Shown piece after piece: positions 1 through 64,000 of a DNA stretch of 64,000 bases. Source of the stretch: Saccharothrix carnea (GTDB taxonomy: Bacteria; Actinomycetota; Actinomycetes; Mycobacteriales; Pseudonocardiaceae); the NCBI RefSeq assembly GCF_003014735.1, contig NZ_PYAX01000002.1:558001-622000 (forward strand), in the 5' to 3' direction. The position numbers and the translations under genes are program-made. Each line of letters begins with the position of its first letter. Position 1 is the first letter of the stretch. The notes under the pieces are model-generated. The model was not told the DNA's origin. It saw nothing but the letters and a program-made list of their open reading frames with translations, and did not search any database.

Positions 1-1000
1 GGTTCTCGGTCGGCAGGCCGAGGTAGGCGGCCGAGTTGCGGAAGACCTGGACCTGGAGGTCGCGGCGGCGGGTGAACTGGACGGCCGCGTCGTAGGGCAC
101 GTTGAGCCACTTGTGCAGGTCGACGCAGACGGAGTCGGCTTCGGCGAGGCCGTCCACGAGGTGGGCGAAGGAGGGGGAGAGGGCGGCGAACCCGCCGAAC
201 GCGGCGTCGACGTGCAGCCAGAACGGCGTTCGTGAGCGCAGGTCCGCCAGGGCGCGGAGGTCGTCGAAGTCGGCGGTGTTCACGGTGCCGGCGTTCGCGA
301 CGACGATGGCGGGCGTGCCGTCGAGTTCGGCGGCGAGCCGGGTGACGTCGATGGCCTCGCGGTCGGGCAGGGTGGGCACCGGGCGCAGGCTGTCCCGGCC
401 GAGCCCGAGCATCGACAGCGCCTTGTAGGTGCTGGAGTGCGGTGCGCCCGAGTACACCCTGACAGGGCCGAGCGCGCCGACGCCCGAGTCGGCGACCGAC
501 ACCCCGAGCTGCTCGCCGAGCCACTCCCGGCCGAGGGCGAGGCCGACGAAGTTCGACATCGTCGCGCCGGTGACGAAGGCGCCCGCGTGTGCGTCGCCGA
601 GCCCGAACATCCGGGCCAGCCACCGCACGGTCTGCCGTTCGAGGTCCGGGGCGGAGGATCCGTCGCTCGCGGCCGGGTTCTGGTCGAACACCGCGGCCAG
701 CCAGTCGCCCGCGACGGCGGCCGGCGTGCTGCCGCCGGTGACGAACCCGAGGTACCGGGGACCGGCCGAGGCGGAGAACCCGGGTGCCCACCGGCGCGCG
801 AACGCGTCCAGCGCGCCCGCGAAACCCTCGCCGGTCATCGGCAGCGGTTCGTCCCCGACCGGCACGCCCTCAGGGGGTACGACCGGGCGTGCGTGCAGGG
901 AGGACAGGATCGAGGCCGCGTAACGGGAGGTGGTGTCGAGCACGTCGGGTGCGTCCGCCGGGTCGGGCAGGTCGGTCGCGGTGGTCACGTCGTCCAGCAC
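1..1000 (-). CDS. PLP-dependent decarboxylase, 3' end beyond window
   Basis: Group II pyridoxal-phosphate amino acid decarboxylase (aromatic amino acid/diaminobutyrate decarboxylase fold), which removes CO2 from an L-amino acid to give an amine. The first 333 residues are present and the C-terminal part lies outside the window. Visible landmarks are the cofactor-stacking His188 (SGAPHSS), Asp265 in WLHVDAAFGGF and the Schiff-base Lys297 in CVDLHKWLN. The GTG start at 1000 is chosen because TGGAGG lies five bases upstream. It is followed on the same strand 166 bp downstream of the M20 gene, so it may be the last gene of that operon or have its own promoter. The substrate cannot be read from the sequence. 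Confidence 0.9.
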   Translation of the reverse strand, partial: MLDDVTTATDLPDPADAPDVLDTTSRYAASILSSLHARPVVPPEGVPVGDEPLPMTGEGFAGALDAFARRWAPGFSASAGPRYLGFVTGGSTPAAVAGDWLAAVFDQNPAASDGSSAPDLERQTVRWLARMFGLGDAHAGAFVTGATMSNFVGLALGREWLGEQLGVSVADSGVGALGPVRVYSGAPHSSTYKALSMLGLGRDSLRPVPTLPDREAIDVTRLAAELDGTPAIVVANAGTVNTADFDDLRALADLRSRTPFWLHVDAAFGGFAALSPSFAHLVDGLAEADSVCVDLHKWLNVPYDAAVQFTRRRDLQVQVFRNSAAYLGLPTEN

Positions 1001-1166
1001 GGAACCTCCAGTCGGAGAAGCGGGTACGTCCGACCCTAGGCACGGCGACGGGCCGGTGTCCCGGTCCACTTCACCGAAACTGGCCCTCCCGCCCGGTACC
1101 TCCGGCTCTGGTGGACGCCCGGTTCCGGCGTGCCACCCGGCCGCTCCCGGAACACCGGACAGGGGG

Positions 1167-2402
1167 CTACCCTCCGCCGTTCCGCGCGAACCGCACGACG
1201 ATGTCGCGGACCACGTCGGCGAACCGGTCGAGGTCGGCTACGTCGGCGTGCTCGCCGCGCGCGTGCGCGTTGTTGGCCTCCAGCGATCCGGGGCCGAGGA
1301 CGGCGGTGTGCGCGCCCGGCACGTCGGCCAGCCAGATCGCGTCGCAGGTGAACGCGGGCTCGTGCGCGGGCCAGCGCGGCACGACGGCGTCCAGCAGCGG
1401 CACGTCCTGCGGCGGCAGCGCGGGCAGCCCGCGCTTGCGCCACACCAGCCGGGTGATGTCGACGGCGTCGACGGCGGTGCGGTGGAACGGCGGCACGCCG
1501 CGGAAGCGGGCGGTGAACTCGGCCAGCCCTTCCCGCAGCGCGGCGTCCAGTGCGACGGCCAGCACCCGCGCGGACGCCGTGCTGCCGTAGGACAGGTTCA
1601 GCCGCAGGTCACCGCTGCCGTACACGCGGTTGTGCAGCCGGCCGGTGTGCAGCCCGGCGACGCACACCTGGCCGTCCGGCACGCGTCCGGCCAACGCGCC
1701 CGCCAGGTGCTGGGCGAGGAACCCGAGCAGCACCGACGCGTTGTGCCCGGCCTGCGGCCGGTCGTCGATCGCGTCGTCGCCCCGCACCTGCACGCACGCC
1801 GTCATCGCGGCCGTCGACCGCGGCAGGTAGCGCAGCCCGGTCGGCTCGCAGAACACGTTCAGGCTGCCGTGGTACCCGGCTTCGACCAGCGGACGGGTGC
1901 CGAACACGCCCATCGCGCCGCCCTCCTCGCCGGACACGGCCTGGATCAGCACGCTGACATCCCGCCCCACCGCCGGATCGGTCATCGCGGCGCGGACACC
2001 GGCCAGCAGCGCCACCGCGGGCCCCTTGGCGTCGATCGCGCCCCGGCCGTGGAACCGGACACCGTCGAACCCGGCCGGCTCGAACGGCGCGACCGTGTCC
2101 AGGTGCACGTTGAACATCACCACCGGCTCGGCGTGGCCGACCCGCAGCACCAGGTTCGGCTGTCGTTGCAGGAAGTCCGGGTCCTCGGCGATCGCCTCGC
2201 GCACCACGGCGGGCACGTCGTGCCGCAGCACGTCCACTTCCCGCGCCGGTCCCAGGTGGACCGTCCGCATCCCGAAGCACTCGGCCGCCTCCGAGTACGC
2301 GTGCACCGCCTCCCACAGGCACACCTCGTCGGTGGTCTCCAGCGGGCCGGCGGTCGGCAGCGCGAGCAGGCGCAGCAGCAGGTCGCGGTCTTCCCCGATC
2401 AC
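1167..2402 (-). CDS. M20 family metallo-amidohydrolase (ArgE/DapE-like)
   Basis: Protein of 411 residues of the M20 zinc peptidase family, whose members hydrolyse amide bonds of acylated amino acids or dipeptides in the cytoplasm. Metal and catalytic residues are visible: His100 in FNVHLDTV, Asp124 in GRGAIDAKGP and Glu159-Glu160 in VSGEEGG. A longer reading frame exists upstream, but GTG at 2402 is chosen because it overlaps the stop of the preceding isomerase gene as GTGA, as is usual here. Co-transcription with the isomerase and oxidoreductase suggests a deacylation or peptide-bond step in one small pathway. The substrate is unknown. Confidence 0.88.
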   Translation of the reverse strand: MIGEDRDLLLRLLALPTAGPLETTDEVCLWEAVHAYSEAAECFGMRTVHLGPAREVDVLRHDVPAVVREAIAEDPDFLQRQPNLVLRVGHAEPVVMFNVHLDTVAPFEPAGFDGVRFHGRGAIDAKGPAVALLAGVRAAMTDPAVGRDVSVLIQAVSGEEGGAMGVFGTRPLVEAGYHGSLNVFCEPTGLRYLPRSTAAMTACVQVRGDDAIDDRPQAGHNASVLLGFLAQHLAGALAGRVPDGQVCVAGLHTGRLHNRVYGSGDLRLNLSYGSTASARVLAVALDAALREGLAEFTARFRGVPPFHRTAVDAVDITRLVWRKRGLPALPPQDVPLLDAVVPRWPAHEPAFTCDAIWLADVPGAHTAVLGPGSLEANNAHARGEHADVADLDRFADVVRDIVVRFARNGGG

Positions 2403-3235
2403 CGCACCAGCCCGGCCATCGCCCGACCGGCCGCGACGAACGCGGGCGCCGCGTCCGGGGCGAGCGCACCCGACTCGTGCGGGCGCGGCGCCACCTGCGG
2501 CTCCAACGACCACGCGCCCCGATAACCATTGGCGCGCAACAGCTCCACGCAGTCCGACACCCGCGCGTCACCCGATCCGGGCGGCACGAACCGGTCACCC
2601 GACGCGTCCTTCACGTGCACGTGCTCGACGTGCGCGACCACCTCGCGCAGCAACGCGTACCCGTCGTAGCCGTGCGCGACGCCGTTGCCGGTGTCGAACA
2701 GCAGCTTCAACGCCGGGTTGTCCACTGCGTCGAGCAGGTCCAGCGCGCGCTCGGCGCTAGTGCCCGCCCAGCCGGAGCAGTTCTCGTGCAGCAGCACGAC
2801 CCCGGCTGCCTCCGCCAGCTCGGCCAGCATCGACACCCGGGTGATCACCCGGTCGCGCCACCGCCGCGGCGACAGGCCCGCGTTCGGGTACGACATGATC
2901 CGGACGAACCGGGTGCCCAGCGCGGCGCACCGGCGCAGCAGCACGTCCAGCTCGGCCAGGTCGTCCACGAACGGCGTGCTGATCGGCCGTGCCCACCCGC
3001 CGATCCGCGACGCCAGGCACACCACCCGCACACCTCGCGCGGCCAGCTCCTTCGCCACCACCGCGAACTCGTCGTCGTCCAGGTCCGCGACCGCACGCCC
3101 GTCCACGGTCCGCAGCTCGACGTGCGACCAGCCCAGCTCGGCGAGCACCGCGAGCTGGCCGGGCAGGTCCGGCGCGGCCTCGTCGGTGACCCCCGCCAGC
3201 ACCGGCTCAGCGGACGGCACCGACTCAGCGGACAT
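2399..3235 (-). CDS. Sugar phosphate isomerase/epimerase (xylose isomerase-like TIM barrel)
   Basis: Protein of 278 residues with an AP-endonuclease-2/xylose-isomerase-like TIM barrel. Likely metal ligands are the Glu in LLHENCSGWAG, the Asp in LLFDTGNG, the His pair in HVEHVHVKDA and the Glu in WSLEPQ. Members of this family isomerise or epimerise sugars and inososes, and some act as dehydratases. The start at 3235 is preferred over an in-frame ATG ten codons upstream because it gives an 11-bp overlap with the preceding oxidoreductase gene and starts close to the fold. The pairing with a Gfo/Idh/MocA dehydrogenase is common in inositol and sugar-acid pathways. Its role here is inference only. 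Confidence 0.86.
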   Translation of the reverse strand: MSAESVPSAEPVLAGVTDEAAPDLPGQLAVLAELGWSHVELRTVDGRAVADLDDDEFAVVAKELAARGVRVVCLASRIGGWARPISTPFVDDLAELDVLLRRCAALGTRFVRIMSYPNAGLSPRRWRDRVITRVSMLAELAEAAGVVLLHENCSGWAGTSAERALDLLDAVDNPALKLLFDTGNGVAHGYDGYALLREVVAHVEHVHVKDASGDRFVPPGSGDARVSDCVELLRANGYRGAWSLEPQVAPRPHESGALAPDAAPAFVAAGRAMAGLVR

Positions 3236-4262
3236 ACGCGGCCAGCGGGCCGGGCGACGCCTCACCGCGGGCGGCGGGTATCACCGGTTCGGCGCAGATG
3301 TTCTTGGCCACCGACAGCAGCTGCACCACGTCCGTGGCGAACGAGAACCCGCGCGCGTGCTGGTCGCCGGAGGCCTGGAACAGGCGGTAGGCCCGCAGCA
3401 CCCACTCGGTGAGCGAGTCGTCCCGCAGCACCTCGTGCTCGCGCCGCCCGTTGACCGTGACGCCGAGCTGCGAGTGGTCGTCGTCGTCGCTGACCGCGTA
3501 GTGGCCGACCGCGCTGCCCTTCTCGAACTCGACGGTGATCCGGCGCTCGCGCACCGGCGAGGTGAGGTCCGAGCTGATCTCGGTGCGCACGCCGCTGTTG
3601 TGCCGCAGCCCTATCCGCGCGCCACCCATCCGCGGCACGACCACGTCACCGACCGCCAGGTCGTACCCGGCCGCGTGGGTGACACGCGCGCTGCCCGCGA
3701 GCCGCAACGCCAGCGCCACGCCGTGCGGCAGCTCCACGTCGAACGCGGTCTGGTGGCCCGGCCTGGTCAGCGACCGGCGGAAGCGCGGCTTGTTCTGCAC
3801 GATCGAGATCGACTTCGGCTCGCCGAGCGTGCCGCCGCGCATCAGCTCCATCAGCCGCACGGTGAGCGAGCTGGTCAGCCACGGCTCGACCACCGCGATG
3901 CGCAGGCCGTGCTTGCGCCGCAGCCGGATCACCCGGGCCAGGTCGTCGGTGTCGGAGGCGAGCGGCTTCTCCGCGATCACGTTGCGGAACCCGCGTTCGG
4001 CCAGTTCGGCCATCACCTCGGCGCGCACGGACGGCGGCGTGCACACGTGCGCGACCGTGTCGCCCGGGTCGAGCAGCGTGGCGGCCTCGGCGAGGCTGCC
4101 CACCATCGCCAGGCCCGGTCGTTCCGCGGGCAGCCGCCGCGGGTCGCACGCCACGATCGGTCGGTCGTCGAACAGCTGTCGGACCGAGGTCCGCGCCCTG
4201 GCCAGCACCGGCAGGTGCAGGTCCGCACCGGCTCGGCCCAGTCCCACGACGAGTGTGCGCAC
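3225..4262 (-). CDS. Gfo/Idh/MocA family NAD(P)-dependent oxidoreductase
   Basis: Protein of 345 residues. The Rossmann domain begins at once (VVGLGRAGADLHLPVL) and the family's EKP motif is clear (VIAEKPLASDTDD); the C-terminal half is the alpha/beta substrate domain. The family oxidises sugar or cyclitol hydroxyls with NAD(P). A GTG start at 4262 opens the minus-strand operon that continues with the isomerase and the M20 hydrolase. Upstream lies a 391-bp divergent intergenic region shared with the peptide/methyltransferase operon. The glycine motif GLGRAG is slightly atypical (GxGxxG with Arg). The substrate is unknown. Confidence 0.87.
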   Translation of the reverse strand: MRTLVVGLGRAGADLHLPVLARARTSVRQLFDDRPIVACDPRRLPAERPGLAMVGSLAEAATLLDPGDTVAHVCTPPSVRAEVMAELAERGFRNVIAEKPLASDTDDLARVIRLRRKHGLRIAVVEPWLTSSLTVRLMELMRGGTLGEPKSISIVQNKPRFRRSLTRPGHQTAFDVELPHGVALALRLAGSARVTHAAGYDLAVGDVVVPRMGGARIGLRHNSGVRTEISSDLTSPVRERRITVEFEKGSAVGHYAVSDDDDHSQLGVTVNGRREHEVLRDDSLTEWVLRAYRLFQASGDQHARGFSFATDVVQLLSVAKNICAEPVIPAARGEASPGPLAAYVR

Positions 4263-4653
4263 TAGTGAGCCCCGTCTTGTCTCGTCCGGTCTCTAAGGCA
4301 TCGGGAATGAGCGGTGTCCGCTCTCAATTGATGGCCCCGACGTTGTCCCAATCGCGAAGGTCTGTCAACTGCGCGGAGGCGAGTTGACCAGGAAGAGTGA
4401 ACTGCCCTGCGGTCGGCTGCCGGCCCGGTGACCTGCCATACGCTCGACCGCGGAAGCGGTGACCGCGGAGGTGAGTGCGCTGACCGTGCCATTCTTCACG
4501 CAATCGGCGACATTTCCCGGATTGTGGCCGATAGCGCGACGGCACATTGTCGAAGTGATCCGGAACGGCAAGTGCTCGCACGGGCGGAAAGTGGCGGAAT
4601 CGGAAAGCGCGCCGGTCGGGTACACCGGGTCCGCGCACGTCGTGGGAGTGCAG
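4263..4653. promoter_or_regulatory. Divergent intergenic region of the first cluster
   Basis: This 391-bp stretch separates the minus-strand Gfo/Idh operon from the plus-strand peptide/methyltransferase operon. Its base composition is visibly less GC-rich and lacks third-position GC bias, so I read it as non-coding although an open frame runs through its right half. An inverted repeat GTCAACT/AGTTGAC (arms 4364-4370 and 4382-4388) is a candidate operator. I cannot assign -10 boxes with confidence. Confidence 0.5.
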
Positions 4654-4842
4654 GTGACGTCCGGTCCGCTGGACCCGGCGGCGTGGCGGCGCGCGGTGGC
4701 CGACCTGCCGCCGATGGCCGACCCGCACGTGCCGGCGTGGGAGGACGTGCCGCGCACCGCCACCGGCGGCGTGCGCAGGCTCGACCTGCTCACCCGGCTG
4801 ACCGGCACCGCCGAGACCCACGGCAGCGGGCGGTGGACGTGA
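4654..4842 (+). CDS. Small protein of unknown function (62 aa)
   Basis: I do not recognise this protein. The frame shows strong third-position GC bias from about 4654 to its stop and overlaps the methyltransferase start as GTGA, which supports real coding. GTG at 4654 is chosen because GGGAG lies five bases upstream; GTG codons at 4642 and 4648 are alternatives. The product is rich in Pro, Trp, Arg and Thr, has no Cys, no signal peptide and no membrane segment, and ends in GSGRWT. It is the first gene of an operon with a methyltransferase and a CaiB-like protein. It could be a small partner subunit or a peptide substrate; neither is shown. Confidence 0.5.
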   Translation: MTSGPLDPAAWRRAVADLPPMADPHVPAWEDVPRTATGGVRRLDLLTRLTGTAETHGSGRWT

Positions 4843-5606
4843 CGACCTACGTGTTCGACCGGGCGCACGTCGCCGAACAGCACCGCTGCCTCGCCGCCGC
4901 CTACGACCCGGTGACCTTCGCCCGGCTGGCGCAGACGGGTGTCCGGGCCGGCTGGCGGTGCCTGGACGTCGGGGCGGGCGGTGGCAGCGTGGCCCACTGG
5001 CTCGCCGGACGCGGCGCGGTGGTGCTGGCCACGGACGTGCAGCTCGACCACGTGCCACCCGCGCCCCGGCTCACCGTGCTGCGGCACGACGTGGTGTGCG
5101 ACCCGCTGCCCGACGCCGCGTTCGACCTGGTCCACGTGCGGCTCGTGCTGCGGCATCTGCCCGAGCGGGACGCCGTGCTGCGCAAGCTCGTCACCGCGCT
5201 GAAGCCGGGCGGGTGGTTGCAGGTGGACGAGTTCGACAACTCCTACAGCCCGGTGCTGCTCGCGCCGGACCGGGAGGCCGCCGAGCTGTACGAGACGTTC
5301 CTGGCGGTCAAGGAGAGCGTGTTCGACGCGTACGGCGTGGACGGCGCGTGGGGGCGCAAGGCGGCCGGTGCGATGGTCGAGGCCGGGTTGGTCGACGTGG
5401 ACCCGCGGGTGGTCGTGCACCCCTGGCGGGCCGGGTCACCGGGCGTGCGGCTGCTCTCCCACACCACGCACATGTTGCGGGACAAGCTGGTGGCGGCGGG
5501 CATGACCGCCGCCCAGCTCGCGGCCGTGCGCGAGGTGCTGGCCGACCGGCGGTTCCTGGCCACCTCACCGGTCGTCTACTCGGTGCACGGGCGGCGGGCG
5601 GCATGA
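4839..5606 (+). CDS. SAM-dependent class I methyltransferase
   Basis: Protein of 255 residues. SAM-binding motif I is CLDVGAGGGSVAHWL, followed by an acidic motif after beta-2 (VLATDVQLD) and a motif near PDAAFDLVHVRLVLRHL. It is a Methyltransf_11/25-type enzyme acting on a small molecule in the cytoplasm. The GTG start at 4839 is fixed by the GTGA overlap with the small upstream gene, and the stop overlaps the next start as ATGA, so the three genes form a tight operon. The acceptor (O, N or C) cannot be told from sequence. Confidence 0.85.
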   Translation: MTTYVFDRAHVAEQHRCLAAAYDPVTFARLAQTGVRAGWRCLDVGAGGGSVAHWLAGRGAVVLATDVQLDHVPPAPRLTVLRHDVVCDPLPDAAFDLVHVRLVLRHLPERDAVLRKLVTALKPGGWLQVDEFDNSYSPVLLAPDREAAELYETFLAVKESVFDAYGVDGAWGRKAAGAMVEAGLVDVDPRVVVHPWRAGSPGVRLLSHTTHMLRDKLVAAGMTAAQLAAVREVLADRRFLATSPVVYSVHGRRAA

Positions 5607-6982
5607 CCTCGACGTTGACGGCGGTGCCCTGGTCCGGGCCGGTGGACCTGCCGCTGGGCGGTGAGCTGGACGTGCAGGCCGCGTGCGGGCTCATGCACGT
5701 GCACGGTCGCCGGTTCGGTCGGCCGACCGCGCTCGGGCTGGACTACGCGTCGATCGTGGCGGCCGAGCTGGACGCGATCGGCGCGGCGGCGGTGGACGTG
5801 GCGCGGTTGCGCGGTGTTCCGCTGCGCGCGGCGTCCACGTCGGTCGCGCAGGCGGCGTTGCTGGCGGTGTCGCGGTACTTGGCGGCGGCCACGGCCGACG
5901 AGCCGGACCTCGTGCCGACGGACGTGGGCGGGCCGCCGTTCCTGTCCGCAGACGGGGTGGCGTTCGAGGTCGAGGCGCTGGACGCCGAGGTGTGGCGGCG
6001 GTTCTGGGTGGCGTTGGACGCCGACCAGGGCGCGGTGGCGGCGGCGTGGCGGCCGTTCCGGCACCGGTTCGCCACCGCGACGTGCCCGTTGCCGCCGGAG
6101 CTGACCGGGTTGACCGCGCGGCTGCCGATCGTGCGGCTGGAACGGGTCGCCGCGTCGACCGGGATGACGTTGGTGCGGGTGGCGCACCGCGCGCTGGACG
6201 ACGTGCCGCCGTACGTGCTGCGGCCGTTGGGTCCCGGTGCCGGGCCGGTCGGTGCCGGGGGTGTGTTGCCGTTGTCGGGGCTCGTGGTGCTGGAGTCGTG
6301 CCGACAGGGGCCGCCTGCCGGGCACCTGCTGTGGCAGCTCGGCGCGACCGTGGTGCGGGTCGAGCCGCCGGGCGGTGACCCGTCGCGGGTCGTGCCGCCG
6401 ATGTCCGGCGACGTGTCCGCCCGGTTCCACGCGGTGAACCGGGGCAAGCGGGTGGTGCACGTCGACCTCGGCACCGTGGCCGGGCGGCGGGAACTGCTGG
6501 AGTTGGCGTCGGGCGCGGACGTGCTCCTGCACGACTGGGGGCCGGGGAAGGACGCCGCGTGGTCGTTGCGGGCGCGGGACGTCGCCAGGGTGCGGCCCGG
6601 GATCGTGTACGCGCAGGCGTCCGGGTGGGGTGAGGCGTTGGGCCCGCGACCGCCGTTGGGCACGGACTTCGTGGTGCAGGCGCACGCCGGGGTACCGCCG
6701 TCGCTGATGACGATCGTGGACGTGTTCGGCGGGGTGATGTGCGCCCGCGGTGTCGTGGACGCTCTCGCGACGCGGATCCGGTCCGGGACGGGGCAGTCGG
6801 TGTCGTCGTCTCTGCTGTCGGCGGCGGCACGGCTGAACGCGCGGGCGACTCGGCGGTGCACGGCGCCGTTGAGCGTGCCGGTGTGCACGGACCTGGCGGA
6901 GTTGGCGCGGGACCGGCGGTTCTCGCGGGCGCTGGTGTCGGACGGGTGCGTGGTGCCGGGGCCGGTTTGGGAGTTCCGATGA
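5603..6982 (+). CDS. CaiB/BaiF-type CoA-transferase-like protein with extra N-terminal half
   Basis: Protein of 459 residues. The C-terminal half (from about residue 225) is a type III CoA-transferase N-lobe: LSGLVVLESCRQGPPAGHLL, RVEPPGGDPSR, NRGKRVVHVDL and TDFVVQAHAG, with an Asp at the place of the family's catalytic Asp. The N-terminal 220 residues resemble a second, diverged copy of the family (LDYASIVAAELDAIG and VDVARLRG fit its usual elements). The C-terminal lobe usual for CaiB is short. The protein could move CoA between carboxylic acids or be a non-catalytic relative. Its start overlaps the methyltransferase stop (ATGA). It ends 50 bp before a convergent gene. Confidence 0.75.
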   Translation: MTSTLTAVPWSGPVDLPLGGELDVQAACGLMHVHGRRFGRPTALGLDYASIVAAELDAIGAAAVDVARLRGVPLRAASTSVAQAALLAVSRYLAAATADEPDLVPTDVGGPPFLSADGVAFEVEALDAEVWRRFWVALDADQGAVAAAWRPFRHRFATATCPLPPELTGLTARLPIVRLERVAASTGMTLVRVAHRALDDVPPYVLRPLGPGAGPVGAGGVLPLSGLVVLESCRQGPPAGHLLWQLGATVVRVEPPGGDPSRVVPPMSGDVSARFHAVNRGKRVVHVDLGTVAGRRELLELASGADVLLHDWGPGKDAAWSLRARDVARVRPGIVYAQASGWGEALGPRPPLGTDFVVQAHAGVPPSLMTIVDVFGGVMCARGVVDALATRIRSGTGQSVSSSLLSAAARLNARATRRCTAPLSVPVCTDLAELARDRRFSRALVSDGCVVPGPVWEFR

Positions 6983-7032
6983 CGTGGCGAACACCCCGGA
7001 GTGGACTGGCGGCGGGGCTCACCTGGAGGTGG

Positions 7033-8733
7033 TCAGCCCGTGAGGCCGACCACCGGTGCCGCCGTGCCGCCGAACGCCGTCCGGGTGAGCACGATCGCGC
7101 CGGGTGCGGCGACGAGGCGGACGTCCGAGCGGGCGCGCGAGCCCGAGCCGTCGAGGCGGACCGGAGTGGACGTGGGTGCCGAGCCGTCCAACGGCTGCGT
7201 CACGACGGTCAGCTCACGGCCGTTGTCGGCGCACGCGCGCACGTAGGTGGTGGACGTCGTGACGTCGGCCGTGCGCCGCGGGCAGTGCTCGATCGACAGC
7301 CGCGTGGTCGCGCCGGTGGCCGGGTCGAGCGCGAGGGAACCAGTGACCTGGCCGCCTTCGTGTTCCTCCAGCAACGGCGTGACGCCGACATCCGTGCGCA
7401 CGTTCGACGGCCGCTCCGGTCGGCTCAGCACCCGTCCGGTCTCGGTGTCCAGCAGCCCGTTCGGCACGGCGTCCGGTGTGGGCTGCGCGCCGAAGATCTG
7501 CAGGAGCGCGATGGAGCTGTTCGCCGTGCCGTGCAGCTGGACGTCCGGCCGCTCACCGCCGGAGTCGCCGCGCCGGAGTTCGTGCCGCCACCGTTCCCGA
7601 CCGGTCACCTCGTCCAGTGCCGTGACGCCCAACGTGTCCGCGCACACCACGGGCACGAGCACCGTCGTGCGGCCGCGCACCACCTGCCCGAACCACGTCG
7701 TGCAGCCCTCCGGCGGTGACCACTGCCACCGCGACCCGCCGTCGACGACGTCGTACCCGGTGATGACCTCGTGGTCGCGGATCGTCAACATCCGCGTGCC
7801 GAGCATCAGCTGACCGGTCTCCACCGACACGGACCGGACCACCTTCTCGAAGCGCGGTGTCCCGGTGTCCGCGTCCAGCACGACCACCGCCTGCTTCCGC
7901 GTGTCCCGCAAGGACCGGAACGACACCAGGACAGTCCGCCGGTCGACCGACGCCACCACCTCGCCGACCGGCGCCCCGGGCCGGGCGTACCGCCACTCCA
8001 CCCGCCCATCGGTGCCGTTCAACCCCACCACGGCCCCGTCCCGGGTAGCCACCGCGACACCGTGGAGAACCGGCACGACGTCCACCACATCGGCGGCGGG
8101 CTGCCACGCCCACTGGCCACCACCCGGCCGCTCCACCACCGGCTCGGCCGCGAAGTCACGGGCATCCCGCGTCTCCGACCGCACGATCACCCCTTCCGCC
8201 ACCACAGGCGCGAAAACCGCCGCCACCGCGACCACGAGCACCGCCACCACCCCGACCGGCCGAACCCGCCACCCACCCGACCCGACCGCCCGCCCCGGCT
8301 GATCACCGGATCCCGCCCGCGCCACCTCGTCGCCGGACGCCACCGGCACCGCGCCAGGAGCCTCACCCGTGCCCGCCCGCTCAGTCCCTGCCGCCCGGTC
8401 CGGGACGGCAGACGTCCGCCGCACGGCCGACTCGATCGCGCCCACCGCCACCGCGAGCGAACCCACCGCCAGCACCGGCAGGTCGTGGCCGGTCAGGCCG
8501 ACCAGCAAGTCCGACACCAGGAGCCACCACACGGTCACGGCCAAGCCGGTGCCCGCCACCGCCGCGAACACCCGCCGCGCGCGCCCACCCCCGACCGCCA
8601 GAGCCGCCGCGAGCACGACACCCACCGCCGACCCGATCACTGCGGGGTCCGCCTCCGGCCGGGGCACCCCGCCCGACAGGAACGGCGCCACCCCGGCGCA
8701 CAACGCACCCACCACGGTCATGTAGCGCAGCAT
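7033..8733 (-). CDS. Membrane-anchored PQQ-like beta-propeller protein
   Basis: Protein of 566 residues. The first 120 residues hold about four membrane helices (starting MTVVGALCAGVAPFL), then a Pro/Gly/Ala-rich linker, another helix (VGVVAVLVVAVAAVFAPVVA near residue 175) and an extracellular PQQ/quinoprotein-like propeller with blades such as VVGLNGTDGRVEWRY and GVTALDEVTGRERWR. ATG at 8733 is chosen over a much longer frame because GGGGAGG lies upstream. Such proteins are common in actinomycetes and usually lack PQQ chemistry; no cofactor ligands can be assigned. It stands alone, convergent with the CaiB-like gene and divergent from the FAD oxidase. Confidence 0.78.
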   Translation of the reverse strand: MLRYMTVVGALCAGVAPFLSGGVPRPEADPAVIGSAVGVVLAAALAVGGGRARRVFAAVAGTGLAVTVWWLLVSDLLVGLTGHDLPVLAVGSLAVAVGAIESAVRRTSAVPDRAAGTERAGTGEAPGAVPVASGDEVARAGSGDQPGRAVGSGGWRVRPVGVVAVLVVAVAAVFAPVVAEGVIVRSETRDARDFAAEPVVERPGGGQWAWQPAADVVDVVPVLHGVAVATRDGAVVGLNGTDGRVEWRYARPGAPVGEVVASVDRRTVLVSFRSLRDTRKQAVVVLDADTGTPRFEKVVRSVSVETGQLMLGTRMLTIRDHEVITGYDVVDGGSRWQWSPPEGCTTWFGQVVRGRTTVLVPVVCADTLGVTALDEVTGRERWRHELRRGDSGGERPDVQLHGTANSSIALLQIFGAQPTPDAVPNGLLDTETGRVLSRPERPSNVRTDVGVTPLLEEHEGGQVTGSLALDPATGATTRLSIEHCPRRTADVTTSTTYVRACADNGRELTVVTQPLDGSAPTSTPVRLDGSGSRARSDVRLVAAPGAIVLTRTAFGGTAAPVVGLTG

Positions 8734-8842
8734 CTCGGCACCTCCCCGCGTGGGACGGGAATCGCCGGAGATCCGTTCCCACCTCGGCGAGCGGGGTTCG
8801 GAGCGGGCCGGACACCGGTGGTGATGAGGCAGAATCCTGCCG

Positions 8843-10066
8843 GTGAGCACCAACTGGGCAGGCACCTTCACCTTCTCCGCCGCGCGGACCGCGCACCCGA
8901 CGTCGGTCGAGGAGGTCCGAGCCGCGGTCAGGGACGCCGAGTCGGCGCGGGTGGTCGGCGCGGGCCACTCGTTCAGCACGATCGCCGACACCGGCGGCAC
9001 GCTGATCAGCCTCGACCGGATGCCCGAGGTGTTCGAGGTCGGTGACGGCACGGTGCGGGTGAGCGCGGGGACGCGGTTGGCGCGGCTCGCCGAACGGCTG
9101 CACGCCGCCGGTCTCGCGCTGCCCGCGATGCCGTCGCTGCCGCACATCACGATCATCGGCGCCTGCGCCACCGCCACCCACGGCTCCGGCAACGACGTCC
9201 CGTCGCTCGCGAGCCTGGTCCGCTCCCTCGACCTGGTCGCCGCCGACGGCGAAATCATCACCCTGACCAGGGGAGACGCCGGGTTCGACGGCGCCGTGGT
9301 GGCGTTCGGCTCGCTGGGCGTGGTGGTCGCCGTCGAGCTGGACGTCGTGCCGACCTTCGAGGTCGAGCAGCGGGTCTACCAGGACATGCCGTTCGACGCC
9401 CTGGTGGAGGACTTCGACGCCGTGTTCGCCAGTGCCTACAGCGTCAGCGCCTTCACCACCTGGCGGGGCGTGGCCCACGTGTTCGCCAAGCACCGCACCA
9501 CCGACACCCGGCACGACCTGGCCTGGACGGGTGCGACGCCCGCGGCCGAGCCGGTGCACCCCGTGCCCGGCCAGCCCGCCCTGCACTGCACGGCCCAGCT
9601 CGGCGTGCCCGGACCGTGGCACGAGCGGCTGCCGCACTTCCGCGCCGACTTCACCCCGAGCGTCGGCCGTGAGCTGCAGTCCGAGTACTTCGTGGCCCGC
9701 GAGCACGCGGCCGACGCGCTGCGGGCGCTCGACGACCTGGCCGCCGAGGTCGCGCCCGTGCTGCTGACCTCCGAGGTCCGCACGATCGCGGCCGACGCGC
9801 AGTGGCTCAGCCCCGTCCACGACCGGCCGAGCGTGGCGTTCCACTTCACGTGGCAGCCGGACGACGCGGCGGTGCGAGCCGTGCTCCGCAAGATCGAGGT
9901 GGCGCTGAGCCCGTGGCGGCCCCGCCCGCACTGGGGCAAGCTGTTCGAGCTGGCCGACCCCGGCGAGCGGTACCCGGACTGGGGCCGGTTCGCCGAGCTG
10001 CGCGACCGGCTCGACCCGACCCGCACCTTCCGCAACCCCCTGGTCGACGGCTGGTTCAGCCGGTAG
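8843..10066 (+). CDS. FAD-linked alditol oxidase (AldO/D-arabinono-lactone oxidase family)
   Basis: Protein of 407 residues, the usual size for Streptomyces AldO (about 418). The N-terminal FAD-binding PCMH domain includes VVGAGHSFSTIADTGG, where His42 matches the covalent flavin attachment site, and HITIIGACATATHGSG. The C-terminal ALO domain includes HWGKLFEL and ends DPTRTFRNPLVDGWF, typical of the family. It oxidises the terminal hydroxyl of polyols such as xylitol or sorbitol to the aldose and makes hydrogen peroxide in the cytosol. A GTG start is used. Its stop codon abuts the stop of the convergent Crp-like gene with no base between. Confidence 0.9.
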   Translation: MSTNWAGTFTFSAARTAHPTSVEEVRAAVRDAESARVVGAGHSFSTIADTGGTLISLDRMPEVFEVGDGTVRVSAGTRLARLAERLHAAGLALPAMPSLPHITIIGACATATHGSGNDVPSLASLVRSLDLVAADGEIITLTRGDAGFDGAVVAFGSLGVVVAVELDVVPTFEVEQRVYQDMPFDALVEDFDAVFASAYSVSAFTTWRGVAHVFAKHRTTDTRHDLAWTGATPAAEPVHPVPGQPALHCTAQLGVPGPWHERLPHFRADFTPSVGRELQSEYFVAREHAADALRALDDLAAEVAPVLLTSEVRTIAADAQWLSPVHDRPSVAFHFTWQPDDAAVRAVLRKIEVALSPWRPRPHWGKLFELADPGERYPDWGRFAELRDRLDPTRTFRNPLVDGWFSR

Positions 10067-11869
10067 TCACAGCCGCGCGAATCGCCGCAGCCCTTCCAGG
10101 TCGGGCACGACCACGTCGCGCCGCAGGTGGCTGACCACCACACCGGCCTTGCGCAGGTCGGCGAACGCCTTCTCGGCGGTGCGCGGTTTCATCCCGGCGA
10201 TCGAGGCGAGCTCCACCTTCGTCAACGGGATGCCGAGCACCCACCCGCCGACCTCCTGCCTGCCGTGCGTGCCGACAAGCTCGGCCAGCACCCGCGCCAC
10301 CCGCTCGGCGGCGGTGTGGGACAGGAAGTCGCGCCGCCGCCGGTTGGCCCACCGCAGCTGGTCGTCGATGACGCCGATCAGCTCGACGAAACCGTCGTTG
10401 CGGCGGTGCAGGAACCCGTGCAGCTCGGCGCTCGTGATCAGCTTCGCCGAGACGTCACCGCACGTGATCACGGTCGCCGAACGCGGCTTGTGGTCCAGCG
10501 CGGCCAGCTCGCCGACCAGGTCGCCCGCCACCCGCACGGTGAGCACCGCGGTGTCCCCGCTCGCGTCGTTGACCAGCACCTTCACCACGCCTTCGAGCAG
10601 CAGGAACACATGCGTGTCGGTGGCGTCCTGGACGATGATCTCCCGGTCGGCGCCGTAGCGGACCGCGGTGCCCAGCGACATCAGCTCCTGCCGGCTGGTC
10701 TCCCGCAGCCGCGACAGCAGCGTGCCCGGCGGCCACTCCGGCATCGTCAGGTTCTGCCGCACCGCGGGCGCGCTCGGCTTCGCCGTGGCCAGCGACCGGC
10801 CCGCGTCGGCGAACGACGCGTAACCCCGCTCGAACGACGGGTCCGGCCCGACCCCGGACAGCAACGCCTCGCACGCCCGCCGCTGCTCGTCCAACGCCGG
10901 CACGGCCGGGTGGTCGGGGCCCAGCGCCGCCACCGCGCGCATCGACGCGTCGCGCACCACGTCCAGCAGCCGCTGCCCCTGCGCCCGGGTGCCGTCGAGG
11001 TGGGCCAGCTCCAACTCGGCCGAGGCCAGGTTCGACGTCGCGATCACCGCGTGCGGGTGGTCCGCGCCCAACCGGGTCGCGGTGCGGTCGGCCGCCGAAC
11101 GCAGGCTCGGCAGCGCCAGCCGGGCCCGTTCCGCCGAACGACGCACCCTGGCCAGCTCGAACTCCGCCGACGCCAGGTTCGCCTGGGCCACCAGCGCCCG
11201 CGGGTGGTGGGTGCCCAGCGCGTTCAACGCCCGGTCGGTCGCGTCACGCAGGTCGGTCAACGACTCGGCGACCTCCTCGGCGTCACCGTGGTCGCGGGCG
11301 ATCCGGAACCGCGCGCACATCAGGTTCAGCCTCAGCACGCACGTCTGCGGGTGGTTCGACCCGAGCACCGCCGCGTTGCGCTGTAACGCCAGCTCCAGCG
11401 CACCCGTCTCGGTCGGTTTCGCCGGTTCCACGGCGACCGCCACCGACCCGACCGCGACCGGGTCGGCCACCGGCAGCGGGTCCAGGAAGTCGCCGACCAC
11501 CTGGCGCAACGGCGTGCCCCGGCCGAACGCGGCGCTCGGCGGCCTGCGCCGCACCTGGCGCGGCGCGGTCGTGCCCGGCTCGCGCCGACCGCGCGCCACC
11601 GACGCCAACGCCTGCTGGTCACGTACCCGTGACGCCTCCGGCCCGGTCGGGTCGACCAGCGCCAGCATGGCGATCAGCAGCGCGTCCGCGGCGTCGGCGG
11701 ACCCGATCCGCGTCAGCCCCGCGGCGCAGCGCAGCAGGCGGTCCACGTCGCGGCGCGCGCTGAGCGCGTCCAGCGAGCGCGCCAGGTCCACCGCGAGACG
11801 GCGGGCCGCCTGCCGGTCCGGCGCGGAGCGGGACAGGACGGCTTCGAGTTCGACCATTCGGCTGTTCAT
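10067..11869 (-). CDS. TPR-Crp/Fnr fusion transcription regulator
   Basis: Protein of 600 residues. Residues about 157-338 contain four helical units of roughly 50-55 residues, each with an LG..HP signature followed by NLASAE(F/L)ELA, as in kinesin-light-chain-type TPRs. Residues about 385-500 form a cyclic-nucleotide-binding-like domain (VFLLLEGVVKVLVND, GDLVGELAALDHKPRSATV) and about 517-595 a Crp winged helix (GIPLTKVELASIAGMKPRTAEKAFADL). Normal Crp/Fnr proteins are about 230 residues, so the long N-terminal half is unusual. No Fe-S cysteine set is seen. ATG at 11869 follows GGGGTG. It is divergent from the SARP gene. Confidence 0.85.
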   Translation of the reverse strand: MNSRMVELEAVLSRSAPDRQAARRLAVDLARSLDALSARRDVDRLLRCAAGLTRIGSADAADALLIAMLALVDPTGPEASRVRDQQALASVARGRREPGTTAPRQVRRRPPSAAFGRGTPLRQVVGDFLDPLPVADPVAVGSVAVAVEPAKPTETGALELALQRNAAVLGSNHPQTCVLRLNLMCARFRIARDHGDAEEVAESLTDLRDATDRALNALGTHHPRALVAQANLASAEFELARVRRSAERARLALPSLRSAADRTATRLGADHPHAVIATSNLASAELELAHLDGTRAQGQRLLDVVRDASMRAVAALGPDHPAVPALDEQRRACEALLSGVGPDPSFERGYASFADAGRSLATAKPSAPAVRQNLTMPEWPPGTLLSRLRETSRQELMSLGTAVRYGADREIIVQDATDTHVFLLLEGVVKVLVNDASGDTAVLTVRVAGDLVGELAALDHKPRSATVITCGDVSAKLITSAELHGFLHRRNDGFVELIGVIDDQLRWANRRRRDFLSHTAAERVARVLAELVGTHGRQEVGGWVLGIPLTKVELASIAGMKPRTAEKAFADLRKAGVVVSHLRRDVVVPDLEGLRRFARL

Positions 11870-12241
11870 CCGGCACCCCAGGTGGTTGCTCGGTCTGCGA
11901 CGGCGCGGTTCCTGCGTTCGGACGCCGTGTTCCGACGTTCGGGCGCGGGGACTCGTGCCGCCGGAGTGGAATCCTCGTCCATAGCGGCGATATCGGTTGC
12001 TCCGGGCATTCGTTAGCGCATCCCTGACATTGTTACGGTACGAATGGTCGGATGTCCGACCGTTATCCGCACTATTGCGGAAAACCGTGTGAGTTTTTTG
12101 TCGTAGTGAACATCTTGGACGGCGTGCTGGGCGAGATCGGCCCCCGGCACGCGAGGATCGCTCGGATCCCGGCGCCCCTGCCGCGCGAAACGGCCGGTGG
12201 CCTGCGGAGCCGCTCCCCTCCCACCGTGGCACAGTGATCGC
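11870..12241. promoter_or_regulatory. Divergent promoter region between Crp-like and SARP genes
   Basis: This 372-bp stretch holds the promoters of both regulators. Two perfect palindromes sit in its least GC-rich part: GGTCGGA-TG-TCCGACC (12046-12061) and TCCGCA-CTAT-TGCGGA (12066-12081), a plausible pair of operators. The left end carries copies of the dispersed GTCCTNCGTTCGG motif. A 61-codon open frame at 12052-12237 lacks coding bias and is not called. Confidence 0.5.
11909..11943. repeat. Dispersed intergenic motif, copy pair 1
   Basis: Two imperfect copies, TTCCTGCGTTCGG (11909-11921) and TTCCGACGTTCGGG (11930-11943), of a short motif also found at 16291-16326 and 31846-31899. The function is unknown. 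Confidence 0.45.
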
Positions 12242-15200
12242 ATGCGGGTGGGGGTGTTGGGACCGCTGGAGGTCACGGCGGACGGCACGGCGATCGGGAT
12301 GGGCGGCGCCAGGGTGCGCGCGCTGCTCGTCCGGTTGGCGGTGGCCGCGGGTCGGGTCGTCACCACCGAGGAGCTGGCCGACGCGCTGTGGCCGGACGAC
12401 CGGCCGGCCGACGAGGTGGCTGCCGTGCGGTCGCTGGTGTCCCGGCTGCGCCGCGCCCTGCCCGCCGACGTGCTGCGGTCCGCGCCCGGCGGCTACCGGC
12501 TCGACCTGCCCGCCGACGCCGTGGACGCGCTGCGGTTCGACCGGCTCGCCCGTGCCGCCAGGACCGCCCTGACCGGCGGCGACCCGGCCACCGCGCGACG
12601 GCTGGCGGCGGAGGCGTTGGCGCTGTGGCGCGGACCGGCGCTGGCCGACGCGGCGGGCGCGCCGTTCGCGGTCGGCTACGTCGCCGGTCTTGACGAGACG
12701 CGGCTGGGCGTCGTGGAGGACGGTGCCGCGGCCGACCTCGCGTGCGGTCCGGCGGACCACCTGGTCGCCGAACTCACCGACCTCGCCGCGCGGCACCCCC
12801 TGCGGGAACGGTTGCAAGCCCTGCTGCTGCGCGCCCTCGTCGCAGCCGGTCGCCCCGCGGAGGCACTGGCCGCCTACGAGGAGATCCGCCGCCGGTTCGC
12901 CGACGAGCTGGGCGCCGACCCCGGCCCCGAGCTGCGCGAGACCCACCAGGAGATCCTCCGCGCCGAACCCGTCGCGACGACCGGCTCCCCGCGCGCGGGC
13001 AACCTGCGGCTGCCGTTGACCAGCCTGATCGGCCGGTCCGCCGACGTCGAACGGGTCGCGGGCCTGCTGGCGGCCCACCGGCTGGTCACCCTGGTCGGGC
13101 CGGGCGGCGCGGGCAAGACCCGCCTGGCCACCACGGTCGCGGCCCGGCTGCCCGGTGGCGCGTGGCAGGTCGAACTGGCCCCGGTGACCGACCCCGACGA
13201 CGTGGCCACCGCCGTGCTGGGCGCACTCGGCCTGCGCGACCAACGCGCCGTCGACCGCCCCGCGCCCGTCGTGGACACGATGACCCGGCTGGTGGACGTG
13301 CTGTCGCGCACCGAGGCCGTGGTCGTGCTGGACAACTGCGAGCACCTGGTCGACGCGGCGGCCCGGTTCACCGACGAGCTTCTGGGCCGGTGCCCGCGGC
13401 TGCGGGTGCTGGCGACCAGCCGCGAACCGCTCGGCGTGTACGGGGAAGTGGTCAGCCCGGTGCCGCCGCTGGACGGTGACGCGGCCGTGCGGCTGCTCGC
13501 CGAACGCGCGGCGGCCGTGCGGCCCGGGTTCGCCGTGACCCCGGACAACGCCGACGCGGTCGCCGAGGTGTGCCGCCGGCTCGACGGCCTGCCGTTGGCG
13601 ATCGAACTGGCCGCGGCCCGGCTGCGGTCGTTGTCGGTCGAGCAGCTGGCCGCCCGCCTCGACGACCGGTTCCGCCTGCTCACCGGCGGCAGCCGCACCG
13701 CCCTGCCCCGGCACCGGACGTTGCGCGCGGTGGTGGCGTGGAGCTGGGACCTGCTGCCGGAGCCAGAACGGGACTTCGCCGGGCGGCTGGCCGTGTTCCC
13801 GGCGGGCTTCGACCTGGAGGCCGCCGAACGGCTCGCGGGCGACGAGGCGTTCGACCGGCTCGCCGCGCTGGTCGACAAGTCGCTGGTGCAGGTCGTGGAC
13901 GGCGCCCGCTACCGGATGCTGGAGACGATCCGCGAGTACTGCCTGGAACAGCTGGCCGGGAGCGGTCGGGTCGCCGCGGCGCGGGCCGCGCACGCCGAGT
14001 ACTTCCGCGACCTGGCCGAGACCGCCGAACCGCACCTGCGGGGCAAGGACCAGCTGACCTGGATCGCCCGGCTGGAGGCCGAACGGGACAACCTGATCGC
14101 CGCGCTGCACTTCGCCGCCGACAGCGGTGACGCGGACACGGCCGTGCGGCTGGCCGCGGCGATGAGCATGTTCTGGACCATGCGCGGCAACCGGGCCGAG
14201 TCCGTGCCGTGGCTGCGCCTCGCGCTGGCCGTGCCGGGGGAGGCGCCGGCCACCGCGCGGCAGGTCGCGTCGGCGTTCCTGCTGGTCAACGACGCGGTCA
14301 CCGGAGTGTTCGGCGGCCTGGAGGAGCACCTCGCGCGGCTCGCCGAGTTGGCCGCCGAGTCCACCGGGGAGCACCCGGTGCTGGTGCTGCTGGAGCCGAT
14401 GCTGGGGCTGTTCCTCGACGACGCCGAGCGGGCCCTGGCGGCGGTGGACATGCGGCTGGACGTGCCGGACCCGTGGACGCGGGCCGTGCTGTGGATGGTG
14501 CGTGCCGCGGTGCGCGAGCACCAGGGCGACCTGCGCGGCGCTCGTGAGGACGTGACCACCGCGATCACCGGGCTGCGCGAGGTGGGTGACCGGTTCGCGC
14601 TGGCTCAGGCGCTGACCGCGGCGGCCGAGGCGCACCTGGCCTTCGGCGAGCCGGAACAGGCGTTGTCGTCGCTGGAGGAGTCGATCCGGCTGATCGCCGA
14701 ACTGGACCCCGACGACGACGCCGCGCAGGAACGCATCCTGATGGCCACCGCCCACCTGCAGTCGGGCGACCTGGAGCGGGCCCGCGCGCAGTGCCTGGCG
14801 TTGACCAAGCCGACGCCGCAGCCGTGGTCGGCGCGCGGCGTCGCGTTCGCCCGGCTCGTGCTGGGCGACATAGCCCGGTACCAGGGAGACCTGGCCGACG
14901 CGGAACGGCAGTACGAGGCCGCGCGGGCGGCGGTCGCGGACCAGCCGCTGGTGATACCCCAGTTCCACGCGGTGATCCTCACGTCGTGCGCGCACTTCGC
15001 CGTGGAACGGGGCGATCACGAGGCGGCCGTGACGGCGATCGGCACCGCCCGCGACCAGGCCATGTCGGTCAAGGACATGCCCGTGCTCGCCAAGGTCGCG
15101 GTCGCCGGGGCGGCCGTGCACGCGCACTTCGGCAACCCCACCGACGCGGCCAGGCTGCTGGGCGTGGCCGAGCACCTGCGCGGTGCCCCCGACGCGCGCA

Positions 15201-15331
15201 ACCCGGAGGTGACCCGCCTCGCCGCCCGCCTGCGCGCCGACGTGGGCGACGCCGCCTACGACCTCGCCTACGCCACCGGCGTGGCACTCGACCGCGCCGA
15301 CGCCATCGCCCTGGTCCGTGCCGTCGTCTGA
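12242..15331 (+). CDS. SARP/AfsR-type regulator with BTAD, NB-ARC-like ATPase and TPR domains
   Basis: Protein of 1029 residues. Residues 1-92 form an OmpR-like winged helix (VGVLGPLEV, RVRALLVRLAV), about 93-240 the BTAD domain, about 255-600 a STAND ATPase with Walker A GPGGAGKT at 286-293 and Walker B-like VVVLDNCEHL, and the rest consists of TPR-like helices. The family activates secondary metabolism or developmental genes in streptomycetes. The ATG at 12242 starts directly at the DNA-binding domain. The gene stands alone, with no direct tie to one biosynthetic cluster. Nearby candidate targets are the Crp-like gene opposite and the SRPBCC operon downstream. Confidence 0.9.
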   Translation: MRVGVLGPLEVTADGTAIGMGGARVRALLVRLAVAAGRVVTTEELADALWPDDRPADEVAAVRSLVSRLRRALPADVLRSAPGGYRLDLPADAVDALRFDRLARAARTALTGGDPATARRLAAEALALWRGPALADAAGAPFAVGYVAGLDETRLGVVEDGAAADLACGPADHLVAELTDLAARHPLRERLQALLLRALVAAGRPAEALAAYEEIRRRFADELGADPGPELRETHQEILRAEPVATTGSPRAGNLRLPLTSLIGRSADVERVAGLLAAHRLVTLVGPGGAGKTRLATTVAARLPGGAWQVELAPVTDPDDVATAVLGALGLRDQRAVDRPAPVVDTMTRLVDVLSRTEAVVVLDNCEHLVDAAARFTDELLGRCPRLRVLATSREPLGVYGEVVSPVPPLDGDAAVRLLAERAAAVRPGFAVTPDNADAVAEVCRRLDGLPLAIELAAARLRSLSVEQLAARLDDRFRLLTGGSRTALPRHRTLRAVVAWSWDLLPEPERDFAGRLAVFPAGFDLEAAERLAGDEAFDRLAALVDKSLVQVVDGARYRMLETIREYCLEQLAGSGRVAAARAAHAEYFRDLAETAEPHLRGKDQLTWIARLEAERDNLIAALHFAADSGDADTAVRLAAAMSMFWTMRGNRAESVPWLRLALAVPGEAPATARQVASAFLLVNDAVTGVFGGLEEHLARLAELAAESTGEHPVLVLLEPMLGLFLDDAERALAAVDMRLDVPDPWTRAVLWMVRAAVREHQGDLRGAREDVTTAITGLREVGDRFALAQALTAAAEAHLAFGEPEQALSSLEESIRLIAELDPDDDAAQERILMATAHLQSGDLERARAQCLALTKPTPQPWSARGVAFARLVLGDIARYQGDLADAERQYEAARAAVADQPLVIPQFHAVILTSCAHFAVERGDHEAAVTAIGTARDQAMSVKDMPVLAKVAVAGAAVHAHFGNPTDAARLLGVAEHLRGAPDARNPEVTRLAARLRADVGDAAYDLAYATGVALDRADAIALVRAVV

Positions 15332-15351
15332 GACCCCGACCCGACCCACCG

Positions 15352-15387
15352 TTGACGCAACTTCCTGGTTGCCATAATGTGGCAACC
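15352..15387 (+). promoter_or_regulatory. Promoter with overlapping ArsR-type operator
   Basis: TTGACG (15352-15357) is a good -35. The perfect inverted repeat GGTTGCC-ATAATGT-GGCAACC (15367-15387) encloses a -10-like ATAATG/TAATGT. A further GGTTGC half site lies at 15392-15397. An operator lying on the -10 of an operon that ends in an ArsR gene fits autorepression. Confidence 0.7.
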
Positions 15388-15415
15388 GAACGGTTGCTAC
15401 TTGATGGAGGCTGTC

Positions 15416-15847
15416 ATGGGATTCCCCGATCGGATCGAGCGGGTCGTGGAGATCGCCCAGCCGCCGGACGCGGTGTGGGCGGCGATCACCACGGCCGAAG
15501 GGCTCGGCGCGTGGTTCGGCGACGAGGCCGCGATCGACCTGCGTCCGGGCGGCACCGCGCGGATGAGCTGGAACGACGGGCCGACGGTCGAGATGCGGGT
15601 GGAACGGGTGGAGGAACCGACCGTGTTCGGCTTCACCTGGCCGATGTTCGGCTTGCCCGAGGACGACCCCCGTCGCTCGTACGTCGAGTTCACGCTGGAA
15701 CCGGTCGGCTCGGGCACCAGGCTGACCGTGGTCGAGACCGGATTCGCCCAGCTGTCCGAGGACCTCTACGGCAAGGCGTACGACGCCCACCGCGAGGGCT
15801 GGGCGAGCGAGTTGGGTGAGCTGGTCGATTACGTCAATGGCGCCTGA
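15416..15847 (+). CDS. SRPBCC/AHSA1-like domain protein
   Basis: Protein of 143 residues of the START/SRPBCC superfamily (AHSA1-like), a small hydrophobic-cavity fold. Typical elements are PPDAVWAAITTAEGLGAWFGDEA near the N-terminus, LRPGGTARMSW and the C-terminal helix with GWASELGELVDYV. Two upstream in-frame ATGs exist. The ATG at 15416 is chosen because GGAGG precedes it by five bases. It is the first gene of a two-gene operon with an ArsR regulator, a very common actinobacterial pairing whose ligand is usually unknown. Confidence 0.88.
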   Translation: MGFPDRIERVVEIAQPPDAVWAAITTAEGLGAWFGDEAAIDLRPGGTARMSWNDGPTVEMRVERVEEPTVFGFTWPMFGLPEDDPRRSYVEFTLEPVGSGTRLTVVETGFAQLSEDLYGKAYDAHREGWASELGELVDYVNGA

Positions 15848-16193
15848 CGCCGAAGCCGTCGCCGAACAGGTCTTCACCGCCCTGGCCGACCCGACCCGGC
15901 GCGCCATCCTGGCCGCGCTGGCGTCCGGGGGTCCGGCCACGGCCACGGACCTGGCCGATCGCCTGCCCATCACCCGGCAGGCGATCGCGAAGCACCTCGC
16001 CCTCCTGGCCGACGTCGGCCTGGTGACGGCGGAACCGGGGGAGCGGCGCCGGGTGCGGTACCGGCTGCGCTCCGCGCCGATGCAGGTAGCACAGCGGTTC
16101 CTGGCCGCGCTGGCGCGTGACTGGGACAGCCCGCTCTCCGCGTTGAAGGACCACCTCGACCGCGGTGGCAGCACTGCGGACCGACGAACGTGA
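15837..16193 (+). CDS. ArsR-family HTH repressor
   Basis: Protein of 118 residues with the compact ArsR winged helix: FTALADPTRRAILAALA, then the recognition helix region DLADRLPITRQAIAKHLALLADVGLV and the wing EPGERRRVRYRL. No metal-binding Cys pair is present, so it belongs to the non-metal SRPBCC-associated subgroup. The ATG at 15837 overlaps the SRPBCC stop by 11 bp; an in-frame start seven codons earlier is possible. It probably represses its own operon through the inverted repeat at 15367-15387. Confidence 0.88.
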   Translation: MAPDAEAVAEQVFTALADPTRRAILAALASGGPATATDLADRLPITRQAIAKHLALLADVGLVTAEPGERRRVRYRLRSAPMQVAQRFLAALARDWDSPLSALKDHLDRGGSTADRRT

Positions 16194-16200
16194 GGACGAC

Positions 16201-16263
16201 ATGACCCTGACCGACGAGGGCTACACCACGGGTTTCACCACCATCTCGACTGTCGACCGGTAG
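16201..16263 (+). pseudogene. Truncated SRPBCC-like N-terminal remnant (20 codons)
   Basis: An ATG seven bases after the ArsR stop opens a 20-codon frame. Its DEGYTTGFTT resembles the N-terminal strand of a second SRPBCC family often found next to such operons (typically DYTTTFTVDQ). It then hits TAG just before a GC hairpin. I read it as the stump of a deleted third gene. It could also be chance. Confidence 0.3.
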
Positions 16264-16266
16264 CCG

Positions 16267-16295
16267 GGACACGCGCGTCCACCACGCGCGTGTCC
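16267..16295. terminator. Hairpin terminator between convergent operons
   Basis: Perfect 12-bp stem GGACACGCGCGT / ACGCGCGTGTCC with a 5-base loop, lying between the ArsR operon and the convergent ABC permease. There is no T tract, as is usual in actinomycetes. Its right arm overlaps a copy of the dispersed motif. Confidence 0.6.
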
Positions 16296-16326
16296 TGCGT
16301 TCGCGTCAGTCGTGTCCTACGTTCGG
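16291..16326. repeat. Dispersed intergenic motif, copy pair 2
   Basis: Direct copies TGTCCTGCGTTCG (16291-16303) and TGTCCTACGTTCGG (16313-16326) of the motif seen at 11909 and 31846. The second is 19 bp from the stop of the convergent permease gene. Confidence 0.5.
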
Positions 16327-16344
16327 AACACCCGAGTTGAACGC

Positions 16345-17169
16345 TCAGGCGCGGCGGCGGTAGGCGGTCACGGCCAGCGGCGCGAACACGGCCACGAACA
16401 GCGCCGACCAGGCCAGCGTCCACGCCACCGGACCGGCCACCGGGCCGCCCACCATCAGGCCGCGTGACGCGTCCATCACGTGCGTCACCGGGTTGATCCC
16501 GACCCACGTCCGCAGCCACCCCGGCAACGTCTCCGCCGGCGCGATCATGCTGGTGCCGAACGTCAGCGGGAACAGGACCACGAACCCGAGGCCCTGCACC
16601 GCGCCCGGCTGCCGCGCCAGCATCCCCACCAAGACGAACGCCCAGCTCAGGCTGAACGCGAACAGGATCGCCAGCAGGCACGCCGCCAGCGCGGGCAGCA
16701 CGCCGGTCTCCACCCGGAACCCCATCAGCGTGCCGAACAGCAGCAGCGACACCACCGCCACGACGTACCGGATCAGGTCACCGAGCACCGACCCGACCAA
16801 CGGCGCGGACCGGCCGATCGGCAGGCTGCGGAACCGGTCGAACACGCCCTTGCCGATGTCGGTGCTCAGGTTCACGCCGGTCGCCATCCCGCCGAACATG
16901 GTCGTCTGCACCATGATCGCGGGCAGCAGGAACTGCAGGTACTCGTGCGTCGACCCGGCCACCGCGCCACCGAGGAGGTACACGAACAGCACCACGAAGA
17001 TCACCGGCTGCAGCGTCACGTCCAGCAGCTGCTCGGGCGACCGCATGGTCTTGATCAAGCTGCGCCGGGCCAGCGCGAGGCTGTGCCGGGCCGGCGCGAA
17101 CGGCCGCCGAGCCGGCTCCGCGGCCACCGCCGGTGAAGAAGCCGTCAACGTCGTCACTCCTCCGGTCAT
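16345..17169 (-). CDS. ABC-2 type permease, DrrB-like drug exporter subunit
   Basis: Protein of 274 residues with six predicted membrane helices (for example PVIFVVLFVYLLGG, YVVAVVSLLLFGTLMG and AWTLAWSALFVAVFAPLAV) after a cytosolic N-terminus. The ABC-2 signature MTFGTSMIAPAETLPGWL is present as PLTFGTSMIAPAETLPGWL. It forms the membrane half of a DrrAB-type efflux pump. Its ATG at 17169 overlaps the ATPase stop (ATGA), so the two are translated together. The substrate is unknown. Confidence 0.88.
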   Translation of the reverse strand: MTGGVTTLTASSPAVAAEPARRPFAPARHSLALARRSLIKTMRSPEQLLDVTLQPVIFVVLFVYLLGGAVAGSTHEYLQFLLPAIMVQTTMFGGMATGVNLSTDIGKGVFDRFRSLPIGRSAPLVGSVLGDLIRYVVAVVSLLLFGTLMGFRVETGVLPALAACLLAILFAFSLSWAFVLVGMLARQPGAVQGLGFVVLFPLTFGTSMIAPAETLPGWLRTWVGINPVTHVMDASRGLMVGGPVAGPVAWTLAWSALFVAVFAPLAVTAYRRRA

Positions 17170-18110
17170 GCCGCCACCTCCGTGTGCTTGCCGGTCAACG
17201 TGAAGAACACCTCGTCCAGGCTCGGCAGCCGCAGCGCCAGCTCGGTCACCGCGATCCGCCGCTGGTCCAGCCGCCGCACCACCTCCGTGAACGCCGCGTC
17301 ACCGTCCACCGGCACGGTCACCACGCCCCGCCCGGTCGACTCCGGCTGGTGCCCGGACACCTCGGCGAGCACCGCGGCGGCCTCCGCCAGCCGGGCCGGG
17401 TCCGCGGGCCGCACCAGCACGGTCTGCCCGCCGACGATCCGCTTGAGCGACGCGGGCGTGCCGTGCGCGATCACCCGCCCGTGGTCGATGACCGAGATCT
17501 CGTCGGCCAACGCGTCCGCCTCCTCCAGGTACTGCGTGGTCAGCAGCACGGTCGCGCCGTCGGCCACGAGCGCGCGCACCACGTTCCAGATGTCGTCCCG
17601 CTTGGCCGGGTCCAGCCCGGTGGTGGGCTCGTCCAGGTAGATCACGTCCGGCCGGCCGACCAGGCTCGCGGCCAGGTCCAGCCGGCGGCGCATGCCGCCC
17701 GAGTAGGTTTTGACCTGCCGCCCACCCGCCTCGGTGAGCTCGAAGTCGCGCAACAGCTCGGCGGCGCGCGCCTTGGCCTGTGTGCCGCGCAGGTTGAGCA
17801 GCTGCCCGATCAGCACGAGGTTCTGCAGGCCGGTCAGGTCCTCGTCCACCGATGCGTACTGGCCGGTCAGCCCGATCAACCCGCGCACGCGTGCCGCGTC
17901 CGCCACCACGTCCAGCCCGCCGACCGCGGCACGCCCGGCGTCCGGCCGCAGCAGCGTGGCCAGGATCCGCACCGCGGTCGTCTTGCCCGCACCGTTCGGC
18001 CCGAGCACCCCCAGCACGGTCCCCGGTCGGGCGGCGAGGTCGACCCCGGCCAGCGCGGTCGTCTTGCCGTACCGCTTGACCAGGCCTTCCGCCTCGAAGG
18101 CGTACTCCAT
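17166..18110 (-). CDS. ABC transporter ATP-binding protein, DrrA-like
   Basis: Protein of 314 residues. Walker A is GPNGAGKTT, the signature motif is TYSGGMRRRLDLA, Walker B is [12 protein letters not shown] and the H-loop region is LLTTQYLEEAD. The C-terminal extension of about 90 residues ending SLDEVFFTLTGKH is typical of the DrrA subgroup that exports hydrophobic drugs. ATG at 18110 has GGGGAACGG upstream and starts at the domain; a 36-codon longer frame is rejected. It forms an operon with the permease. Confidence 0.9.
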   Translation of the reverse strand: MEYAFEAEGLVKRYGKTTALAGVDLAARPGTVLGVLGPNGAGKTTAVRILATLLRPDAGRAAVGGLDVVADAARVRGLIGLTGQYASVDEDLTGLQNLVLIGQLLNLRGTQAKARAAELLRDFELTEAGGRQVKTYSGGMRRRLDLAASLVGRPDVIYLDEPTTGLDPAKRDDIWNVVRALVADGATVLLTTQYLEEADALADEISVIDHGRVIAHGTPASLKRIVGGQTVLVRPADPARLAEAAAVLAEVSGHQPESTGRGVVTVPVDGDAAFTEVVRRLDQRRIAVTELALRLPSLDEVFFTLTGKHTEVAA

Positions 18111-18475
18111 GTCCGTTCCCCTTCCCCTGGTGTTGCGGGGACGACGCTCCGGCACGGACGTGTCATCGGGCTCCCAGCCACATGTCAGGGCGCGTGTCAA
18201 GGACCAACCCGCTGACATGGCGGTGCGTTCACAGACGTTCGCGGGCGTTCCGGGTCGTTCCGGGTGTGCCGGTGAGCACCATCAGGACCGTTCGACGTTC
18301 CGCTTACCGAAGCGGAACGCGCGCGTTCGGTTCTGCGCAGCCCGTCGCTCAGTCATCCTGTGGCCCGCACAACCCCCGGTCAGCGGTGCCCCGTTCCGGG
18401 GTCGGACCTTGTCCGCCGCCTCCGCCGCTGCTGACCTTTCCCGAGTTCGACCTTGACCCGCAGGAGGAAGGCCCG
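18111..18475. promoter_or_regulatory. Divergent region between DrrAB and LuxE/LuxC operons
   Basis: 365 bp with two candidate operators. An inverted repeat CATGTCAG/CTGACATG (arms 18181-18188 and 18212-18219) lies within a cluster of TGTCA half sites near the ABC operon. A perfect hairpin or palindrome CGTTCCGCTT-ACCG-AAGCGGAACG (18296-18319) lies nearer the middle. No regulator gene is adjacent, so the binding proteins are unknown. Confidence 0.5.
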
Positions 18476-19543
18476 ATGACCGTTGCCCACGACGATCCCC
18501 ACGTCGCGCGGCTGTTCGAGCACCTGGCACGGCTCGTCTGCGACGGCCTCGGCGACCCGCTCGACCTCCACGAGCAGCTGGTCGAGCTGGCGATGGTGAA
18601 CTCGCCGGACGTCGCCCGCTACTGGAAGCAGGTCGGGGTCGGCGTCGGCGTTCCGGACACCGCCTACAAAGACGGAGGTCCGCACCTGTTCCCGGACGCG
18701 CCACCGGTCCGGGTGTTCCGCACCAGCGGAACGACCGGCAGCGTCCGCGGCACCGTCCGCTACTCCAGGCTCGGGCTGGAGCTGAAAAGTCTCGCCATCG
18801 AGGCCAACGCCCGGCGGAACCTCCGGCCGGACGACGGCGTGCGGCCGGTGATCCTGGCGTTCACGCCGTCCGAGGAGGCCGCGCCGGAGATGGCGATCGC
18901 GTTCGACATGGTGCGCATCGCGCGCTCGTGCGGCGACCCCCGGCTCAGCACGGCCGTCATCGGCGCGAACGGCGTCGACTTCGACCTGCTCGGCCGTCGC
19001 CTGGACGCCGCCGTGGCCGAGGGCCTGCCGGTGGTGCTCATCGGCGGCACCTTCGCGTTCGTCAACGTCTGCGACGCCCTGGAAGCGCAGGGCAGGCGCT
19101 GGGAACTGCCACCCGGCTCGCGGATGTGGGACGGCGGCGGGTTCAAGGGCCGGTCACGGGTCATGCGCGTGGACGAGCTGCACGACGCCGTGCGCCGGGT
19201 CTTCGGCATCGAGCGGCACGGCAACATCTTCGGCATGACCGAGCTGGCCAACCAGCTCTTCGACGCCGCCGACACCCCGGTCGGCCCGCTCGGCGAACGT
19301 CCCAAGGGCGGTCACCCGGCGGGCGGTCCCAAGGTCCGCGACCCGCGCACCCGAGAGCACCTGACCGAGGGCCGCGGCCTGCTGGAGGTCACCGACCTGT
19401 CCCTGCTGGACCGGCCGCACGTGCTGCTCACCGGCGACCTCGGCATCGCCGTGCCGGAGGGCGTGGCGATCGCGGGACGCATCGCGGGCAGCAGCCGCGG
19501 CTGCTCGCTGACCCTGGACGAGATGACGGGAGGCGCCGCATGA
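18476..19543 (+). CDS. LuxE-type acyl-protein synthetase
   Basis: Protein of 355 residues related to LuxE, which activates a carboxylic acid as acyl-AMP and passes it to a Cys for reduction by LuxC. The adenylation P-loop is VFRTSGTTGSVRGTVRYS, and later motifs include FGMTELANQLFD and LLTGDLGI. The ATG at 18476 follows AGGAGG and is preferred over a long upstream extension. The stop overlaps the LuxC-like start as ATGA. No luciferase genes are nearby, so the pair probably makes an aldehyde for a metabolite rather than for light. Confidence 0.85.
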   Translation: MTVAHDDPHVARLFEHLARLVCDGLGDPLDLHEQLVELAMVNSPDVARYWKQVGVGVGVPDTAYKDGGPHLFPDAPPVRVFRTSGTTGSVRGTVRYSRLGLELKSLAIEANARRNLRPDDGVRPVILAFTPSEEAAPEMAIAFDMVRIARSCGDPRLSTAVIGANGVDFDLLGRRLDAAVAEGLPVVLIGGTFAFVNVCDALEAQGRRWELPPGSRMWDGGGFKGRSRVMRVDELHDAVRRVFGIERHGNIFGMTELANQLFDAADTPVGPLGERPKGGHPAGGPKVRDPRTREHLTEGRGLLEVTDLSLLDRPHVLLTGDLGIAVPEGVAIAGRIAGSSRGCSLTLDEMTGGAA

Positions 19544-20916
19544 CCGTGTCGTGGACCCCGGAGTGGCTGACGGCCGACCGCGCGCCGTTCACCCTCAAGG
19601 CAGGCCCGCACGAGTGGCGCGGCGTGCGACCCACCGACTGGGCGGCGGTCGGCGCCGGCCTCCGGATCGCGCACGAGGACCTGCGGCGGCTGCCCGTGCG
19701 GCGGATCGTGGAAGCCGTCGACGCGGTCGTCGACCTGTGGGCCAAGCGCGACTTCACCGCCCGCCGCACCACCGTCCGCAGCGCGGCGCTGGTCACCGGC
19801 ATGTCGGAGGAGACGATCGACCGCGCGCTGGACGCCGAGCTCGGCCACCTGCGCGCGGACTCGCTGCTGGCCGCCCTGACCCGCGAACTGGGCGACCCGG
19901 AAGTGCTCGACGGCTTCCGCGGCGGCACCACCGCGGTCGGACCCCGCACCGTGCTGGCGGTGTTCTCCGGCAACGTCCCGGGCCTGCCCGCGCGGTCGCT
20001 GGTGCGGTCGCTGCTGGTGAAGGCGTCCGTGATCGCCAAGGTCCCGGCCAAGGAGCCGCACTTCACCGCGGCGTTCCTGCGCACCCTGCACGACGTGGAG
20101 CCGGTGCTCGCCGACGCCGTCGTGGCCACCTACTGGGAACGCGACGACGAGGCCGTGCTGGAGGCCGCGCTGGACCAGGCCGACGCGGTCATCGCCTACG
20201 GCGGCGACCAGGCGTGCGCGGCGATCCGCGCCAGGGTCCGGCCGCGCCAGCTCTACGAGGAGCACGGGCACAAGCTGTCGTTCGGCATCGTCAGCGCCGA
20301 GTACGTGACGAGGTACGGCGTGGCCGAGGTGGCGCGGCGGATCGCCGCCGACTGCAGCGACTTCGACCAGCACGCGTGCCTCTCGCCGCAGGTCTACCTG
20401 GTGCAGGAGGAGCACGCGCGGGCAGTCGCCGAGCACTTGGCGGGCGCGATGCGGCGCGAGGCGCAGGACAGCCCACCCGGGACGATCGACGCTCAGGACG
20501 CCACCGTGCTGCAACACCGCCGGCTCGTCGCCGAGTGGCGTGCGGCCACGTCGGACGCGAGCGAGGTGTGGTCGCCGGACGGTCTGGAGTGGACGGTCGT
20601 GCTGGACGACGCGCTGATGCCGCTCAGCGGGGCGGGGAACCGGGTCGCGCGGATCGTGTCGGTGCCGGACGTGGCCGCGGCGGTCGACGCGATGCGCCCG
20701 TTCGCCGAGCACCTGCAGAACGTCGGCCTCGGCGCGGTCGGCGAGCAGTTCCGGCGGACCGCGCGGGAACTGGCCGAGCTCGGCGCGAGCCGGGTGTGCG
20801 CGCCCGGTGCGATGACCAAGGCCTCGATGGTGTGGCGGCACGACGGGCAGCCGCGGATCGCGGGCCTCGTGCGCTGGTGTGACGTCGAGCTCCACCCGGA
20901 GCTCGACAGACCTTAG
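19540..20916 (+). CDS. LuxC-type acyl-CoA/acyl-protein reductase
   Basis: Protein of 458 residues of the LuxC family, which reduces an activated acyl group to the aldehyde with NADPH. Visible elements are the nucleotide-binding segment AVFSGNVPGLPARSLVRSLL and the catalytic-Cys region DFDQHACLSPQVYLV, typical of aldehyde-dehydrogenase-fold reductases. The start is set by the ATGA overlap with the LuxE-like gene. The next gene, an O-methyltransferase, begins 74 bp later on the same strand and may belong to the same unit. Confidence 0.88.
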   Translation: MTVSWTPEWLTADRAPFTLKAGPHEWRGVRPTDWAAVGAGLRIAHEDLRRLPVRRIVEAVDAVVDLWAKRDFTARRTTVRSAALVTGMSEETIDRALDAELGHLRADSLLAALTRELGDPEVLDGFRGGTTAVGPRTVLAVFSGNVPGLPARSLVRSLLVKASVIAKVPAKEPHFTAAFLRTLHDVEPVLADAVVATYWERDDEAVLEAALDQADAVIAYGGDQACAAIRARVRPRQLYEEHGHKLSFGIVSAEYVTRYGVAEVARRIAADCSDFDQHACLSPQVYLVQEEHARAVAEHLAGAMRREAQDSPPGTIDAQDATVLQHRRLVAEWRAATSDASEVWSPDGLEWTVVLDDALMPLSGAGNRVARIVSVPDVAAAVDAMRPFAEHLQNVGLGAVGEQFRRTARELAELGASRVCAPGAMTKASMVWRHDGQPRIAGLVRWCDVELHPELDRP

Positions 20917-20990
20917 CCCCGGCCGGGGTGACGACTCCGCCGTGTTCAGCCCGCGGGCAGGGCACGGCCATCCTCTGGGGAGGATCAGCA

Positions 20991-22601
20991 ATGTCCGTGA
21001 CGGTCAGCGGCGCGCCCGGCGCGCTGGGGGAGAGAGACCTCCGCCGGTTGGCGGAAACCGTGGCCTTCGCGCGGGACCGGAGTGCCGGTGACGCGCTGGC
21101 CGCCGTGGTGGCCGGCGAGCCGCCCGCGCCTGTCCTACGCCACCTGGAGTTCGCGGGCGCCGCGGTGCTCGTCGCCGTGGCACAGCCGGCGGACCTGATC
21201 GGGGTGCTCGCCGACCTGGGCGTGCGGGCGGGGGAGCCGCGACCGAGCGCGGTGCCGGGGGACCGGCTCCGCGAACGGGCCGGTCAGGGGCGCGACGTGT
21301 GGAGCGTGCGCGGCGTCGTCTCCGGTGGGTCGCGCGAGGTGGAGCTGCTCGCGGTGCCCGGGACGATGTGGTCCGAGGCCGAACGCGAGGCCGAGTCGTC
21401 CGTGGCGTTCGACGTCACGGGCGAGGACGACGTGCTGCTGCGCGGGGTGTGCGCGACGTTGCTGGACGCGGGCCTCACGGCTGACGGCGGCGGTTACGAC
21501 GAGCACGTGACGGTGCTGCACTTCCGCGGTGCGGGTCGGGGGCGGTTGACGTTGCGGGCGCCCGGTCACCGCACCGAGCCGCTGGCACGCCACGTCGGGC
21601 GGCCCGACCGGGTGCGGCGCACGATGCTCGACCTGATGACCGGCGCGTGGCGCACCCGCGCCGTGGCGGCGGCGGCCGAGCTGGGGCTGGCCGACCTGCT
21701 CGCCGGCGGCCCGCTCGACACCGCCGAGCTGGCCGAGCGCACCGGTTCGCACGCGGACAAGCTGCGGCGCGTGCTCGCCTACCTGGCCGCGCTCGGCGTG
21801 TTCCGGCGTGACGGCGAGCGGTGGTCGCTGACCGCGGTCGGCGCGATGCTGCGCACCGACGTGGCCGGGTCGCAGCGGGACCTGGCGCGGATCTACGGAG
21901 GGCTGTTCTACCGGTCGTTCAGCGGGCTGGAGCACACCCTGCGCACCGGTGAGAGCGCGTTCGTCCACGTGTACGGCGCGCAGCCGTTCGAGCACTTCGC
22001 CGCGAACCCGGCCGACGCGCGGCTGTTCGAAGGCGCGATGGCGGCGGGCACGACGTTCCTGGAGCTGGTGCCCGGCCTGCTGGACCTGCCGGCCACCGGC
22101 ACGGTGGTCGACGTGGGCGGCAGCGACGGGCGGCTGCTCGACCTGGTGCTGACGGCCGGGCCCGGGCTGCGTGGTGTGCTGTTCGACCGGCCGCACGTGG
22201 TCGGCGCGGCGGCCGAGGCGCTCGCGGGCCACGGCGCGCGGGCGTCGGTGGTCGCGGGCGACTTCTTCCACGACCCGGTTCCCGCGGGTGCCGACCTGTA
22301 CCTGTTGTCGCGGATCATGCACGACTGGGACGACGAGCGCTGCTCGGTGATCCTGCGCAACGTCCGTGCGGCGATGGCCGAGGGCGCGACGCTGGCCGTG
22401 ATCGAGCGCCCGATCCGGGACGACCCGCGCACGGTGCTGCCGTTGGCGTTCAACGTGCACATGATGGTCAACACCGTGCAGGGCGGCGAGCGGACCACCG
22501 AGGAGCACCGGCGGCTGTTGGCGGCCAACGGGTTCGCGTTGCAGGACATCCGTGAGCTGCCGCTGGACATGGCGGTGCTGGTGGCGCGCGCCACGGCGTG
22601 A
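20991..22601 (+). CDS. O-methyltransferase with long N-terminal extension
   Basis: Protein of 536 residues. The last about 340 are a plant-COMT-like small-molecule O-methyltransferase: dimerisation winged helix (about 200-290, LADLLAGGPLDTAELAERTG) then the SAM fold with VVDVGGSDGRLLDLVL and the catalytic-His context LLSRIMHDWDDERC. The first about 190 residues are an additional alpha/beta region I do not recognise; typical family members are 330-360 long. ATG at 20991 has GGGGAGG upstream. It probably tailors the product of the LuxE/LuxC pair, but this is inference. Confidence 0.82.
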   Translation: MSVTVSGAPGALGERDLRRLAETVAFARDRSAGDALAAVVAGEPPAPVLRHLEFAGAAVLVAVAQPADLIGVLADLGVRAGEPRPSAVPGDRLRERAGQGRDVWSVRGVVSGGSREVELLAVPGTMWSEAEREAESSVAFDVTGEDDVLLRGVCATLLDAGLTADGGGYDEHVTVLHFRGAGRGRLTLRAPGHRTEPLARHVGRPDRVRRTMLDLMTGAWRTRAVAAAAELGLADLLAGGPLDTAELAERTGSHADKLRRVLAYLAALGVFRRDGERWSLTAVGAMLRTDVAGSQRDLARIYGGLFYRSFSGLEHTLRTGESAFVHVYGAQPFEHFAANPADARLFEGAMAAGTTFLELVPGLLDLPATGTVVDVGGSDGRLLDLVLTAGPGLRGVLFDRPHVVGAAAEALAGHGARASVVAGDFFHDPVPAGADLYLLSRIMHDWDDERCSVILRNVRAAMAEGATLAVIERPIRDDPRTVLPLAFNVHMMVNTVQGGERTTEEHRRLLAANGFALQDIRELPLDMAVLVARATA

Positions 22602-22620
22602 GACCCGGTGCGAGGCTTGG

Positions 22621-22636
22621 TGTGAGCGCTCCCACA
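22621..22636. promoter_or_regulatory. CebR-like (LacI family) operator
   Basis: TGTGAGCGCTCCCACA; read on the minus strand it contains TGGGAGCGCTCACA, 13 of 14 matches to the actinomycete CebR/CelR site TGGGAGCGCTCCCA. It lies 60 bp before the SET-like sugar transporter start. Confidence 0.6.
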
Positions 22637-22695
22637 GGTCCGGATGCTGGAAATCGGCTTCCTCGTCGCCCCGGTGGGCGGCGAGGATCGCCGGT

Positions 22696-23892
22696 GTGCC
22701 CGTCCTGAACAAAACCCCTGCCCCGACCCGGTCCCACTCCTTCGTGCCGCTCGTGTCGATGAGCTTGCTGACCGGTGTCGGATACGCGTTGGCGGGCCCG
22801 TTCCTGTCGCTGTTCCTGATCAAGGAGGTCCAGGCCGGGCCGATCGCGGTCGGCGCGTTCCTCCTGGTCAGCGCCCTGGCGTCGATGCTGGTGAGCACGC
22901 TGGTCGGGCGGTTGTCCGACGCACGCGCGATCCGTCGCACGCTGCTGGTGGTGGCCGGGGTGTCGGGTGCGGTGGGTTGGGTGCTGTTCTCCGTGCTGCG
23001 CGAGTACTGGCTGCTGCTGGTGGTCGCGGTCACGTTCTGGGCGGTCTCGTCCTCGCAGATCCCGCAGATGTACGCCTACGCGCGGCAGCTGCTGGAACGC
23101 AGCGGCTCGGCGAAGGCACCGCTGGCGATGAGCGGCCTGCGGATGACCATGTCGATCGCCTGGGTGGGCGGGCCGCCGCTGGGCGCGCTGCTGATCGGGG
23201 GCGGCGGGTTCACCTGGCTGTTCGGCGTGAGCGCGGCCATCTACGTGGTGGCCGTGCTCGTGGCGCTGGCCTGGCTGCCCGAGCTGGGACCGTCCGCCGC
23301 GCCGACGCACGAGGTGGCGCCGCGAGCCGGGCTGCGGCGGGAGATGGTGCTGGCGGCGCTGGCGTTCGTGTTGTTGCAGGGCGCGACGACGGTCGGTGTG
23401 ACGGCGATGCCGTTGTTCGTGACGGAGAGCCTGGGAGGCACGACCCGGGACGCGGGCCTCGTGCTGGGGCTGTGCGCGGCGCTGGAGATCCCGCTGATGC
23501 TGGGCTTCGGCGCGTTGGCGCTGCGGTTCAACCACCGGGTGCTCGTGCTGTCGGGTGGCGTGGTCGCGCTGGCGTACTACACGATCATGCTGCTCACCCA
23601 GGCGACCTGGCAGGTGATGGCCGCGCAGGTGCTGCACGCCGTGGTCATCTCGGCGGTGATGGGTGTCGGCATCTCCTACTTCCAGGACCTCGCACCCGAC
23701 CGGCCCGGGTATGCCAGCACGCTGTTCACGAACACGTACAAGACCAGCGCGATGCTGACCGGCCCGTTGGTGGGCCTCGCGCAGCACTTCGGGTACCGCA
23801 CGGCGTACGGCATGGGTCTGGTGATGTCGGTGCTGGGGCTCGCGCTGTTGCTGGCGGCGAAGCGGAGGTCGGTGCCGCCCGTGGCGCCGTGA
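22696..23892 (+). CDS. MFS transporter, SET-type sugar efflux
   Basis: Protein of 398 residues with about twelve membrane helices. FLSLFLIKEVQAGPIAVGAFLLVSA and the loop GRLSDARAIRRTLL resemble the sugar efflux transporter (SetA/B) branch of the MFS. A GTG at 22696 gives VPVLNKTPAPTRSH before helix 1; there is no strong Shine-Dalgarno sequence. A CebR-like operator lies just upstream, which fits sugar-linked control. It follows the methyltransferase by 94 bp on the same strand and may also export that cluster's product. Confidence 0.82.
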   Translation: MPVLNKTPAPTRSHSFVPLVSMSLLTGVGYALAGPFLSLFLIKEVQAGPIAVGAFLLVSALASMLVSTLVGRLSDARAIRRTLLVVAGVSGAVGWVLFSVLREYWLLLVVAVTFWAVSSSQIPQMYAYARQLLERSGSAKAPLAMSGLRMTMSIAWVGGPPLGALLIGGGGFTWLFGVSAAIYVVAVLVALAWLPELGPSAAPTHEVAPRAGLRREMVLAALAFVLLQGATTVGVTAMPLFVTESLGGTTRDAGLVLGLCAALEIPLMLGFGALALRFNHRVLVLSGGVVALAYYTIMLLTQATWQVMAAQVLHAVVISAVMGVGISYFQDLAPDRPGYASTLFTNTYKTSAMLTGPLVGLAQHFGYRTAYGMGLVMSVLGLALLLAAKRRSVPPVAP

Positions 23893-24044
23893 CGCGTGAT
23901 CGACCGGGGGACTACGTGGTGTGGCGGGTTACGCACGGTCAGTGAACCGACCGTTTGGTTTGCGCTCTTCGAGCGGTTCTCCGCGAAATTCGGGTTTCGA
24001 GGCGCGTGGATTGCTAAACCTTCCCTCAGGGGGAGGAGGTCGCG

Positions 24045-24713
24045 GTGCCCAGAGGTTTCTACGCCGACGACCGCGGTCGGGTGCGACCGGTCGCCGGAGG
24101 GGGTGGGCGGAGCGGTTCGGTGCTGTTGGCCGGGCTGATCGCGCTCAGCGCGGTGGGGTACGGGGGAGCGGTCGGCCTCAGCGCGGGCGGCGGTTCGGGC
24201 GGTGGCGGTGGCCCGGGGTCGAGCGTCGAGGAGCGTGCGGTTCAGGGCGGTGATCTCGCCCGGAGAGGTGACGCCGAGGGCGCGTGGCAGCGGATGGGGC
24301 TGCGCGAGCTGAAGCGGACGGACGTGCAGCGTGCTCCGTGCGCGGACGCGTCGTTCGGCCGGGTGCGGGAGTTCCTCCGGCAGCACGAGTGCACGTCGGT
24401 GGACCGGGTGCTGTTCACCGTGGGGGACGACGCGGGCAACTCGGCGGTGATCGCGGTGGCCTGGGTGGCGTTGGCCTCGCGCGGTGACGCGCGGGAGTTC
24501 CAGGACCTGGTGGACGCGCCCGGCACCGGTGACGTGAAGGCGCTCGGCACGGCTCAGGTCGGGTTGGCCGAGGTCGCGTTCAGCGGCGCGAACTACGGCT
24601 CGGAATGCGACCGGACGACGGTCACCGTCGCCGAGGCGGAGGTCGCCACCGGGTACGTCACGCCGGAGGTGTTGGACGCGCTGGCGGAGGTGGCGGCGCG
24701 GCTGCCCCGCTGA
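24045..24713 (+). CDS. Single-pass membrane protein, unknown function
   Basis: Protein of 222 residues that I do not recognise. A short charged N-terminus precedes one membrane helix (about 26-48, SVLLAGLIALSAVGYGGAV), then a Gly/Ser linker and an extracellular domain of about 150 residues with three cysteines (in RAPCADAS, QHECTSVD and YGSECDR). The GTG start at 24045 follows a strong GGGGAGGAGG. Its last 56 bp overlap the convergent ECF S-component gene. No domain suggests a function. Confidence 0.68.
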   Translation: MPRGFYADDRGRVRPVAGGGGRSGSVLLAGLIALSAVGYGGAVGLSAGGGSGGGGGPGSSVEERAVQGGDLARRGDAEGAWQRMGLRELKRTDVQRAPCADASFGRVREFLRQHECTSVDRVLFTVGDDAGNSAVIAVAWVALASRGDAREFQDLVDAPGTGDVKALGTAQVGLAEVAFSGANYGSECDRTTVTVAEAEVATGYVTPEVLDALAEVAARLPR

Positions 24714-25491
24714 ACGCCGGGTCGCCGAACGACGCCCGGCGCGCGGCCCGGCGCAGCGTGCGCAGCAGGACCGGGCCGGTCACCAGCACCAGGATCGTGG
24801 TCGTGACGGCCCGGCCGACGTCCCAGCCGAGCGAGGTGGCCAGGCTGAACGCCACCACGCGCACCAGGTTGTCCAGGATCGGCGCGCCCGGCTGGAAGGA
24901 CAGCGAGGTGCTGCCCGCGCTCAACGCGAACGGCCAGAACGAGAGGTTGAGCAGCAGCCCGTAGACCAGGGACGCGACGGCGCTGTAGGCGGCGAGGAGC
25001 GCGAGTTCGGCCTTGCCGCGCAACGGCGGCAGCAGCCCCGCGCCCAACGCCACCCACGCCGCGCCGAGCATCTGGTACGGCAGCCAGGGCCCGACACCGC
25101 CGGTGAGCAAGGCGGACGCGAACAGCATGGTGTTGCCGAGGACGAACCCGAACCCGGGCCCGAAGACTCGCCCGCCGAGGACGAGCAGGAAGAACACCGT
25201 CTCGATGCCCGCGGTGCCCGCGCCGAGGGGTCGGATCGCGGCACCCAGCGCGGACAGCACGCCCAGCATCGCCACGGCCTTCGCGTCCAGGCCGCGGTCG
25301 CTGATCTCGGCGAGGACGACGGCCAGGACGAGGGGGAGCAGGAGGGCGAACGTCCACGGCGCGGTGGCGCCCTGCGCGAGCGCGGCGTCGGAGGAGACCA
25401 GCAACGGCCAGCCGAAGGCGACGACGCTGATCGCGGCGGCGATGGCCAGGGCGAGGGTGGCGCGCGGGCGGATCCGGACCGGTTCGCTCAT
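24658..25491 (-). CDS. ECF transporter S component (predicted cobalamin specificity)
   Basis: Integral membrane protein of 277 residues with about six to seven helices (for example TLALAIAAAISVVAFGWPLLV, WTFALLLPLVLAVVLAEI and TVFFLLVLGGRVFGPGFGFVLG). S components bind the vitamin and give the transporter its specificity. The substrate call rests on the operon's cobalamin riboswitch, not on this sequence alone. The ATG at 25491 overlaps the ATPase stop as ATGA. The C-terminus is Ala/Pro-rich and overlaps the convergent gene at 24658-24713. Confidence 0.85.
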   Translation of the reverse strand: MSEPVRIRPRATLALAIAAAISVVAFGWPLLVSSDAALAQGATAPWTFALLLPLVLAVVLAEISDRGLDAKAVAMLGVLSALGAAIRPLGAGTAGIETVFFLLVLGGRVFGPGFGFVLGNTMLFASALLTGGVGPWLPYQMLGAAWVALGAGLLPPLRGKAELALLAAYSAVASLVYGLLLNLSFWPFALSAGSTSLSFQPGAPILDNLVRVVAFSLATSLGWDVGRAVTTTILVLVTGPVLLRTLRRAARRASFGDPAFSGAAAPPPPPARPTPPA

Positions 25492-27089
25492 GACGCGGCC
25501 AGGGCCGCGCGGACGTCGGCCACGGTCAGCCAGGGTTGTGGGGCGAGCACCTTGGCCACCTGCGGTGAGAACACCGGGGACGCGGTCACCACCTCGGCGG
25601 TCGGGCCGTCCGCCACCACCTCGCCCTCGGCCAGCACGACGACGCGGGTCGCGTACTCGGCGACGAACTCCACGTCGTGCGTGGCGAGCACGATCGCGTG
25701 GCCTCGGCCGGCGAGGTCGCGCAACGCGGCGGCCAGGCGGGTCTTGGCCGGGTAGTCGAGGCCCCGCGTCGGCTCGTCCAGCAGCACGGCCCGCGGTGAT
25801 GGCGTGAGGGCGACGGCCAGCACCAGCGCGAGCCGTTGGCCTTCCGACAGGTCGCGCGGGTGCCGGTCGTCCGGGATGCCCGGCGCGAGCCGGTCGAGGA
25901 ACTCGCGGCACGTGCCAGGCGGCTTGCCCGACTCGCGGTCGGCCTGCGCGCACTCGCCGCTGACGGTGTGCAGGTACAGCAGGTCGCCGGGTTGCTGCGG
26001 GACCAGACCGATGGCCGCGCGCCGCGGACCGGGCTTGAGGGTCGCCGGGTCGACGCCGTCCACCGCGACGTCACCGCCGGACCGCTTGCCGGTGCCCTGC
26101 ACGGCCCACAGCAGACTGGACTTGCCCGATCCGTTGCGGCCCATCACGGCCACCCGCTCGCCGGCGCCGACGTTCAGCGACACGCCGCGCACAGCGTCCA
26201 CGGTGGAGTACCGGACCCGCAGGTCGTCGGTGCGGATCAGCTCCCCGGACGGCGACGGTGACGCCACCGGTGGTTCGGCGAGGCGGTCGCGCAGCGGACC
26301 GGCCAGCCGCCGCGCGTCCCGGATGGACACCGGCACCGGTTGCCAGCCGGCCAGTTGGCCGAGCCGCACGACGGGAGGCGCGACCGGCGCGTCCGCCAGC
26401 ACCGGGCCCGGCTCGCCGGTGACCGGCGGCAGGCCGCCACCGGGCAGCCACACGACGCGGTCCGCGTACTGCGCGACCCGTTCCAGGCGGTGTTCGGCGA
26501 TCAGCACCGTCATGCCCAGGTCGTGCACCAGGCGGTGCAGCGCGGCGAGCACGTCCTCGGCCGCACCGGGGTCCAGGGCGGAGGTCGGCTCGTCCAGCAC
26601 CAGCACCTTGGGATGGGCGGTGAGGGCCGCGCCGACCGCGACGCGTTGCTGCTGCCCGCCGGACAACGTGGCCAGCGGCCGGTGTCGGAGTTCGGCCAGG
26701 CCGAGCAGGTCCAACGTCTCCTCGACCCGCTTGCGCATCACGGGGTTCGGCAGCGCCAGCGATTCCATCGAGTAGGCCAGTTCCTCCTCGACGGAATCCG
26801 TGACGAATCCGGCCTGCGGGTCCTGTCCCACCAGGCCCACGACGTCCGCCAGCTCACGCGGTGGGTGGGTGCGGGTGTCACGTCCGGCGACCAGCACGCG
26901 ACCGGTGAGCGTGCCGCCGGTGAAGTGCGGTACCAGGCCGTTGACCGCGCGCAGCAACGTCGACTTGCCCGACCCCGTGCGCCCGACCACCAGGCACAGC
27001 TCGCCTTCCGGCACGTGCAGGTCCACCGCGGACAGCGCCGGTGCGGCGGCGTCGCGGTAGGTGACGGAGACGTTCTCGAACCGGATCAC
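25488..27089 (-). CDS. ECF transporter duplicated ATPase (EcfA-EcfA')
   Basis: Protein of 533 residues with two complete ABC ATPase domains. Domain 1 has Walker A VVGRTGSGKSTLL, signature TLSGGQQQRVAV and Walker B VLVLDEPTSALD. Domain 2 has Walker A VMGRNGSGKSSLL, signature DLSEGQRLALVL and Walker B AVLLDEPTRGLD. Fusion of both energising ATPases in one chain is usual for actinobacterial ECF systems. The GTG at 27089 overlaps the T-component stop (GTGA); a longer frame upstream lacks support. It powers uptake through the adjacent T and S subunits. Confidence 0.92.
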   Translation of the reverse strand: MIRFENVSVTYRDAAAPALSAVDLHVPEGELCLVVGRTGSGKSTLLRAVNGLVPHFTGGTLTGRVLVAGRDTRTHPPRELADVVGLVGQDPQAGFVTDSVEEELAYSMESLALPNPVMRKRVEETLDLLGLAELRHRPLATLSGGQQQRVAVGAALTAHPKVLVLDEPTSALDPGAAEDVLAALHRLVHDLGMTVLIAEHRLERVAQYADRVVWLPGGGLPPVTGEPGPVLADAPVAPPVVRLGQLAGWQPVPVSIRDARRLAGPLRDRLAEPPVASPSPSGELIRTDDLRVRYSTVDAVRGVSLNVGAGERVAVMGRNGSGKSSLLWAVQGTGKRSGGDVAVDGVDPATLKPGPRRAAIGLVPQQPGDLLYLHTVSGECAQADRESGKPPGTCREFLDRLAPGIPDDRHPRDLSEGQRLALVLAVALTPSPRAVLLDEPTRGLDYPAKTRLAAALRDLAGRGHAIVLATHDVEFVAEYATRVVVLAEGEVVADGPTAEVVTASPVFSPQVAKVLAPQPWLTVADVRAALAAS

Positions 27090-28138
27090 GTGTTCACCCT
27101 GTTCCTGGCGATGACGACGGGTGCGAGCGCGCACAGCAGGCCGATGGCGGGCAGCAGCGGCAGTCCGGGCACGGTCAGCGGCACGGTCGACGGGGTCAAC
27201 GCGGCGCCGCCGAGGCCGTCCGGCGCGAGGAACGTCGCCAGTGCCGCGACCAGCCCGGACCCGATGACCAGCAGCTCGTGCGGCCCCCAGCGGTCCGGTC
27301 GGTACCGGCTGCGCCGCACCCGCCGTGAGCCGGTCCACAGGCCCCCGATCGCCGACACCGAGCCCACCAGCAGCATCGGCGCGGCGGGCGTGCCGCCACC
27401 CAGCAGCCCGTACGCGCCGACCGCCAGACCCGTCAACCCGCCCAGGACCAGGACGCCGGTCAGGAGGCGGGTCCGCCGGGGCAGCCCCGCCGTCCGGCCG
27501 TAGCCGCGCGAGTCCATCGCGGCGGCCAGCACCAGTGACCGCTCGAACGCGTCCTCCAGCACCGGCACCATCAGCACGCGCATCGCCTTCACGCCACGCA
27601 CCACGTCACCGCGCAGTGCCCGAGCCCGCCGTACGGACCGGGCGCTGGCCACGAGCTGCGGTGCGACCGTCAACGCCACCACGACCGCCACGCTCACCTC
27701 GTACAACGCCGCCGGCAGCGATCGCAGCAGCCGCTTGGCGTTGGCCAACGCGTTCGCGGCGCCCACGCAACACAGCAACGTCGCCAGCTGAAGCCCCTGG
27801 TACACGGCGAAAGCGAGCCCTTCGGCGCTGACCGGGCCACCCAGCCGGATGCCCTTCGTCCACTCCGGCAACGGGACCTCGGGCAACGTCACGAGCACCG
27901 TCGGCCCGGTCACGCCACCGAGCAGCACGTGCAGCACCACCCGGATGGCCAGCACCACCAGCGCGAACTTGAGGAACACCCCGTAGGCACTGGCCCACGG
28001 GGTGTCCTCGCGGCACGACACGGCCACGTACCCGGCGACCGCGATCACCAGCGCCAGCAGCACCGGGTTGGTGGTGCGGCTCGCGATGGCGGCCAGGCAC
28101 AACGCCCACACCCACCACGCGCCGGGGTGAAGCCTCAC
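27086..28138 (-). CDS. ECF transporter T component (CbiQ-like)
   Basis: Membrane protein of 350 residues. The CbiQ-type transmembrane region runs from about residue 5 to 270. The coupling-helix motifs that contact the ATPases are SARSVRRARALRG and SRGYGRT in AAAMDSRGYGRT. GTG at 28138 is chosen because it gives a GTGA overlap with the DUF4430-like gene, matching every other junction in the operon. It scaffolds the S component and the fused ATPase. Confidence 0.9.
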   Translation of the reverse strand: MRLHPGAWWVWALCLAAIASRTTNPVLLALVIAVAGYVAVSCREDTPWASAYGVFLKFALVVLAIRVVLHVLLGGVTGPTVLVTLPEVPLPEWTKGIRLGGPVSAEGLAFAVYQGLQLATLLCCVGAANALANAKRLLRSLPAALYEVSVAVVVALTVAPQLVASARSVRRARALRGDVVRGVKAMRVLMVPVLEDAFERSLVLAAAMDSRGYGRTAGLPRRTRLLTGVLVLGGLTGLAVGAYGLLGGGTPAAPMLLVGSVSAIGGLWTGSRRVRRSRYRPDRWGPHELLVIGSGLVAALATFLAPDGLGGAALTPSTVPLTVPGLPLLPAIGLLCALAPVVIARNRVNT

Positions 28139-28950
28139 TCCGCCGCCTTGGCGCGCCTTCGCGCGGTCCACCCGCCGAGACCGGCCAGTGCGGCGATCAC
28201 CACTATCCCGATGACCAAGCCGACCGTGCCACCGGAGTCGGCGGGCGGCTCGGCCGCGGTGGAAGGCTGAGCCGCGGTCGTGGTCGGGCCGGAGGTCGTG
28301 CTGCCGGCCACCGTTTCCGCCGAGGTGGGCGGGGTGGTCGTGGTTTCCGCTGTCGAGGTCGACGTGGACGTGACCGTCGCCGGAGCGGGAGCCGGTTGTC
28401 CGGGCTGTGCCGCGGGTTGGCCCGGATCCGGCGCGGGTTGTGCCGGGTTGGGCGCGGGCTGGGCCGGGGCGGGTGGTGGCGGGGCGGGTTGGACCGGCTT
28501 CGGGGCGGGCGCCGGTGGGGCGATCCCCGGCTGCTCACCCGCACCGAACGACCAGCCCTCCACGCTGCCCGGCGCCGGGTCGTACGAGCCCGCGCCGGCG
28601 CTGCTGTAGGTCCACGATCCGCCGGGCCGGCCGTGCCAGTAAGCCCAGTGGGCGGTGGCGGGGGACGTGGTGACGCACGGATCGCCGCTCGGCTTGCCGT
28701 TGATCCGGCACACGAAGCCGGGTTGCCGGGAGGCGAACGTGTAGCCGAAGCCGGCGGCGGCCAGCGCGGCCGTTCCCGACGACGGATCACCCGGGGCGCA
28801 GCCGGTCTGCACGCCGCCGCCGAGGGAGCGGAAGTCCACGACCACCGTGACGCCCGCGCAGTCGGCCGCCCGGGCGGTCAGGGGGGTGTTCGTCATCGCG
28901 AGCCCGACGACGGCCGACGCCGTCAGCGCTCGTCGCCACCAGCTCGTCAC
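28135..28950 (-). CDS. Secreted membrane-anchored DUF4430-like (transcobalamin C-domain-like) protein
   Basis: Protein of 271 residues. It has a signal peptide (WWRRALTASAVVGLAMTNTPLTARA), then a domain of about 110 residues with the DUF4430 pattern: TVVVDFRSLGGGVQ, an Ala-rich helix (GTAALAAAGF), FVCRINGKPSGDPC and AHWAYWHGRPGGSWTYSSAG. A long Pro/Ala/Gln then Thr/Ser linker leads to a C-terminal helix and basic tail (LVIGIVVIAALAGLGGW). DUF4430 is related to the beta domain of animal transcobalamin. With the neighbouring barrel protein and a cobalamin riboswitch this suggests B12 capture on the cell surface. The start is fixed by a GTGA overlap. Confidence 0.78.
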   Translation of the reverse strand: MTSWWRRALTASAVVGLAMTNTPLTARAADCAGVTVVVDFRSLGGGVQTGCAPGDPSSGTAALAAAGFGYTFASRQPGFVCRINGKPSGDPCVTTSPATAHWAYWHGRPGGSWTYSSAGAGSYDPAPGSVEGWSFGAGEQPGIAPPAPAPKPVQPAPPPPAPAQPAPNPAQPAPDPGQPAAQPGQPAPAPATVTSTSTSTAETTTTPPTSAETVAGSTTSGPTTTAAQPSTAAEPPADSGGTVGLVIGIVVIAALAGLGGWTARRRAKAAE

Positions 28951-30254
28951 TTGCCTGCGTCCGCGTGGCGCTTGCGCGACAACAGGACCGCGAGCACACC
29001 GCCCACCAGCAGCAACGCGCCGATCCACAGCGCCGGGCCGACCGCGGCGCCCGTGCGGGCGAGGGTGCCGCGGTTGCTCGCCACGGCCACCACCGCGTTC
29101 GTCGTCGTGGCGTCCGTGGTGGTGGAGGTGGTGGTCGCGTCCGTCGACGTGGTGGCGGTGGTGGTGGTAGTGGTGATGTCCGAAGTGGAGGACGTCGGCG
29201 TAGTGGTGGTGACCGGGCAGTCGAGCACGGGCACGTCCGCCTGGTCGCCTTCGGCGGTCAGGTCCGCGAAGTTCACGCCGACCAGGCCGAGGACGCCCTG
29301 CGCGCTCGCCCGCAACGACGTGGCCCGCGTGAACGCGGTCTTGTCGAACGCGATCGCGCCCCGGTCCGCCTCGACGGCCGTGCAGCCGACCTGCAACGAC
29401 CTGAGGAACGCGGTCGCCTTGTCGGCAGCGGCGGTGCGGCCGCCCGCGCGCAACGCCTGCGCGGCGAGACCGGTGCTGTTGGCGTTGCCCTCACCGGCCT
29501 GGCCCTCGTCGCGGAACCCGCCACCGGGCTGCTGCACGCCGTCGCCGGACAGCCAGTCGAGCGCCTTGTCCGCCACCGCCGTCCGGTCGACCGCCAGCAG
29601 CGCCTGCACGGCCATCGCGGTGGCGTCCACGTGGGACACGCACGGCGTCGCCTCCAGGACGAGCGGGAAACCGCCGTTCGGGCACTGGGTGCCGACGAGG
29701 TAGTCGACGGCGGCCTTCGGCGCGCCGTCCCAGCGGTCCAGCGCGAGCACCGCGAACGCCTGGGTGAAGCCGTTGGAGTAGTCGCCGTACTTGGACTTGT
29801 CCTGGAACCGGCCGGACGGCGCCCGCAGCGCGGTGAGGCCGGCGATCAGGTCGGTGCCGCCGAAGCTCGTCGGGTCCAGCCCGCGCACCTGGACCGCCAG
29901 GGCCAGCTTGGCGTGCGCGCCCGCGAACGACTCGGCCGGGTCGCCGAAGTGCAGGTAGTTGTCGATGATCGCGGGCTCGGCGAGCCAGGCGGTGGCCCGG
30001 TCCGCGCGGTCCGCCGCCACGCCGGCCGCGGTGAACGCGAACAGCGCGTCCAGCGTGAGGCCCTGGTCGGGGTAGGCGACGCCGTCGAGGACGTTCTCGA
30101 AGTGGTCGCCGTCGACGAGCTGCCGGGCGAGCCAGCCCGCGGCGGCGGCGCCCGCGTCCGTCGTCGGCACCGCCTGCGCCTGGCTCGGCGGGACCAGCGC
30201 GAGCGCGGTGACAGCGGCGGCGGCGAGGACGGCGGCGGTCCGTCTCAACGGCAT
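28947..30254 (-). CDS. Sortase-anchored alpha/alpha-barrel (prenyltransferase/squalene-oxidase-repeat) surface protein
   Basis: Protein of 435 residues. Residues 1-28 are a signal peptide. About 35-330 is a six-hairpin alpha/alpha toroid of the terpenoid-cyclase-like fold, with repeats such as VDYLVGTQCPNGGFPL and ALDWLSGDGVQQPGGGF; catalytic cyclase motifs are absent. A Thr/Ser linker leads to LARTG at about 398, a hydrophobic helix and RKRHADAGK, a class E-type sortase signal. The same fold forms the alpha domain of transcobalamin and intrinsic factor. It is the first gene after the riboswitch. ATG at 30254 is preferred, with GGAAAGG upstream. Confidence 0.82.
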   Translation of the reverse strand: MPLRRTAAVLAAAAVTALALVPPSQAQAVPTTDAGAAAAGWLARQLVDGDHFENVLDGVAYPDQGLTLDALFAFTAAGVAADRADRATAWLAEPAIIDNYLHFGDPAESFAGAHAKLALAVQVRGLDPTSFGGTDLIAGLTALRAPSGRFQDKSKYGDYSNGFTQAFAVLALDRWDGAPKAAVDYLVGTQCPNGGFPLVLEATPCVSHVDATAMAVQALLAVDRTAVADKALDWLSGDGVQQPGGGFRDEGQAGEGNANSTGLAAQALRAGGRTAAADKATAFLRSLQVGCTAVEADRGAIAFDKTAFTRATSLRASAQGVLGLVGVNFADLTAEGDQADVPVLDCPVTTTTPTSSTSDITTTTTTATTSTDATTTSTTTDATTTNAVVAVASNRGTLARTGAAVGPALWIGALLLVGGVLAVLLSRKRHADAGK

Positions 30255-30340
30255 GTTCGGCCTTTCCGGGGCGCGAGGCGCGAGCGGACCCCGGACAGCC
30301 GTGACCGACATCCCCCGGGCTCCGACCCGTTGACCTCGAC

Positions 30341-30468
30341 GGTGTCAGGAGCGTGGCACGCGTGCCGGGTGTTCGGGCTCGTCCCGGGTGGGACCTACCG
30401 TTGCGGGTCAGCGCCGGATTTCGACCGGCTTCCCCCGTGTCACGCGCGATTGCCGATCGTCTGTCACC
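30341..30468 (-). ncRNA. Cobalamin (B12) riboswitch
   Basis: Read on the minus strand, this leader contains the conserved core GGGGAAGCCGGTCGAAATCC, followed by GGCGCTGACCCGCAACGGTA and, after a GTCCC/GGGAC hairpin, GAGCCCGAACACCCGGC. P4-like GCCGG/CCGGC pairs around the loop. CGCGTG (30446-30441) pairs with CACGCG (30363-30358). An outer P1 pairs GGTGACAG (30468-30461) with CTGACACC (30348-30341) with one A-A mismatch. It lies 86 bp upstream of the first gene of the ECF operon, so B12 should repress expression. A TTGACA at 30484-30479 is a possible -35, but its -10 would fall inside P1. Confidence 0.88.
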
Positions 30469-30562
30469 GACCTTGGCGTGTCAATCCACCTCTGGCGCGA
30501 TGCTGCTCACCCCTACGTACGGTTACCGTCGGTCGATTCGATCTGGGGAAGAGGGGTGTTCG
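30469..30562. promoter_or_regulatory. Short region between riboswitch and P450 gene
   Basis: It carries the small palindrome ACGGTTACCGT (30519-30529), a candidate site in the P450 promoter, and the P450 ribosome binding site GGGGAAGAGGGG. The promoter of the leftward ECF operon should also lie here. Together with the riboswitch this accounts for the 308-bp gap between the two start codons. Confidence 0.4.
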
Positions 30563-31825
30563 ATGACGACTCTGGCGTCCGTGCGCGACGGCTTGGTGGC
30601 GTGGGTCGCACGGCGTTCGGCGACGCGGTGGGTGTTGGGCAAGATCGGTTCGCGGGCGTTTTCGCTGCTCCCGGACCGTGCGCTGGTCCCGTTGAAGCGG
30701 GACGGGGTGGTACCGGTCGCCGAGTTGGAGCGGATGCGGGATACCGGCGCGGTGCACCGGATCCCGGTGCCGTTCGGCTTGCGGGTGTGGTTGGTCACAG
30801 GTCAGGACGAAGCGAAGAAGGTGCTTTCCGACACAGGCGCGTTCAGCAACGACTACGCCCGGCTCGGCGCGGCGGTCGGTCGGCTGGAGCAGTCGCCCGG
30901 CGGCCTCGGCTTCGCCGACCCGCCCGACCACACCCGGCTGCGCAAGCTGCTCACGCCGGAGTTCACCATGCGCCGGCTGTCGCGGCTGGTGCCGCGCATC
31001 GACGCGATCGTCACCGAGCGGCTGGACGCCATGCAGGCCGCGGACGGGCCCGTCGACCTGGTCCAGGAGTTCGCGCTGCCGATCCCGTCGCTGACGATCT
31101 GCGAGCTGCTGGGCGTGCCCTACGAGGACCGTGACCGGTTCCAGGAGCTGGCGGCGGCGCGGTTCGACCTGTTCGGCGGTGCGGGGCAGGCGTTGGGCGC
31201 GATCTCTGAGTCGCTGTCCTACATGGAGGAGATCGTGCGCCGCGAGCGCCGGTCGCCGGGTGACGGCCTGATCGGGTCGATCATCCGGCAGCACGGTGAC
31301 GACGTGAGCGACGTGGAACTGGCCGGGCTGGCGGACGGTGTGCTGACCGGTGGGTTCGACACGACGGCGTCGATGCTCGCGTTGGGCGCGATCGTGCTGC
31401 TGAGGGACGACGCCGCGCGTGCGTCGATGCGTGACGACGACGCGGCGGTCGCGCCGTTGGTGGAGGAGCTGCTGCGGCACCTGAGCGTCGTGCAGGTGGC
31501 GTTCCCGCGGTTCGCCCGGCACCCGTTGACGGTCGGTGAGCAGCGGATCGAGGAGGGTGACGTGGTCGTGGTGTCGCTGTCGGCGGCCAACCGCGAGGAG
31601 GCGTCCGACTTCGACGCGGGACGTCCGGCGTCGCAGCACCTGGCGTTCGGCTACGGCGCGCACCGGTGCGTGGGCGCGGAGCTGGCGCGGCTGGAGCTGC
31701 GCGCCGCGTACCCGGCCCTGCTGCGCCGGTTCCCGAACCTCCGGCTGGCCGACGAGCGGCAACCCGCGTTCCGCACCGCGTCGATCGTCCACGGCGTCGA
31801 CTCGCTGTTCGTGCACACGCGCTGA
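30563..31825 (+). CDS. Cytochrome P450
   Basis: Soluble P450 of 420 residues. The heme loop FGYGAHRCVGAELARLEL has the axial Cys369, the I-helix segment is LTGGFDTTASML (acid-Thr pair DT) and the K-helix ExxR is EELLRHL. Bacterial class I P450s of this type hydroxylate small molecules with ferredoxin help; no ferredoxin gene is adjacent. ATG at 30563 follows GAGGGG and is preferred over a 70-codon extension that would run through the riboswitch region. The N-terminus is longer than usual (about 40 residues before the fold). The substrate is unknown. Confidence 0.93.
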   Translation: MTTLASVRDGLVAWVARRSATRWVLGKIGSRAFSLLPDRALVPLKRDGVVPVAELERMRDTGAVHRIPVPFGLRVWLVTGQDEAKKVLSDTGAFSNDYARLGAAVGRLEQSPGGLGFADPPDHTRLRKLLTPEFTMRRLSRLVPRIDAIVTERLDAMQAADGPVDLVQEFALPIPSLTICELLGVPYEDRDRFQELAAARFDLFGGAGQALGAISESLSYMEEIVRRERRSPGDGLIGSIIRQHGDDVSDVELAGLADGVLTGGFDTTASMLALGAIVLLRDDAARASMRDDDAAVAPLVEELLRHLSVVQVAFPRFARHPLTVGEQRIEEGDVVVVSLSAANREEASDFDAGRPASQHLAFGYGAHRCVGAELARLELRAAYPALLRRFPNLRLADERQPAFRTASIVHGVDSLFVHTR

Positions 31826-31845
31826 GCGTTCGACTCGGGGTACCT

Positions 31846-31899
31846 GAACGTAGGACTCTCGCGTTCCGAACGCAGGACACGCGCGAGTCCTCCGTTCGG
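31846..31899. repeat. Dispersed intergenic motif, copy set 3, with hairpin
   Basis: Three copies in both orientations: GAGTCCTACGTTC (minus, 31846-31858), GTGTCCTGCGTTCGG (minus, 31866-31880) and GAGTCCTCCGTTCGG (plus, 31885-31899). The last two form a stem of 7 + 5 bp with one mismatch around an 8-base loop (31866-31899), which may terminate the P450 transcript. Confidence 0.55.
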
Positions 31900-32025
31900 C
31901 GCGCCCGCGTGTCGAACGTTCAGGACCTCCGAGTTCTGCATTCAGGATCAATCTTGTAGTTGTGCTTAACGCGGCGTCATGAGGTTTCACTTTTCTTGAA
32001 CTCCGGTATGGGCGACGGTGGTCCC

Positions 32026-32988
32026 ATGACCGGACGCGGTGTGCTGCGGATGGGGGCGCTGGCCCTGTTGTGGGGTTCGGTGTTCCTGTGGATCGAACTG
32101 GCGCTGACCGGACTGTCTCCGGTGCAGATCACGGTGGTCCGCTGCGCGTTGGGTGCCGTCACGCTGCTCGTGCTGGCCCGCGTGCACCGCCAGCGGCTGC
32201 CCCGCCGGTTGTGGGGTCACCTGGCGGTCGCGGCGTTCTTCTGCAACGCGCTGCCGTTCCTGCTGTTCGCGGTCGGCCAGCAGACCGTGGGCTCCGGCGT
32301 CGCGGGCGTCCTCAACGCGACCACCCCGCTGTTCTCGCTCCTCATCGGCTTCGCGCTGGGCACGGACGGCCCGGTCACGCCGGTCCGCGTGCTCGGCCTG
32401 GTCGTCGGTTTCGCCGGTGTCACGCTGATCTTCGCCCCGTGGCAGCAGCAGGGCGTGTCCGGCTTCGGCGCGCTCGCACTCCTCGGCGCGGCCGCGAGCT
32501 ACGCCGTCGCGTTCGCCTACATGGGGCGCAAGCTGGTCGGCAAGGGCGGTCCGGTCGCGGTGTCGGCCGCCCAACTCGCCGCCGCCACCGGCCTGAGCAC
32601 CCTGATGCTCCCGTTCGACCGCGCCCCGGCCACGCTCAACGCCACCGCGATCGTCGCGGTGGTGGTGCTCGGCGTCTTCGGCACCGGCTTCACGTTCATC
32701 CTCAACTACCGGATCATCGAGGACGAGGGGCCGACCAGCGCCGCCACGGTCGGCTACCTGCTGCCGGTCGTCTCCGTCGCCCTGGGCGCGCTGGTGCTGG
32801 ACGAGCCGTTGACACCGCGGGTCGTCGCGGGCATGGCGGTGGTCCTGGCCGGCGTCGCGCTGACCCGGCTGGCACTGGCCCGGTCGGCGTCGGGCAAGCG
32901 GCCGAGCGAGCGAACGGACCGTTACCAGTTGTCCGTTATGTCCACCGAGCGTGACGGGGCAGGCGGCCGTTCGGCCGACCACCGTTGA
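32026..32988 (+). CDS. EamA/DMT superfamily transporter
   Basis: Membrane protein of 320 residues with ten predicted helices in two EamA repeats (about 7-135 and 150-290): ALALLWGSVFLWIELAL opens the first and GTGFTFILNYRIIEDEGPTSAATVGYLLP lies in the second. The family exports amino acids, nucleosides or other metabolites. ATG at 32026 is chosen for a GGTGG upstream; an ATG six codons earlier is possible. The tail (ERTDRYQLSVMSTERDG) is longer than usual and hydrophilic. It is not clearly linked to its neighbours. Confidence 0.85.
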   Translation: MTGRGVLRMGALALLWGSVFLWIELALTGLSPVQITVVRCALGAVTLLVLARVHRQRLPRRLWGHLAVAAFFCNALPFLLFAVGQQTVGSGVAGVLNATTPLFSLLIGFALGTDGPVTPVRVLGLVVGFAGVTLIFAPWQQQGVSGFGALALLGAAASYAVAFAYMGRKLVGKGGPVAVSAAQLAAATGLSTLMLPFDRAPATLNATAIVAVVVLGVFGTGFTFILNYRIIEDEGPTSAATVGYLLPVVSVALGALVLDEPLTPRVVAGMAVVLAGVALTRLALARSASGKRPSERTDRYQLSVMSTERDGAGGRSADHR

Positions 32989-33102
32989 CCATGGCATAAC
33001 CGCTGGTCAGGCTGCTGGTCTGGACCTCGTTCGAGTGACCGCTTGCCCCGTCAACCCTGCGGCGGGGCGCACTCGTTCGGGTTCACCCGAAGGAGCCAAC
33101 CC

Positions 33103-34284
33103 GTGCGTCCTTTCCGTCGAACACTCACCGTCCTGGCCGTCGCGACCACCGCCGTCGGCCTCACCGCCACCACCGCCTCGGCCGAACCCCTGCACCAGGC
33201 CGACATCATCACCGCGACGGCGTCCGCGACCGTCCACCCGATCAAGGACTCCTACATCGTCACGCTCGACGCCACGGCCCGCAGCGGCGCGAGCGTCGCC
33301 GCCACCGCCGGCGTCACGCCGACCCACGTCTGGGACGCGGCGTTCCACGGCTTCGCCGCCAAGCTCACCCCGGCGCAGCTGCGCAAGCTCAGCCGCGACC
33401 CGGCGGTCACCACGATCGAGCAGGACGTGCTGGTCACCGACGCGCTCGACGCCACCCAGGCCAACCCGCCGTCGTGGGGCATCGACCGGACCGACCAGCG
33501 CAACCTGCCGCTGTCGAACAGCTTCACCTACAACTACACCGGTGCGGGCGTGCACGCGTACATCATCGACACCGGCATCACGCCGGGCCACGCCGACTAC
33601 GGCGGCCGGGCCACGTTCGACTACAACGGCATCGACACCAACAACACCGACTGCCACGGGCACGGCACGCACGTCGCCGGCACGATCGGCTCGAACACCT
33701 ACGGCATCGCCAAGGGCGTGCGGCTGCACGGCGTGAAGATGATGAACTGCTCCGGCGGCGCCACCACCACGGCCGCGCTCAACGCGATCAACTGGGTCAC
33801 CGCCAACCACACCAAGCCGGCCGTGGCCAACACGTCGTGGAACTTCACCGCGTCGGCCAGCCTGGAGACCGCGATCCGCAACATGATCGCCGCGGGCGTC
33901 TTCCTGGCCACCTCGGCGGGCAACACCGGCGGCAACTCGTGCGACCGCCTGCCGCGCAAGGTCGAGACGGCCAGCGTGGTGGCCTCCTCCACGAACACCG
34001 ACGCCCGGTCGTCGTTCTCCAGCACGGGCGCGTGCGTCGACCTCTACGCGCCGGGCAGCTCGATCATCTCGACCGTCCGCACCGGCGGCTCGGGCTCGAT
34101 GAGCGGCACGTCGATGGCGACGCCGCACGTGGCGGGCGTGGCCGCGCTCTACAAGCAGCGGTTCGGCGACCAGCCGTCGGCCACCGTGCACAACTGGCTG
34201 AACTCCAGCGCCACGCCGAACATCGTCAGCGGCGGCACCACCGGCGGCACGGTCAACCGCCTGCTGTTCAGCAACGGCCTGTGA
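33103..34284 (+). CDS. Secreted subtilisin-like serine protease (S8) with I9 propeptide
   Basis: Protein of 393 residues. The signal peptide ends near ASAEP (about residue 28), an inhibitor I9 propeptide follows (about 48-108, KDSYIVTLD), and the S8 catalytic domain carries Asp156 (YIIDTG), His190 (GHGTHVAG) and Ser337 (GTSMATPHVAG). It is a proteinase-K-like extracellular endopeptidase. The GTG start at 33103 has GAAGGAG upstream. There is no C-terminal accessory domain, unlike the paralogue at 48388-50322. It is a single-gene unit closed by a strong hairpin. Confidence 0.95.
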   Translation: MRPFRRTLTVLAVATTAVGLTATTASAEPLHQADIITATASATVHPIKDSYIVTLDATARSGASVAATAGVTPTHVWDAAFHGFAAKLTPAQLRKLSRDPAVTTIEQDVLVTDALDATQANPPSWGIDRTDQRNLPLSNSFTYNYTGAGVHAYIIDTGITPGHADYGGRATFDYNGIDTNNTDCHGHGTHVAGTIGSNTYGIAKGVRLHGVKMMNCSGGATTTAALNAINWVTANHTKPAVANTSWNFTASASLETAIRNMIAAGVFLATSAGNTGGNSCDRLPRKVETASVVASSTNTDARSSFSSTGACVDLYAPGSSIISTVRTGGSGSMSGTSMATPHVAGVAALYKQRFGDQPSATVHNWLNSSATPNIVSGGTTGGTVNRLLFSNGL

Positions 34285-34288
34285 ACCT

Positions 34289-34330
34289 CCCCGGCGCGCG
34301 GGGGTAAGCGCCCTCACCCGCGCGCCGGGG
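34289..34330. terminator. Bidirectional hairpin terminator
   Basis: Perfect 14-bp arms CCCCGGCGCGCGGG / CCCGCGCGCCGGGG with a 14-base loop, between the stop codons of the convergent protease and PKS genes. Confidence 0.8.
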
Positions 34331-34334
34331 AACC

Positions 34335-37300
34335 CTACGCGTCCAGCACCGCCGAGAGGTGCCGCGCCAGCGCGGCGACGTGCGGCAGGTCGACCATGGA
34401 CAGGTGGTCGCCGGGCACCGGCACGACCTCCAACGTGCCGCACGCGTCGGCCCACCCGAGGTCGTCGTCGTCCTGCCGGCGCAGGTAGCGCGGGTCGAGC
34501 ACGGTGGTCAGCGTCTCCCGGTCGGTCGCCCGGTAGAACACGACCCGCCCCGGGTAGTACCGGGGCGTGAACCGCTCGGCCGCCCGCGCGTCCAGGTAGG
34601 ACGTGCGCTGGTGGCGCAGCGCCCCGGGGCTGATGCCCAGGTCGGCGACGGCGGCCAGCACCGCGTCGATCTGGCCCACGTCGTCCAACCCGGACAGCGA
34701 CTCCCACGGCAGCTCGACCGACGTGCCGTAGACCTCCTCGACGTGCCGGGCGTACCGGGCGAACCGGTGGCGCACCAGGTCGGCGGGCGGGACGTCGGGC
34801 GCGGGCAGCGGCCGGACGGTGTCGATCATCACCACCAGCTCGACCTCGGCGCCCGCGTCCCGCAGCAGGCACGCCACCTCGTGCGCCAGGCACCCGCCGA
34901 ACGACCAGCCGCCCAGCACGTACGGCCCGGACGGCTGCACCGACCGCACCAGCTCCGCGTACCGCGCCGCCTTGGCCGGGATGTCCGGCACGTCGTCGAT
35001 CCGCTCGTACCCGTAGCAGGGCCGGTCCTCCAGCAACCCCACCAGCGGCTCGTACACGCTGGTCGGCCCACCCGCCGGGTGGAACAGGTGCACCGGCCGC
35101 CGCGACCCGCCCGCGCGCAGCACCCGCACCGGCCCGCCCACGTCCTCGAACGCCGCGCGCAGCCGTTCGGCCATCGCCTCGACGGTCGGCGCGGTCAACA
35201 GCGAGTCGTCCACCGCCACCCGGCGACGCACCAACGCCAGCAGCCGCTCGGGTGAGCCGCCGAGGGCGGAGAAGTCGTCGCGGACGCCGAAGTCCCGCCG
35301 CCCCAGCACCTCCGCCCACAGCCCGAACACCCACCGCTCGGTCGGGTCACGCGGCTCGACCCGCGTCGGCGCCTCGGGTTCGAGCCCGGCCACGTGCCGT
35401 TCGACGTCACGCAGGCTCGCGCCGCGCAGCAGCAACGGCACGGGCAGCTCCACGCCCAGGTCGTGCTCGACCGCGTTGCGCAACCTCATCGCCATCAACG
35501 AGTCCAACCCGAGCGACGTCAACGGCAGCGACGGGTCCGGCACACCGCCCATCACCCGCGCCACGATCGCGCTCAACCGGTCCGCCGGCGGCACGTCGGA
35601 CGGTGGCCGGAGGAACGACTCGAAGAACGGCCGGTGCGCGAGCCGCGGGAACAGCTCCACCACCCGGCGCCGGTCGAACCGCACCACACCGGTCGCCACC
35701 CGCCCGGACATCAACAGCGCCTCCACCGCCTGCACGCCCTCGGCCGGCGAGATCGGCCGCAGCAGCGGGTTGTCGTTGTCCCGGGCCAACCCGACCCGGC
35801 TCCACGCGCCGAAGTCGATCGTCGTCGCGGGCAGCCCGGACGCCCGCCGCCACCGGGCGAAGCCGTCCAGCCACGCGTTGGCCACGGCGTACGCGGCCTG
35901 ACCGGGCGAGCCGAGCAGTGCCGCCGCCGAGGAGAACACCACGAACCAGTCCAGCCGGTGCCCGGCCGTCGCCTCGTGCAGCCGCAGCGCGCCGTCGACC
36001 TTGGGCCGCAGCACGCGGCGCACGTCGGCGGGGTCGAGCCGGTCGAACGGCGCGTCGGCCAGCACACCGGCCGCGTGCACCACCCCGCACAGCCGCAGCC
36101 CGCCGTCCACCGCCGCCGCGACCGCCCGTTCGGCCACCCCGGGTTCGGCGACGTCACCGGTCACCACGACCACGTCCGCGCCGAGCGCCCGCAGCTTCGC
36201 CACCTCGGCCCGCGCGTCCGGCGACGGCTCACGACGACCGCACAGCACGATCCGCACCGCACCGCGTTCGGCCAACCACCGCGCCATGACCAGCCCCAAC
36301 GCGCCCAGCCCGCCGGTGATCAGGTACCCGCCCGAGTCGACCGCGGACCCGGTCGCGGGCACCTCGACCTCCGCCCGCCGCAGCCGTGCCGCGTAGCGCA
36401 CGCCACCGCGCCAGGCGACTTCGTCGTCGGTCTGGTCGGCGAGGAGTTCACGGGGCAGCACGGCGACGTCGTCCACGTCCACGACGGTCGCCCGCAACTG
36501 CGGCCGTTCGAACGCCAGCACCCGCACCGCGCCGCGCAACGCGGCCCGCTCCGGCACGCCCGCCTCACCGTCCAGCACGCAGGCCGCGTCGCGCGTGACG
36601 ATCCACAGCCGCCGCGTGTCGTGCGCCAACGCCGCCAACCGCAGCAAGTCCTGCTCAAGACCGCCGGGACCGAACACGATGCCGTCCGCTCGGGCGGAGG
36701 GATCGGTGGTCACCTGGTGCCCGGCGTCGATCAGGGCGTCGGCCAGGTCCCGGTCGTCGGCGAGCAGCAGCCACGTGCGGGACGCGTCGTCGACGGAGGG
36801 AAGGTCTTGCCGTTCCCACCGTGTCTCCAGCGCGAGCCCCGACAACGCGACCGACACCGGCCGCACCCGGACGTCCGCCGCCTCCACCAGCAGCGTGCCC
36901 GCGTCGTCGTACAGCCACACCGACCCGGTCAGCTCGCCGCCGCCGCTCTCCCGCACCACGGCCTCGCACCGGTCCGCGCGCCGCGGGTCGCCGTGCAGCC
37001 GCACGGCACCGATGCCGACCGGCAGGTACGGCCCACCGGCGGCGCGGTCGAGCGCGGCGGCGGCGAGCGCGTGCAGGCACGAGTCGAGCAGCGTCGGCGG
37101 CAGCCGCCAACCGCGGTCGGGACCGTCCGGCCGGCTGACCAGGCAACTCGCCGCGCCCGCACCCGCGCGGGCGGACCGGACACCCCGGAACGCCGGGCCG
37201 TAGTCCATCCCGGCCTCGGCCAGCCGGTCGTACAGGTCGACCGGCTGGAGTCCAGTGTGGACAGTTGGTGGTGCGTCGGACCGCTCGCCGGGGACGACGG

Positions 37301-40300
37301 TCGCGGTGGCGTGCCGCACCCACCCGTCCGACGCCTTCGCGTGCACCTCGACGCGTCCATCCCGGAACGTGGTGCTCAGCCGCACCTCGTCGGTGAGGGG
37401 CAGCAGCGCCTCGAACACGACGTCACGCACCGACAGCGGACCGGCCACCACCTGCGCGCCGGCGGCCAGGGCGATCTCCACGTACGCGGCGCCGGGCAGC
37501 ACGGCGGTGTCCCGCACCCGGTGGTCCCCCAGCCACGGCAACGCGGCCAGGCCCACGTCGGCCTGCCACGCGTGCGTGCCGTCCGGCAGCTCGACGTGGT
37601 CGCCGAGCAGCGGGTGCCCGGCCCGCCGGAGCGGGGGAGCGGTCCAGTGCGGGCGGTGTTCCCACGGCGCGGTCGGCACGTCGGTGACGCCCCGGGCGGG
37701 CACCAGGCCGTGCAGGTGCAGCGACGCCAGGTTGTCGTGGAAGGTGCGCACGTCGTCGGTGTCGCGGCGCAGCGAGCCGACCAGCACGAGGTCGGGTGCG
37801 TGCTCGGCGATCGCGGGCAGCGCCACGGGGTGCGGCGAGACCTCCAGGAACGCGGTGAAACCGTCCTCCAGCGCGGCGGTCACCGCCTGGGTGAACCGGA
37901 CCGGGTGGCGCAGGTGCGCGGTCCAGTAGTCGGCGGTGAACGGCGGCGCGTGCCGGGGGTCGGCCAGGACCGTCCCGTACAGCGGCACGTCACCGCGTCG
38001 TCCGGTGACGTGCCGCAGCGCCGACGCCAGCTCGTCCAGCACGGGTTCGACGGCGGGGGAGTGGCCGCTGGTGCGCAGCGGCAGGACCCGCGCCAGCCCG
38101 CCGTCCGCCTCGACCCGGGCGACCAGCGCGGTGAGCCGGTCGGCGGGACCGGACACCGTGCAGCGGCGCGGGGCGGCGTGCACGGCGACCGACAGCGCCG
38201 GGTCGTCCACCTCGTCGGCGGGCAGTTCGACCGCCGCCATCCCACCGCCACCGGCCGCGTCGACCACGTCCAGCAGCCGTGCCCGGGTGGTGATCACCAA
38301 CGCCGCGTCGGCCAGCGACAACGCGCCGCTCACCACCGCGGCGGCGACCTCTCCCGCGGACTGCCCGATCACCGCCGCCGGGCGCAGTCCGCGCGACTGC
38401 CAGAGCCGGGCGAGCGCGAACTGCACGCCGAACAACGCGATCTGGCCGTCGCCCAGGGTGTCCGAGGGCTGGTCCAGCAACGCGCGCACCGAGTGCGGCG
38501 CGATCAGCCGGTCCACCTCGTCCACCGCCGCCGCGAACACGGGTTCTTCGGCCAGCAGCCGCCGTCCCATGCCCGCCCAGCCCGAGCCGTAGCCGGAGAA
38601 GACCCACACCGCGCGGTCGCGTCGTTCGGCGCGGCCGACCGGGCGGTCTCCCTTGGCCAACGCCCGGAGTTCGGCCGCCACCGCGGTTCGGTCCGACCCG
38701 CTGACGACCGCCGCGTGCCGCTCACGGCCACGACGGCGGGCCAGGGTCGACGCCACGTCGTGCAGGTCGGCGTGCGTGGTGGACAGCCAGTCCGCCAGCT
38801 CGGCGGCGTGCCGCCGCACGCGCCCCTCGGACGTGCCCGCCACCACGAGGAACGCCGGGCCGTCCGGCCGGTCCGCCGGTTCGGGCGCGGGCGGCTCCTC
38901 CAGCACGACGTGCGCGTTCGTGCCGCCGAACCCGAACGACGACACACCGGCCGTGATGTGGCCTGAGTAGCGCGGCCACGGTGTCGGCTCGGTGACCACG
39001 CGCAGGCCGGTGAAGTCGATGTGCGGGTTGGGCTCGCGGAAGTGCGGGCTCGGCGGCAGCTCGCCGTGCCGCACCGCCAGCACCGTCTTGACCAGCCCGA
39101 TCACGCCCGCCGCCGACTCGGCGTGACCGAAGTTCGCCTTGGCCGACCCGAGCAGCAACGGCCCGTCCGACCGACCCAGCACCTCCCGCAGCGCACCGGC
39201 CTCGATCGGGTCGCCGAGCAGCGTTCCGGTGCCGTGCGCCTCCACGTAGTCCACCCGGGACGGGTCGACGCCCGCGTCCGCGTACACCCGGCGCAGCAGG
39301 TCGGCCTGTGCCTGGGGGTTCGGTGCCATCAGTCCGTTCGAGCGCCCGTCGGAGTTCACGCCGCTGCCCCGGATCACCGCCAGCACCCGGTCACCGTCGC
39401 GCCGCGCGTCCGACAGCCGCTTGAGCACGACCGCCGCGCAGCCCTCGGCGCGGGCGATGCCGTCCGCGGAGGCGTCGAACGGCTTGCACCGCCCATCGGC
39501 CGACAGCAGGCCCGCGCGGTGGAACGTGAGCGTGACGGCGGGTCCGAGCAGCAGGTTCACCCCGGCGGCCACGGCGGCGTCCGTCTCGCCCGCGCGCAGG
39601 CTCTGGACCGCGTGGTGCACCGCCACCAGCGACGACGAGCACGCCGTGTCCACCGCCAGGCTCGGCCCGCGCAGGTCGAGCAGGTACGACAGCCGGTTCG
39701 CGGCGATGCTCAGCGCGCCGCCGGTCGCCGTCCACGGCTCGACCCGGCCCAGGTCGGCCGCGCTCGACGCGCCGTACTCGCCGGTCGAGATGCCGACGAA
39801 CACGCCGGTCCGGCTGCCGCGCAAGCTGTCCGGCGCGATGCCCGCGTGGTGCAGCGCCTCCCACGACACCTCCAGCACCAGCCGTTGCTGCGGGTCCATC
39901 AGCGCGGCCTCGTGCGGCGCGATGCCGAAGAACTCCGCGTCGAAGCCCTTGAGGTCGGGCAGGAAACCGCCGAACCGGGGCGTGCCCTCGGGCAGGCCGG
40001 GCCACCGGTCCGGCGGCGCGGGCGTGACCGCGTCACCACCCGAGCGCAGGAAGTCCCACAACCGGTCGGGACCGTCGACACCGCCCGGCAACCGGCAGCC
40101 GACGCCGACCACCGCGATGCCCTCGGCGACCGGCCGGGTGGGTTCGGGAGCGGCCGCGGTGCCCGGCGCGGCGAGGTGGCGGGCCAGCCGGGCGATCGTC
40201 GGGTGTTGGTAGAACACCGTCGCGGGTAGCGGTGCGTCGAGGAACTCGCCCAACACGCCCGCGAGCACGACGGCGTCACGTGACGACAGGCCGATTTCGG

Positions 40301-40412
40301 CCAGGGGCTGGTCGACGTCCACCTCGCCCTCGGTCAGGTCGGCGAGTTCCGCGACGCGCCGCACCAACCAGGCGCGGAGTTCCGCTTCCGCGGGCGTGCC
40401 GAGGCCGGTCAT
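34335..40412 (-). CDS. Type I polyketide synthase, Pks13-like: ACP-KS-AT-DH-KR-ACP-(carrier)-TE
   Basis: Protein of 2025 residues. N-terminal ACP (1-85, Ser44 in GLSSRDAV), KS (about 97-510; Cys258, His393, His430 all present), AT (about 600-870; Ser685 in GQSAGE), DH (about 930-1190; His964, Asp1110), KR (about 1360-1540; Ser1494, Tyr1508, Asn1512), ACP (Ser1638 in GLDSLMAM), a carrier-like segment (about 1690-1755) with GGSPERLL and no Ser in the usual place, and a thioesterase (about 1775-2025; Ser1837 in GGWSFGG, His2003). The first ACP closely resembles that of mycobacterial Pks13, which is loaded by a fatty-acyl-AMP ligase; such a ligase is divergent here. Expected role: one condensation on a fatty acyl starter, reduction, then release. 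Confidence 0.93.
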   Translation of the reverse strand: MTGLGTPAEAELRAWLVRRVAELADLTEGEVDVDQPLAEIGLSSRDAVVLAGVLGEFLDAPLPATVFYQHPTIARLARHLAAPGTAAAPEPTRPVAEGIAVVGVGCRLPGGVDGPDRLWDFLRSGGDAVTPAPPDRWPGLPEGTPRFGGFLPDLKGFDAEFFGIAPHEAALMDPQQRLVLEVSWEALHHAGIAPDSLRGSRTGVFVGISTGEYGASSAADLGRVEPWTATGGALSIAANRLSYLLDLRGPSLAVDTACSSSLVAVHHAVQSLRAGETDAAVAAGVNLLLGPAVTLTFHRAGLLSADGRCKPFDASADGIARAEGCAAVVLKRLSDARRDGDRVLAVIRGSGVNSDGRSNGLMAPNPQAQADLLRRVYADAGVDPSRVDYVEAHGTGTLLGDPIEAGALREVLGRSDGPLLLGSAKANFGHAESAAGVIGLVKTVLAVRHGELPPSPHFREPNPHIDFTGLRVVTEPTPWPRYSGHITAGVSSFGFGGTNAHVVLEEPPAPEPADRPDGPAFLVVAGTSEGRVRRHAAELADWLSTTHADLHDVASTLARRRGRERHAAVVSGSDRTAVAAELRALAKGDRPVGRAERRDRAVWVFSGYGSGWAGMGRRLLAEEPVFAAAVDEVDRLIAPHSVRALLDQPSDTLGDGQIALFGVQFALARLWQSRGLRPAAVIGQSAGEVAAAVVSGALSLADAALVITTRARLLDVVDAAGGGGMAAVELPADEVDDPALSVAVHAAPRRCTVSGPADRLTALVARVEADGGLARVLPLRTSGHSPAVEPVLDELASALRHVTGRRGDVPLYGTVLADPRHAPPFTADYWTAHLRHPVRFTQAVTAALEDGFTAFLEVSPHPVALPAIAEHAPDLVLVGSLRRDTDDVRTFHDNLASLHLHGLVPARGVTDVPTAPWEHRPHWTAPPLRRAGHPLLGDHVELPDGTHAWQADVGLAALPWLGDHRVRDTAVLPGAAYVEIALAAGAQVVAGPLSVRDVVFEALLPLTDEVRLSTTFRDGRVEVHAKASDGWVRHATATVVPGERSDAPPTVHTGLQPVDLYDRLAEAGMDYGPAFRGVRSARAGAGAASCLVSRPDGPDRGWRLPPTLLDSCLHALAAAALDRAAGGPYLPVGIGAVRLHGDPRRADRCEAVVRESGGGELTGSVWLYDDAGTLLVEAADVRVRPVSVALSGLALETRWERQDLPSVDDASRTWLLLADDRDLADALIDAGHQVTTDPSARADGIVFGPGGLEQDLLRLAALAHDTRRLWIVTRDAACVLDGEAGVPERAALRGAVRVLAFERPQLRATVVDVDDVAVLPRELLADQTDDEVAWRGGVRYAARLRRAEVEVPATGSAVDSGGYLITGGLGALGLVMARWLAERGAVRIVLCGRREPSPDARAEVAKLRALGADVVVVTGDVAEPGVAERAVAAAVDGGLRLCGVVHAAGVLADAPFDRLDPADVRRVLRPKVDGALRLHEATAGHRLDWFVVFSSAAALLGSPGQAAYAVANAWLDGFARWRRASGLPATTIDFGAWSRVGLARDNDNPLLRPISPAEGVQAVEALLMSGRVATGVVRFDRRRVVELFPRLAHRPFFESFLRPPSDVPPADRLSAIVARVMGGVPDPSLPLTSLGLDSLMAMRLRNAVEHDLGVELPVPLLLRGASLRDVERHVAGLEPEAPTRVEPRDPTERWVFGLWAEVLGRRDFGVRDDFSALGGSPERLLALVRRRVAVDDSLLTAPTVEAMAERLRAAFEDVGGPVRVLRAGGSRRPVHLFHPAGGPTSVYEPLVGLLEDRPCYGYERIDDVPDIPAKAARYAELVRSVQPSGPYVLGGWSFGGCLAHEVACLLRDAGAEVELVVMIDTVRPLPAPDVPPADLVRHRFARYARHVEEVYGTSVELPWESLSGLDDVGQIDAVLAAVADLGISPGALRHQRTSYLDARAAERFTPRYYPGRVVFYRATDRETLTTVLDPRYLRRQDDDDLGWADACGTLEVVPVPGDHLSMVDLPHVAALARHLSAVLDA

Positions 40413-40704
40413 GGGTCACCTTTCATGCGATTTCCACAAGACGCCTCGAAGTAATTGCGAGGCGGAGGATGAAATGTCCGCGATCAGGTTCTCGGCGGCG
40501 TGGGAGTGATCGTGGCCTGGGTGAACGTCGGCGAACAATAGGCCGATCGGGTCAATCTCGGGTTGTCGGGGGTAGTTGTTGACAGTTGTTGTACTCGTCG
40601 GTAGCTTCCTCGTCCAACGTGCTGGAAATCACTTGCGGGAAAAGTTGTGACGACCGCACAAAAGCTATTTCCGGAGTTGTCATCACGGGGAAGAGAGGGT
40701 GCTC
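40413..40704. promoter_or_regulatory. Divergent PKS/FAAL promoter region
   Basis: 292 bp of comparatively AT-rich sequence. A rightward promoter can be read as TTGACA (40579-40584), 17-bp spacer, TAGCTT (40602-40607), leaving a leader of about 90 bases before the acyl-AMP ligase. The PKS start region has AAAGGT upstream as a ribosome site. I see no clear palindromic operator. Confidence 0.5.
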
Positions 40705-42363
40705 ATGACGGTCACCGCGACCACCACCGGCACGGTCGTGGACGCCGTGCGGCGCTGGGCACGCGAACGGCCCGGCCACACCGCGTTCACGTTCGTCGAC
40801 TACGAGGTGGACCCGGACGGCGTGCCGGTGTCGATCACGTGGGCCGAGCTGGACGCGCGGGCTTGCGGCGTGGCCGCCGAGCTGCGTCGGCGGTGCGCTC
40901 CGGGTGACCGCGCGCTGCTGTTGCTGCCGCAGGGCTTGGACTACGTCGTGGCGTTCGTCGGCTGCCTGTACGCCGACGTGCTCGCCGTGCCGCTGTTCCC
41001 GATCACCGGCGACGGCCACCGCGAACGCCTCGACGGCGTCCTGCGCGACTGCACGCCGAAGGTCGCGCTCACCGCCGCTCCCGCCGCGCTCGACCTGGAC
41101 GTGGTGGTGGTCGGCAGCGTGCCGCCGTCCGCCGAGCCCCCGGTGCGCCGGCTCGGCGGCCCGGCCTACCTGCAGTACACGTCCGGCTCGACGCGCACCC
41201 CGGCCGGTGTCGTGGTGACGGACCGGAACTTCCGGGTCAACGTGCGCCAGGCACTCACCGCCTACGGCCTGGCGGACGCCGAGCCCGCGCCGGTGAGCTG
41301 GCTGCCGCTGTTCCACGACATGGGGTTGGTGCTCGGTGTCGGCGTGGCGTTGACGACCGGTGCGGAGGCGGTGCTGATGGACCCGCAGGCGTTCCTCTAC
41401 CGGCCGTCGCGGTGGTTGCGCGCCATGCACGGGCGGCGTGACGTGATCAGCGCCGGGCCGAACTTCGCCTACGACCTGTGCGTGCGGCGGGTGTCGCCGG
41501 TCGAGCGGTCCGGGCTGGACCTGGGCGGCGTCGTGGCGTTGATCAACGGCAGCGAGCCGGTGCGGGCGGCGACCCTGGCCGCGTTCCAGGAGGCGTTCGG
41601 ACCGTGCGGGCTGAGGCCGGACGCCCAGCGCCCGTCCTACGGCCTGGCCGAGGCGACGGTGCTCGTGACCGCCGCGACCGGGCCGACGACCACCGGGTTC
41701 GACCGCGCCGCGCTCGCCGGGGGACGGGCGGTGCCGGCGGTCGACCCGGAGCGGGCGAGCGTGCTGGTCGGCTGCGGCGGCGCGGTCGACCAGCACCTCG
41801 CGATCGTCGACCCGGTGACGGGGGAGCCGGTCGGTGAGGGTGACCGGGTCGGCGAGATCTGGGTGTGCGGCGAGAACGTGTCGCCCGGGTACTGGTCCGG
41901 CGGCGAGGGGTTCGGCGCCCGGCTACCCGGTTCGCCGCTCGGGCCGTGGCTGCGGACCGGGGACCTCGGCGTGCTGCACGACGGGCACCTGTACGTGGTC
42001 GGCAGGATCAAGGACCTGATCGTCATCGACGGCCGCAACCACTACCCGCAGGACGTGGAGGCCGTCGTGGAGGAGGCCGACGACGTGGTCCGGCGCGGTC
42101 ATGTCGCCGCGTTCGCCGTGCCGTCCCTCGATGGCGAGGCGATGGTCGTGGTCGCCGAGCGGAGTTCCAAGGTGCCGCGCCAGGCTGTCGACCAGGCCCG
42201 TGTCCGAGCACGGGTGCGCGCCGCGGTCGCTCGGCACCACGACGTGCGGGTGCGGGACGTGCTCGTGGTCGAACCGGGCTCGGTGCCCAGGACGTCCAGC
42301 GGGAAGCTGTCGCGCGCCGCCTGCCGCGCTCTCTACCTCGGCGGGCAGCTGCCCGCATCGTGA
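40705..42363 (+). CDS. Fatty-acyl-AMP ligase (FadD32-like)
   Basis: Adenylate-forming enzyme of 552 residues of the FAAL group. It activates a fatty acid with ATP and loads it on a carrier protein, here presumably the N-terminal ACP of the divergent PKS. Motifs: YLQYTSGSTRTPAGVVV (A3), WLPLFHDMGLV, YGLAEATVLV (A5), GRIKDLIVIDGRNHYPQDVE (hinge, with the GRNHYP typical of FAALs) and the C-terminal Lys in PRTSSGKLSR. ATG at 40705 fits GAGAGGG upstream; GTG at 40699 is an alternative. It is followed at 28 bp by a secreted esterase. Confidence 0.9.
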   Translation: MTVTATTTGTVVDAVRRWARERPGHTAFTFVDYEVDPDGVPVSITWAELDARACGVAAELRRRCAPGDRALLLLPQGLDYVVAFVGCLYADVLAVPLFPITGDGHRERLDGVLRDCTPKVALTAAPAALDLDVVVVGSVPPSAEPPVRRLGGPAYLQYTSGSTRTPAGVVVTDRNFRVNVRQALTAYGLADAEPAPVSWLPLFHDMGLVLGVGVALTTGAEAVLMDPQAFLYRPSRWLRAMHGRRDVISAGPNFAYDLCVRRVSPVERSGLDLGGVVALINGSEPVRAATLAAFQEAFGPCGLRPDAQRPSYGLAEATVLVTAATGPTTTGFDRAALAGGRAVPAVDPERASVLVGCGGAVDQHLAIVDPVTGEPVGEGDRVGEIWVCGENVSPGYWSGGEGFGARLPGSPLGPWLRTGDLGVLHDGHLYVVGRIKDLIVIDGRNHYPQDVEAVVEEADDVVRRGHVAAFAVPSLDGEAMVVVAERSSKVPRQAVDQARVRARVRAAVARHHDVRVRDVLVVEPGSVPRTSSGKLSRAACRALYLGGQLPAS

Positions 42364-42391
42364 TCGGTCTCGGACATCTTCGGGAGAAGTG

Positions 42392-43345
42392 ATGACGCGC
42401 GCGCTGCTGTCGGCCCTGTCCGCCGCTGCCCTGATAGTCGTACCGGCGCCCGTCGCGGCCACGCCCGTCCCGGCCGACGACGGGGCACAGGTCGTCGCGG
42501 AGAGGTGGCTCGACGCGCGGACCGTCGACCTCACGGTGTCCTCGCCCGCGGTCGGCGGTCACGTCCCGGTCCGCGTGCTCACGCCACCGGGCTGGTCGCC
42601 GAACGCCACCCGCACCTGGCCGGTCCTCTACCTCCTCCAAGGCGTCGGCGACGACTACACCTCCTGGACCAGGGAAACCGACGTCGAAGAACTCAGCGCG
42701 ACCAGCGACGTCCTGGTCGTCATGCCCGACGCCGGACGAGCCGGGTGGTACACCGACTGGTGGAACGGCGGGCGCGGCGGCACGCCCAAGTGGGAGACGT
42801 TCCACACCGGTGAACTCCCGCAGCTCATCGAGCGGAACTACCGGGGCGGCACCGTGCGCGCGATCGCCGGACTGTCGGCAGGCGGCACGGGGGCGTTCGG
42901 GTACGCGGCCAAGCACCCCGGCATGTTCCGGGCCGCCGCGTCCTACAGCGGGCTGCTGTCGACGCAGTTCGTCGGCGTCCCCCAGTTCGTCTACACGACC
43001 GTCCTGCGCGAAGGGCTCGACCCGTACGGCCCGTGGGGACGCGAGTCGCTGGTCCCCGCCGTGTGGGCGGCGCACAACCCGCGGCAACTCGCGGCGAACC
43101 TGCGCGGCCTGTCCCTCTACATGTCGTACGGCAACGGGTTCAGAGGTGCGTTGGACACCGACTGGTGGTCCTACGACCCGTTCGAGACGATCGTCGGCAC
43201 CACCTCGCCGGACTTCGTGCTGCGGATGCGGTCGCTGGGCATCCCGATCACGGTCAACGCCTACGGCGGCGGCACGCACACCTGGAAGTACTGGCAGCGC
43301 GAGCTCCGGGCGTCCTGGCCGATGCTGACGGCCGCGCTCTCGTGA
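42392..43345 (+). CDS. Secreted antigen-85/esterase-D-like acyltransferase or esterase
   Basis: Protein of 317 residues. A signal peptide (LLSALSAAALIVVPAPVAA) precedes an alpha/beta-hydrolase of the Ag85/esterase D family: TWPVLYLLQGVGDDYTSW, VVMPDAGRAGWYTDW, nucleophile elbow AGLSAGGTGAFGYA and a late His in GGGTHTWKYW. In mycobacteria, Ag85 (Fbp) proteins move mycolates onto trehalose outside the cell. Here the enzyme could transfer or release the lipid made by the PKS. ATG at 42392 follows GGGAGAAG. Its stop overlaps the MFS start (GTGA), so FAAL, esterase and pump form one operon. Confidence 0.87.
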   Translation: MTRALLSALSAAALIVVPAPVAATPVPADDGAQVVAERWLDARTVDLTVSSPAVGGHVPVRVLTPPGWSPNATRTWPVLYLLQGVGDDYTSWTRETDVEELSATSDVLVVMPDAGRAGWYTDWWNGGRGGTPKWETFHTGELPQLIERNYRGGTVRAIAGLSAGGTGAFGYAAKHPGMFRAAASYSGLLSTQFVGVPQFVYTTVLREGLDPYGPWGRESLVPAVWAAHNPRQLAANLRGLSLYMSYGNGFRGALDTDWWSYDPFETIVGTTSPDFVLRMRSLGIPITVNAYGGGTHTWKYWQRELRASWPMLTAALS

Positions 43346-44649
43346 GGCGCACCCTGCTGGTGACCTGCTTCGCGGCCTTCGTCACGGCGCTGGACAACAG
43401 CGTGCTGATGGTGGCCCTGCCGACCATCGGCCGCGACCTCGGCCTGTCCACGAACGACCTGCAGTGGGCCGTGGTCGCCTACATGCTGGCGTTCGCGAGC
43501 CTCATGGTGGCGGCGGGCGCGGTGGGTGACCGGTTCGGGCACCGGCGGGTGCTGCTGGTCGGGCTGCTCGCGTTCGCTGCCGCGTCCCTGGGCTGCGGCA
43601 CGTCGGAGTCCGGCTGGGAGCTGGCGCTGTGGCGCGCGGCCCAGGGCGCCACCGCGGCGGCGATCGTGCCGACCGGGCTGGCCGTGCTGCGGACCGACCT
43701 CGACGAGGCGCGGCGCCGGACGGGCATCGCGGCGTGGACGGGCGCGCTGGCCGTGGCGCTGGCGGTCGGGCCCGCGCTGGGCGGCCTGCTCAGCGAGGCG
43801 GCGCACTGGCGGTGGATCTTCCTGGGCAACGTCCCGCTGTGCGTGGCGGCGGCCGTCCTCGCGCACCAGGTCCTGCCACGACCGCGGATCACGCGACCGA
43901 CGCCGTTGCCGATCCGCTCGACGGCGGTGTTGACGGCGGCCGTCTTCACCGTCACGGCGACCGTGCTGAGCATCGGCGACGAAGGCCTGGTCGCGGCACT
44001 GGCCGCGTTGTCGGGCGCGACGTGCCTGCTGTTCGTGTCCGTGGAGCGGTCGGCCGCGCGCCCGTTGTTCCCCAGAGCACTGGCACGGCCGGTGTTCGTC
44101 GGCGGCACGGTCGCGCAGGCGTTGTGGGGTGCGGGCGTCAGTGGCGTGCTGTTCGTGCTGCCGCTGCACCTGCACCGCGCCGAGGGCTTCACCCCGCTGG
44201 CGACCGGCCTGTTCTTCGTGCCCGCCGCGCTCGCCGTGATCGCGGGCGCACCGCTCGTGCCCGCCCTCGTCGTCCGGCTGGGTCCGTGGCGCACGGCGGC
44301 CTATGGGCTCGGCGCCGTGACGGCGGGACTGGTCGCGACGCCGTTCGCCCACCCTCCGGCGCTGCTCGCCTGCCTGGTGGTGATCGGTTTCGGCTCGGCG
44401 TTGACCACCCCGCTGACCACGGTCGCGCTGGACGCCACCTCACCGCGGTCCGCCGGGATCGCGTCGGCGACCGTCACCGCGAGCCGTGAGCTGGCGGGTG
44501 CGCTCGGCGTCGCGGTGGTCGGCCTGGCGTTCACCGCGGCGGGCCACTCGGCCGCGCTCGTGCTCGCCACCGGCGTCGTGGCGGTGGCACTGGGCATCAC
44601 CATCGCCCTGCACAAAGCCGTAGGCAGCCGTTCCCACCACGTCCCGTAG
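43342..44649 (+). CDS. MFS exporter, DHA2/QacA-like
   Basis: Protein of 435 residues with about twelve to fourteen helices. The MFS motif A (GAVGDRFGHRRVLLVG) and the N-terminal FVTALDNSVLMVALPTIGRDLGLS, typical of the DHA2 drug-proton antiporters, are present; full-length DHA2 members are usually about 470-500, so this one is short. The GTG start overlaps the esterase stop. It probably exports the product or intermediate of the PKS/FAAL locus. Confidence 0.87.
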   Translation: MRRTLLVTCFAAFVTALDNSVLMVALPTIGRDLGLSTNDLQWAVVAYMLAFASLMVAAGAVGDRFGHRRVLLVGLLAFAAASLGCGTSESGWELALWRAAQGATAAAIVPTGLAVLRTDLDEARRRTGIAAWTGALAVALAVGPALGGLLSEAAHWRWIFLGNVPLCVAAAVLAHQVLPRPRITRPTPLPIRSTAVLTAAVFTVTATVLSIGDEGLVAALAALSGATCLLFVSVERSAARPLFPRALARPVFVGGTVAQALWGAGVSGVLFVLPLHLHRAEGFTPLATGLFFVPAALAVIAGAPLVPALVVRLGPWRTAAYGLGAVTAGLVATPFAHPPALLACLVVIGFGSALTTPLTTVALDATSPRSAGIASATVTASRELAGALGVAVVGLAFTAAGHSAALVLATGVVAVALGITIALHKAVGSRSHHVP

Positions 44650-44671
44650 TCACAGGTGCGAAGATCGCCAC

Positions 44672-47041
44672 ATGGGGACGACCGCGCTGGTGCTGCCGCT
44701 CGCCGATCCCGCCGCCGACCTGGAGACGGTCGGCGGCAAGGGCGCCTCGCTGGCCAAGCTCGCCGCCGCGGGCCTGCCCGTTCCGGACGGCTTCCACCTG
44801 ACCACGCACGCCTACCGCCGGTTCACCGCGGACCTGGACGCCGAGCTGCGGGACGGCGACGAGGACGCGATCGCCGCCGCCTTCGACCGCCGCGACCTGC
44901 CCGAGGACATCGCCGACGCCCTCCGCGCGGCCCTGCCGGCGGGCCCGGTGGCGGTGCGGTCGTCGGCGACCGCCGAGGACCTGCCGGACCTGTCGTTCGC
45001 CGGCCAGCACGACACCTTCCTCAACGTGTCGGGGGAGGAGGTGCTGACCGCGGTCAAGCGCTGCTGGGCCTCCCTGTGGACAACGCGCGCCGTCGCCTAC
45101 CGCGCCCGGCACGGCATCACCGACGTGGCGATCGCCGTGGTCGTGCAGGAGATGGTGCCCGCCGACGCGGCCGGGGTGCTGTTCACCGCCAACCCGGTCA
45201 CGGGTGCGCGGACGGAGACCGTGGTCAACGCCGCGCCCGGCCTCGGCGAGGCCCTGGTCGGCGGCACGGTCACCCCCGACGAGTACGTGGTCACCGTCGA
45301 CGGCGCGGTACGCCGGTCCGGCGGTTCGCTGCTGTCCGACGCGCGGGTGCGGGAACTGGCCGCGCTCGGCGCGCGCATCCAGGACCTGTACGGCGTGCCG
45401 GTGGACGTCGAGTGGGCCGTGGCCGGCGGCCGGATCGCGGTGCTGCAGGCACGGCCGATCACCGCGCTGGCCGAGGTCTGGAACGACACCCTGCGCGGCG
45501 ACTACCTGTGGACGTGCGCGAACCTGCGTGAAGCCGTGCCGAGCGTGATGACACCCGCGACCTGGTCGTTCGCCCGGGTGCTGGCCCAGCCGCCGATCGG
45601 CGGGCACCCGACGTCGGGCAACATCGGCGGCCGGTTCTACCTCAACCTCAGCGCCGCGCTGGCGGTCGGGCAGGCGCTCGGCCTGGCCCGCGGCGGGTTC
45701 ATGCAGCGGACCGTCGAGCTGTACTTCGGCCGGATCCCGGCGGGCGTGCGCGTGCCACCGCTGCCGATGTCGCGCCTGGCCGTGCTGCGTGCGGCGGTCG
45801 GCGCGGCGCTGCCGTTCCTGCGGCAGAACCGGGAGTTCCGGGCGAAGATCGACGTGCTGCTAGCGTCCGCGCCCGCCCGGGCCGACCGGCTGAAGGCCGC
45901 CTTCCGCGCCGCTTCGACGCCCGCCGACCTGCTCGCGCTGTGGCGCTCCGACGTGCACGACGTGCTGCACGTGGACGCCGAGGTGTTCGACGCCGGCGCC
46001 CGCAACGGCTCGATGTCGTCGGTCAAGCTCCGCCGCCGGCTGGTGAAGCTGGTGGGGGAGGACGACACCACCGCGCTGCTGACCGGCGCGCACGGCGCGG
46101 CGGGGGAGTTGGAGAGCCTCGGCCCGGTGCTCGGCCTGGCCCGGCTCCAGCGCGGCGAGATCACCCGTGAGGCGTACGCCCGGCAGTACGGGCACCGGTT
46201 CGCCGACGAGTTCGAGGTGTCCGCGCCGCGCCCGGCCGAGGACCCGGAGTGGCCACCCGCGGACGACGTCGGCGTCGACCCCGAGGAGCTGCTGGCCAGG
46301 CAGGCCGCCGTGCGCGACGCGGCGTGGGAACGGCTGCGCGCCGCCCACCCCGGCAAGGTCGCGCGCCTGCGCCGCGAGGTGGACAAGCTCGCGGCCCTGG
46401 CCCGTGAGCGGGAACGGGCGCGCTCGGAGTTCGCCCGGACGTTCGCCGTGCTGCGGGACTTCCTCGTGCGGGCCGGTGAGGTCACCGGGCACGGCGACGC
46501 GCTGTTCTTCCTGCCGATCGAGGAGACCTTGCGCGTTCTCGACGGCGACGAGACCCCGTTGGCGTCGGTACCGGCCCGCCGTGCCGCCTACGACCGCTAC
46601 CGCGCGCTGCCGCCGTACCCGACGGTGATCCGGGGCCGGTTCGACCCCGAGGCGTGGGCCGCCGACCCGAACCGCCGGCTGGACGTCTTCGACGCCTCCG
46701 CCGCACCGCCCGGTGACGACGTGTCCGGCTTCCCCGGTGCGGCGGGCGTGGTGGAGGGAGTGGCACGGGTGATCCACGACGTCGCGGACGGTGCGGCCCT
46801 CGAACCGGGCGAGGTCCTGGTGACGACGGTGACGAACATCGGCTGGACCCCGCTGTTCCCGCGCGCCGCCGCCGTGGTGACCGACGTCGGCGCGCCGCTG
46901 TCGCACGCCGCGATCGTCGCCCGCGAGCTCGGCATCCCGGCCGTCGTCGGCTGCGGCAACGCCACCACCCGCATCAAGACCGGCGACCGCGTCCGGGTGG
47001 ACGGCGGGCGTGGCGCGGTGACCGTGCTGACGGCACCGTGA
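44672..47041 (+). CDS. Rifampin phosphotransferase/PEP-synthase-like dikinase
   Basis: Protein of 789 residues. The N-terminal PPDK-type ATP-grasp region has TVGGKGASLAKL, AVRSSATAEDLPDLSFAGQ and VQEMVPADAAGVLFTANP. A long central helical region follows, and the C-terminal swivelling domain has GAPLSHAAIVARELGIPAVVG with the phospho-carrier His745. The architecture equals rifampin phosphotransferase (about 860 residues), which inactivates rifamycins with ATP; uncharacterised relatives phosphorylate other substrates. No rifamycin-associated element is seen upstream. It stands alone after the MFS gene, with a 22-bp gap. Confidence 0.85.
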   Translation: MGTTALVLPLADPAADLETVGGKGASLAKLAAAGLPVPDGFHLTTHAYRRFTADLDAELRDGDEDAIAAAFDRRDLPEDIADALRAALPAGPVAVRSSATAEDLPDLSFAGQHDTFLNVSGEEVLTAVKRCWASLWTTRAVAYRARHGITDVAIAVVVQEMVPADAAGVLFTANPVTGARTETVVNAAPGLGEALVGGTVTPDEYVVTVDGAVRRSGGSLLSDARVRELAALGARIQDLYGVPVDVEWAVAGGRIAVLQARPITALAEVWNDTLRGDYLWTCANLREAVPSVMTPATWSFARVLAQPPIGGHPTSGNIGGRFYLNLSAALAVGQALGLARGGFMQRTVELYFGRIPAGVRVPPLPMSRLAVLRAAVGAALPFLRQNREFRAKIDVLLASAPARADRLKAAFRAASTPADLLALWRSDVHDVLHVDAEVFDAGARNGSMSSVKLRRRLVKLVGEDDTTALLTGAHGAAGELESLGPVLGLARLQRGEITREAYARQYGHRFADEFEVSAPRPAEDPEWPPADDVGVDPEELLARQAAVRDAAWERLRAAHPGKVARLRREVDKLAALARERERARSEFARTFAVLRDFLVRAGEVTGHGDALFFLPIEETLRVLDGDETPLASVPARRAAYDRYRALPPYPTVIRGRFDPEAWAADPNRRLDVFDASAAPPGDDVSGFPGAAGVVEGVARVIHDVADGAALEPGEVLVTTVTNIGWTPLFPRAAAVVTDVGAPLSHAAIVARELGIPAVVGCGNATTRIKTGDRVRVDGGRGAVTVLTAP

Positions 47042-47140
47042 CCGCGCCGGCGTAGCCGGTCGATCAAGCCCTTCGTCCGAGTGGCCGTTGCGGCAAGCGG
47101 CCTATTCCCTTGCGGTGACGGAATCGTTACAGTCGGTTTC

Positions 47141-47154
47141 TGGGAACGCTCCCA
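47141..47154. promoter_or_regulatory. CebR-like operator
   Basis: TGGGAACGCTCCCA, 13 of 14 matches to the CebR/CelR cello-oligosaccharide repressor site TGGGAGCGCTCCCA, 23 bp before the start of a cellulose-binding secreted protein. Context and sequence agree. Confidence 0.8.
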
Positions 47155-47177
47155 GAGACGACAACGAAGGGGTTGTT

Positions 47178-48329
47178 GTGCGAAATCTGCTGGCGGCGGT
47201 GGCCGCTGTGGTGTCGATAGCCGGTTTGGTGGTGATCGGCGGGACCAGCACCGCGGGTGCGGCTCCCGTCTGCGCCGTGGACTACAAGCTCAACCAGTGG
47301 TCCACCGGGTTCACCGCCAACGTGACCGTGACCAACCAGTCCGCTCCGGTCACTTCGTGGAAGCTCACCTGGACGTTCGCCGGTAACCAGTCGATCAGCT
47401 CCGGGTGGAGCGCCGACGTGAAGCAGTCCGGCGCCGTGGTGACGGCGTCCAACATGCCGTGGAACGGGACGCTGGGCACGGGCGCGAGCGCCCAGTTCGG
47501 CTTCCAGGCCACCTACAGCGGCACGAACGCGCCGCCGACCGACTTCGCGTTCAACGGCGTCTCGTGCAGTGGTGACCAGACCACGACCACTACGACGACC
47601 ACCACCACCACCACCACGACGACGACCACGACCGATCAGCCGCCGGTCGGCTGCGGCACGGCGGCGCTGTGCGACGACTTCGAGCAGCAGACCGGGACCA
47701 CCCCGGCCGGCCGCTGGACCGTCGGCGCGGCGAACTGCACCGGTCAGGGCTCGGTCAGCATCGACAACTCGGTCGCGCACAGCGGCTCGAAGTCGGTGCG
47801 GGTCAACGGCGCGTCCGGCTACTGCAACCACATCTTCTTCGGCACGCGGGTCGACGGGTCCTCCGGCGCCGTGCACGGCCGGTTCTACGTCCGCCACACC
47901 ACGGCCCTGCCGATGGCGCACGTGACGTTCATGGCCATGAAGGACGCGGGCGACGCCGGCAAGGACCTGCGCATGGGCGGCCAGAACTCGGCGCTGCAGT
48001 GGAACCGCGAGTCCGACGACGCCACCCTGCCCGAGCAGAGCCCGGCGGGTGTCGCGCAGAGCAAGCCGCTGCCCACCGGCCGGTGGAACTGCGTGCAGTT
48101 CACCGTCGACCCGGCCGGCCGGATCTCGACCTCGCTGAACGGCGAGGTGGTCAACGGCCTGGTGGTCGACGGCGTGTCCACGCCGGACATCGACAGCCAG
48201 TGGCTGCGCAAGACCGGTTGGCGGCCCGCCGTCACCGACCTGCGGCTGGGCTGGGAGAGCTACGGCGACGGCGCGAACACCCTCTGGTACGACGACGTCG
48301 CGGTGGGTTCCTCGCCGATCGCGTGCTGA
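47178..48329 (+). CDS. Secreted CBM2 protein with Cip1-like C-terminal domain
   Basis: Protein of 383 residues. A signal peptide ends near STAGAAP. Residues about 32-133 form a family 2 carbohydrate-binding module (VDYKLNQWSTGFTANVTVTN, GWSADVKQSG, disulphide Cys pair at the ends). A linker of 18 threonines in a row follows, then a beta-jelly-roll of about 210 residues (LCDDFEQQTG through DDVAVGSSPIAC) that I match to the Cip1 protein of cellulolytic fungi and actinomycetes, whose activity is uncertain. The GTG start follows AAGGGG. It is probably induced by cellobiose through the CebR-like box and binds plant cell wall outside the cell. Confidence 0.83.
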   Translation: MRNLLAAVAAVVSIAGLVVIGGTSTAGAAPVCAVDYKLNQWSTGFTANVTVTNQSAPVTSWKLTWTFAGNQSISSGWSADVKQSGAVVTASNMPWNGTLGTGASAQFGFQATYSGTNAPPTDFAFNGVSCSGDQTTTTTTTTTTTTTTTTTTDQPPVGCGTAALCDDFEQQTGTTPAGRWTVGAANCTGQGSVSIDNSVAHSGSKSVRVNGASGYCNHIFFGTRVDGSSGAVHGRFYVRHTTALPMAHVTFMAMKDAGDAGKDLRMGGQNSALQWNRESDDATLPEQSPAGVAQSKPLPTGRWNCVQFTVDPAGRISTSLNGEVVNGLVVDGVSTPDIDSQWLRKTGWRPAVTDLRLGWESYGDGANTLWYDDVAVGSSPIAC

Positions 48330-48345
48330 CGTGTTGAGGTGAGGC

Positions 48346-48380
48346 GGTGGGGAGGCCCTGGGTTGCGGGGCCTCCCCACC
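48346..48380. terminator. Bidirectional hairpin terminator
   Basis: Perfect 13-bp arms GGTGGGGAGGCCC / GGGCCTCCCCACC around a 9-base loop, between the convergent CBM2 and S8 protease genes. Confidence 0.82.
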
Positions 48381-48387
48381 GGTCGGC

Positions 48388-50322
48388 TCAGGCCGCGTTC
48401 ACCGAGACGTCGTCGAGCACGAACGAGGTCTGGTAGGACCAGTCCTCCGTGCCGGTGAAGCTCAGCGTGACGCTCTGGCCCGCGTACGCGCCCAGGCTGA
48501 AGGTGCGCACCGCGTAGCCGGACGGGTTGAGGTTGGTGTAGGTCGCCAGGGTGGTCGAACCCGCCTTGACGGTGAAGGTGTCGAACACCTCCGGCTCGTA
48601 CTCGGCCGTGCTGATCTTCAGCCACAGCGACAGGGTGGTGTTCGCGCAGCCCGCCGGGACGGTGACGGTCTGGGTCAGCGTCTCGGTGTTGGAGTAGCCG
48701 TAACCGCTGATCCACGAGGAGCGGGTGCCGGTGCGCGGCGCGCCCTCACCGGTCCACGCGGCGATGGTGTGGGTGGCGTTGGACCAGCCGGTGGTGCCGC
48801 TCTCGAAGCCGCCGTTGACGACCTTCTCGCCGGGCGCGGCGCAGGAGCCGCCGGGCGGGTTGATCGTCCAGGTGAACGTGGTGCTCCCGGCCTTGCCCAC
48901 GCTGTCGGTCGCGGTGGCGGTCACGCTGTAGGTGCCCGCGGTGGTGGGCGTGCCGGAGATCAGGCCGGTGGACGCCGCGATCGCCAGGCCGGGCGGCAGG
49001 CCGGTGGCCGACCACGTGTACGGCGGCGTGCCGCCCGCGGCCTTGAGCTGCAGGCTCGTGGCGGTGCCGACGCTGCCGGTCTGGTTGCCCGGCGGGGTGA
49101 CCGATGGGCTGCCGGGGCCGCCCGGGTCGCCGGTGTTGACGAACAGCAGCCGGTTCGGCGAGCCGGTGCCCGGACCGGTGATCTTGTTCGGGGTGGAGTT
49201 GGCGACCATCGCGTCGGCGACCTGCGCGGGCGTCAACGACGGCGTGGCGCCGAGCAGGACCGCCGCACCGCCGGCGACGTGCGGCGCCGCCATGGACGTG
49301 CCGCTGATGGTGTTGGTGGCGGTGTCGTTGGTCATCCACGCCGAGGTGATGTTCTGGCCCGGCGCGAAGATGTCCGTGCACGTGCCGAAGTTGGAGAACG
49401 AGGCGCGGGCGTCGGTGTTGGTCGACGCGTTGACCGTGATCGCCTCGGCGACCCGGGCGGGGGTGAAGTTGCACGCGTTGGCGTTGGAGTTGCCCGACGC
49501 GATCGCGTAGGTCACGCCATCGGCGATCGAGTTGCGGACCGCGGTCTCGCCGGTCGGGTCGCTGCCCTGGCCCCCGAGGCTCATGTTCGCCACGGCCGGG
49601 CCGGAGGTGTGGTGGCCGGTGACCCAGTCGATGCCCGCGGCGACACCGGCGAACGAGCCGGAGCCGGCGCAGTTGAGGACCTTGACCGCGATCAGCCGGA
49701 CGCCCTTGGCCACGCCGTGGGCCGTGCCACCGACCGTGCCGGCGACGTGCGTGCCGTGGCCGTTGCAGTCGGTGTTGTTGGTGTCGACGGTGTTGGTGCC
49801 CCAGGTGGCCCGGCCGCCGAAGTCGGAGTGCGTGGTCCGGATGCCGGTGTCGATGATGTAGGCGGTGACGCCGGTGCCGTCGTTGGGGTAGGTGTAGGAC
49901 GAGTCCAGCGGCAGGTCGCGCTGGTCGATCCGGTCCAGGCCCCACGACGGCGGGTTCGGCTGGGTCGCGGTCGCCCTGACCTCGCCGTTCTGCTGGACGT
50001 AGGCCACGCCGGGCTCGGCGGCCAGGCGGCGCGCGGCCCGTTCGGACAGCGTGCCCGCGAAGCCCTTGAAGGCGTGGCGGTAGGTGAAGTCGACCTTGGC
50101 GTCGTACTTGGCGCTGAGGTCGGCGGTGAGCACGTCGACGCTCTGGGTGGACAGCTCGTTGTAGACGACGATGTAGCTGTCCTTGATGGCGGTCGGGTTG
50201 GTCGTGCCGAGGATGTCGGCCTCGGCCGCGGCGGGTGTGGTCCCGGCGGCCAGTGCGGTGGCGGTGATGGCCGCCGTGGCTAACGCGAGCAGGGCTCGTC
50301 TGGATCCGCGAACGTCTCCCAT
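48388..50322 (-). CDS. Secreted S8 serine protease with Ig-like and C-terminal jelly-roll domains
   Basis: Protein of 644 residues. Signal peptide to about 34, I9 propeptide (about 46-117), S8 catalytic domain with Asp158 (YIIDTG), His192 (GHGTHVAG) and Ser343 ([11 protein letters not shown]), then a putative Ig/cadherin-like He_PIG domain (about 408-489, [18 protein letters not shown]) and a C-terminal beta-sandwich (about 495-644, [13 protein letters not shown] to [11 protein letters not shown]) of the carbohydrate-binding/P-domain type. It is an extracellular endopeptidase with substrate-binding modules. ATG at 50322 starts the signal peptide. It is close to the smaller protease at 33103. 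Confidence 0.94.
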
Positions 50323-50565
50323 TGCAGGGTTCTCCCTCGTGCAGGGGTTCCGGCAGACCCAGTGGTGACGCGGGCCGGCCGGGGAGCGGAGGTTCTGCGA
50401 TCACGTTCGCGCGGACGTGATCGGCAACGTTAGAGGACCGCCTGTGGTCGGACAATCGGCCGGCAGTGGGAACGACCTGCGGTGTTCCGAACGGCCGGTC
50501 CCACCGGGGCGTACCGGCGCAAGATCACTCGATCGAATTAATAACTTCAGTGTGGACTGAAAGAG
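50323..50565. promoter_or_regulatory. Leader and candidate operator of the S8 protease gene
   Basis: Apart from the terminator at its right, this 306-bp gap holds no gene. CGATCACGT / ACGTGATCG (9-bp arms, 8-base spacer, 50398-50423) is a strong inverted repeat in the protease leader. A minus-strand -10-like TAACGT lies next to it at about 50432-50427. The repeat is placed where a repressor would block transcription. Confidence 0.5.
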
Positions 50566-50603
50566 GTCTTCTCCCAGTGCCACACCTGGCACCGGGAGAA
50601 GAC
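50566..50603 (-). terminator. Hairpin terminator of the UvrA-like gene
   Basis: GTCTTCTCCC-A-GTGCCA / TGGCAC-C-GGGAGAAGAC: a 16-bp stem with one A-C mismatch and a 4-base loop, 25 bp after the stop of the UvrA-like gene. Confidence 0.8.
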
Positions 50604-50628
50604 TTCAGCAGAAAACCGCCGAGGACGG

Positions 50629-52890
<2,262 letters not shown>

Positions 52891-52912
52891 CGCCGGCTTT
52901 CCCCCTGGTTTG

Positions 52913-52957
52913 TTTATGCCGTAAGGTGCTCGCGGAACGGTACTTTACGGTGTAAGG
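52913..52957. promoter_or_regulatory. Paired TetR-type operators
   Basis: Two related boxes in opposite orientation: TTTATGCCGTAAGG (52913-52926) and CTTTACGGTGTAAGG (52943-52957), sharing CTTACGG. They fill the 76-bp gap between the divergent UvrA-like and TetR genes and fit repression of both. Confidence 0.65.
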
Positions 52958-52966
52958 GGTGGGCAA

Positions 52967-53755
52967 GTGGCGGTGTACGCCGGGCAGGGTGACGCGCGTC
53001 GTTCGATGCGGCTGCTGTGGCGTGCACCGGGTGGTGCCGCGGGGCCGGGGCTGTCGGTGGACGTGATCGTGGACGCGGCGGTCGAGGTGGCGGACCGGGA
53101 CGGCATGGCGGCGTTGTCGATGCGCGCGGTGGGCGAGCGGCTGGGGCGTTCGGCGATGGCGTTGTACACGTACGTGCCGAGCAAGGCGGAGCTCTTGGAC
53201 CTGATGTACGACCGGGTGCTGGGTGAGTTGCCCTCGGAGTACCCGGTGGACGACGGGTGGCGGGTGGCGTTGCGGGCGTGGGCGATGGACGCGCGGGAGT
53301 TCTTCCTGGCGCACCCGTGGGTGTTGCAGGTGTCGCAGGCGCGGCCGGTGTTGGGGCCGAACGAGTTCGCGATGCTGGAGGTGTTGTTGCGGATCCTGCG
53401 GCAGACGGGGCTGGGGTCGTCGGTGCTGCGGGGTGTGGTGGGTGCGGTGGTGCAGTTCGTGCGCGGTGCGGCGGGGATGATCGCGGAGACGCGGCGGGCG
53501 GCGCGGGAGACGGGGATGACGGACGAGGAGTGGTGGTTCTCGCGGTCGGAGGTGTTCGAGGAGGTGGCGCCGGATTTCGCGGAGCGGTTCCCGTTGTCGG
53601 CGGCGCTGGGGGAGGAGGAGCCGCCGCCGGTGGAGGGGGACGAGTCCGTGCCGTACCTGGAGCGGGACGCGGTGCTGAACTTCGTGACGGGGTTGGACGT
53701 GTTGTTGGACGGGGTGGAGGCGGCGGTGGCGCGTGCGCGTGTCGCTGGGGGCTGA
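52967..53755 (+). CDS. TetR-family regulator
   Basis: Protein of 262 residues. The N-terminal helix-turn-helix is IVDAAVEVADRDGMAALSMRAVGERLGRSAMALYTYVPSKAELL, and a TetR_C-type ligand domain follows (about 95-255). A basic 25-residue arm precedes the fold. The GTG at 52967 is 10 bp from the operator boxes; GTG two codons later is possible. Divergence from the UvrA-like gene suggests it senses the drug that the ABC protein protects against. Confidence 0.88.
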   Translation: MAVYAGQGDARRSMRLLWRAPGGAAGPGLSVDVIVDAAVEVADRDGMAALSMRAVGERLGRSAMALYTYVPSKAELLDLMYDRVLGELPSEYPVDDGWRVALRAWAMDAREFFLAHPWVLQVSQARPVLGPNEFAMLEVLLRILRQTGLGSSVLRGVVGAVVQFVRGAAGMIAETRRAARETGMTDEEWWFSRSEVFEEVAPDFAERFPLSAALGEEEPPPVEGDESVPYLERDAVLNFVTGLDVLLDGVEAAVARARVAGG

Positions 53756-53897
53756 GGTCGGGTGGTGGTGGGATACGGTGTGCGCGTTGGCGCGGACGAG
53801 GGAGGTGGGACCCATTTCTGCTGGTGTGCATCGGGTCGCCCCCGGCCGCGTCGTGGCGGTGTGAGGGGCGCCCGCGGGTTTCTCGCGAGAGGCGTTC

Positions 53898-54662
53898 GTG
53901 GTGTTGGTGGTCGATGTCGTCGCGCGGTTGCGTGCGGCTGGGTGTGTGTTCGCGGAGGACGAGGCGCGGTTGTTGGTGGCCGCCGCGCGTGGTCCGGCCG
54001 AGCTGGCGTCGTTGACGGCGCGGCGGGTGGCCGGGGTGCCGTTGGAGCACGTGGTGGGGTGGGCGGAGTTCTGCGGGTTGCGGGTGGTGGTGGAGCCGGG
54101 TGTGTTCGTGCCGCGTCGGCGTACCGAGTTCCTGGTGGCGGTGGCGGCGGGTGGGGCGCGGCCGGGTGCGGTGGTGGTGGACCTGTGCTGTGGTTCGGGG
54201 GCCGTGGGTGCGGCGGTCGCCGATCGGGTGCCGGGGGTGGAGCTGCACGCCGTGGACGTGGACCCGGTGGCGGTGGCTTGCGCGCGTCGCAACGTGGGTG
54301 CGGGCCGGGTGTACGTGGGTGATCTCTACGATCCGCTGCCGGTGTCGTTGGCGGGGCGGGTGGACGTCCTGGTGGCGAACGCGCCGTACGTGCCGACCGG
54401 GGCGATCGGCTTGATGCCGCCGGAGGCGCGCGACCACGAGCCGCGGGTGGCGCTGGACGGCGGGGTGGACGGTCTGGACGTGCAGCGGAGGGTGATCGCG
54501 AGCGCGGCGCGGTGGTTGGCGCCGGGTGGGCGGTTGTTGGTGGAGACGGGGGCGCGGCAGGCGTCGGGGACGGTGGCGGCGTTCGCCCGGGGCGGGTTGC
54601 GCGCGGAGGTCGTGTCGGACGAGGAGCTGTCGGCGACCGTGGTGGTCGGTTCGTTCCCCTGA
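53898..54662 (+). CDS. PrmC/HemK-like N5-glutamine methyltransferase
   Basis: Protein of 254 residues. An N-terminal helical substrate domain (LEHVVGWAEFCGLRVVVEPGVFVPRRRTEFLV) leads into the SAM domain (VVVDLCCGSGAVGAAVA, HAVDVDPVAVACARRN). The catalytic NPPY tetrad appears as NAPY in LVANAPYVPTG, a change shared by a group of actinobacterial paralogues. True PrmC methylates release factors; the substrate of this paralogue is uncertain. GTG at 53898 has GAGAGG upstream. The 142 bp before it show nothing recognisable. Confidence 0.8.
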   Translation: MVLVVDVVARLRAAGCVFAEDEARLLVAAARGPAELASLTARRVAGVPLEHVVGWAEFCGLRVVVEPGVFVPRRRTEFLVAVAAGGARPGAVVVDLCCGSGAVGAAVADRVPGVELHAVDVDPVAVACARRNVGAGRVYVGDLYDPLPVSLAGRVDVLVANAPYVPTGAIGLMPPEARDHEPRVALDGGVDGLDVQRRVIASAARWLAPGGRLLVETGARQASGTVAAFARGGLRAEVVSDEELSATVVVGSFP

Positions 54663-54732
54663 CCTTCGGCACGCCCGCCCGCACGATCGCCGCGCCCGGC
54701 AAGCCCGAGACCCGGGACCGGTCAGCTCGCGA

Positions 54733-55191
54733 TCACGCCGTCGTCGCGGCCCGGGGCGGTTCGACGGGCACCGCGATCCGGGCGTGGACGTGGGTGCCGT
54801 CGACGTCGAGCACCGCGCCGGCCTTGCGCAGGAGGGCCAAGGCGGCGGTGTTGTCGGTGGTGGTGTCGGCGAAGACCGCGCTGACGCCGCGTCGGGGTGC
54901 CTCGTCGACGACGCGGCGCAGCGCGGCGAGGCCGACGCCGTGGCCGCGGGCGCAGCGGGCGACCCAGATGCCGGTCTCGCCCTTGGCGGTGAGCCGGATC
55001 ATGCCGACGGTGCGGTCGCCGTCCACGATCTCGTAGGCGTCGTCCTGGAAGCCGCGGTAGAACTCGCGGAAGTCGTCCGGTCGGTCCAGGGTCCAGCCCG
55101 GTGGCATGACGTCGGCGGGGTCGGTGTCCGCGACCGCCAGGCCGAGCAGCCGTTCCACTCCCGCGTCGTCCAACCTCCGCAATCCGATCAT
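54733..55191 (-). CDS. GNAT-family N-acetyltransferase
   Basis: Protein of 152 residues. The acetyl-CoA loop is RGHGVGLAALRRV, with preceding strands DRTVGMIRLTAKGETGIWVA and the later NTAALALLRKAGA. It transfers acetyl groups to an unknown amine. ATG at 55191 overlaps the stop of the winged-helix gene (ATGA), so the two are co-expressed. Confidence 0.85.
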   Translation of the reverse strand: MIGLRRLDDAGVERLLGLAVADTDPADVMPPGWTLDRPDDFREFYRGFQDDAYEIVDGDRTVGMIRLTAKGETGIWVARCARGHGVGLAALRRVVDEAPRRGVSAVFADTTTDNTAALALLRKAGAVLDVDGTHVHARIAVPVEPPRAATTA

Positions 55192-56345
55192 GTCGTCAGC
55201 TCCTTCTCCAACGGTGTCCGGAAGCGGGGGATCACGCGCACCCCGCCGAGCCAGGACGCCAACCGGTCCGCCTCCCGGGCGATAGCCGCTTCCGCGTCCG
55301 CGCCGACGTCGTCGAGGAGTTCCCACACGAGTCCGCCATCGGCGCGCTGGGCCCACCCGCCGACGACCGAGCCGTTCCACCAGACGGTCGGGCCGACGTT
55401 GCCGGCGGTGTCGAACAGGCGCGGCCGGTGTCGGGCGGGCAGGTACCAGTCGCGAGCCTGCCATCCCATCGGTGTCGAATCCAGTGCCGGCAGCAGCGCG
55501 GCCCACGGCGGGGGCTGGTCGACGGGGTCGAGGTCGTCGGGCAGGGCGTAGCCGGTGCCGGTGGAGAGCTCGACCGGGACGGCGCCGGCGGCGGTGAGGG
55601 CGGCGCGGGTGTGGCCGAGGTTCCAGCCGGTCCACCACTTGAGGTCGGCCTCGGTGCCGGGGCCGTAGGAGGCGAGCCAGCGGCGGGCGAGGTCGGCGCG
55701 GCCGAGGGCGGGGTCGAGCTCGGGCCACGGCGTGGCGGGCGCCCAGCGGAACTGGGTGCTCAGCCAGGTGCCGAGGGGTCGGCCGCGGCGCAGCCTGCCG
55801 TCCGCGGCCAGCACGCGGATGATCCGGCTGGACACGTTCTGGCGGGTCTCGTAGGGCTTGCCGGGTGCGACGACGACCTGTTCGAGCAGGTCGGGGACGT
55901 CGCGGGTGAGCTCGACTGCGGTGGCCTCGCCGCGCAGGCGCAGCGCTTCGAGGGTGGCGTCCTCGACCCGGGCGAGGCGCTCGGCGTCCCAGCCGACGCC
56001 GTCCGCGAGGTAGGTGAGCAGCTTCTGCCGTTCCTTGGCGGCGATGGCGGCGCCCGCGGCGGCCCGCACCACGGGTGCGGTCCCGGCGGTGACGGCGAAC
56101 ATCGTGCGGCGCATGCACAGCGACCGGACCAGCGTCCGCCGGTCGTAGAACGCGGCTTCCACCTCGGCCACCGAGGGGTGTTCCAGGCGGGCGCACGCGG
56201 AGAGGAACACCGTGGCCGGGTCGGTGGCGTGCAGGCCGACGAGCGCCTCGACCACCTCCTCCACCGCGGTGACACGGGCGGACAGCAGGTGCCGGACGCC
56301 GAGGCGGGCCCGCCGCTGGGCGTCGTCGATCTTGGCGAGCGTCAC
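55188..56345 (-). CDS. Winged-helix DNA-binding protein, AlkX/AlkZ (HTH_42) family
   Basis: Protein of 385 residues of the HTH_42 family, made of tandem winged helices and including the AlkZ/YcaQ DNA glycosylases. Family marks are VEEVVEALVGLHATDPATVFLSACARL, RTLVRSLCMRRTMFAV, the central LAADGRLRRGRPLGTW and NGSVVGGWAQR near the C-terminus. The Q-x-Q catalytic motif of AlkZ is replaced by H-A-T, so glycosylase activity is doubtful. A GTG start is used at 56345. It forms an operon with the GNAT gene and is divergent from PadR. Confidence 0.8.
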   Translation of the reverse strand: MTLAKIDDAQRRARLGVRHLLSARVTAVEEVVEALVGLHATDPATVFLSACARLEHPSVAEVEAAFYDRRTLVRSLCMRRTMFAVTAGTAPVVRAAAGAAIAAKERQKLLTYLADGVGWDAERLARVEDATLEALRLRGEATAVELTRDVPDLLEQVVVAPGKPYETRQNVSSRIIRVLAADGRLRRGRPLGTWLSTQFRWAPATPWPELDPALGRADLARRWLASYGPGTEADLKWWTGWNLGHTRAALTAAGAVPVELSTGTGYALPDDLDPVDQPPPWAALLPALDSTPMGWQARDWYLPARHRPRLFDTAGNVGPTVWWNGSVVGGWAQRADGGLVWELLDDVGADAEAAIAREADRLASWLGGVRVIPRFRTPLEKELTT

Positions 56346-56422
56346 CGGTCCATCCTCGGCGATCTACCCTGATCGGCGAAACCGGGATCCACGCAACCCG
56401 GAGACCGCTGGACGAGGACGCG

Positions 56423-57004
56423 ATGTCGGCAACACGGCTGCTGGTGCTCGGGGTGGTGCGCGGCTACGGGCGCGCCCACGGCTACCTGATCGGCAACGAC
56501 CTGATGTCGTGGGGTGCGGGGGAGTGGGCCAACGTCAAGTGGGGCTCGATCTACCACGCGTTGAAGCAGCTGACCAAGGACGGCTGCCTGGTCGACCACA
56601 GCGTGCCGCCCGGTCGCACGGACTACGAGATCACCCCCGCGGGGGAGGCCGAGTACCGCACGTTGCTCAGGGACGCGCTGCGGCGGCCGGAGACCCGGCC
56701 GGACCTGCTCGCGGCCGGGTTGGCGCTGCTGCCGTCGTTGACGCGGGAGGAGGCGGTCGGCCTGCTCACCGAGCGGCTGGCGGCGTTGGAGACCCGCCGT
56801 GACGCGGCGCGCGAGCAGGTGGGGCAATGGCGGGAGCCGCCGCACGTGAAGGAGCTGTTCGGGCTGTGGGAGCACACCGCGGCCACCGGGGCGGAGTGGA
56901 CGCGGGGCCTGGTCGAGCGCCTGGAGTCGGGCGCCTACCCGATGGCCGGCGAACCGGGATCGCCGGGCGCACCGGGCAGCTGGGTTATACTCAAACTTGA
57001 GTAG
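56423..57004 (+). CDS. PadR-family regulator
   Basis: Protein of 193 residues. The PadR winged helix spans about 5-85 (LLVLGVVRGYGRAHGYLIGNDL, KWGSIYHALKQLTKDGCLVDH, DYEITPAGEAEYRTLL) and is followed by a Vir_C-like helical dimerisation region. A short collagen-like tail GEPGSPGAPGS precedes the end. Its last codons contain the palindrome TACTCAA-AC-TTGAGTA that also forms the downstream promoter, so it probably represses the SNF2/SWIM genes. Confidence 0.88.
   Translation: MSATRLLVLGVVRGYGRAHGYLIGNDLMSWGAGEWANVKWGSIYHALKQLTKDGCLVDHSVPPGRTDYEITPAGEAEYRTLLRDALRRPETRPDLLAAGLALLPSLTREEAVGLLTERLAALETRRDAAREQVGQWREPPHVKELFGLWEHTAATGAEWTRGLVERLESGAYPMAGEPGSPGAPGSWVILKLE
56986..57003 (+). promoter_or_regulatory. 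Promoter -10 with overlapping PadR-type operator
   Basis: TATACT (56986-56991) is a near-consensus -10. The palindrome TACTCAA-AC-TTGAGTA (56988-57003) overlaps it and the PadR stop codon. The helicase start is 12 bp further, so the leader is very short. Confidence 0.7.
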
Positions 57005-57015
57005 CGCGAGGGGGA

Positions 57016-59784
57016 GTGCTGAACACAGGGTTGGAGCGGTACGCGGCCGTCTTCGAGGTCGCCGACCCGCCACGCACGTCCACGATCGCCTTCTACCCCG
57101 CCCAGGACCCCCGTCCCGCCGGTTCGGTGCTGTCGCCGCAGCCGTCCGCGGACCCGGATGAGGTCGACGAGGTCGACGCACCCGGCCCGGACCGGCTCAC
57201 CATCGCCACCGCGGACGGCACCCGGCAGACCGTGCCCGCCCTGCGGCTGCCGGTGGCCGAGGCCGTCCCGCTGCTCAGCCGTGCCCGCCGCACCGCGCAC
57301 GCCCACCCCGCCACCGCGTTCTGGGGCGCGGCCGTGGTGGTGGCGTTGCAGCTCGTCGCCCGGGGCCGGGTGCGGCCCGCGGTCACCGATGGCGACTTCG
57401 ACGCGTGGCTGCTCGGCCCGCTCGACGCGGGCGACCACGCCCGCGTGCGCGACCTGGCCGACGCGATGCCCGCGCACGCCCGCGCCGTGCCGCTGCCCGG
57501 CCGCGACCCGCTCGAACTGCCCGACGCCGAACCGCTGCTGCGCGCCTTCCTCGACGCCGTCGCCGACACCATGCCGCGTGGCGCGGCGGCCGTGCACGCG
57601 GCCGGCGCGCCGGCGTTCGCCGCGGTGGCGCCCCAGCAGGTGCCGCACCTGCGCGACTGGGCCGACCAGGGCGTGCGCGTCTCCCTGCGGATCGAGGGCT
57701 TCGGCCCGTTCCGCGGTGTCGTGCAGGTGCACAGCCTCGCCGACCCGGCCCGCGTGGTCGACGCCGCCGAGCTGTGGGCGTCGGCCAACCAGCGGTCCCG
57801 CGCCGACGCCATGGTCGCCCTGCGCCGTGCCGCCCGAGCCTGGGCGCCGCTGGAACGGCTGCTCGACCAGGCCGTGCCCGACGAGGTCGCCCTGCTCGAC
57901 TCCGACGTCGAGCACCTGCTCACGACCGGCGCGGTCCGGCTGGCCGGCGCGGGCGTGGACGTGCACTGGCCCAAGGACCTGGTGCGGGACCTGTCGGCCA
58001 AGGTCGTCATCGGCGAACGGCCGAGCGCTGTGCCCGCTTCCTCGGGCCACGCGTTCTTCGGCCCCGACCAGCTCACCTCCGTGGACTGGCAGCTCGCCCT
58101 GGGCGACGACCCGCTCACCCCCGACGAACTGGACCGGCTCGCCGAGGCCACCCGGCCGGTCGTGCGGCTGCGCGACCGCTGGACCCTGGTCGACCCCGAG
58201 CTGGCCCGCCGCGCCCGCGAGCGCGCCCTCAAACCCGTCACCGCGATCGACGCGCTCGGCGCGGCGCTGACCGGCAGCACCCGGGTCGACGGCGTCGAGG
58301 TGGAGGTCGCCGCCACCGGCTGGCTGGACGAGCTGAAGTCGCGCCTCGCCGACCTGGACACCGACCCGATCGCCCAGCCGTCCGCGCTGCGGGCGACCCT
58401 GCGCGACTACCAGCTGCACGGCCTGCGCTGGTTGGACCGCATGACCTCGCTCGGCCTGGGCGCGTGCCTGGCCGACGACATGGGCCTGGGCAAGACCGTC
58501 ACCCTCATCGCGCTGCACCTGCACCGCGACCGGCGCGACCCCGGACCCACGCTGGTGGTCTGCCCCGCGTCGCTGATGGGCAACTGGCAGCGCGAGATCG
58601 AGCGCTTCGCGCCCGGCGTGCCCGTGCGGCGCTTCCACGGTCCCCGCCGGGAGGTCGCGCACGAGGGTTTCGTGCTCACCACCTACGGCACCATGCGCCT
58701 GGACGCCGACCGGCTCGCCGACGTCGACTGGGGCATGGTCGTCGCCGACGAGGCCCAGCACGTGAAGAACCCCGCCTCCGACACCGCCAAGGCGCTGCGC
58801 CGCATCCCCGCCCGCGCCCGCATCGCCCTCACCGGCACGCCGGTGGAGAACGCCCTGTCGGAGCTGTGGGCGATCCTGGACTGGACGACCCCCGGCCTGC
58901 TCGGCACGATGGCGCAGTTCAAGGCCCGCTGGGCGGGTCCCATCGAAGGCGACCACGACCACGAGGCCGCGCAGCGGTTCGCCCGGCTCGTGCGGCCGTT
59001 CCTGCTGCGCCGCCGCAAGACCGACCCCGGCATCGCGCCCGAACTGCCGCCGAAGACCGAGACCGACCAGCCCGTCGCGCTGACCCGTGAACAGGCCGCG
59101 CTCTACGAGGCGGTCGTGCGGGAGCTCATGGCCGAGGTCCGCGAAGCCGACGGCATCGCCCGCCGCGGCAAGATCGTCAAGCTGCTCACCGGCCTCAAGC
59201 AGGTCTGCAACCACCCCGCCCAGTACCTCAAGGAGACCTCGCCGAAGCTCGCCGGTCGGTCGGGCAAGCTCGAACTGCTCGACGAACTGCTCGACACGAT
59301 CCTCGCCGAGGACGGCGCGGTGCTGGTGTTCACCCAGTACGTCGCCATGGCCCGGCTCATCGAACGCCACCTCGCCGGCCGCGGCATCGCGACCCAGCTG
59401 CTGCACGGCGGCACGCCCGTCCCCGCCCGCGAGGACATGGTGCGCCGCTTCCAGGACGGCGGGTGCCCGGTGTTCCTGCTGTCCCTCAAAGCCGCCGGCA
59501 CCGGCCTCAACCTCACCCGCGCCGACCACGTCGTGCACTACGACCGGTGGTGGAACCCCGCCGTGGAGGACCAGGCCACCGACCGCGCCCACCGCATCGG
59601 CCAGACCCGGCCCGTGCAGGTGCACCGGCTCATCGCCGAGGGCACCATCGAGGACCGCATCGCCGCGATGCTGCGCGCCAAGCGCGACCTCGCCGACGCC
59701 GTCCTGGCCCGCGGTGACGCCGCGTTGACCGAACTGTCCGACGACGAACTGGGCAACCTGGTCGAACTCAGGAGCGGCACGTGA
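57016..59784 (+). CDS. SNF2-family DEAD/DEAH helicase
   Basis: Protein of 922 residues. The N-terminal half (about 1-440) is the SNF2_N-associated actinobacterial region without clear motifs. Then follow the two RecA lobes: motif I ADDMGLGKT, motif II VVADEAQHVKN, motif III ALTGTPVENAL, motif V LSLKAAGTGLNL and motif VI TDRAHRIGQTRPV. These are double-strand DNA translocases of the Swi2/Snf2 class. The GTG at 57016 follows GAGGGGGA. It overlaps the SWIM gene (GTGA) and is probably controlled by PadR. Confidence 0.93.
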   Translation: MLNTGLERYAAVFEVADPPRTSTIAFYPAQDPRPAGSVLSPQPSADPDEVDEVDAPGPDRLTIATADGTRQTVPALRLPVAEAVPLLSRARRTAHAHPATAFWGAAVVVALQLVARGRVRPAVTDGDFDAWLLGPLDAGDHARVRDLADAMPAHARAVPLPGRDPLELPDAEPLLRAFLDAVADTMPRGAAAVHAAGAPAFAAVAPQQVPHLRDWADQGVRVSLRIEGFGPFRGVVQVHSLADPARVVDAAELWASANQRSRADAMVALRRAARAWAPLERLLDQAVPDEVALLDSDVEHLLTTGAVRLAGAGVDVHWPKDLVRDLSAKVVIGERPSAVPASSGHAFFGPDQLTSVDWQLALGDDPLTPDELDRLAEATRPVVRLRDRWTLVDPELARRARERALKPVTAIDALGAALTGSTRVDGVEVEVAATGWLDELKSRLADLDTDPIAQPSALRATLRDYQLHGLRWLDRMTSLGLGACLADDMGLGKTVTLIALHLHRDRRDPGPTLVVCPASLMGNWQREIERFAPGVPVRRFHGPRREVAHEGFVLTTYGTMRLDADRLADVDWGMVVADEAQHVKNPASDTAKALRRIPARARIALTGTPVENALSELWAILDWTTPGLLGTMAQFKARWAGPIEGDHDHEAAQRFARLVRPFLLRRRKTDPGIAPELPPKTETDQPVALTREQAALYEAVVRELMAEVREADGIARRGKIVKLLTGLKQVCNHPAQYLKETSPKLAGRSGKLELLDELLDTILAEDGAVLVFTQYVAMARLIERHLAGRGIATQLLHGGTPVPAREDMVRRFQDGGCPVFLLSLKAAGTGLNLTRADHVVHYDRWWNPAVEDQATDRAHRIGQTRPVQVHRLIAEGTIEDRIAAMLRAKRDLADAVLARGDAALTELSDDELGNLVELRSGT

Positions 59785-60884
59785 GCGACCGCGTCAAGGG
59801 CTTCCCCGCGTTCGGCAAGGGCGTGCGCCGCGCCCGTTCCTGGTGGGGCAGGGCGTGGCTGCAGGCCCTGGAGGACACCTCGCTGGACCAGGCGCCGCTG
59901 CGGCAGGGCCGCAAGTACGCCCACGCCGGGCTCGTCGGCACCATCACCGTCAGCCCCGGCCGCCTCGACGCCACCGTCTACGACACCGAGGACACCTACC
60001 GGACCACCGTCCACGTCACCGAGCTGACCGACGGCGAGTGGAACCGGTTCCTCGGCCAGATCGCCGTGAAGGCGGGCCACCTCGCCGCACTGCTCGACCG
60101 CGAGATGCCCCGTGAACTCGCCGACGCCGCCGCGGACGCGGGCGTGCCGCTCCTGCCCGGCATCGGCGACCTCGACCCCGAGTGCACCTGCCCCGGCTGG
60201 GAACTGCCCTGCCGCCACGCCGCCGCGCTGTGCCACCAGGCGTCGTGGCTGCTCGACGCCGACCCGTGGGTCCTGCTGCTCCTGCGCGGACGCGACCAGG
60301 ACGAAGTCGTCGCCGGTTCCCGACCCACCGCCGGCGTCCTGGCCACCGCCGCCTACGCCGAACCGGTCCGGGACCTGCCCGGCGACCCGCCGCCCGGCGA
60401 CCTCGGCCCGCTGCCGGAGTTCGAACCGGCGCCGGGCCTGGACGTCGACGTGCTGCGCCTGCTGGTCGCCGACGCCGCCGCCAAAGCCCGCGACGTGCTC
60501 GCCACCGGCCACTGGCCCGCGCCCGACGACCGCCGCGACCACATCCGGCTGGCCGCCACCGTGCCCGCCCTGCGCGACCGGCTCGACGCCGACCCCCGCG
60601 CCGTCCGGGCCTGGCGCCAAGGCGGCCTCGCCGCCCTGGACGTCCTCGAACAACCCTGGACCCCGGGCAGGACCGACACCGCCCGCGCCCGTGCCGCCTG
60701 GGACAGCGGCGAACTCCCCGAACCGACCGTGTGGCGCAACCGCTGGACCGTCCACGACCGACAACTCCGCTACGGCCGCGACGGCCGCTGGTACCCCTAC
60801 CGCGACACGGACGGCACCTGGTGGCCGACCGGCATCCCGCACCGCGACCCGACCGCCGCCCTCACCGACACCGATCCCGACTGA
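59781..60884 (+). CDS. SWIM zinc-finger protein
   Basis: Protein of 367 residues. The SWIM motif is CTCPGWELPCRHAAAL (CxC...CxH) near residue 134, after an N-terminal WWGRAWLQALE segment typical of SNF2-linked SWIM proteins. SWIM domains bind DNA or protein. The fixed pairing with a SNF2 translocase suggests they work as one complex, but the process is not established. Its stop lies 3 bp from the convergent oxidoreductase gene. Confidence 0.87.
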   Translation: MSDRVKGFPAFGKGVRRARSWWGRAWLQALEDTSLDQAPLRQGRKYAHAGLVGTITVSPGRLDATVYDTEDTYRTTVHVTELTDGEWNRFLGQIAVKAGHLAALLDREMPRELADAAADAGVPLLPGIGDLDPECTCPGWELPCRHAAALCHQASWLLDADPWVLLLLRGRDQDEVVAGSRPTAGVLATAAYAEPVRDLPGDPPPGDLGPLPEFEPAPGLDVDVLRLLVADAAAKARDVLATGHWPAPDDRRDHIRLAATVPALRDRLDADPRAVRAWRQGGLAALDVLEQPWTPGRTDTARARAAWDSGELPEPTVWRNRWTVHDRQLRYGRDGRWYPYRDTDGTWWPTGIPHRDPTAALTDTDPD

Positions 60885-60887
60885 CCC

Positions 60888-61976
60888 TCACCGGACCGGC
60901 GCCGTCCCGCCGGTCCGGGCGGCGGCCTCGATCGTCGCGAGCAGGCGGTGCAGCCGGGCGGCGGTGTGGAAGTCGGGGTGCGGCGGGCGTCCCTCCGCGA
61001 TCGCCCGCGCGACTTCCAGGTACAGCTCCGCGATGCCCGCGACCGGCCCGGCGGCCGGACCGAACGGCGTCCGCCGGTAGCCGGCGGGCACCGTCACCGG
61101 CTCGCCGTCGACGCGGATCTCCCAGTCGGTCCAGTGCGGGTAGTGGTCCGGCCGCGTCGGCACGGCGGTCAGCGTGCCTCGGGAGCCGACCACCTCGAAG
61201 AGGAACCCGTCCGGGCTCCCGCTGCCCCCGCGGACGGTCACCGACGCCGTCGCACCGTCCCGCAGCACACCTCGGACCAGCACGTCGTCGGGTGTGCGGT
61301 TGGGGACGGTCCGGTCGGTGCCGGCGACGGTGATCCGGTCGTGCCGCCGGGGCAGCCGCGCGGACACCTCCGCGAATTCGCCCACCACCGCTTCGAACGT
61401 CGCCAGGAAGTGCCCGGCCATGATCGTCAGGATCGACGAGCCACCGGCGGGATCGGTGGCCCACTCCAGCTCCGCCGGGACGCTGCCACCCCCGAACGGC
61501 GCGCCCGAGGCGGACAGGGCGGCCGACACCACCCGGCCGATCCGGCCACCGGCGAGCAGGTCGGCGACGAACCTGGCGTCGGGGGACCAGTACCCCTGCA
61601 GGCACACGGCGTGCGTCACGCCGGCGCCGGTCGCCAACCGCGCCAGCTCGTCGGCCTCGCCGGGTCCCACGGTCAGCGGCCACTCCGACAGCACGTGCTT
61701 GCCCGCCCGCACCGCGGCCCTGATCAGCTCCGCGTGACCGGGCGCCTTCACCGACACCACGACCAGGCCCACGTCGGGATGCGACACGAGTTCCGCCGCG
61801 TCGGTGAACGCCAGCGGCACGCCGTGAGCCTCCGCCACCCGCGCGACGCTGGCCCGCCTCGTGGTCGCCACCGCAGCCACCTCGAACTCGGCCAGCCCCG
61901 CGAGGGCCGGCAGGTGCGACCCGGCCGCCCACCCGCTCGCCCCGACCACTCCGACCTTGATCACACGCACCCCCAT
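60888..61976 (-). CDS. Gfo/Idh/MocA family oxidoreductase
   Basis: Protein of 362 residues. The Rossmann motif is KVGVVGASGWAAGSHLPAL, the NAD-domain end has KAPGHAELIRAAVRAGKHVLSEWPL (EWP where EKP is usual), and a C-terminal substrate domain follows. It resembles galactose 1-dehydrogenase/Gal80-type members, in which EKP is often altered. ATG at 61976 is used; GTG at 61964 is possible. It is divergent from a TetR gene with shared palindromes, so it is probably that regulator's target. Confidence 0.85.
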   Translation of the reverse strand: MGVRVIKVGVVGASGWAAGSHLPALAGLAEFEVAAVATTRRASVARVAEAHGVPLAFTDAAELVSHPDVGLVVVSVKAPGHAELIRAAVRAGKHVLSEWPLTVGPGEADELARLATGAGVTHAVCLQGYWSPDARFVADLLAGGRIGRVVSAALSASGAPFGGGSVPAELEWATDPAGGSSILTIMAGHFLATFEAVVGEFAEVSARLPRRHDRITVAGTDRTVPNRTPDDVLVRGVLRDGATASVTVRGGSGSPDGFLFEVVGSRGTLTAVPTRPDHYPHWTDWEIRVDGEPVTVPAGYRRTPFGPAAGPVAGIAELYLEVARAIAEGRPPHPDFHTAARLHRLLATIEAAARTGGTAPVR

Positions 61977-61981
61977 TTGTG

Positions 61982-62046
61982 TACCGATAGGTATGAAACT
62001 AGGGGAGGTCGGTCCGGAACTCAACCCGGTACTGTATCGACAGGTA
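61982..62046. promoter_or_regulatory. Two TetR-type operator boxes
   Basis: TACCGATAGGTA (61982-61993) and TACTGTATCGACAGGTA (62030-62046) are palindromic and share a TATCG core when one is reversed. They lie in the 87-bp gap between the divergent oxidoreductase and TetR genes. Confidence 0.65.
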
Positions 62047-62063
62047 AAGAACGGGGGAGGGGC

Positions 62064-62663
62064 ATGGCAGGCGGGCGCCCGAGGGCCTTCGACGCCGACG
62101 CCGCGCTCGACCGCGCCCTGGAGGTGTTCTGGCGGCAGGGCTACGAGGGCACGTCGCTGACCGACCTGACCACCGCGCTCGGGATCAACCGGCCCAGCCT
62201 GTACGCGGCCTTCGGCAACAAGGAGGAGCTGTTCCTCAAGGCGCTGGAGCGCTACAACTCCGGCCCGGGTGCCTACGCCGCCGAGGCCCTGGCGGCGCCC
62301 ACGGTGCGGGAGGTCGTCCAGCGCTTGGTCCTCGGCGCCGTCGAGCTGACCACCGGACCGCACACGCCGCCGGGGTGCCTCACCGTGCACGGCGTCCACG
62401 CCTGCGACCCGGATTCGGCGGCCGTGCGCCACGCGGCCATCGCCTGCCGGATGGCCGGCGAGGCGGCCCTGCGCCGCAGGTTCGAGCAGGCGGCGGACCT
62501 GCCCGCGGACTGCGACGCCACCACCCTCGCCCGCCTGGTCCACACTGTCACCGACGGCATCGCGGTGCAGGCGGCGAGCGGTCGCACCCGTGACGAGCTG
62601 CACCGGGTGGCCGAACTGGCACTCCGCACCCTGGTCCCCGAGACCGGCTCCGAGCGGCCGTGA
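62064..62663 (+). CDS. TetR-family regulator
   Basis: Protein of 199 residues. HTH: RGRP-like start GGRPRAFDADAALDRALEVFWRQGYEGTSLTDLTTALGINRPSLYAAFGNKEELF, followed by a TetR_C_16/AcrR-like ligand domain with PPGCLTVHG, as in NemR/ComR-type regulators whose conserved Cys (GCL) can sense oxidants or electrophiles. GGGGGAGGGG precedes the ATG. Likely target: the divergent oxidoreductase gene and itself. Confidence 0.9.
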   Translation: MAGGRPRAFDADAALDRALEVFWRQGYEGTSLTDLTTALGINRPSLYAAFGNKEELFLKALERYNSGPGAYAAEALAAPTVREVVQRLVLGAVELTTGPHTPPGCLTVHGVHACDPDSAAVRHAAIACRMAGEAALRRRFEQAADLPADCDATTLARLVHTVTDGIAVQAASGRTRDELHRVAELALRTLVPETGSERP

Positions 62664-62726
62664 AGCGGTCGCCCGGCGTTCCTCCGCCCGACCAGGGCGT
62701 GGCGGAAGTGCAGGTCGAGCCCGCTT

Positions 62727-62756
62727 CACCACACCTGTGGTACCACAGGTGTGGTG
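62727..62756. terminator. 30-bp perfect palindrome, likely terminator or cruciform
   Basis: Two 15-bp arms (left arm CACCACACCTGTGGT) meet with no loop. It lies 63 bp after the TetR stop and 63 bp before the convergent DUF5703 stop. It most simply ends the TetR transcript, but GTGGTACCAC at its centre also resembles GntR-type operators. Confidence 0.55.
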
Positions 62757-62774
62757 GTAGGCCGGACGGGATCT

Positions 62775-62799
62775 CCGCCACCGCCCGAAGCGGTGGCGG
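62775..62799 (-). terminator. Hairpin terminator of the DUF5703/lipoprotein operon
   Basis: Perfect 10-bp stem CCGCCACCGC / GCGGTGGCGG with a 5-base loop, 20 bp beyond the stop of the DUF5703 gene on the minus strand. Confidence 0.65.
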
Positions 62800-62819
62800 G
62801 AGGGCCGGGTCCGAGCGTT

Positions 62820-63035
62820 CTAGGTGATCACGCCCGGCACCACGGCGGCCGTCCGCTTGCGCCGCAGCCACACCTTGCGGGAACCGTCGCCGAACAACAA
62901 CGTCCGCGACAGCTCCCACCCGGCGAACTCCGCGTGGATCGTCAGCTGCGTCGTCGCCGTGCGACGGGAGACACCGGCCGGCAACCGCAGCGGCCGGTAC
63001 TCCCAGTCCCCGTCGACCACCCCTTCGCCCGTCAT
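62820..63035 (-). CDS. DUF5703-like small protein
   Basis: Protein of 71 residues. WEYRPLRLPAGVSRRTATTQLTIHAEFAGWELSRTLLFGDGSRKVWLRRK matches the short conserved actinobacterial DUF5703 pattern as I know it. No function is established. Its ATG overlaps the lipoprotein stop (ATGA), an arrangement that suggests co-expression. Confidence 0.75.
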   Translation of the reverse strand: MTGEGVVDGDWEYRPLRLPAGVSRRTATTQLTIHAEFAGWELSRTLLFGDGSRKVWLRRKRTAAVVPGVIT

Positions 63036-63994
63036 CCGATCACCTGCATCCCTGCGCCGTTCCCGGACGCGACGAACACGCGCCCGCTGCCTGGATCAAC
63101 CGCCACCGAGTCCGGCTGCCGGACCGTGGCGTACCGGTGCCGCTCCACCGGCTCCGCACCGGACACGTCGAACGCCACGACCTCGTTGCGCCCGGTGAGC
63201 GTGATCCACACCAGGTCGCGCGCCTCGTCGTAGGCCATCCCGTACGGCTCGCCCGGCACGGGGTAGCGCAGCCGCATGATCAACGGGCCGGTGGAGAACG
63301 CCATCAGCTCACCGCCGCGCGTGTCCACCACCAGCACCCGGCCGAACCGGTCGGCCACCGCGTTCGTCGCACCCTCGCCCGCGCGCAGCCCGGCACCGGG
63401 GCCGTCCGCCGCCGGGTCCAGGTCGAACACCGCGCTGCGCGGCCGGTCCAGCACCACCGCCGCGCCGCCGACCGCGACCAGCCGGTCCGGGCTGGAGATA
63501 CCGCGCACCACGTGCCCGTCCACCGACACCTGCCGCAGGTCGCGCTGCGCCACCAACGTCCGCTCGCCCACCCGGACCACGTCCGCCGGGGCACCGTCCA
63601 CCGCGCGCTGCGACGTCGTGCCGTCCGGCCGGATCGTCACCACGGCACCGGCGGGGACCACGGCCTCCACCGCGTCACCGACCGTGACCAGCTGTTCGGC
63701 CGGACCGGGGAGCGGCACGATTACGGGTTCACCCAGCGTGTCGGCGGGGTAGAGGGCCACCGACGGCGGATCGGCCAGCGCCACCGCCACCCGCCCGCCC
63801 GCGACCGCGACCGCCGTGGCCCGTCCCAGCGGCACCACCCGGCCGTGCGGCGCGGTGCCCTGCTCCGGTGACGCGGCGGGCCGCGCGGGCTCCAACGTCG
63901 CCGCGAGCTGCAGCGGATCGGCCGGGTTCTCCTCGGTTGCACAGCCCGAGACCAAGGCGACCCCGGTGAGCACTACCGCCGCCAGTCGGCGCAA
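63032..63994 (-). CDS. Lipoprotein with beta-propeller repeats, start near window edge
   Basis: At least 320 residues. A lipoprotein signal peptide (LAAVVLTGVALVSGC, lipobox VSGC) precedes a Pro/Ala linker and a six-bladed-type propeller with repeats such as AVAVAGGRVAVALADPP and DSVAVDPGSGRVFVASGNG (YVTN/NHL-like). The first codon inside the window is TTG at 63994, but the real start may lie a few codons beyond the edge. It is anchored outside the membrane. It has no assigned role and is co-transcribed with the DUF5703 gene. Confidence 0.78.
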   Translation of the reverse strand: MRRLAAVVLTGVALVSGCATEENPADPLQLAATLEPARPAASPEQGTAPHGRVVPLGRATAVAVAGGRVAVALADPPSVALYPADTLGEPVIVPLPGPAEQLVTVGDAVEAVVPAGAVVTIRPDGTTSQRAVDGAPADVVRVGERTLVAQRDLRQVSVDGHVVRGISSPDRLVAVGGAAVVLDRPRSAVFDLDPAADGPGAGLRAGEGATNAVADRFGRVLVVDTRGGELMAFSTGPLIMRLRYPVPGEPYGMAYDEARDLVWITLTGRNEVVAFDVSGAEPVERHRYATVRQPDSVAVDPGSGRVFVASGNGAGMQVIG

Positions 63995-64000
63995 CGTCGG

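Follow-up and report, generated by a model that had tools for sequence, protein, structure and literature searches.

The window analysed here, a stretch of 64,000 nucleotides from the soil-type actinobacterium Saccharothrix carnea (NZ_PYAX01000002.1, positions 558,001 to 622,000), carries on its minus strand five genes which we hold with good confidence to form a B12-controlled operon for the capture and import of cobalamin, or of corrinoids generally. The window is best read as encoding a split transcobalamin-like receptor, putatively binding B12, that feeds an ECF importer, and the same split-receptor operon type is, on the best reading of the relatives surveyed, found in many Actinomycetota. 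An earlier note on this DNA had proposed a split transcobalamin-like system coupled to an importer, and this interpretation was supported by the analysis described below.

Gene arrangement and the cobalamin riboswitch

The ORF starts and stops confirmed the operon of five genes as first described, including its coordinates and its 4-bp overlaps (Table 1). Genes 1 to 5 have predicted minus-strand starts at 30254 (or 30311), 28950, 28138, 27089 and 25491, respectively, and all four junctions are 4-bp stop/start overlaps, three with GTGA and one with ATGA. The leader, previously recognised as a cobalamin riboswitch, passed the RNA family search with RF00174 at 30435-30367 (-), and no other Rfam match of the window reached the gathering threshold. 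The riboswitch is compact (model positions 45-169), with a score just over the Rfam cut-off and not high. Between the riboswitch and the start codon, folding of the leader did not exceed that of shuffled sequence (z 0.22).

Table 1. Positions of the riboswitch and of the operon genes in the window.
Feature	Position	Strand	Evidence
Cobalamin riboswitch aptamer core, RF00174	30367..30435	-	35.7 bits by cmscan (gathering score 31.5), E 2.1e-05
Gene 1 (alpha), 435 aa, secreted alpha/alpha-toroid protein with a LARTG sorting signal at the C-terminus	28947..30254	-	ORF, sequence reading
Gene 2 (beta), signal peptide, predicted transcobalamin-type beta domain, Pro/Thr stalk and C-terminal membrane anchor, 271 aa	28135..28950	-	Reading, AlphaFold model
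Beta domain part given to structure prediction, 123 aa	28501..28869	-	
Gene 3, ECF T component (EcfT/CbiQ)	27086..28138	-	PF02361
Gene 4, EcfA-EcfA', two ABC ATPase domains in one chain	25488..27089	-	PF00005 in two stretches
Gene 5, ECF S component, CbrT-like	24658..25491	-	Profile A8 to 6fnp_A

The ECF importer and its probable substrate

The assignment of the last three genes as ECF T, A-A and S components held. Gene 3 matched PF02361 with 33.4 bits (cut-off 25), and gene 4 matched PF00005 twice, its matches to the ECF_ATPase models (E ~1e-80) lying under their equivalog cut-offs. The match of gene 5 to PF12822 was under cut-off (E 7.6e-4). A profile of 29 rows with the window S component first (A8) was searched against the PDB and found 6fnp_A at E 8.4e-21, the next matches being 5d0y (0.087) and FolT (0.28). 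The entry 6FNP is the structure of ECF-CbrT (PMC5997447), and its chain A, being 182 aa long, would by its length be CbrT. This homology supports gene 5 as a CbrT-like S component with putative cobalamin binding and links the substrate to B12 by evidence separate from the riboswitch.

CbrT is reported to bind and transport both Cbl and Cbi (PMC5997447), and the true substrate could be a corrinoid other than cobalamin, for instance cobinamide or an incomplete corrinoid, salvaged in a B12 producer. Further riboswitch matches of the same genome adjoin CobN and Mg-chelatase-like genes, and the S. carnea genome therefore probably makes B12, as such salvage would suppose. The riboswitch and the CbrT homology, however, indicate cobalamins in the first place. 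We consider another corrinoid as the true substrate somewhat unlikely, and the two roles do not exclude each other.

Conservation in related genomes

Matches to NF053823 (SCO2321_fam) were present in 97 of 296 genomes, a figure not usable as a count of systems because other toroid proteins score too; alpha matches over the SCO2321 cut-off were present in 8 of the 296. Forty genomes were picked from the 97 for strong alpha matches or for ECF genes nearby. When RF00174 matches at E <=0.001 per genome, lying <=1200 nt upstream and on the same strand as alpha, were considered, 34 of the 40 had a riboswitch upstream of the alpha gene against 0.013 expected, a proportion that describes selected genomes because they were chosen for alpha strength or adjoining ECF genes. 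The Rfam cut-off was exceeded by 19 of the 34 linked riboswitches, and where a genome had a single RF00174 match, this was the alpha-linked one in 24 of 26 cases. One of the 34, G033, was counted through a second alpha copy and not through the copy beside its ECF genes; the riboswitch-alpha distances in G006, G040 and G085 were 900-1021 nt. Six of the 40 genomes had no riboswitch upstream of alpha, and three of these belong to a genus with matches over the SCO2321 cut-off and are probably Streptomyces-like. Two cobalamin riboswitches are tabulated for S. lividans, at cobalt transport and cob genes, and none at a comparable operon (PMC8079986).

A second set comprised the 21 genomes with Pfam DUF4430 matches minus G040 and G107, both of which were in the first set. 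Here RF00174 was found <=4 kb upstream, a limit chosen after the distances were known, in 14 of 19 genomes (0.035 expected). Eleven of these 14 riboswitches were over the Rfam cut-off, and the match was linked in all eight genomes having a single one. Applied to 10 of the 80 named loci, cmscan placed an element directly upstream of alpha in six (L107, L109, L112, L130, L136 and L153) and none there in L113, L115, L119 and L131. In L130, L136 and L153 a soluble alpha with its own riboswitch points away from an alpha-beta set on the opposite strand, which is likewise headed by a riboswitch.

The gene sets were conserved together with this riboswitch linkage in the genome survey, one of the checks suggested in the earlier note. 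All five gene types occurred together in 22 of 38 loci in a first survey and in 45 of the 80 named loci, where gene types and copies were surveyed on both strands; no beta was found within the surveyed stretch in 16 of the 80, some of them short contigs. Alpha and beta were fused in three of the four searched genomes of one genus, and S-alpha fusions, in which an additional hydrophobic segment was read between the two parts, were present in 5 of 24 loci. Copies were assigned as anchored or soluble by a simple hydropathy and motif rule. Two or more alpha and two or more beta genes were present in 38 of the named loci; in 26 of these the rule gave one soluble and one anchored copy of each half and no further copies, and 12 were without this clean pattern. 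L114 and L117 carry one soluble and one anchored pair on opposite strands. Where the order was alpha-beta-alpha-beta on one strand (20 loci), the nearest neighbour of each copy was always one in the same position, for 40/40 alpha and 40/40 beta domains. Among the loci with a single pair, 10 of 37 combined an anchored beta with an alpha having neither LPxTG nor a hydrophobic anchor, and in one of the ten (L048) alpha carries SLH domains instead.

The two surface proteins

The product of gene 2, by reading, has a small domain between its signal peptide and a Pro/Thr-rich stalk, followed by a C-terminal hydrophobic segment. It had been described as DUF4430-like, which fails as a sequence call since a Pfam search at E up to 0.1 gave no match, DUF4430 (PF14478) included. 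No Pfam DUF4430 match was found in its own genome, and its match to the SCO2322 family (E 2.9e-5) was under cut-off. Searched against the PDB sequences, the beta profile gave no match at E up to 1, and structure prediction was therefore used. The AlphaFold model of the beta domain (pLDDT 85.8, pTM 0.82) was submitted to a fold search, and the top 15 of 113 PDB matches were transcobalamin, haptocorrin and the bacterial protein 3u7z, with probabilities of 0.80-1.00 and a best E of 0.019, none of the matches being at E <=0.001. Alignment by hhalign of beta with the over-cut-off DUF4430 members of comparable operons gave a probability of 58.5 (E 9.6e-5), compared with 0.3 (E 0.18) for an unrelated control. 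While the family name did not stand, the fold that it implied was borne out by the AlphaFold model, which supports a transcobalamin-type beta domain in gene 2.

L063 is a relative's protein in which alpha and beta are naturally fused. Its predicted model matched transcobalamin, intrinsic factor and haptocorrin from end to end, the top 13 PDB matches having E values of 1.2e-8 to 3.2e-7. The domains of this apo model are placed unlike those of closed holo-transcobalamin (rmsd ~23 A over the full-length match). The kind and order of the domains, a toroid and then beta, are common to transcobalamin and the model, which is of L063 and not of the window alpha. Alignments A3, A4 and A6 gave identities of 39%, 38% and 44%, respectively, between the gene 1 toroid and the alpha portion of L063; A3 and A4 misplace the ends of the alpha rows, and A6 has their C-terminal part cut off.

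In the product of gene 1 itself, a signal peptide, as read from the sequence, precedes the toroid repeats, and these are followed by LARTG, a run of hydrophobic residues and a basic tail. The last three features, together with a class E sortase in the same genome (261.6 bits, cut-off 160), fit a LAxTG sortase substrate, the matches to the NCBIfam LAXTG models all being under cut-off. The different means of anchoring proposed for the two proteins, a LARTG sorting signal for gene 1 and a C-terminal hydrophobic segment for gene 2, were likewise seen on reading. Gene 1 matched NF053823 at E 4e-29, under the model cut-off, and a PADLOC scan of the alpha protein gave no match.

Against PF01122 (Cobalamin_bind), gene 1 scored 15.1 bits where the cut-off is 25 (E 0.012), and transcobalamin was missing from the 51 PDB sequence matches of the alpha profile. 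This lack of an over-cut-off match to B12 carriers would suit an arrangement in which the ECF transporter imports B12, beta alone binds it, and alpha serves at the wall as a scaffold or docking protein without contact to B12. Isolated human TC-beta has been crystallised with CNCbl and with Cbi (PMC5599065), and beta is, as mentioned above, the only half with a recognised anchor in ten single-pair loci. In contrast, the fusions with the S component in five loci involve alpha, and alpha and beta are fused to each other in three genomes; soluble alpha proteins under their own riboswitches in three loci, and a duplication that keeps the alpha and beta lineages together, also speak against a scaffold. 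We therefore regard such a role of alpha as unlikely.

The PDB sequences closest to the alpha profile were squalene-hopene cyclases (E 1e-39), and complement C3d scored too. By sequence alpha is nearer to the cyclases and C3d than to transcobalamin, which corrects the likeness drawn in the earlier note. Alpha could then be envisaged as an enzyme that resembles class II terpene cyclases or modifies corrinoids, in an operon for corrinoid remodelling and not for capture. DxDD is the acid motif of class II terpene cyclases, and as it was present in 0 of 22 aligned rows the cyclase reading was rejected. Alpha is moreover exported and anchored by reading, and C3d is itself a non-enzymatic toroid, which makes an enzymatic alpha very unlikely. 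It is hardly credible that the two surface proteins are bystanders in an otherwise ordinary ECF operon. Both have low-complexity stalks, and the S component is better conserved than either, but their linkage is conserved and they occur as fusions and duplicate jointly.

Proposed mechanism and implications

On the preferred reading, a split receptor feeding the ECF importer, the riboswitch would permit expression of the operon when B12 is low. Alpha would be attached to the wall by the class E sortase and beta held in the membrane, and the two halves may close on B12 in the manner of transcobalamin. Separately expressed TC alpha (with CD320) and TC beta have been reported to associate only with Cbl present, and intrinsic factor reportedly behaves like transcobalamin in this Cbl-dependent association of domains (PMC5599065). 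B12 would then be handed on to the CbrT-like S component, with the T and A-A components driving uptake with ATP. In relatives having both sets, the soluble halves probably scavenge B12 off the cell and the anchored halves receive it. More tentatively, one may envisage a B12 relay of Actinomycetota in which, where both kinds of copy are encoded, secreted alpha and beta act like a protein cobalophore and the anchored pair delivers to the CbrT-like importer, and in which the two-domain design of the animal carriers descends from such bacterial proteins and is not a vertebrate invention.

The operon provides a concrete candidate B12 receptor for monoderm bacteria, as well as a candidate function for the SCO2321 and SCO2322 families and for DUF4430 proteins adjoining ECF genes, and the putative secreted binders represent a possible strategy of B12 competition. 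The two folds that make up the vertebrate B12 carriers occur side by side in bacteria, in neighbouring genes and in natural fusion proteins, which turns the question of where intrinsic factor and transcobalamin came from into a testable one.

Relation to known systems

In the open-licence PMC literature, we found no paper linking DUF4430 or a transcobalamin-like protein to bacterial B12 uptake. The system in the window looks like an unrecognised Gram-positive route for B12 catching and uptake. The NCBIfam families SCO2321 and SCO2322, which the window alpha and beta match under their cut-offs, have model names that give no function.

ECF-CbrT of Lactobacillus delbrueckii resembles the window system in its S component, homologous by profile, although about 57 N-terminal profile positions of the window-type S fall outside the 6fnp_A match. 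Unlike ECF-CbrT, whose cbrT sits in a nrdJ-cbrS-cbrT-pduO cluster, the window operon has its own T and A-A genes and two surface proteins. BtuG of Bacteroides is a beta-propeller, and BtuG and BtuH, unlike the window proteins, are lipoproteins serving the outer-membrane BtuB. The BtuG/BtuH/BtuB system is alike in that surface proteins catch B12 and deliver it to a transporter (PMC12751083). A riboswitch-headed ECF module reported as a putative cobalamin transporter in acI actinobacteria is also similar, and the part of that account dealing with the module names neither surface proteins nor transcobalamin (PMC5301498).

The vertebrate carriers transcobalamin, intrinsic factor and haptocorrin likewise combine an alpha/alpha toroid with a beta domain, in the order seen in the bacterial fusion L063. 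They carry both domains in one chain, whereas the window has two separate anchored chains from two genes, which differ further in their coupling to an ECF importer, their control by a riboswitch, their sequence under the PF01122 cut-off and a closure of the two domains that is, for the window pair, putative.

Riboswitch and genes of the operon

The leader of the operon carried a cobalamin riboswitch above its gathering threshold, and the five minus-strand genes downstream followed one another with start and preceding stop codons sharing 4 bp at all four junctions, confirming the earlier note on both points. The third gene encodes EcfT (PF02361, over cut-off), the fourth a double ATPase and the fifth an S component. 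A profile of 29 S components, headed by that of the window, matched 6fnp_A with an E-value of 8.4e-21, the next match being at 0.087. 6FNP is ECF-CbrT, a transporter reported to bind and take up both cobalamin and cobinamide (PMC5997447). The closest alpha gene from a named relative was that of Saccharothrix sp. NRRL B-16348 (86% identity in the best segment), and the source organism therefore probably belongs near Saccharothrix within the Pseudonocardiaceae.

The 8.9-Mb source genome held four further cobalamin riboswitch matches, near CbtA, CobN, Mg-chelatase-like and FecCD genes, and the organism is therefore probably a B12 producer that nonetheless retains this uptake operon. A P450-like ORF, assigned by reading, is divergent from the riboswitch, and a single polyketide synthase gene (KS, AT, DH, KR, PP-binding and thioesterase matches) lies near the operon.

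Features of the window, its source genome and loci of relatives (C, contig; G, genome; L, locus of a relative)
Feature	Location	Strand	Remark
Operon	window, 24658-30468	minus	
Cobalamin riboswitch RF00174	window, 30435-30367	minus	35.7 bits, gathering 31.5
Gene 1 (alpha)	window, 28947-30254	minus	
Gene 2 (beta)	window, 28135-28950	minus	
P450-like ORF	window, 30353-31825		
Polyketide synthase	window, 34338-40412	minus	
Riboswitch match	G000 C12:48133		
Riboswitch match	G000 C8:263582		
Riboswitch match	G000 C1:346151		
Riboswitch match	G000 C1:499224		below cut-off
Alpha with SLH domains	L048:6341-8149		
Alpha-beta fusion, CWB2 repeats	L063:5620-8073		genome G258
Propeller-DUF5719 protein	L090:1-1752		PQQ_2/BamB-like matches below cut-off
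Propeller-DUF5719 protein	L091:6803-9001		PQQ_2/BamB-like matches over cut-off
DUF4430 gene	L098:6598-7287		G107:C8; 25.3 bits, over cut-off

Conservation of the operon and its riboswitch

All five gene types occurred together in 22 of 38 loci from other genomes, in stretches around alpha matches, and in 45 of 80 named loci (the 80 highest-ranking of 150 relatives, both strands searched). Beta was present in 64 of the latter, and in the other 16, some on short contigs, it was not found in the retrieved stretch beside alpha.

RF00174 was searched (E up to 0.001) in 40 genomes chosen, for strong alpha matches or nearby ECF genes, among the 97 genomes (of 296) that gave alpha-like matches. It was present in 39, over the Rfam cut-off in 31 of those, with 97 matches in total, and lay within 1200 nt upstream of alpha on the same strand in 34 genomes (19 over cut-off), where uniform placement would give 0.013. 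Where a genome had a single match, this sole riboswitch stood upstream of alpha in 24 of 26 cases. The six genomes lacking the linkage comprised three of the SCO2321-type genus, presumably Streptomyces-like, one without any match, and two with gene and riboswitch on separate contigs. For S. lividans, a table in PMC8079986 gives two cobalamin riboswitches. These head cobalt transport and cob genes, and none stands at such an operon.

A second set consisted of 19 of the 21 genomes with a Pfam-recognised DUF4430, the remaining two being already in the first. In 14 of the 19 (11 over cut-off; 0.035 expected), RF00174 preceded the DUF4430 gene by no more than 4 kb, a limit fixed after the distances were seen, and in all eight single-match genomes the match was linked to this gene. 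The order DUF4430, T, A-A, S, alpha was found in 9 of 17 loci of this set (L090-L097, L106). In genome G107 the alpha gene has no riboswitch, and a DUF4430 gene follows a different cobalamin riboswitch match, below threshold, at a distance of about 500 nt.

The two surface proteins

The alpha protein has toroid repeats, a LARTG sorting signal and, by reading, a signal peptide, and a class E sortase is encoded in the same genome (over its cut-off). Squalene-hopene cyclases were the PDB sequences closest to the alpha profile, complement C3d and C4 were also matched, and transcobalamin was absent from the 51 PDB sequence matches. PF01122 scored 15.1 bits on alpha, below its cut-off of 25, and the cyclase DxDD motif was found in none of 22 aligned alpha relatives. 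In the alpha genes of L036, L037, L038 and L043 the alpha HMM matched as C-terminal half followed by N-terminal half, which would fit a circular permutation of the toroid or, alternatively, a shift in repeat register. Wall attachment of alpha varied with lineage, by SLH domains, CWB2 repeats or, in many others, LPxTG.

By reading, the small domain of beta lies between a signal peptide and a Pro/Thr stalk, with a membrane anchor at the C-terminus. The proposal that it is DUF4430-like failed as a Pfam call, the search of gene 2 giving no match, and held as a predicted fold. The model was confident (pLDDT 85.8, pTM 0.82), and transcobalamin, haptocorrin and the bacterial DUF4430 protein 3u7z filled the top 15 of 113 Foldseek matches (probability 0.80-1.00; lowest E-value 0.019, with no match reaching 0.001), the following one being unrelated, with a probability of 0.11. 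Alignment by hhalign to Pfam-recognised DUF4430 domains of comparable operons gave a probability of 58.5 and an E-value of 9.6e-5, where an unrelated control gave 0.3 and 0.18.

Alpha and beta form a single chain in three of four genomes searched of one genus (G258, G162, G247), the G258 fusion having three cell-wall-binding CWB2 stretches after the alpha-beta part. This part, when folded (pLDDT 87.6, pTM 0.75), had transcobalamin, intrinsic factor or haptocorrin as all of its top 13 PDB matches (E 1.2e-8 to 3.2e-7; 447-475 alignment columns), with terpene synthases and cyclases ranking behind. At an rmsd of about 23 A from those carriers, the modelled domains match in kind and order, with a placement unlike the closed holo-protein. 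In L102 a DUF4430 match (16.9 bits, cut-off 23.8) and a toroid share one chain. S and alpha were one open frame in 5 of 24 loci (L062, L065, L067, L072, L096), separated, by reading, by an additional hydrophobic segment which would place alpha extracellularly.

Soluble and anchored pairs

Anchors were assigned by a simple hydropathy and motif rule, and chains that stop soon after the domain and carry no anchor were taken as soluble. Of the 80 named loci, 38 (e.g. L125, L139, L146, L148) carried two or more alpha and two or more beta genes. Twenty-six of these had exactly one soluble alpha and one soluble beta, the others being anchored, an arrangement that points to a secreted scavenger of B12 together with a receptor on the cell surface. 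Of the remaining 12, seven had alpha split with one beta ambiguous and five were otherwise arranged. In the 20 loci with alpha-beta-alpha-beta on one strand, the nearest neighbour was in the same position for 40/40 alpha and 40/40 beta domains, and the two halves have therefore stayed together as a pair ever since an ancient duplication. A soluble alpha gene headed by a separate riboswitch stands divergent to a riboswitch-headed alpha-beta set in L130, L136 and L153. Single-pair loci (n=37) were mixed, with both halves anchored in 19 and beta alone in 10. The window has one pair, both anchored, and its domains resemble the soluble pair of L041 (59% and 70%) more than the anchored pair of that locus (39% and 54%).

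Proposed mechanism and comparison with known systems

When the alpha (with CD320) and beta halves of human transcobalamin are expressed separately, they associate only in the presence of cobalamin, and the same is reported for the domains of intrinsic factor (PMC5599065); a split carrier is thus workable. The bacterial halves would close on B12 and release it to the S component, with ECF transport following. The propeller protein encoded upstream of the DUF4430 gene, on the riboswitch side, in L090 and L091 is reminiscent of BtuG of Bacteroides.

A riboswitch-headed ECF module has already been termed a putative cobalamin transporter in the acI paper (PMC5301498). The NCBIfam names SCO2321 and SCO2322, the families matched below their cut-offs by alpha and beta, state no function, and in the open-licence articles searched no bacterial B12 receptor resembling transcobalamin was described. 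B12 uptake by an ECF transporter is of a known kind, and here it would be joined to a capture device whose design is, to our knowledge, otherwise found only in animals.
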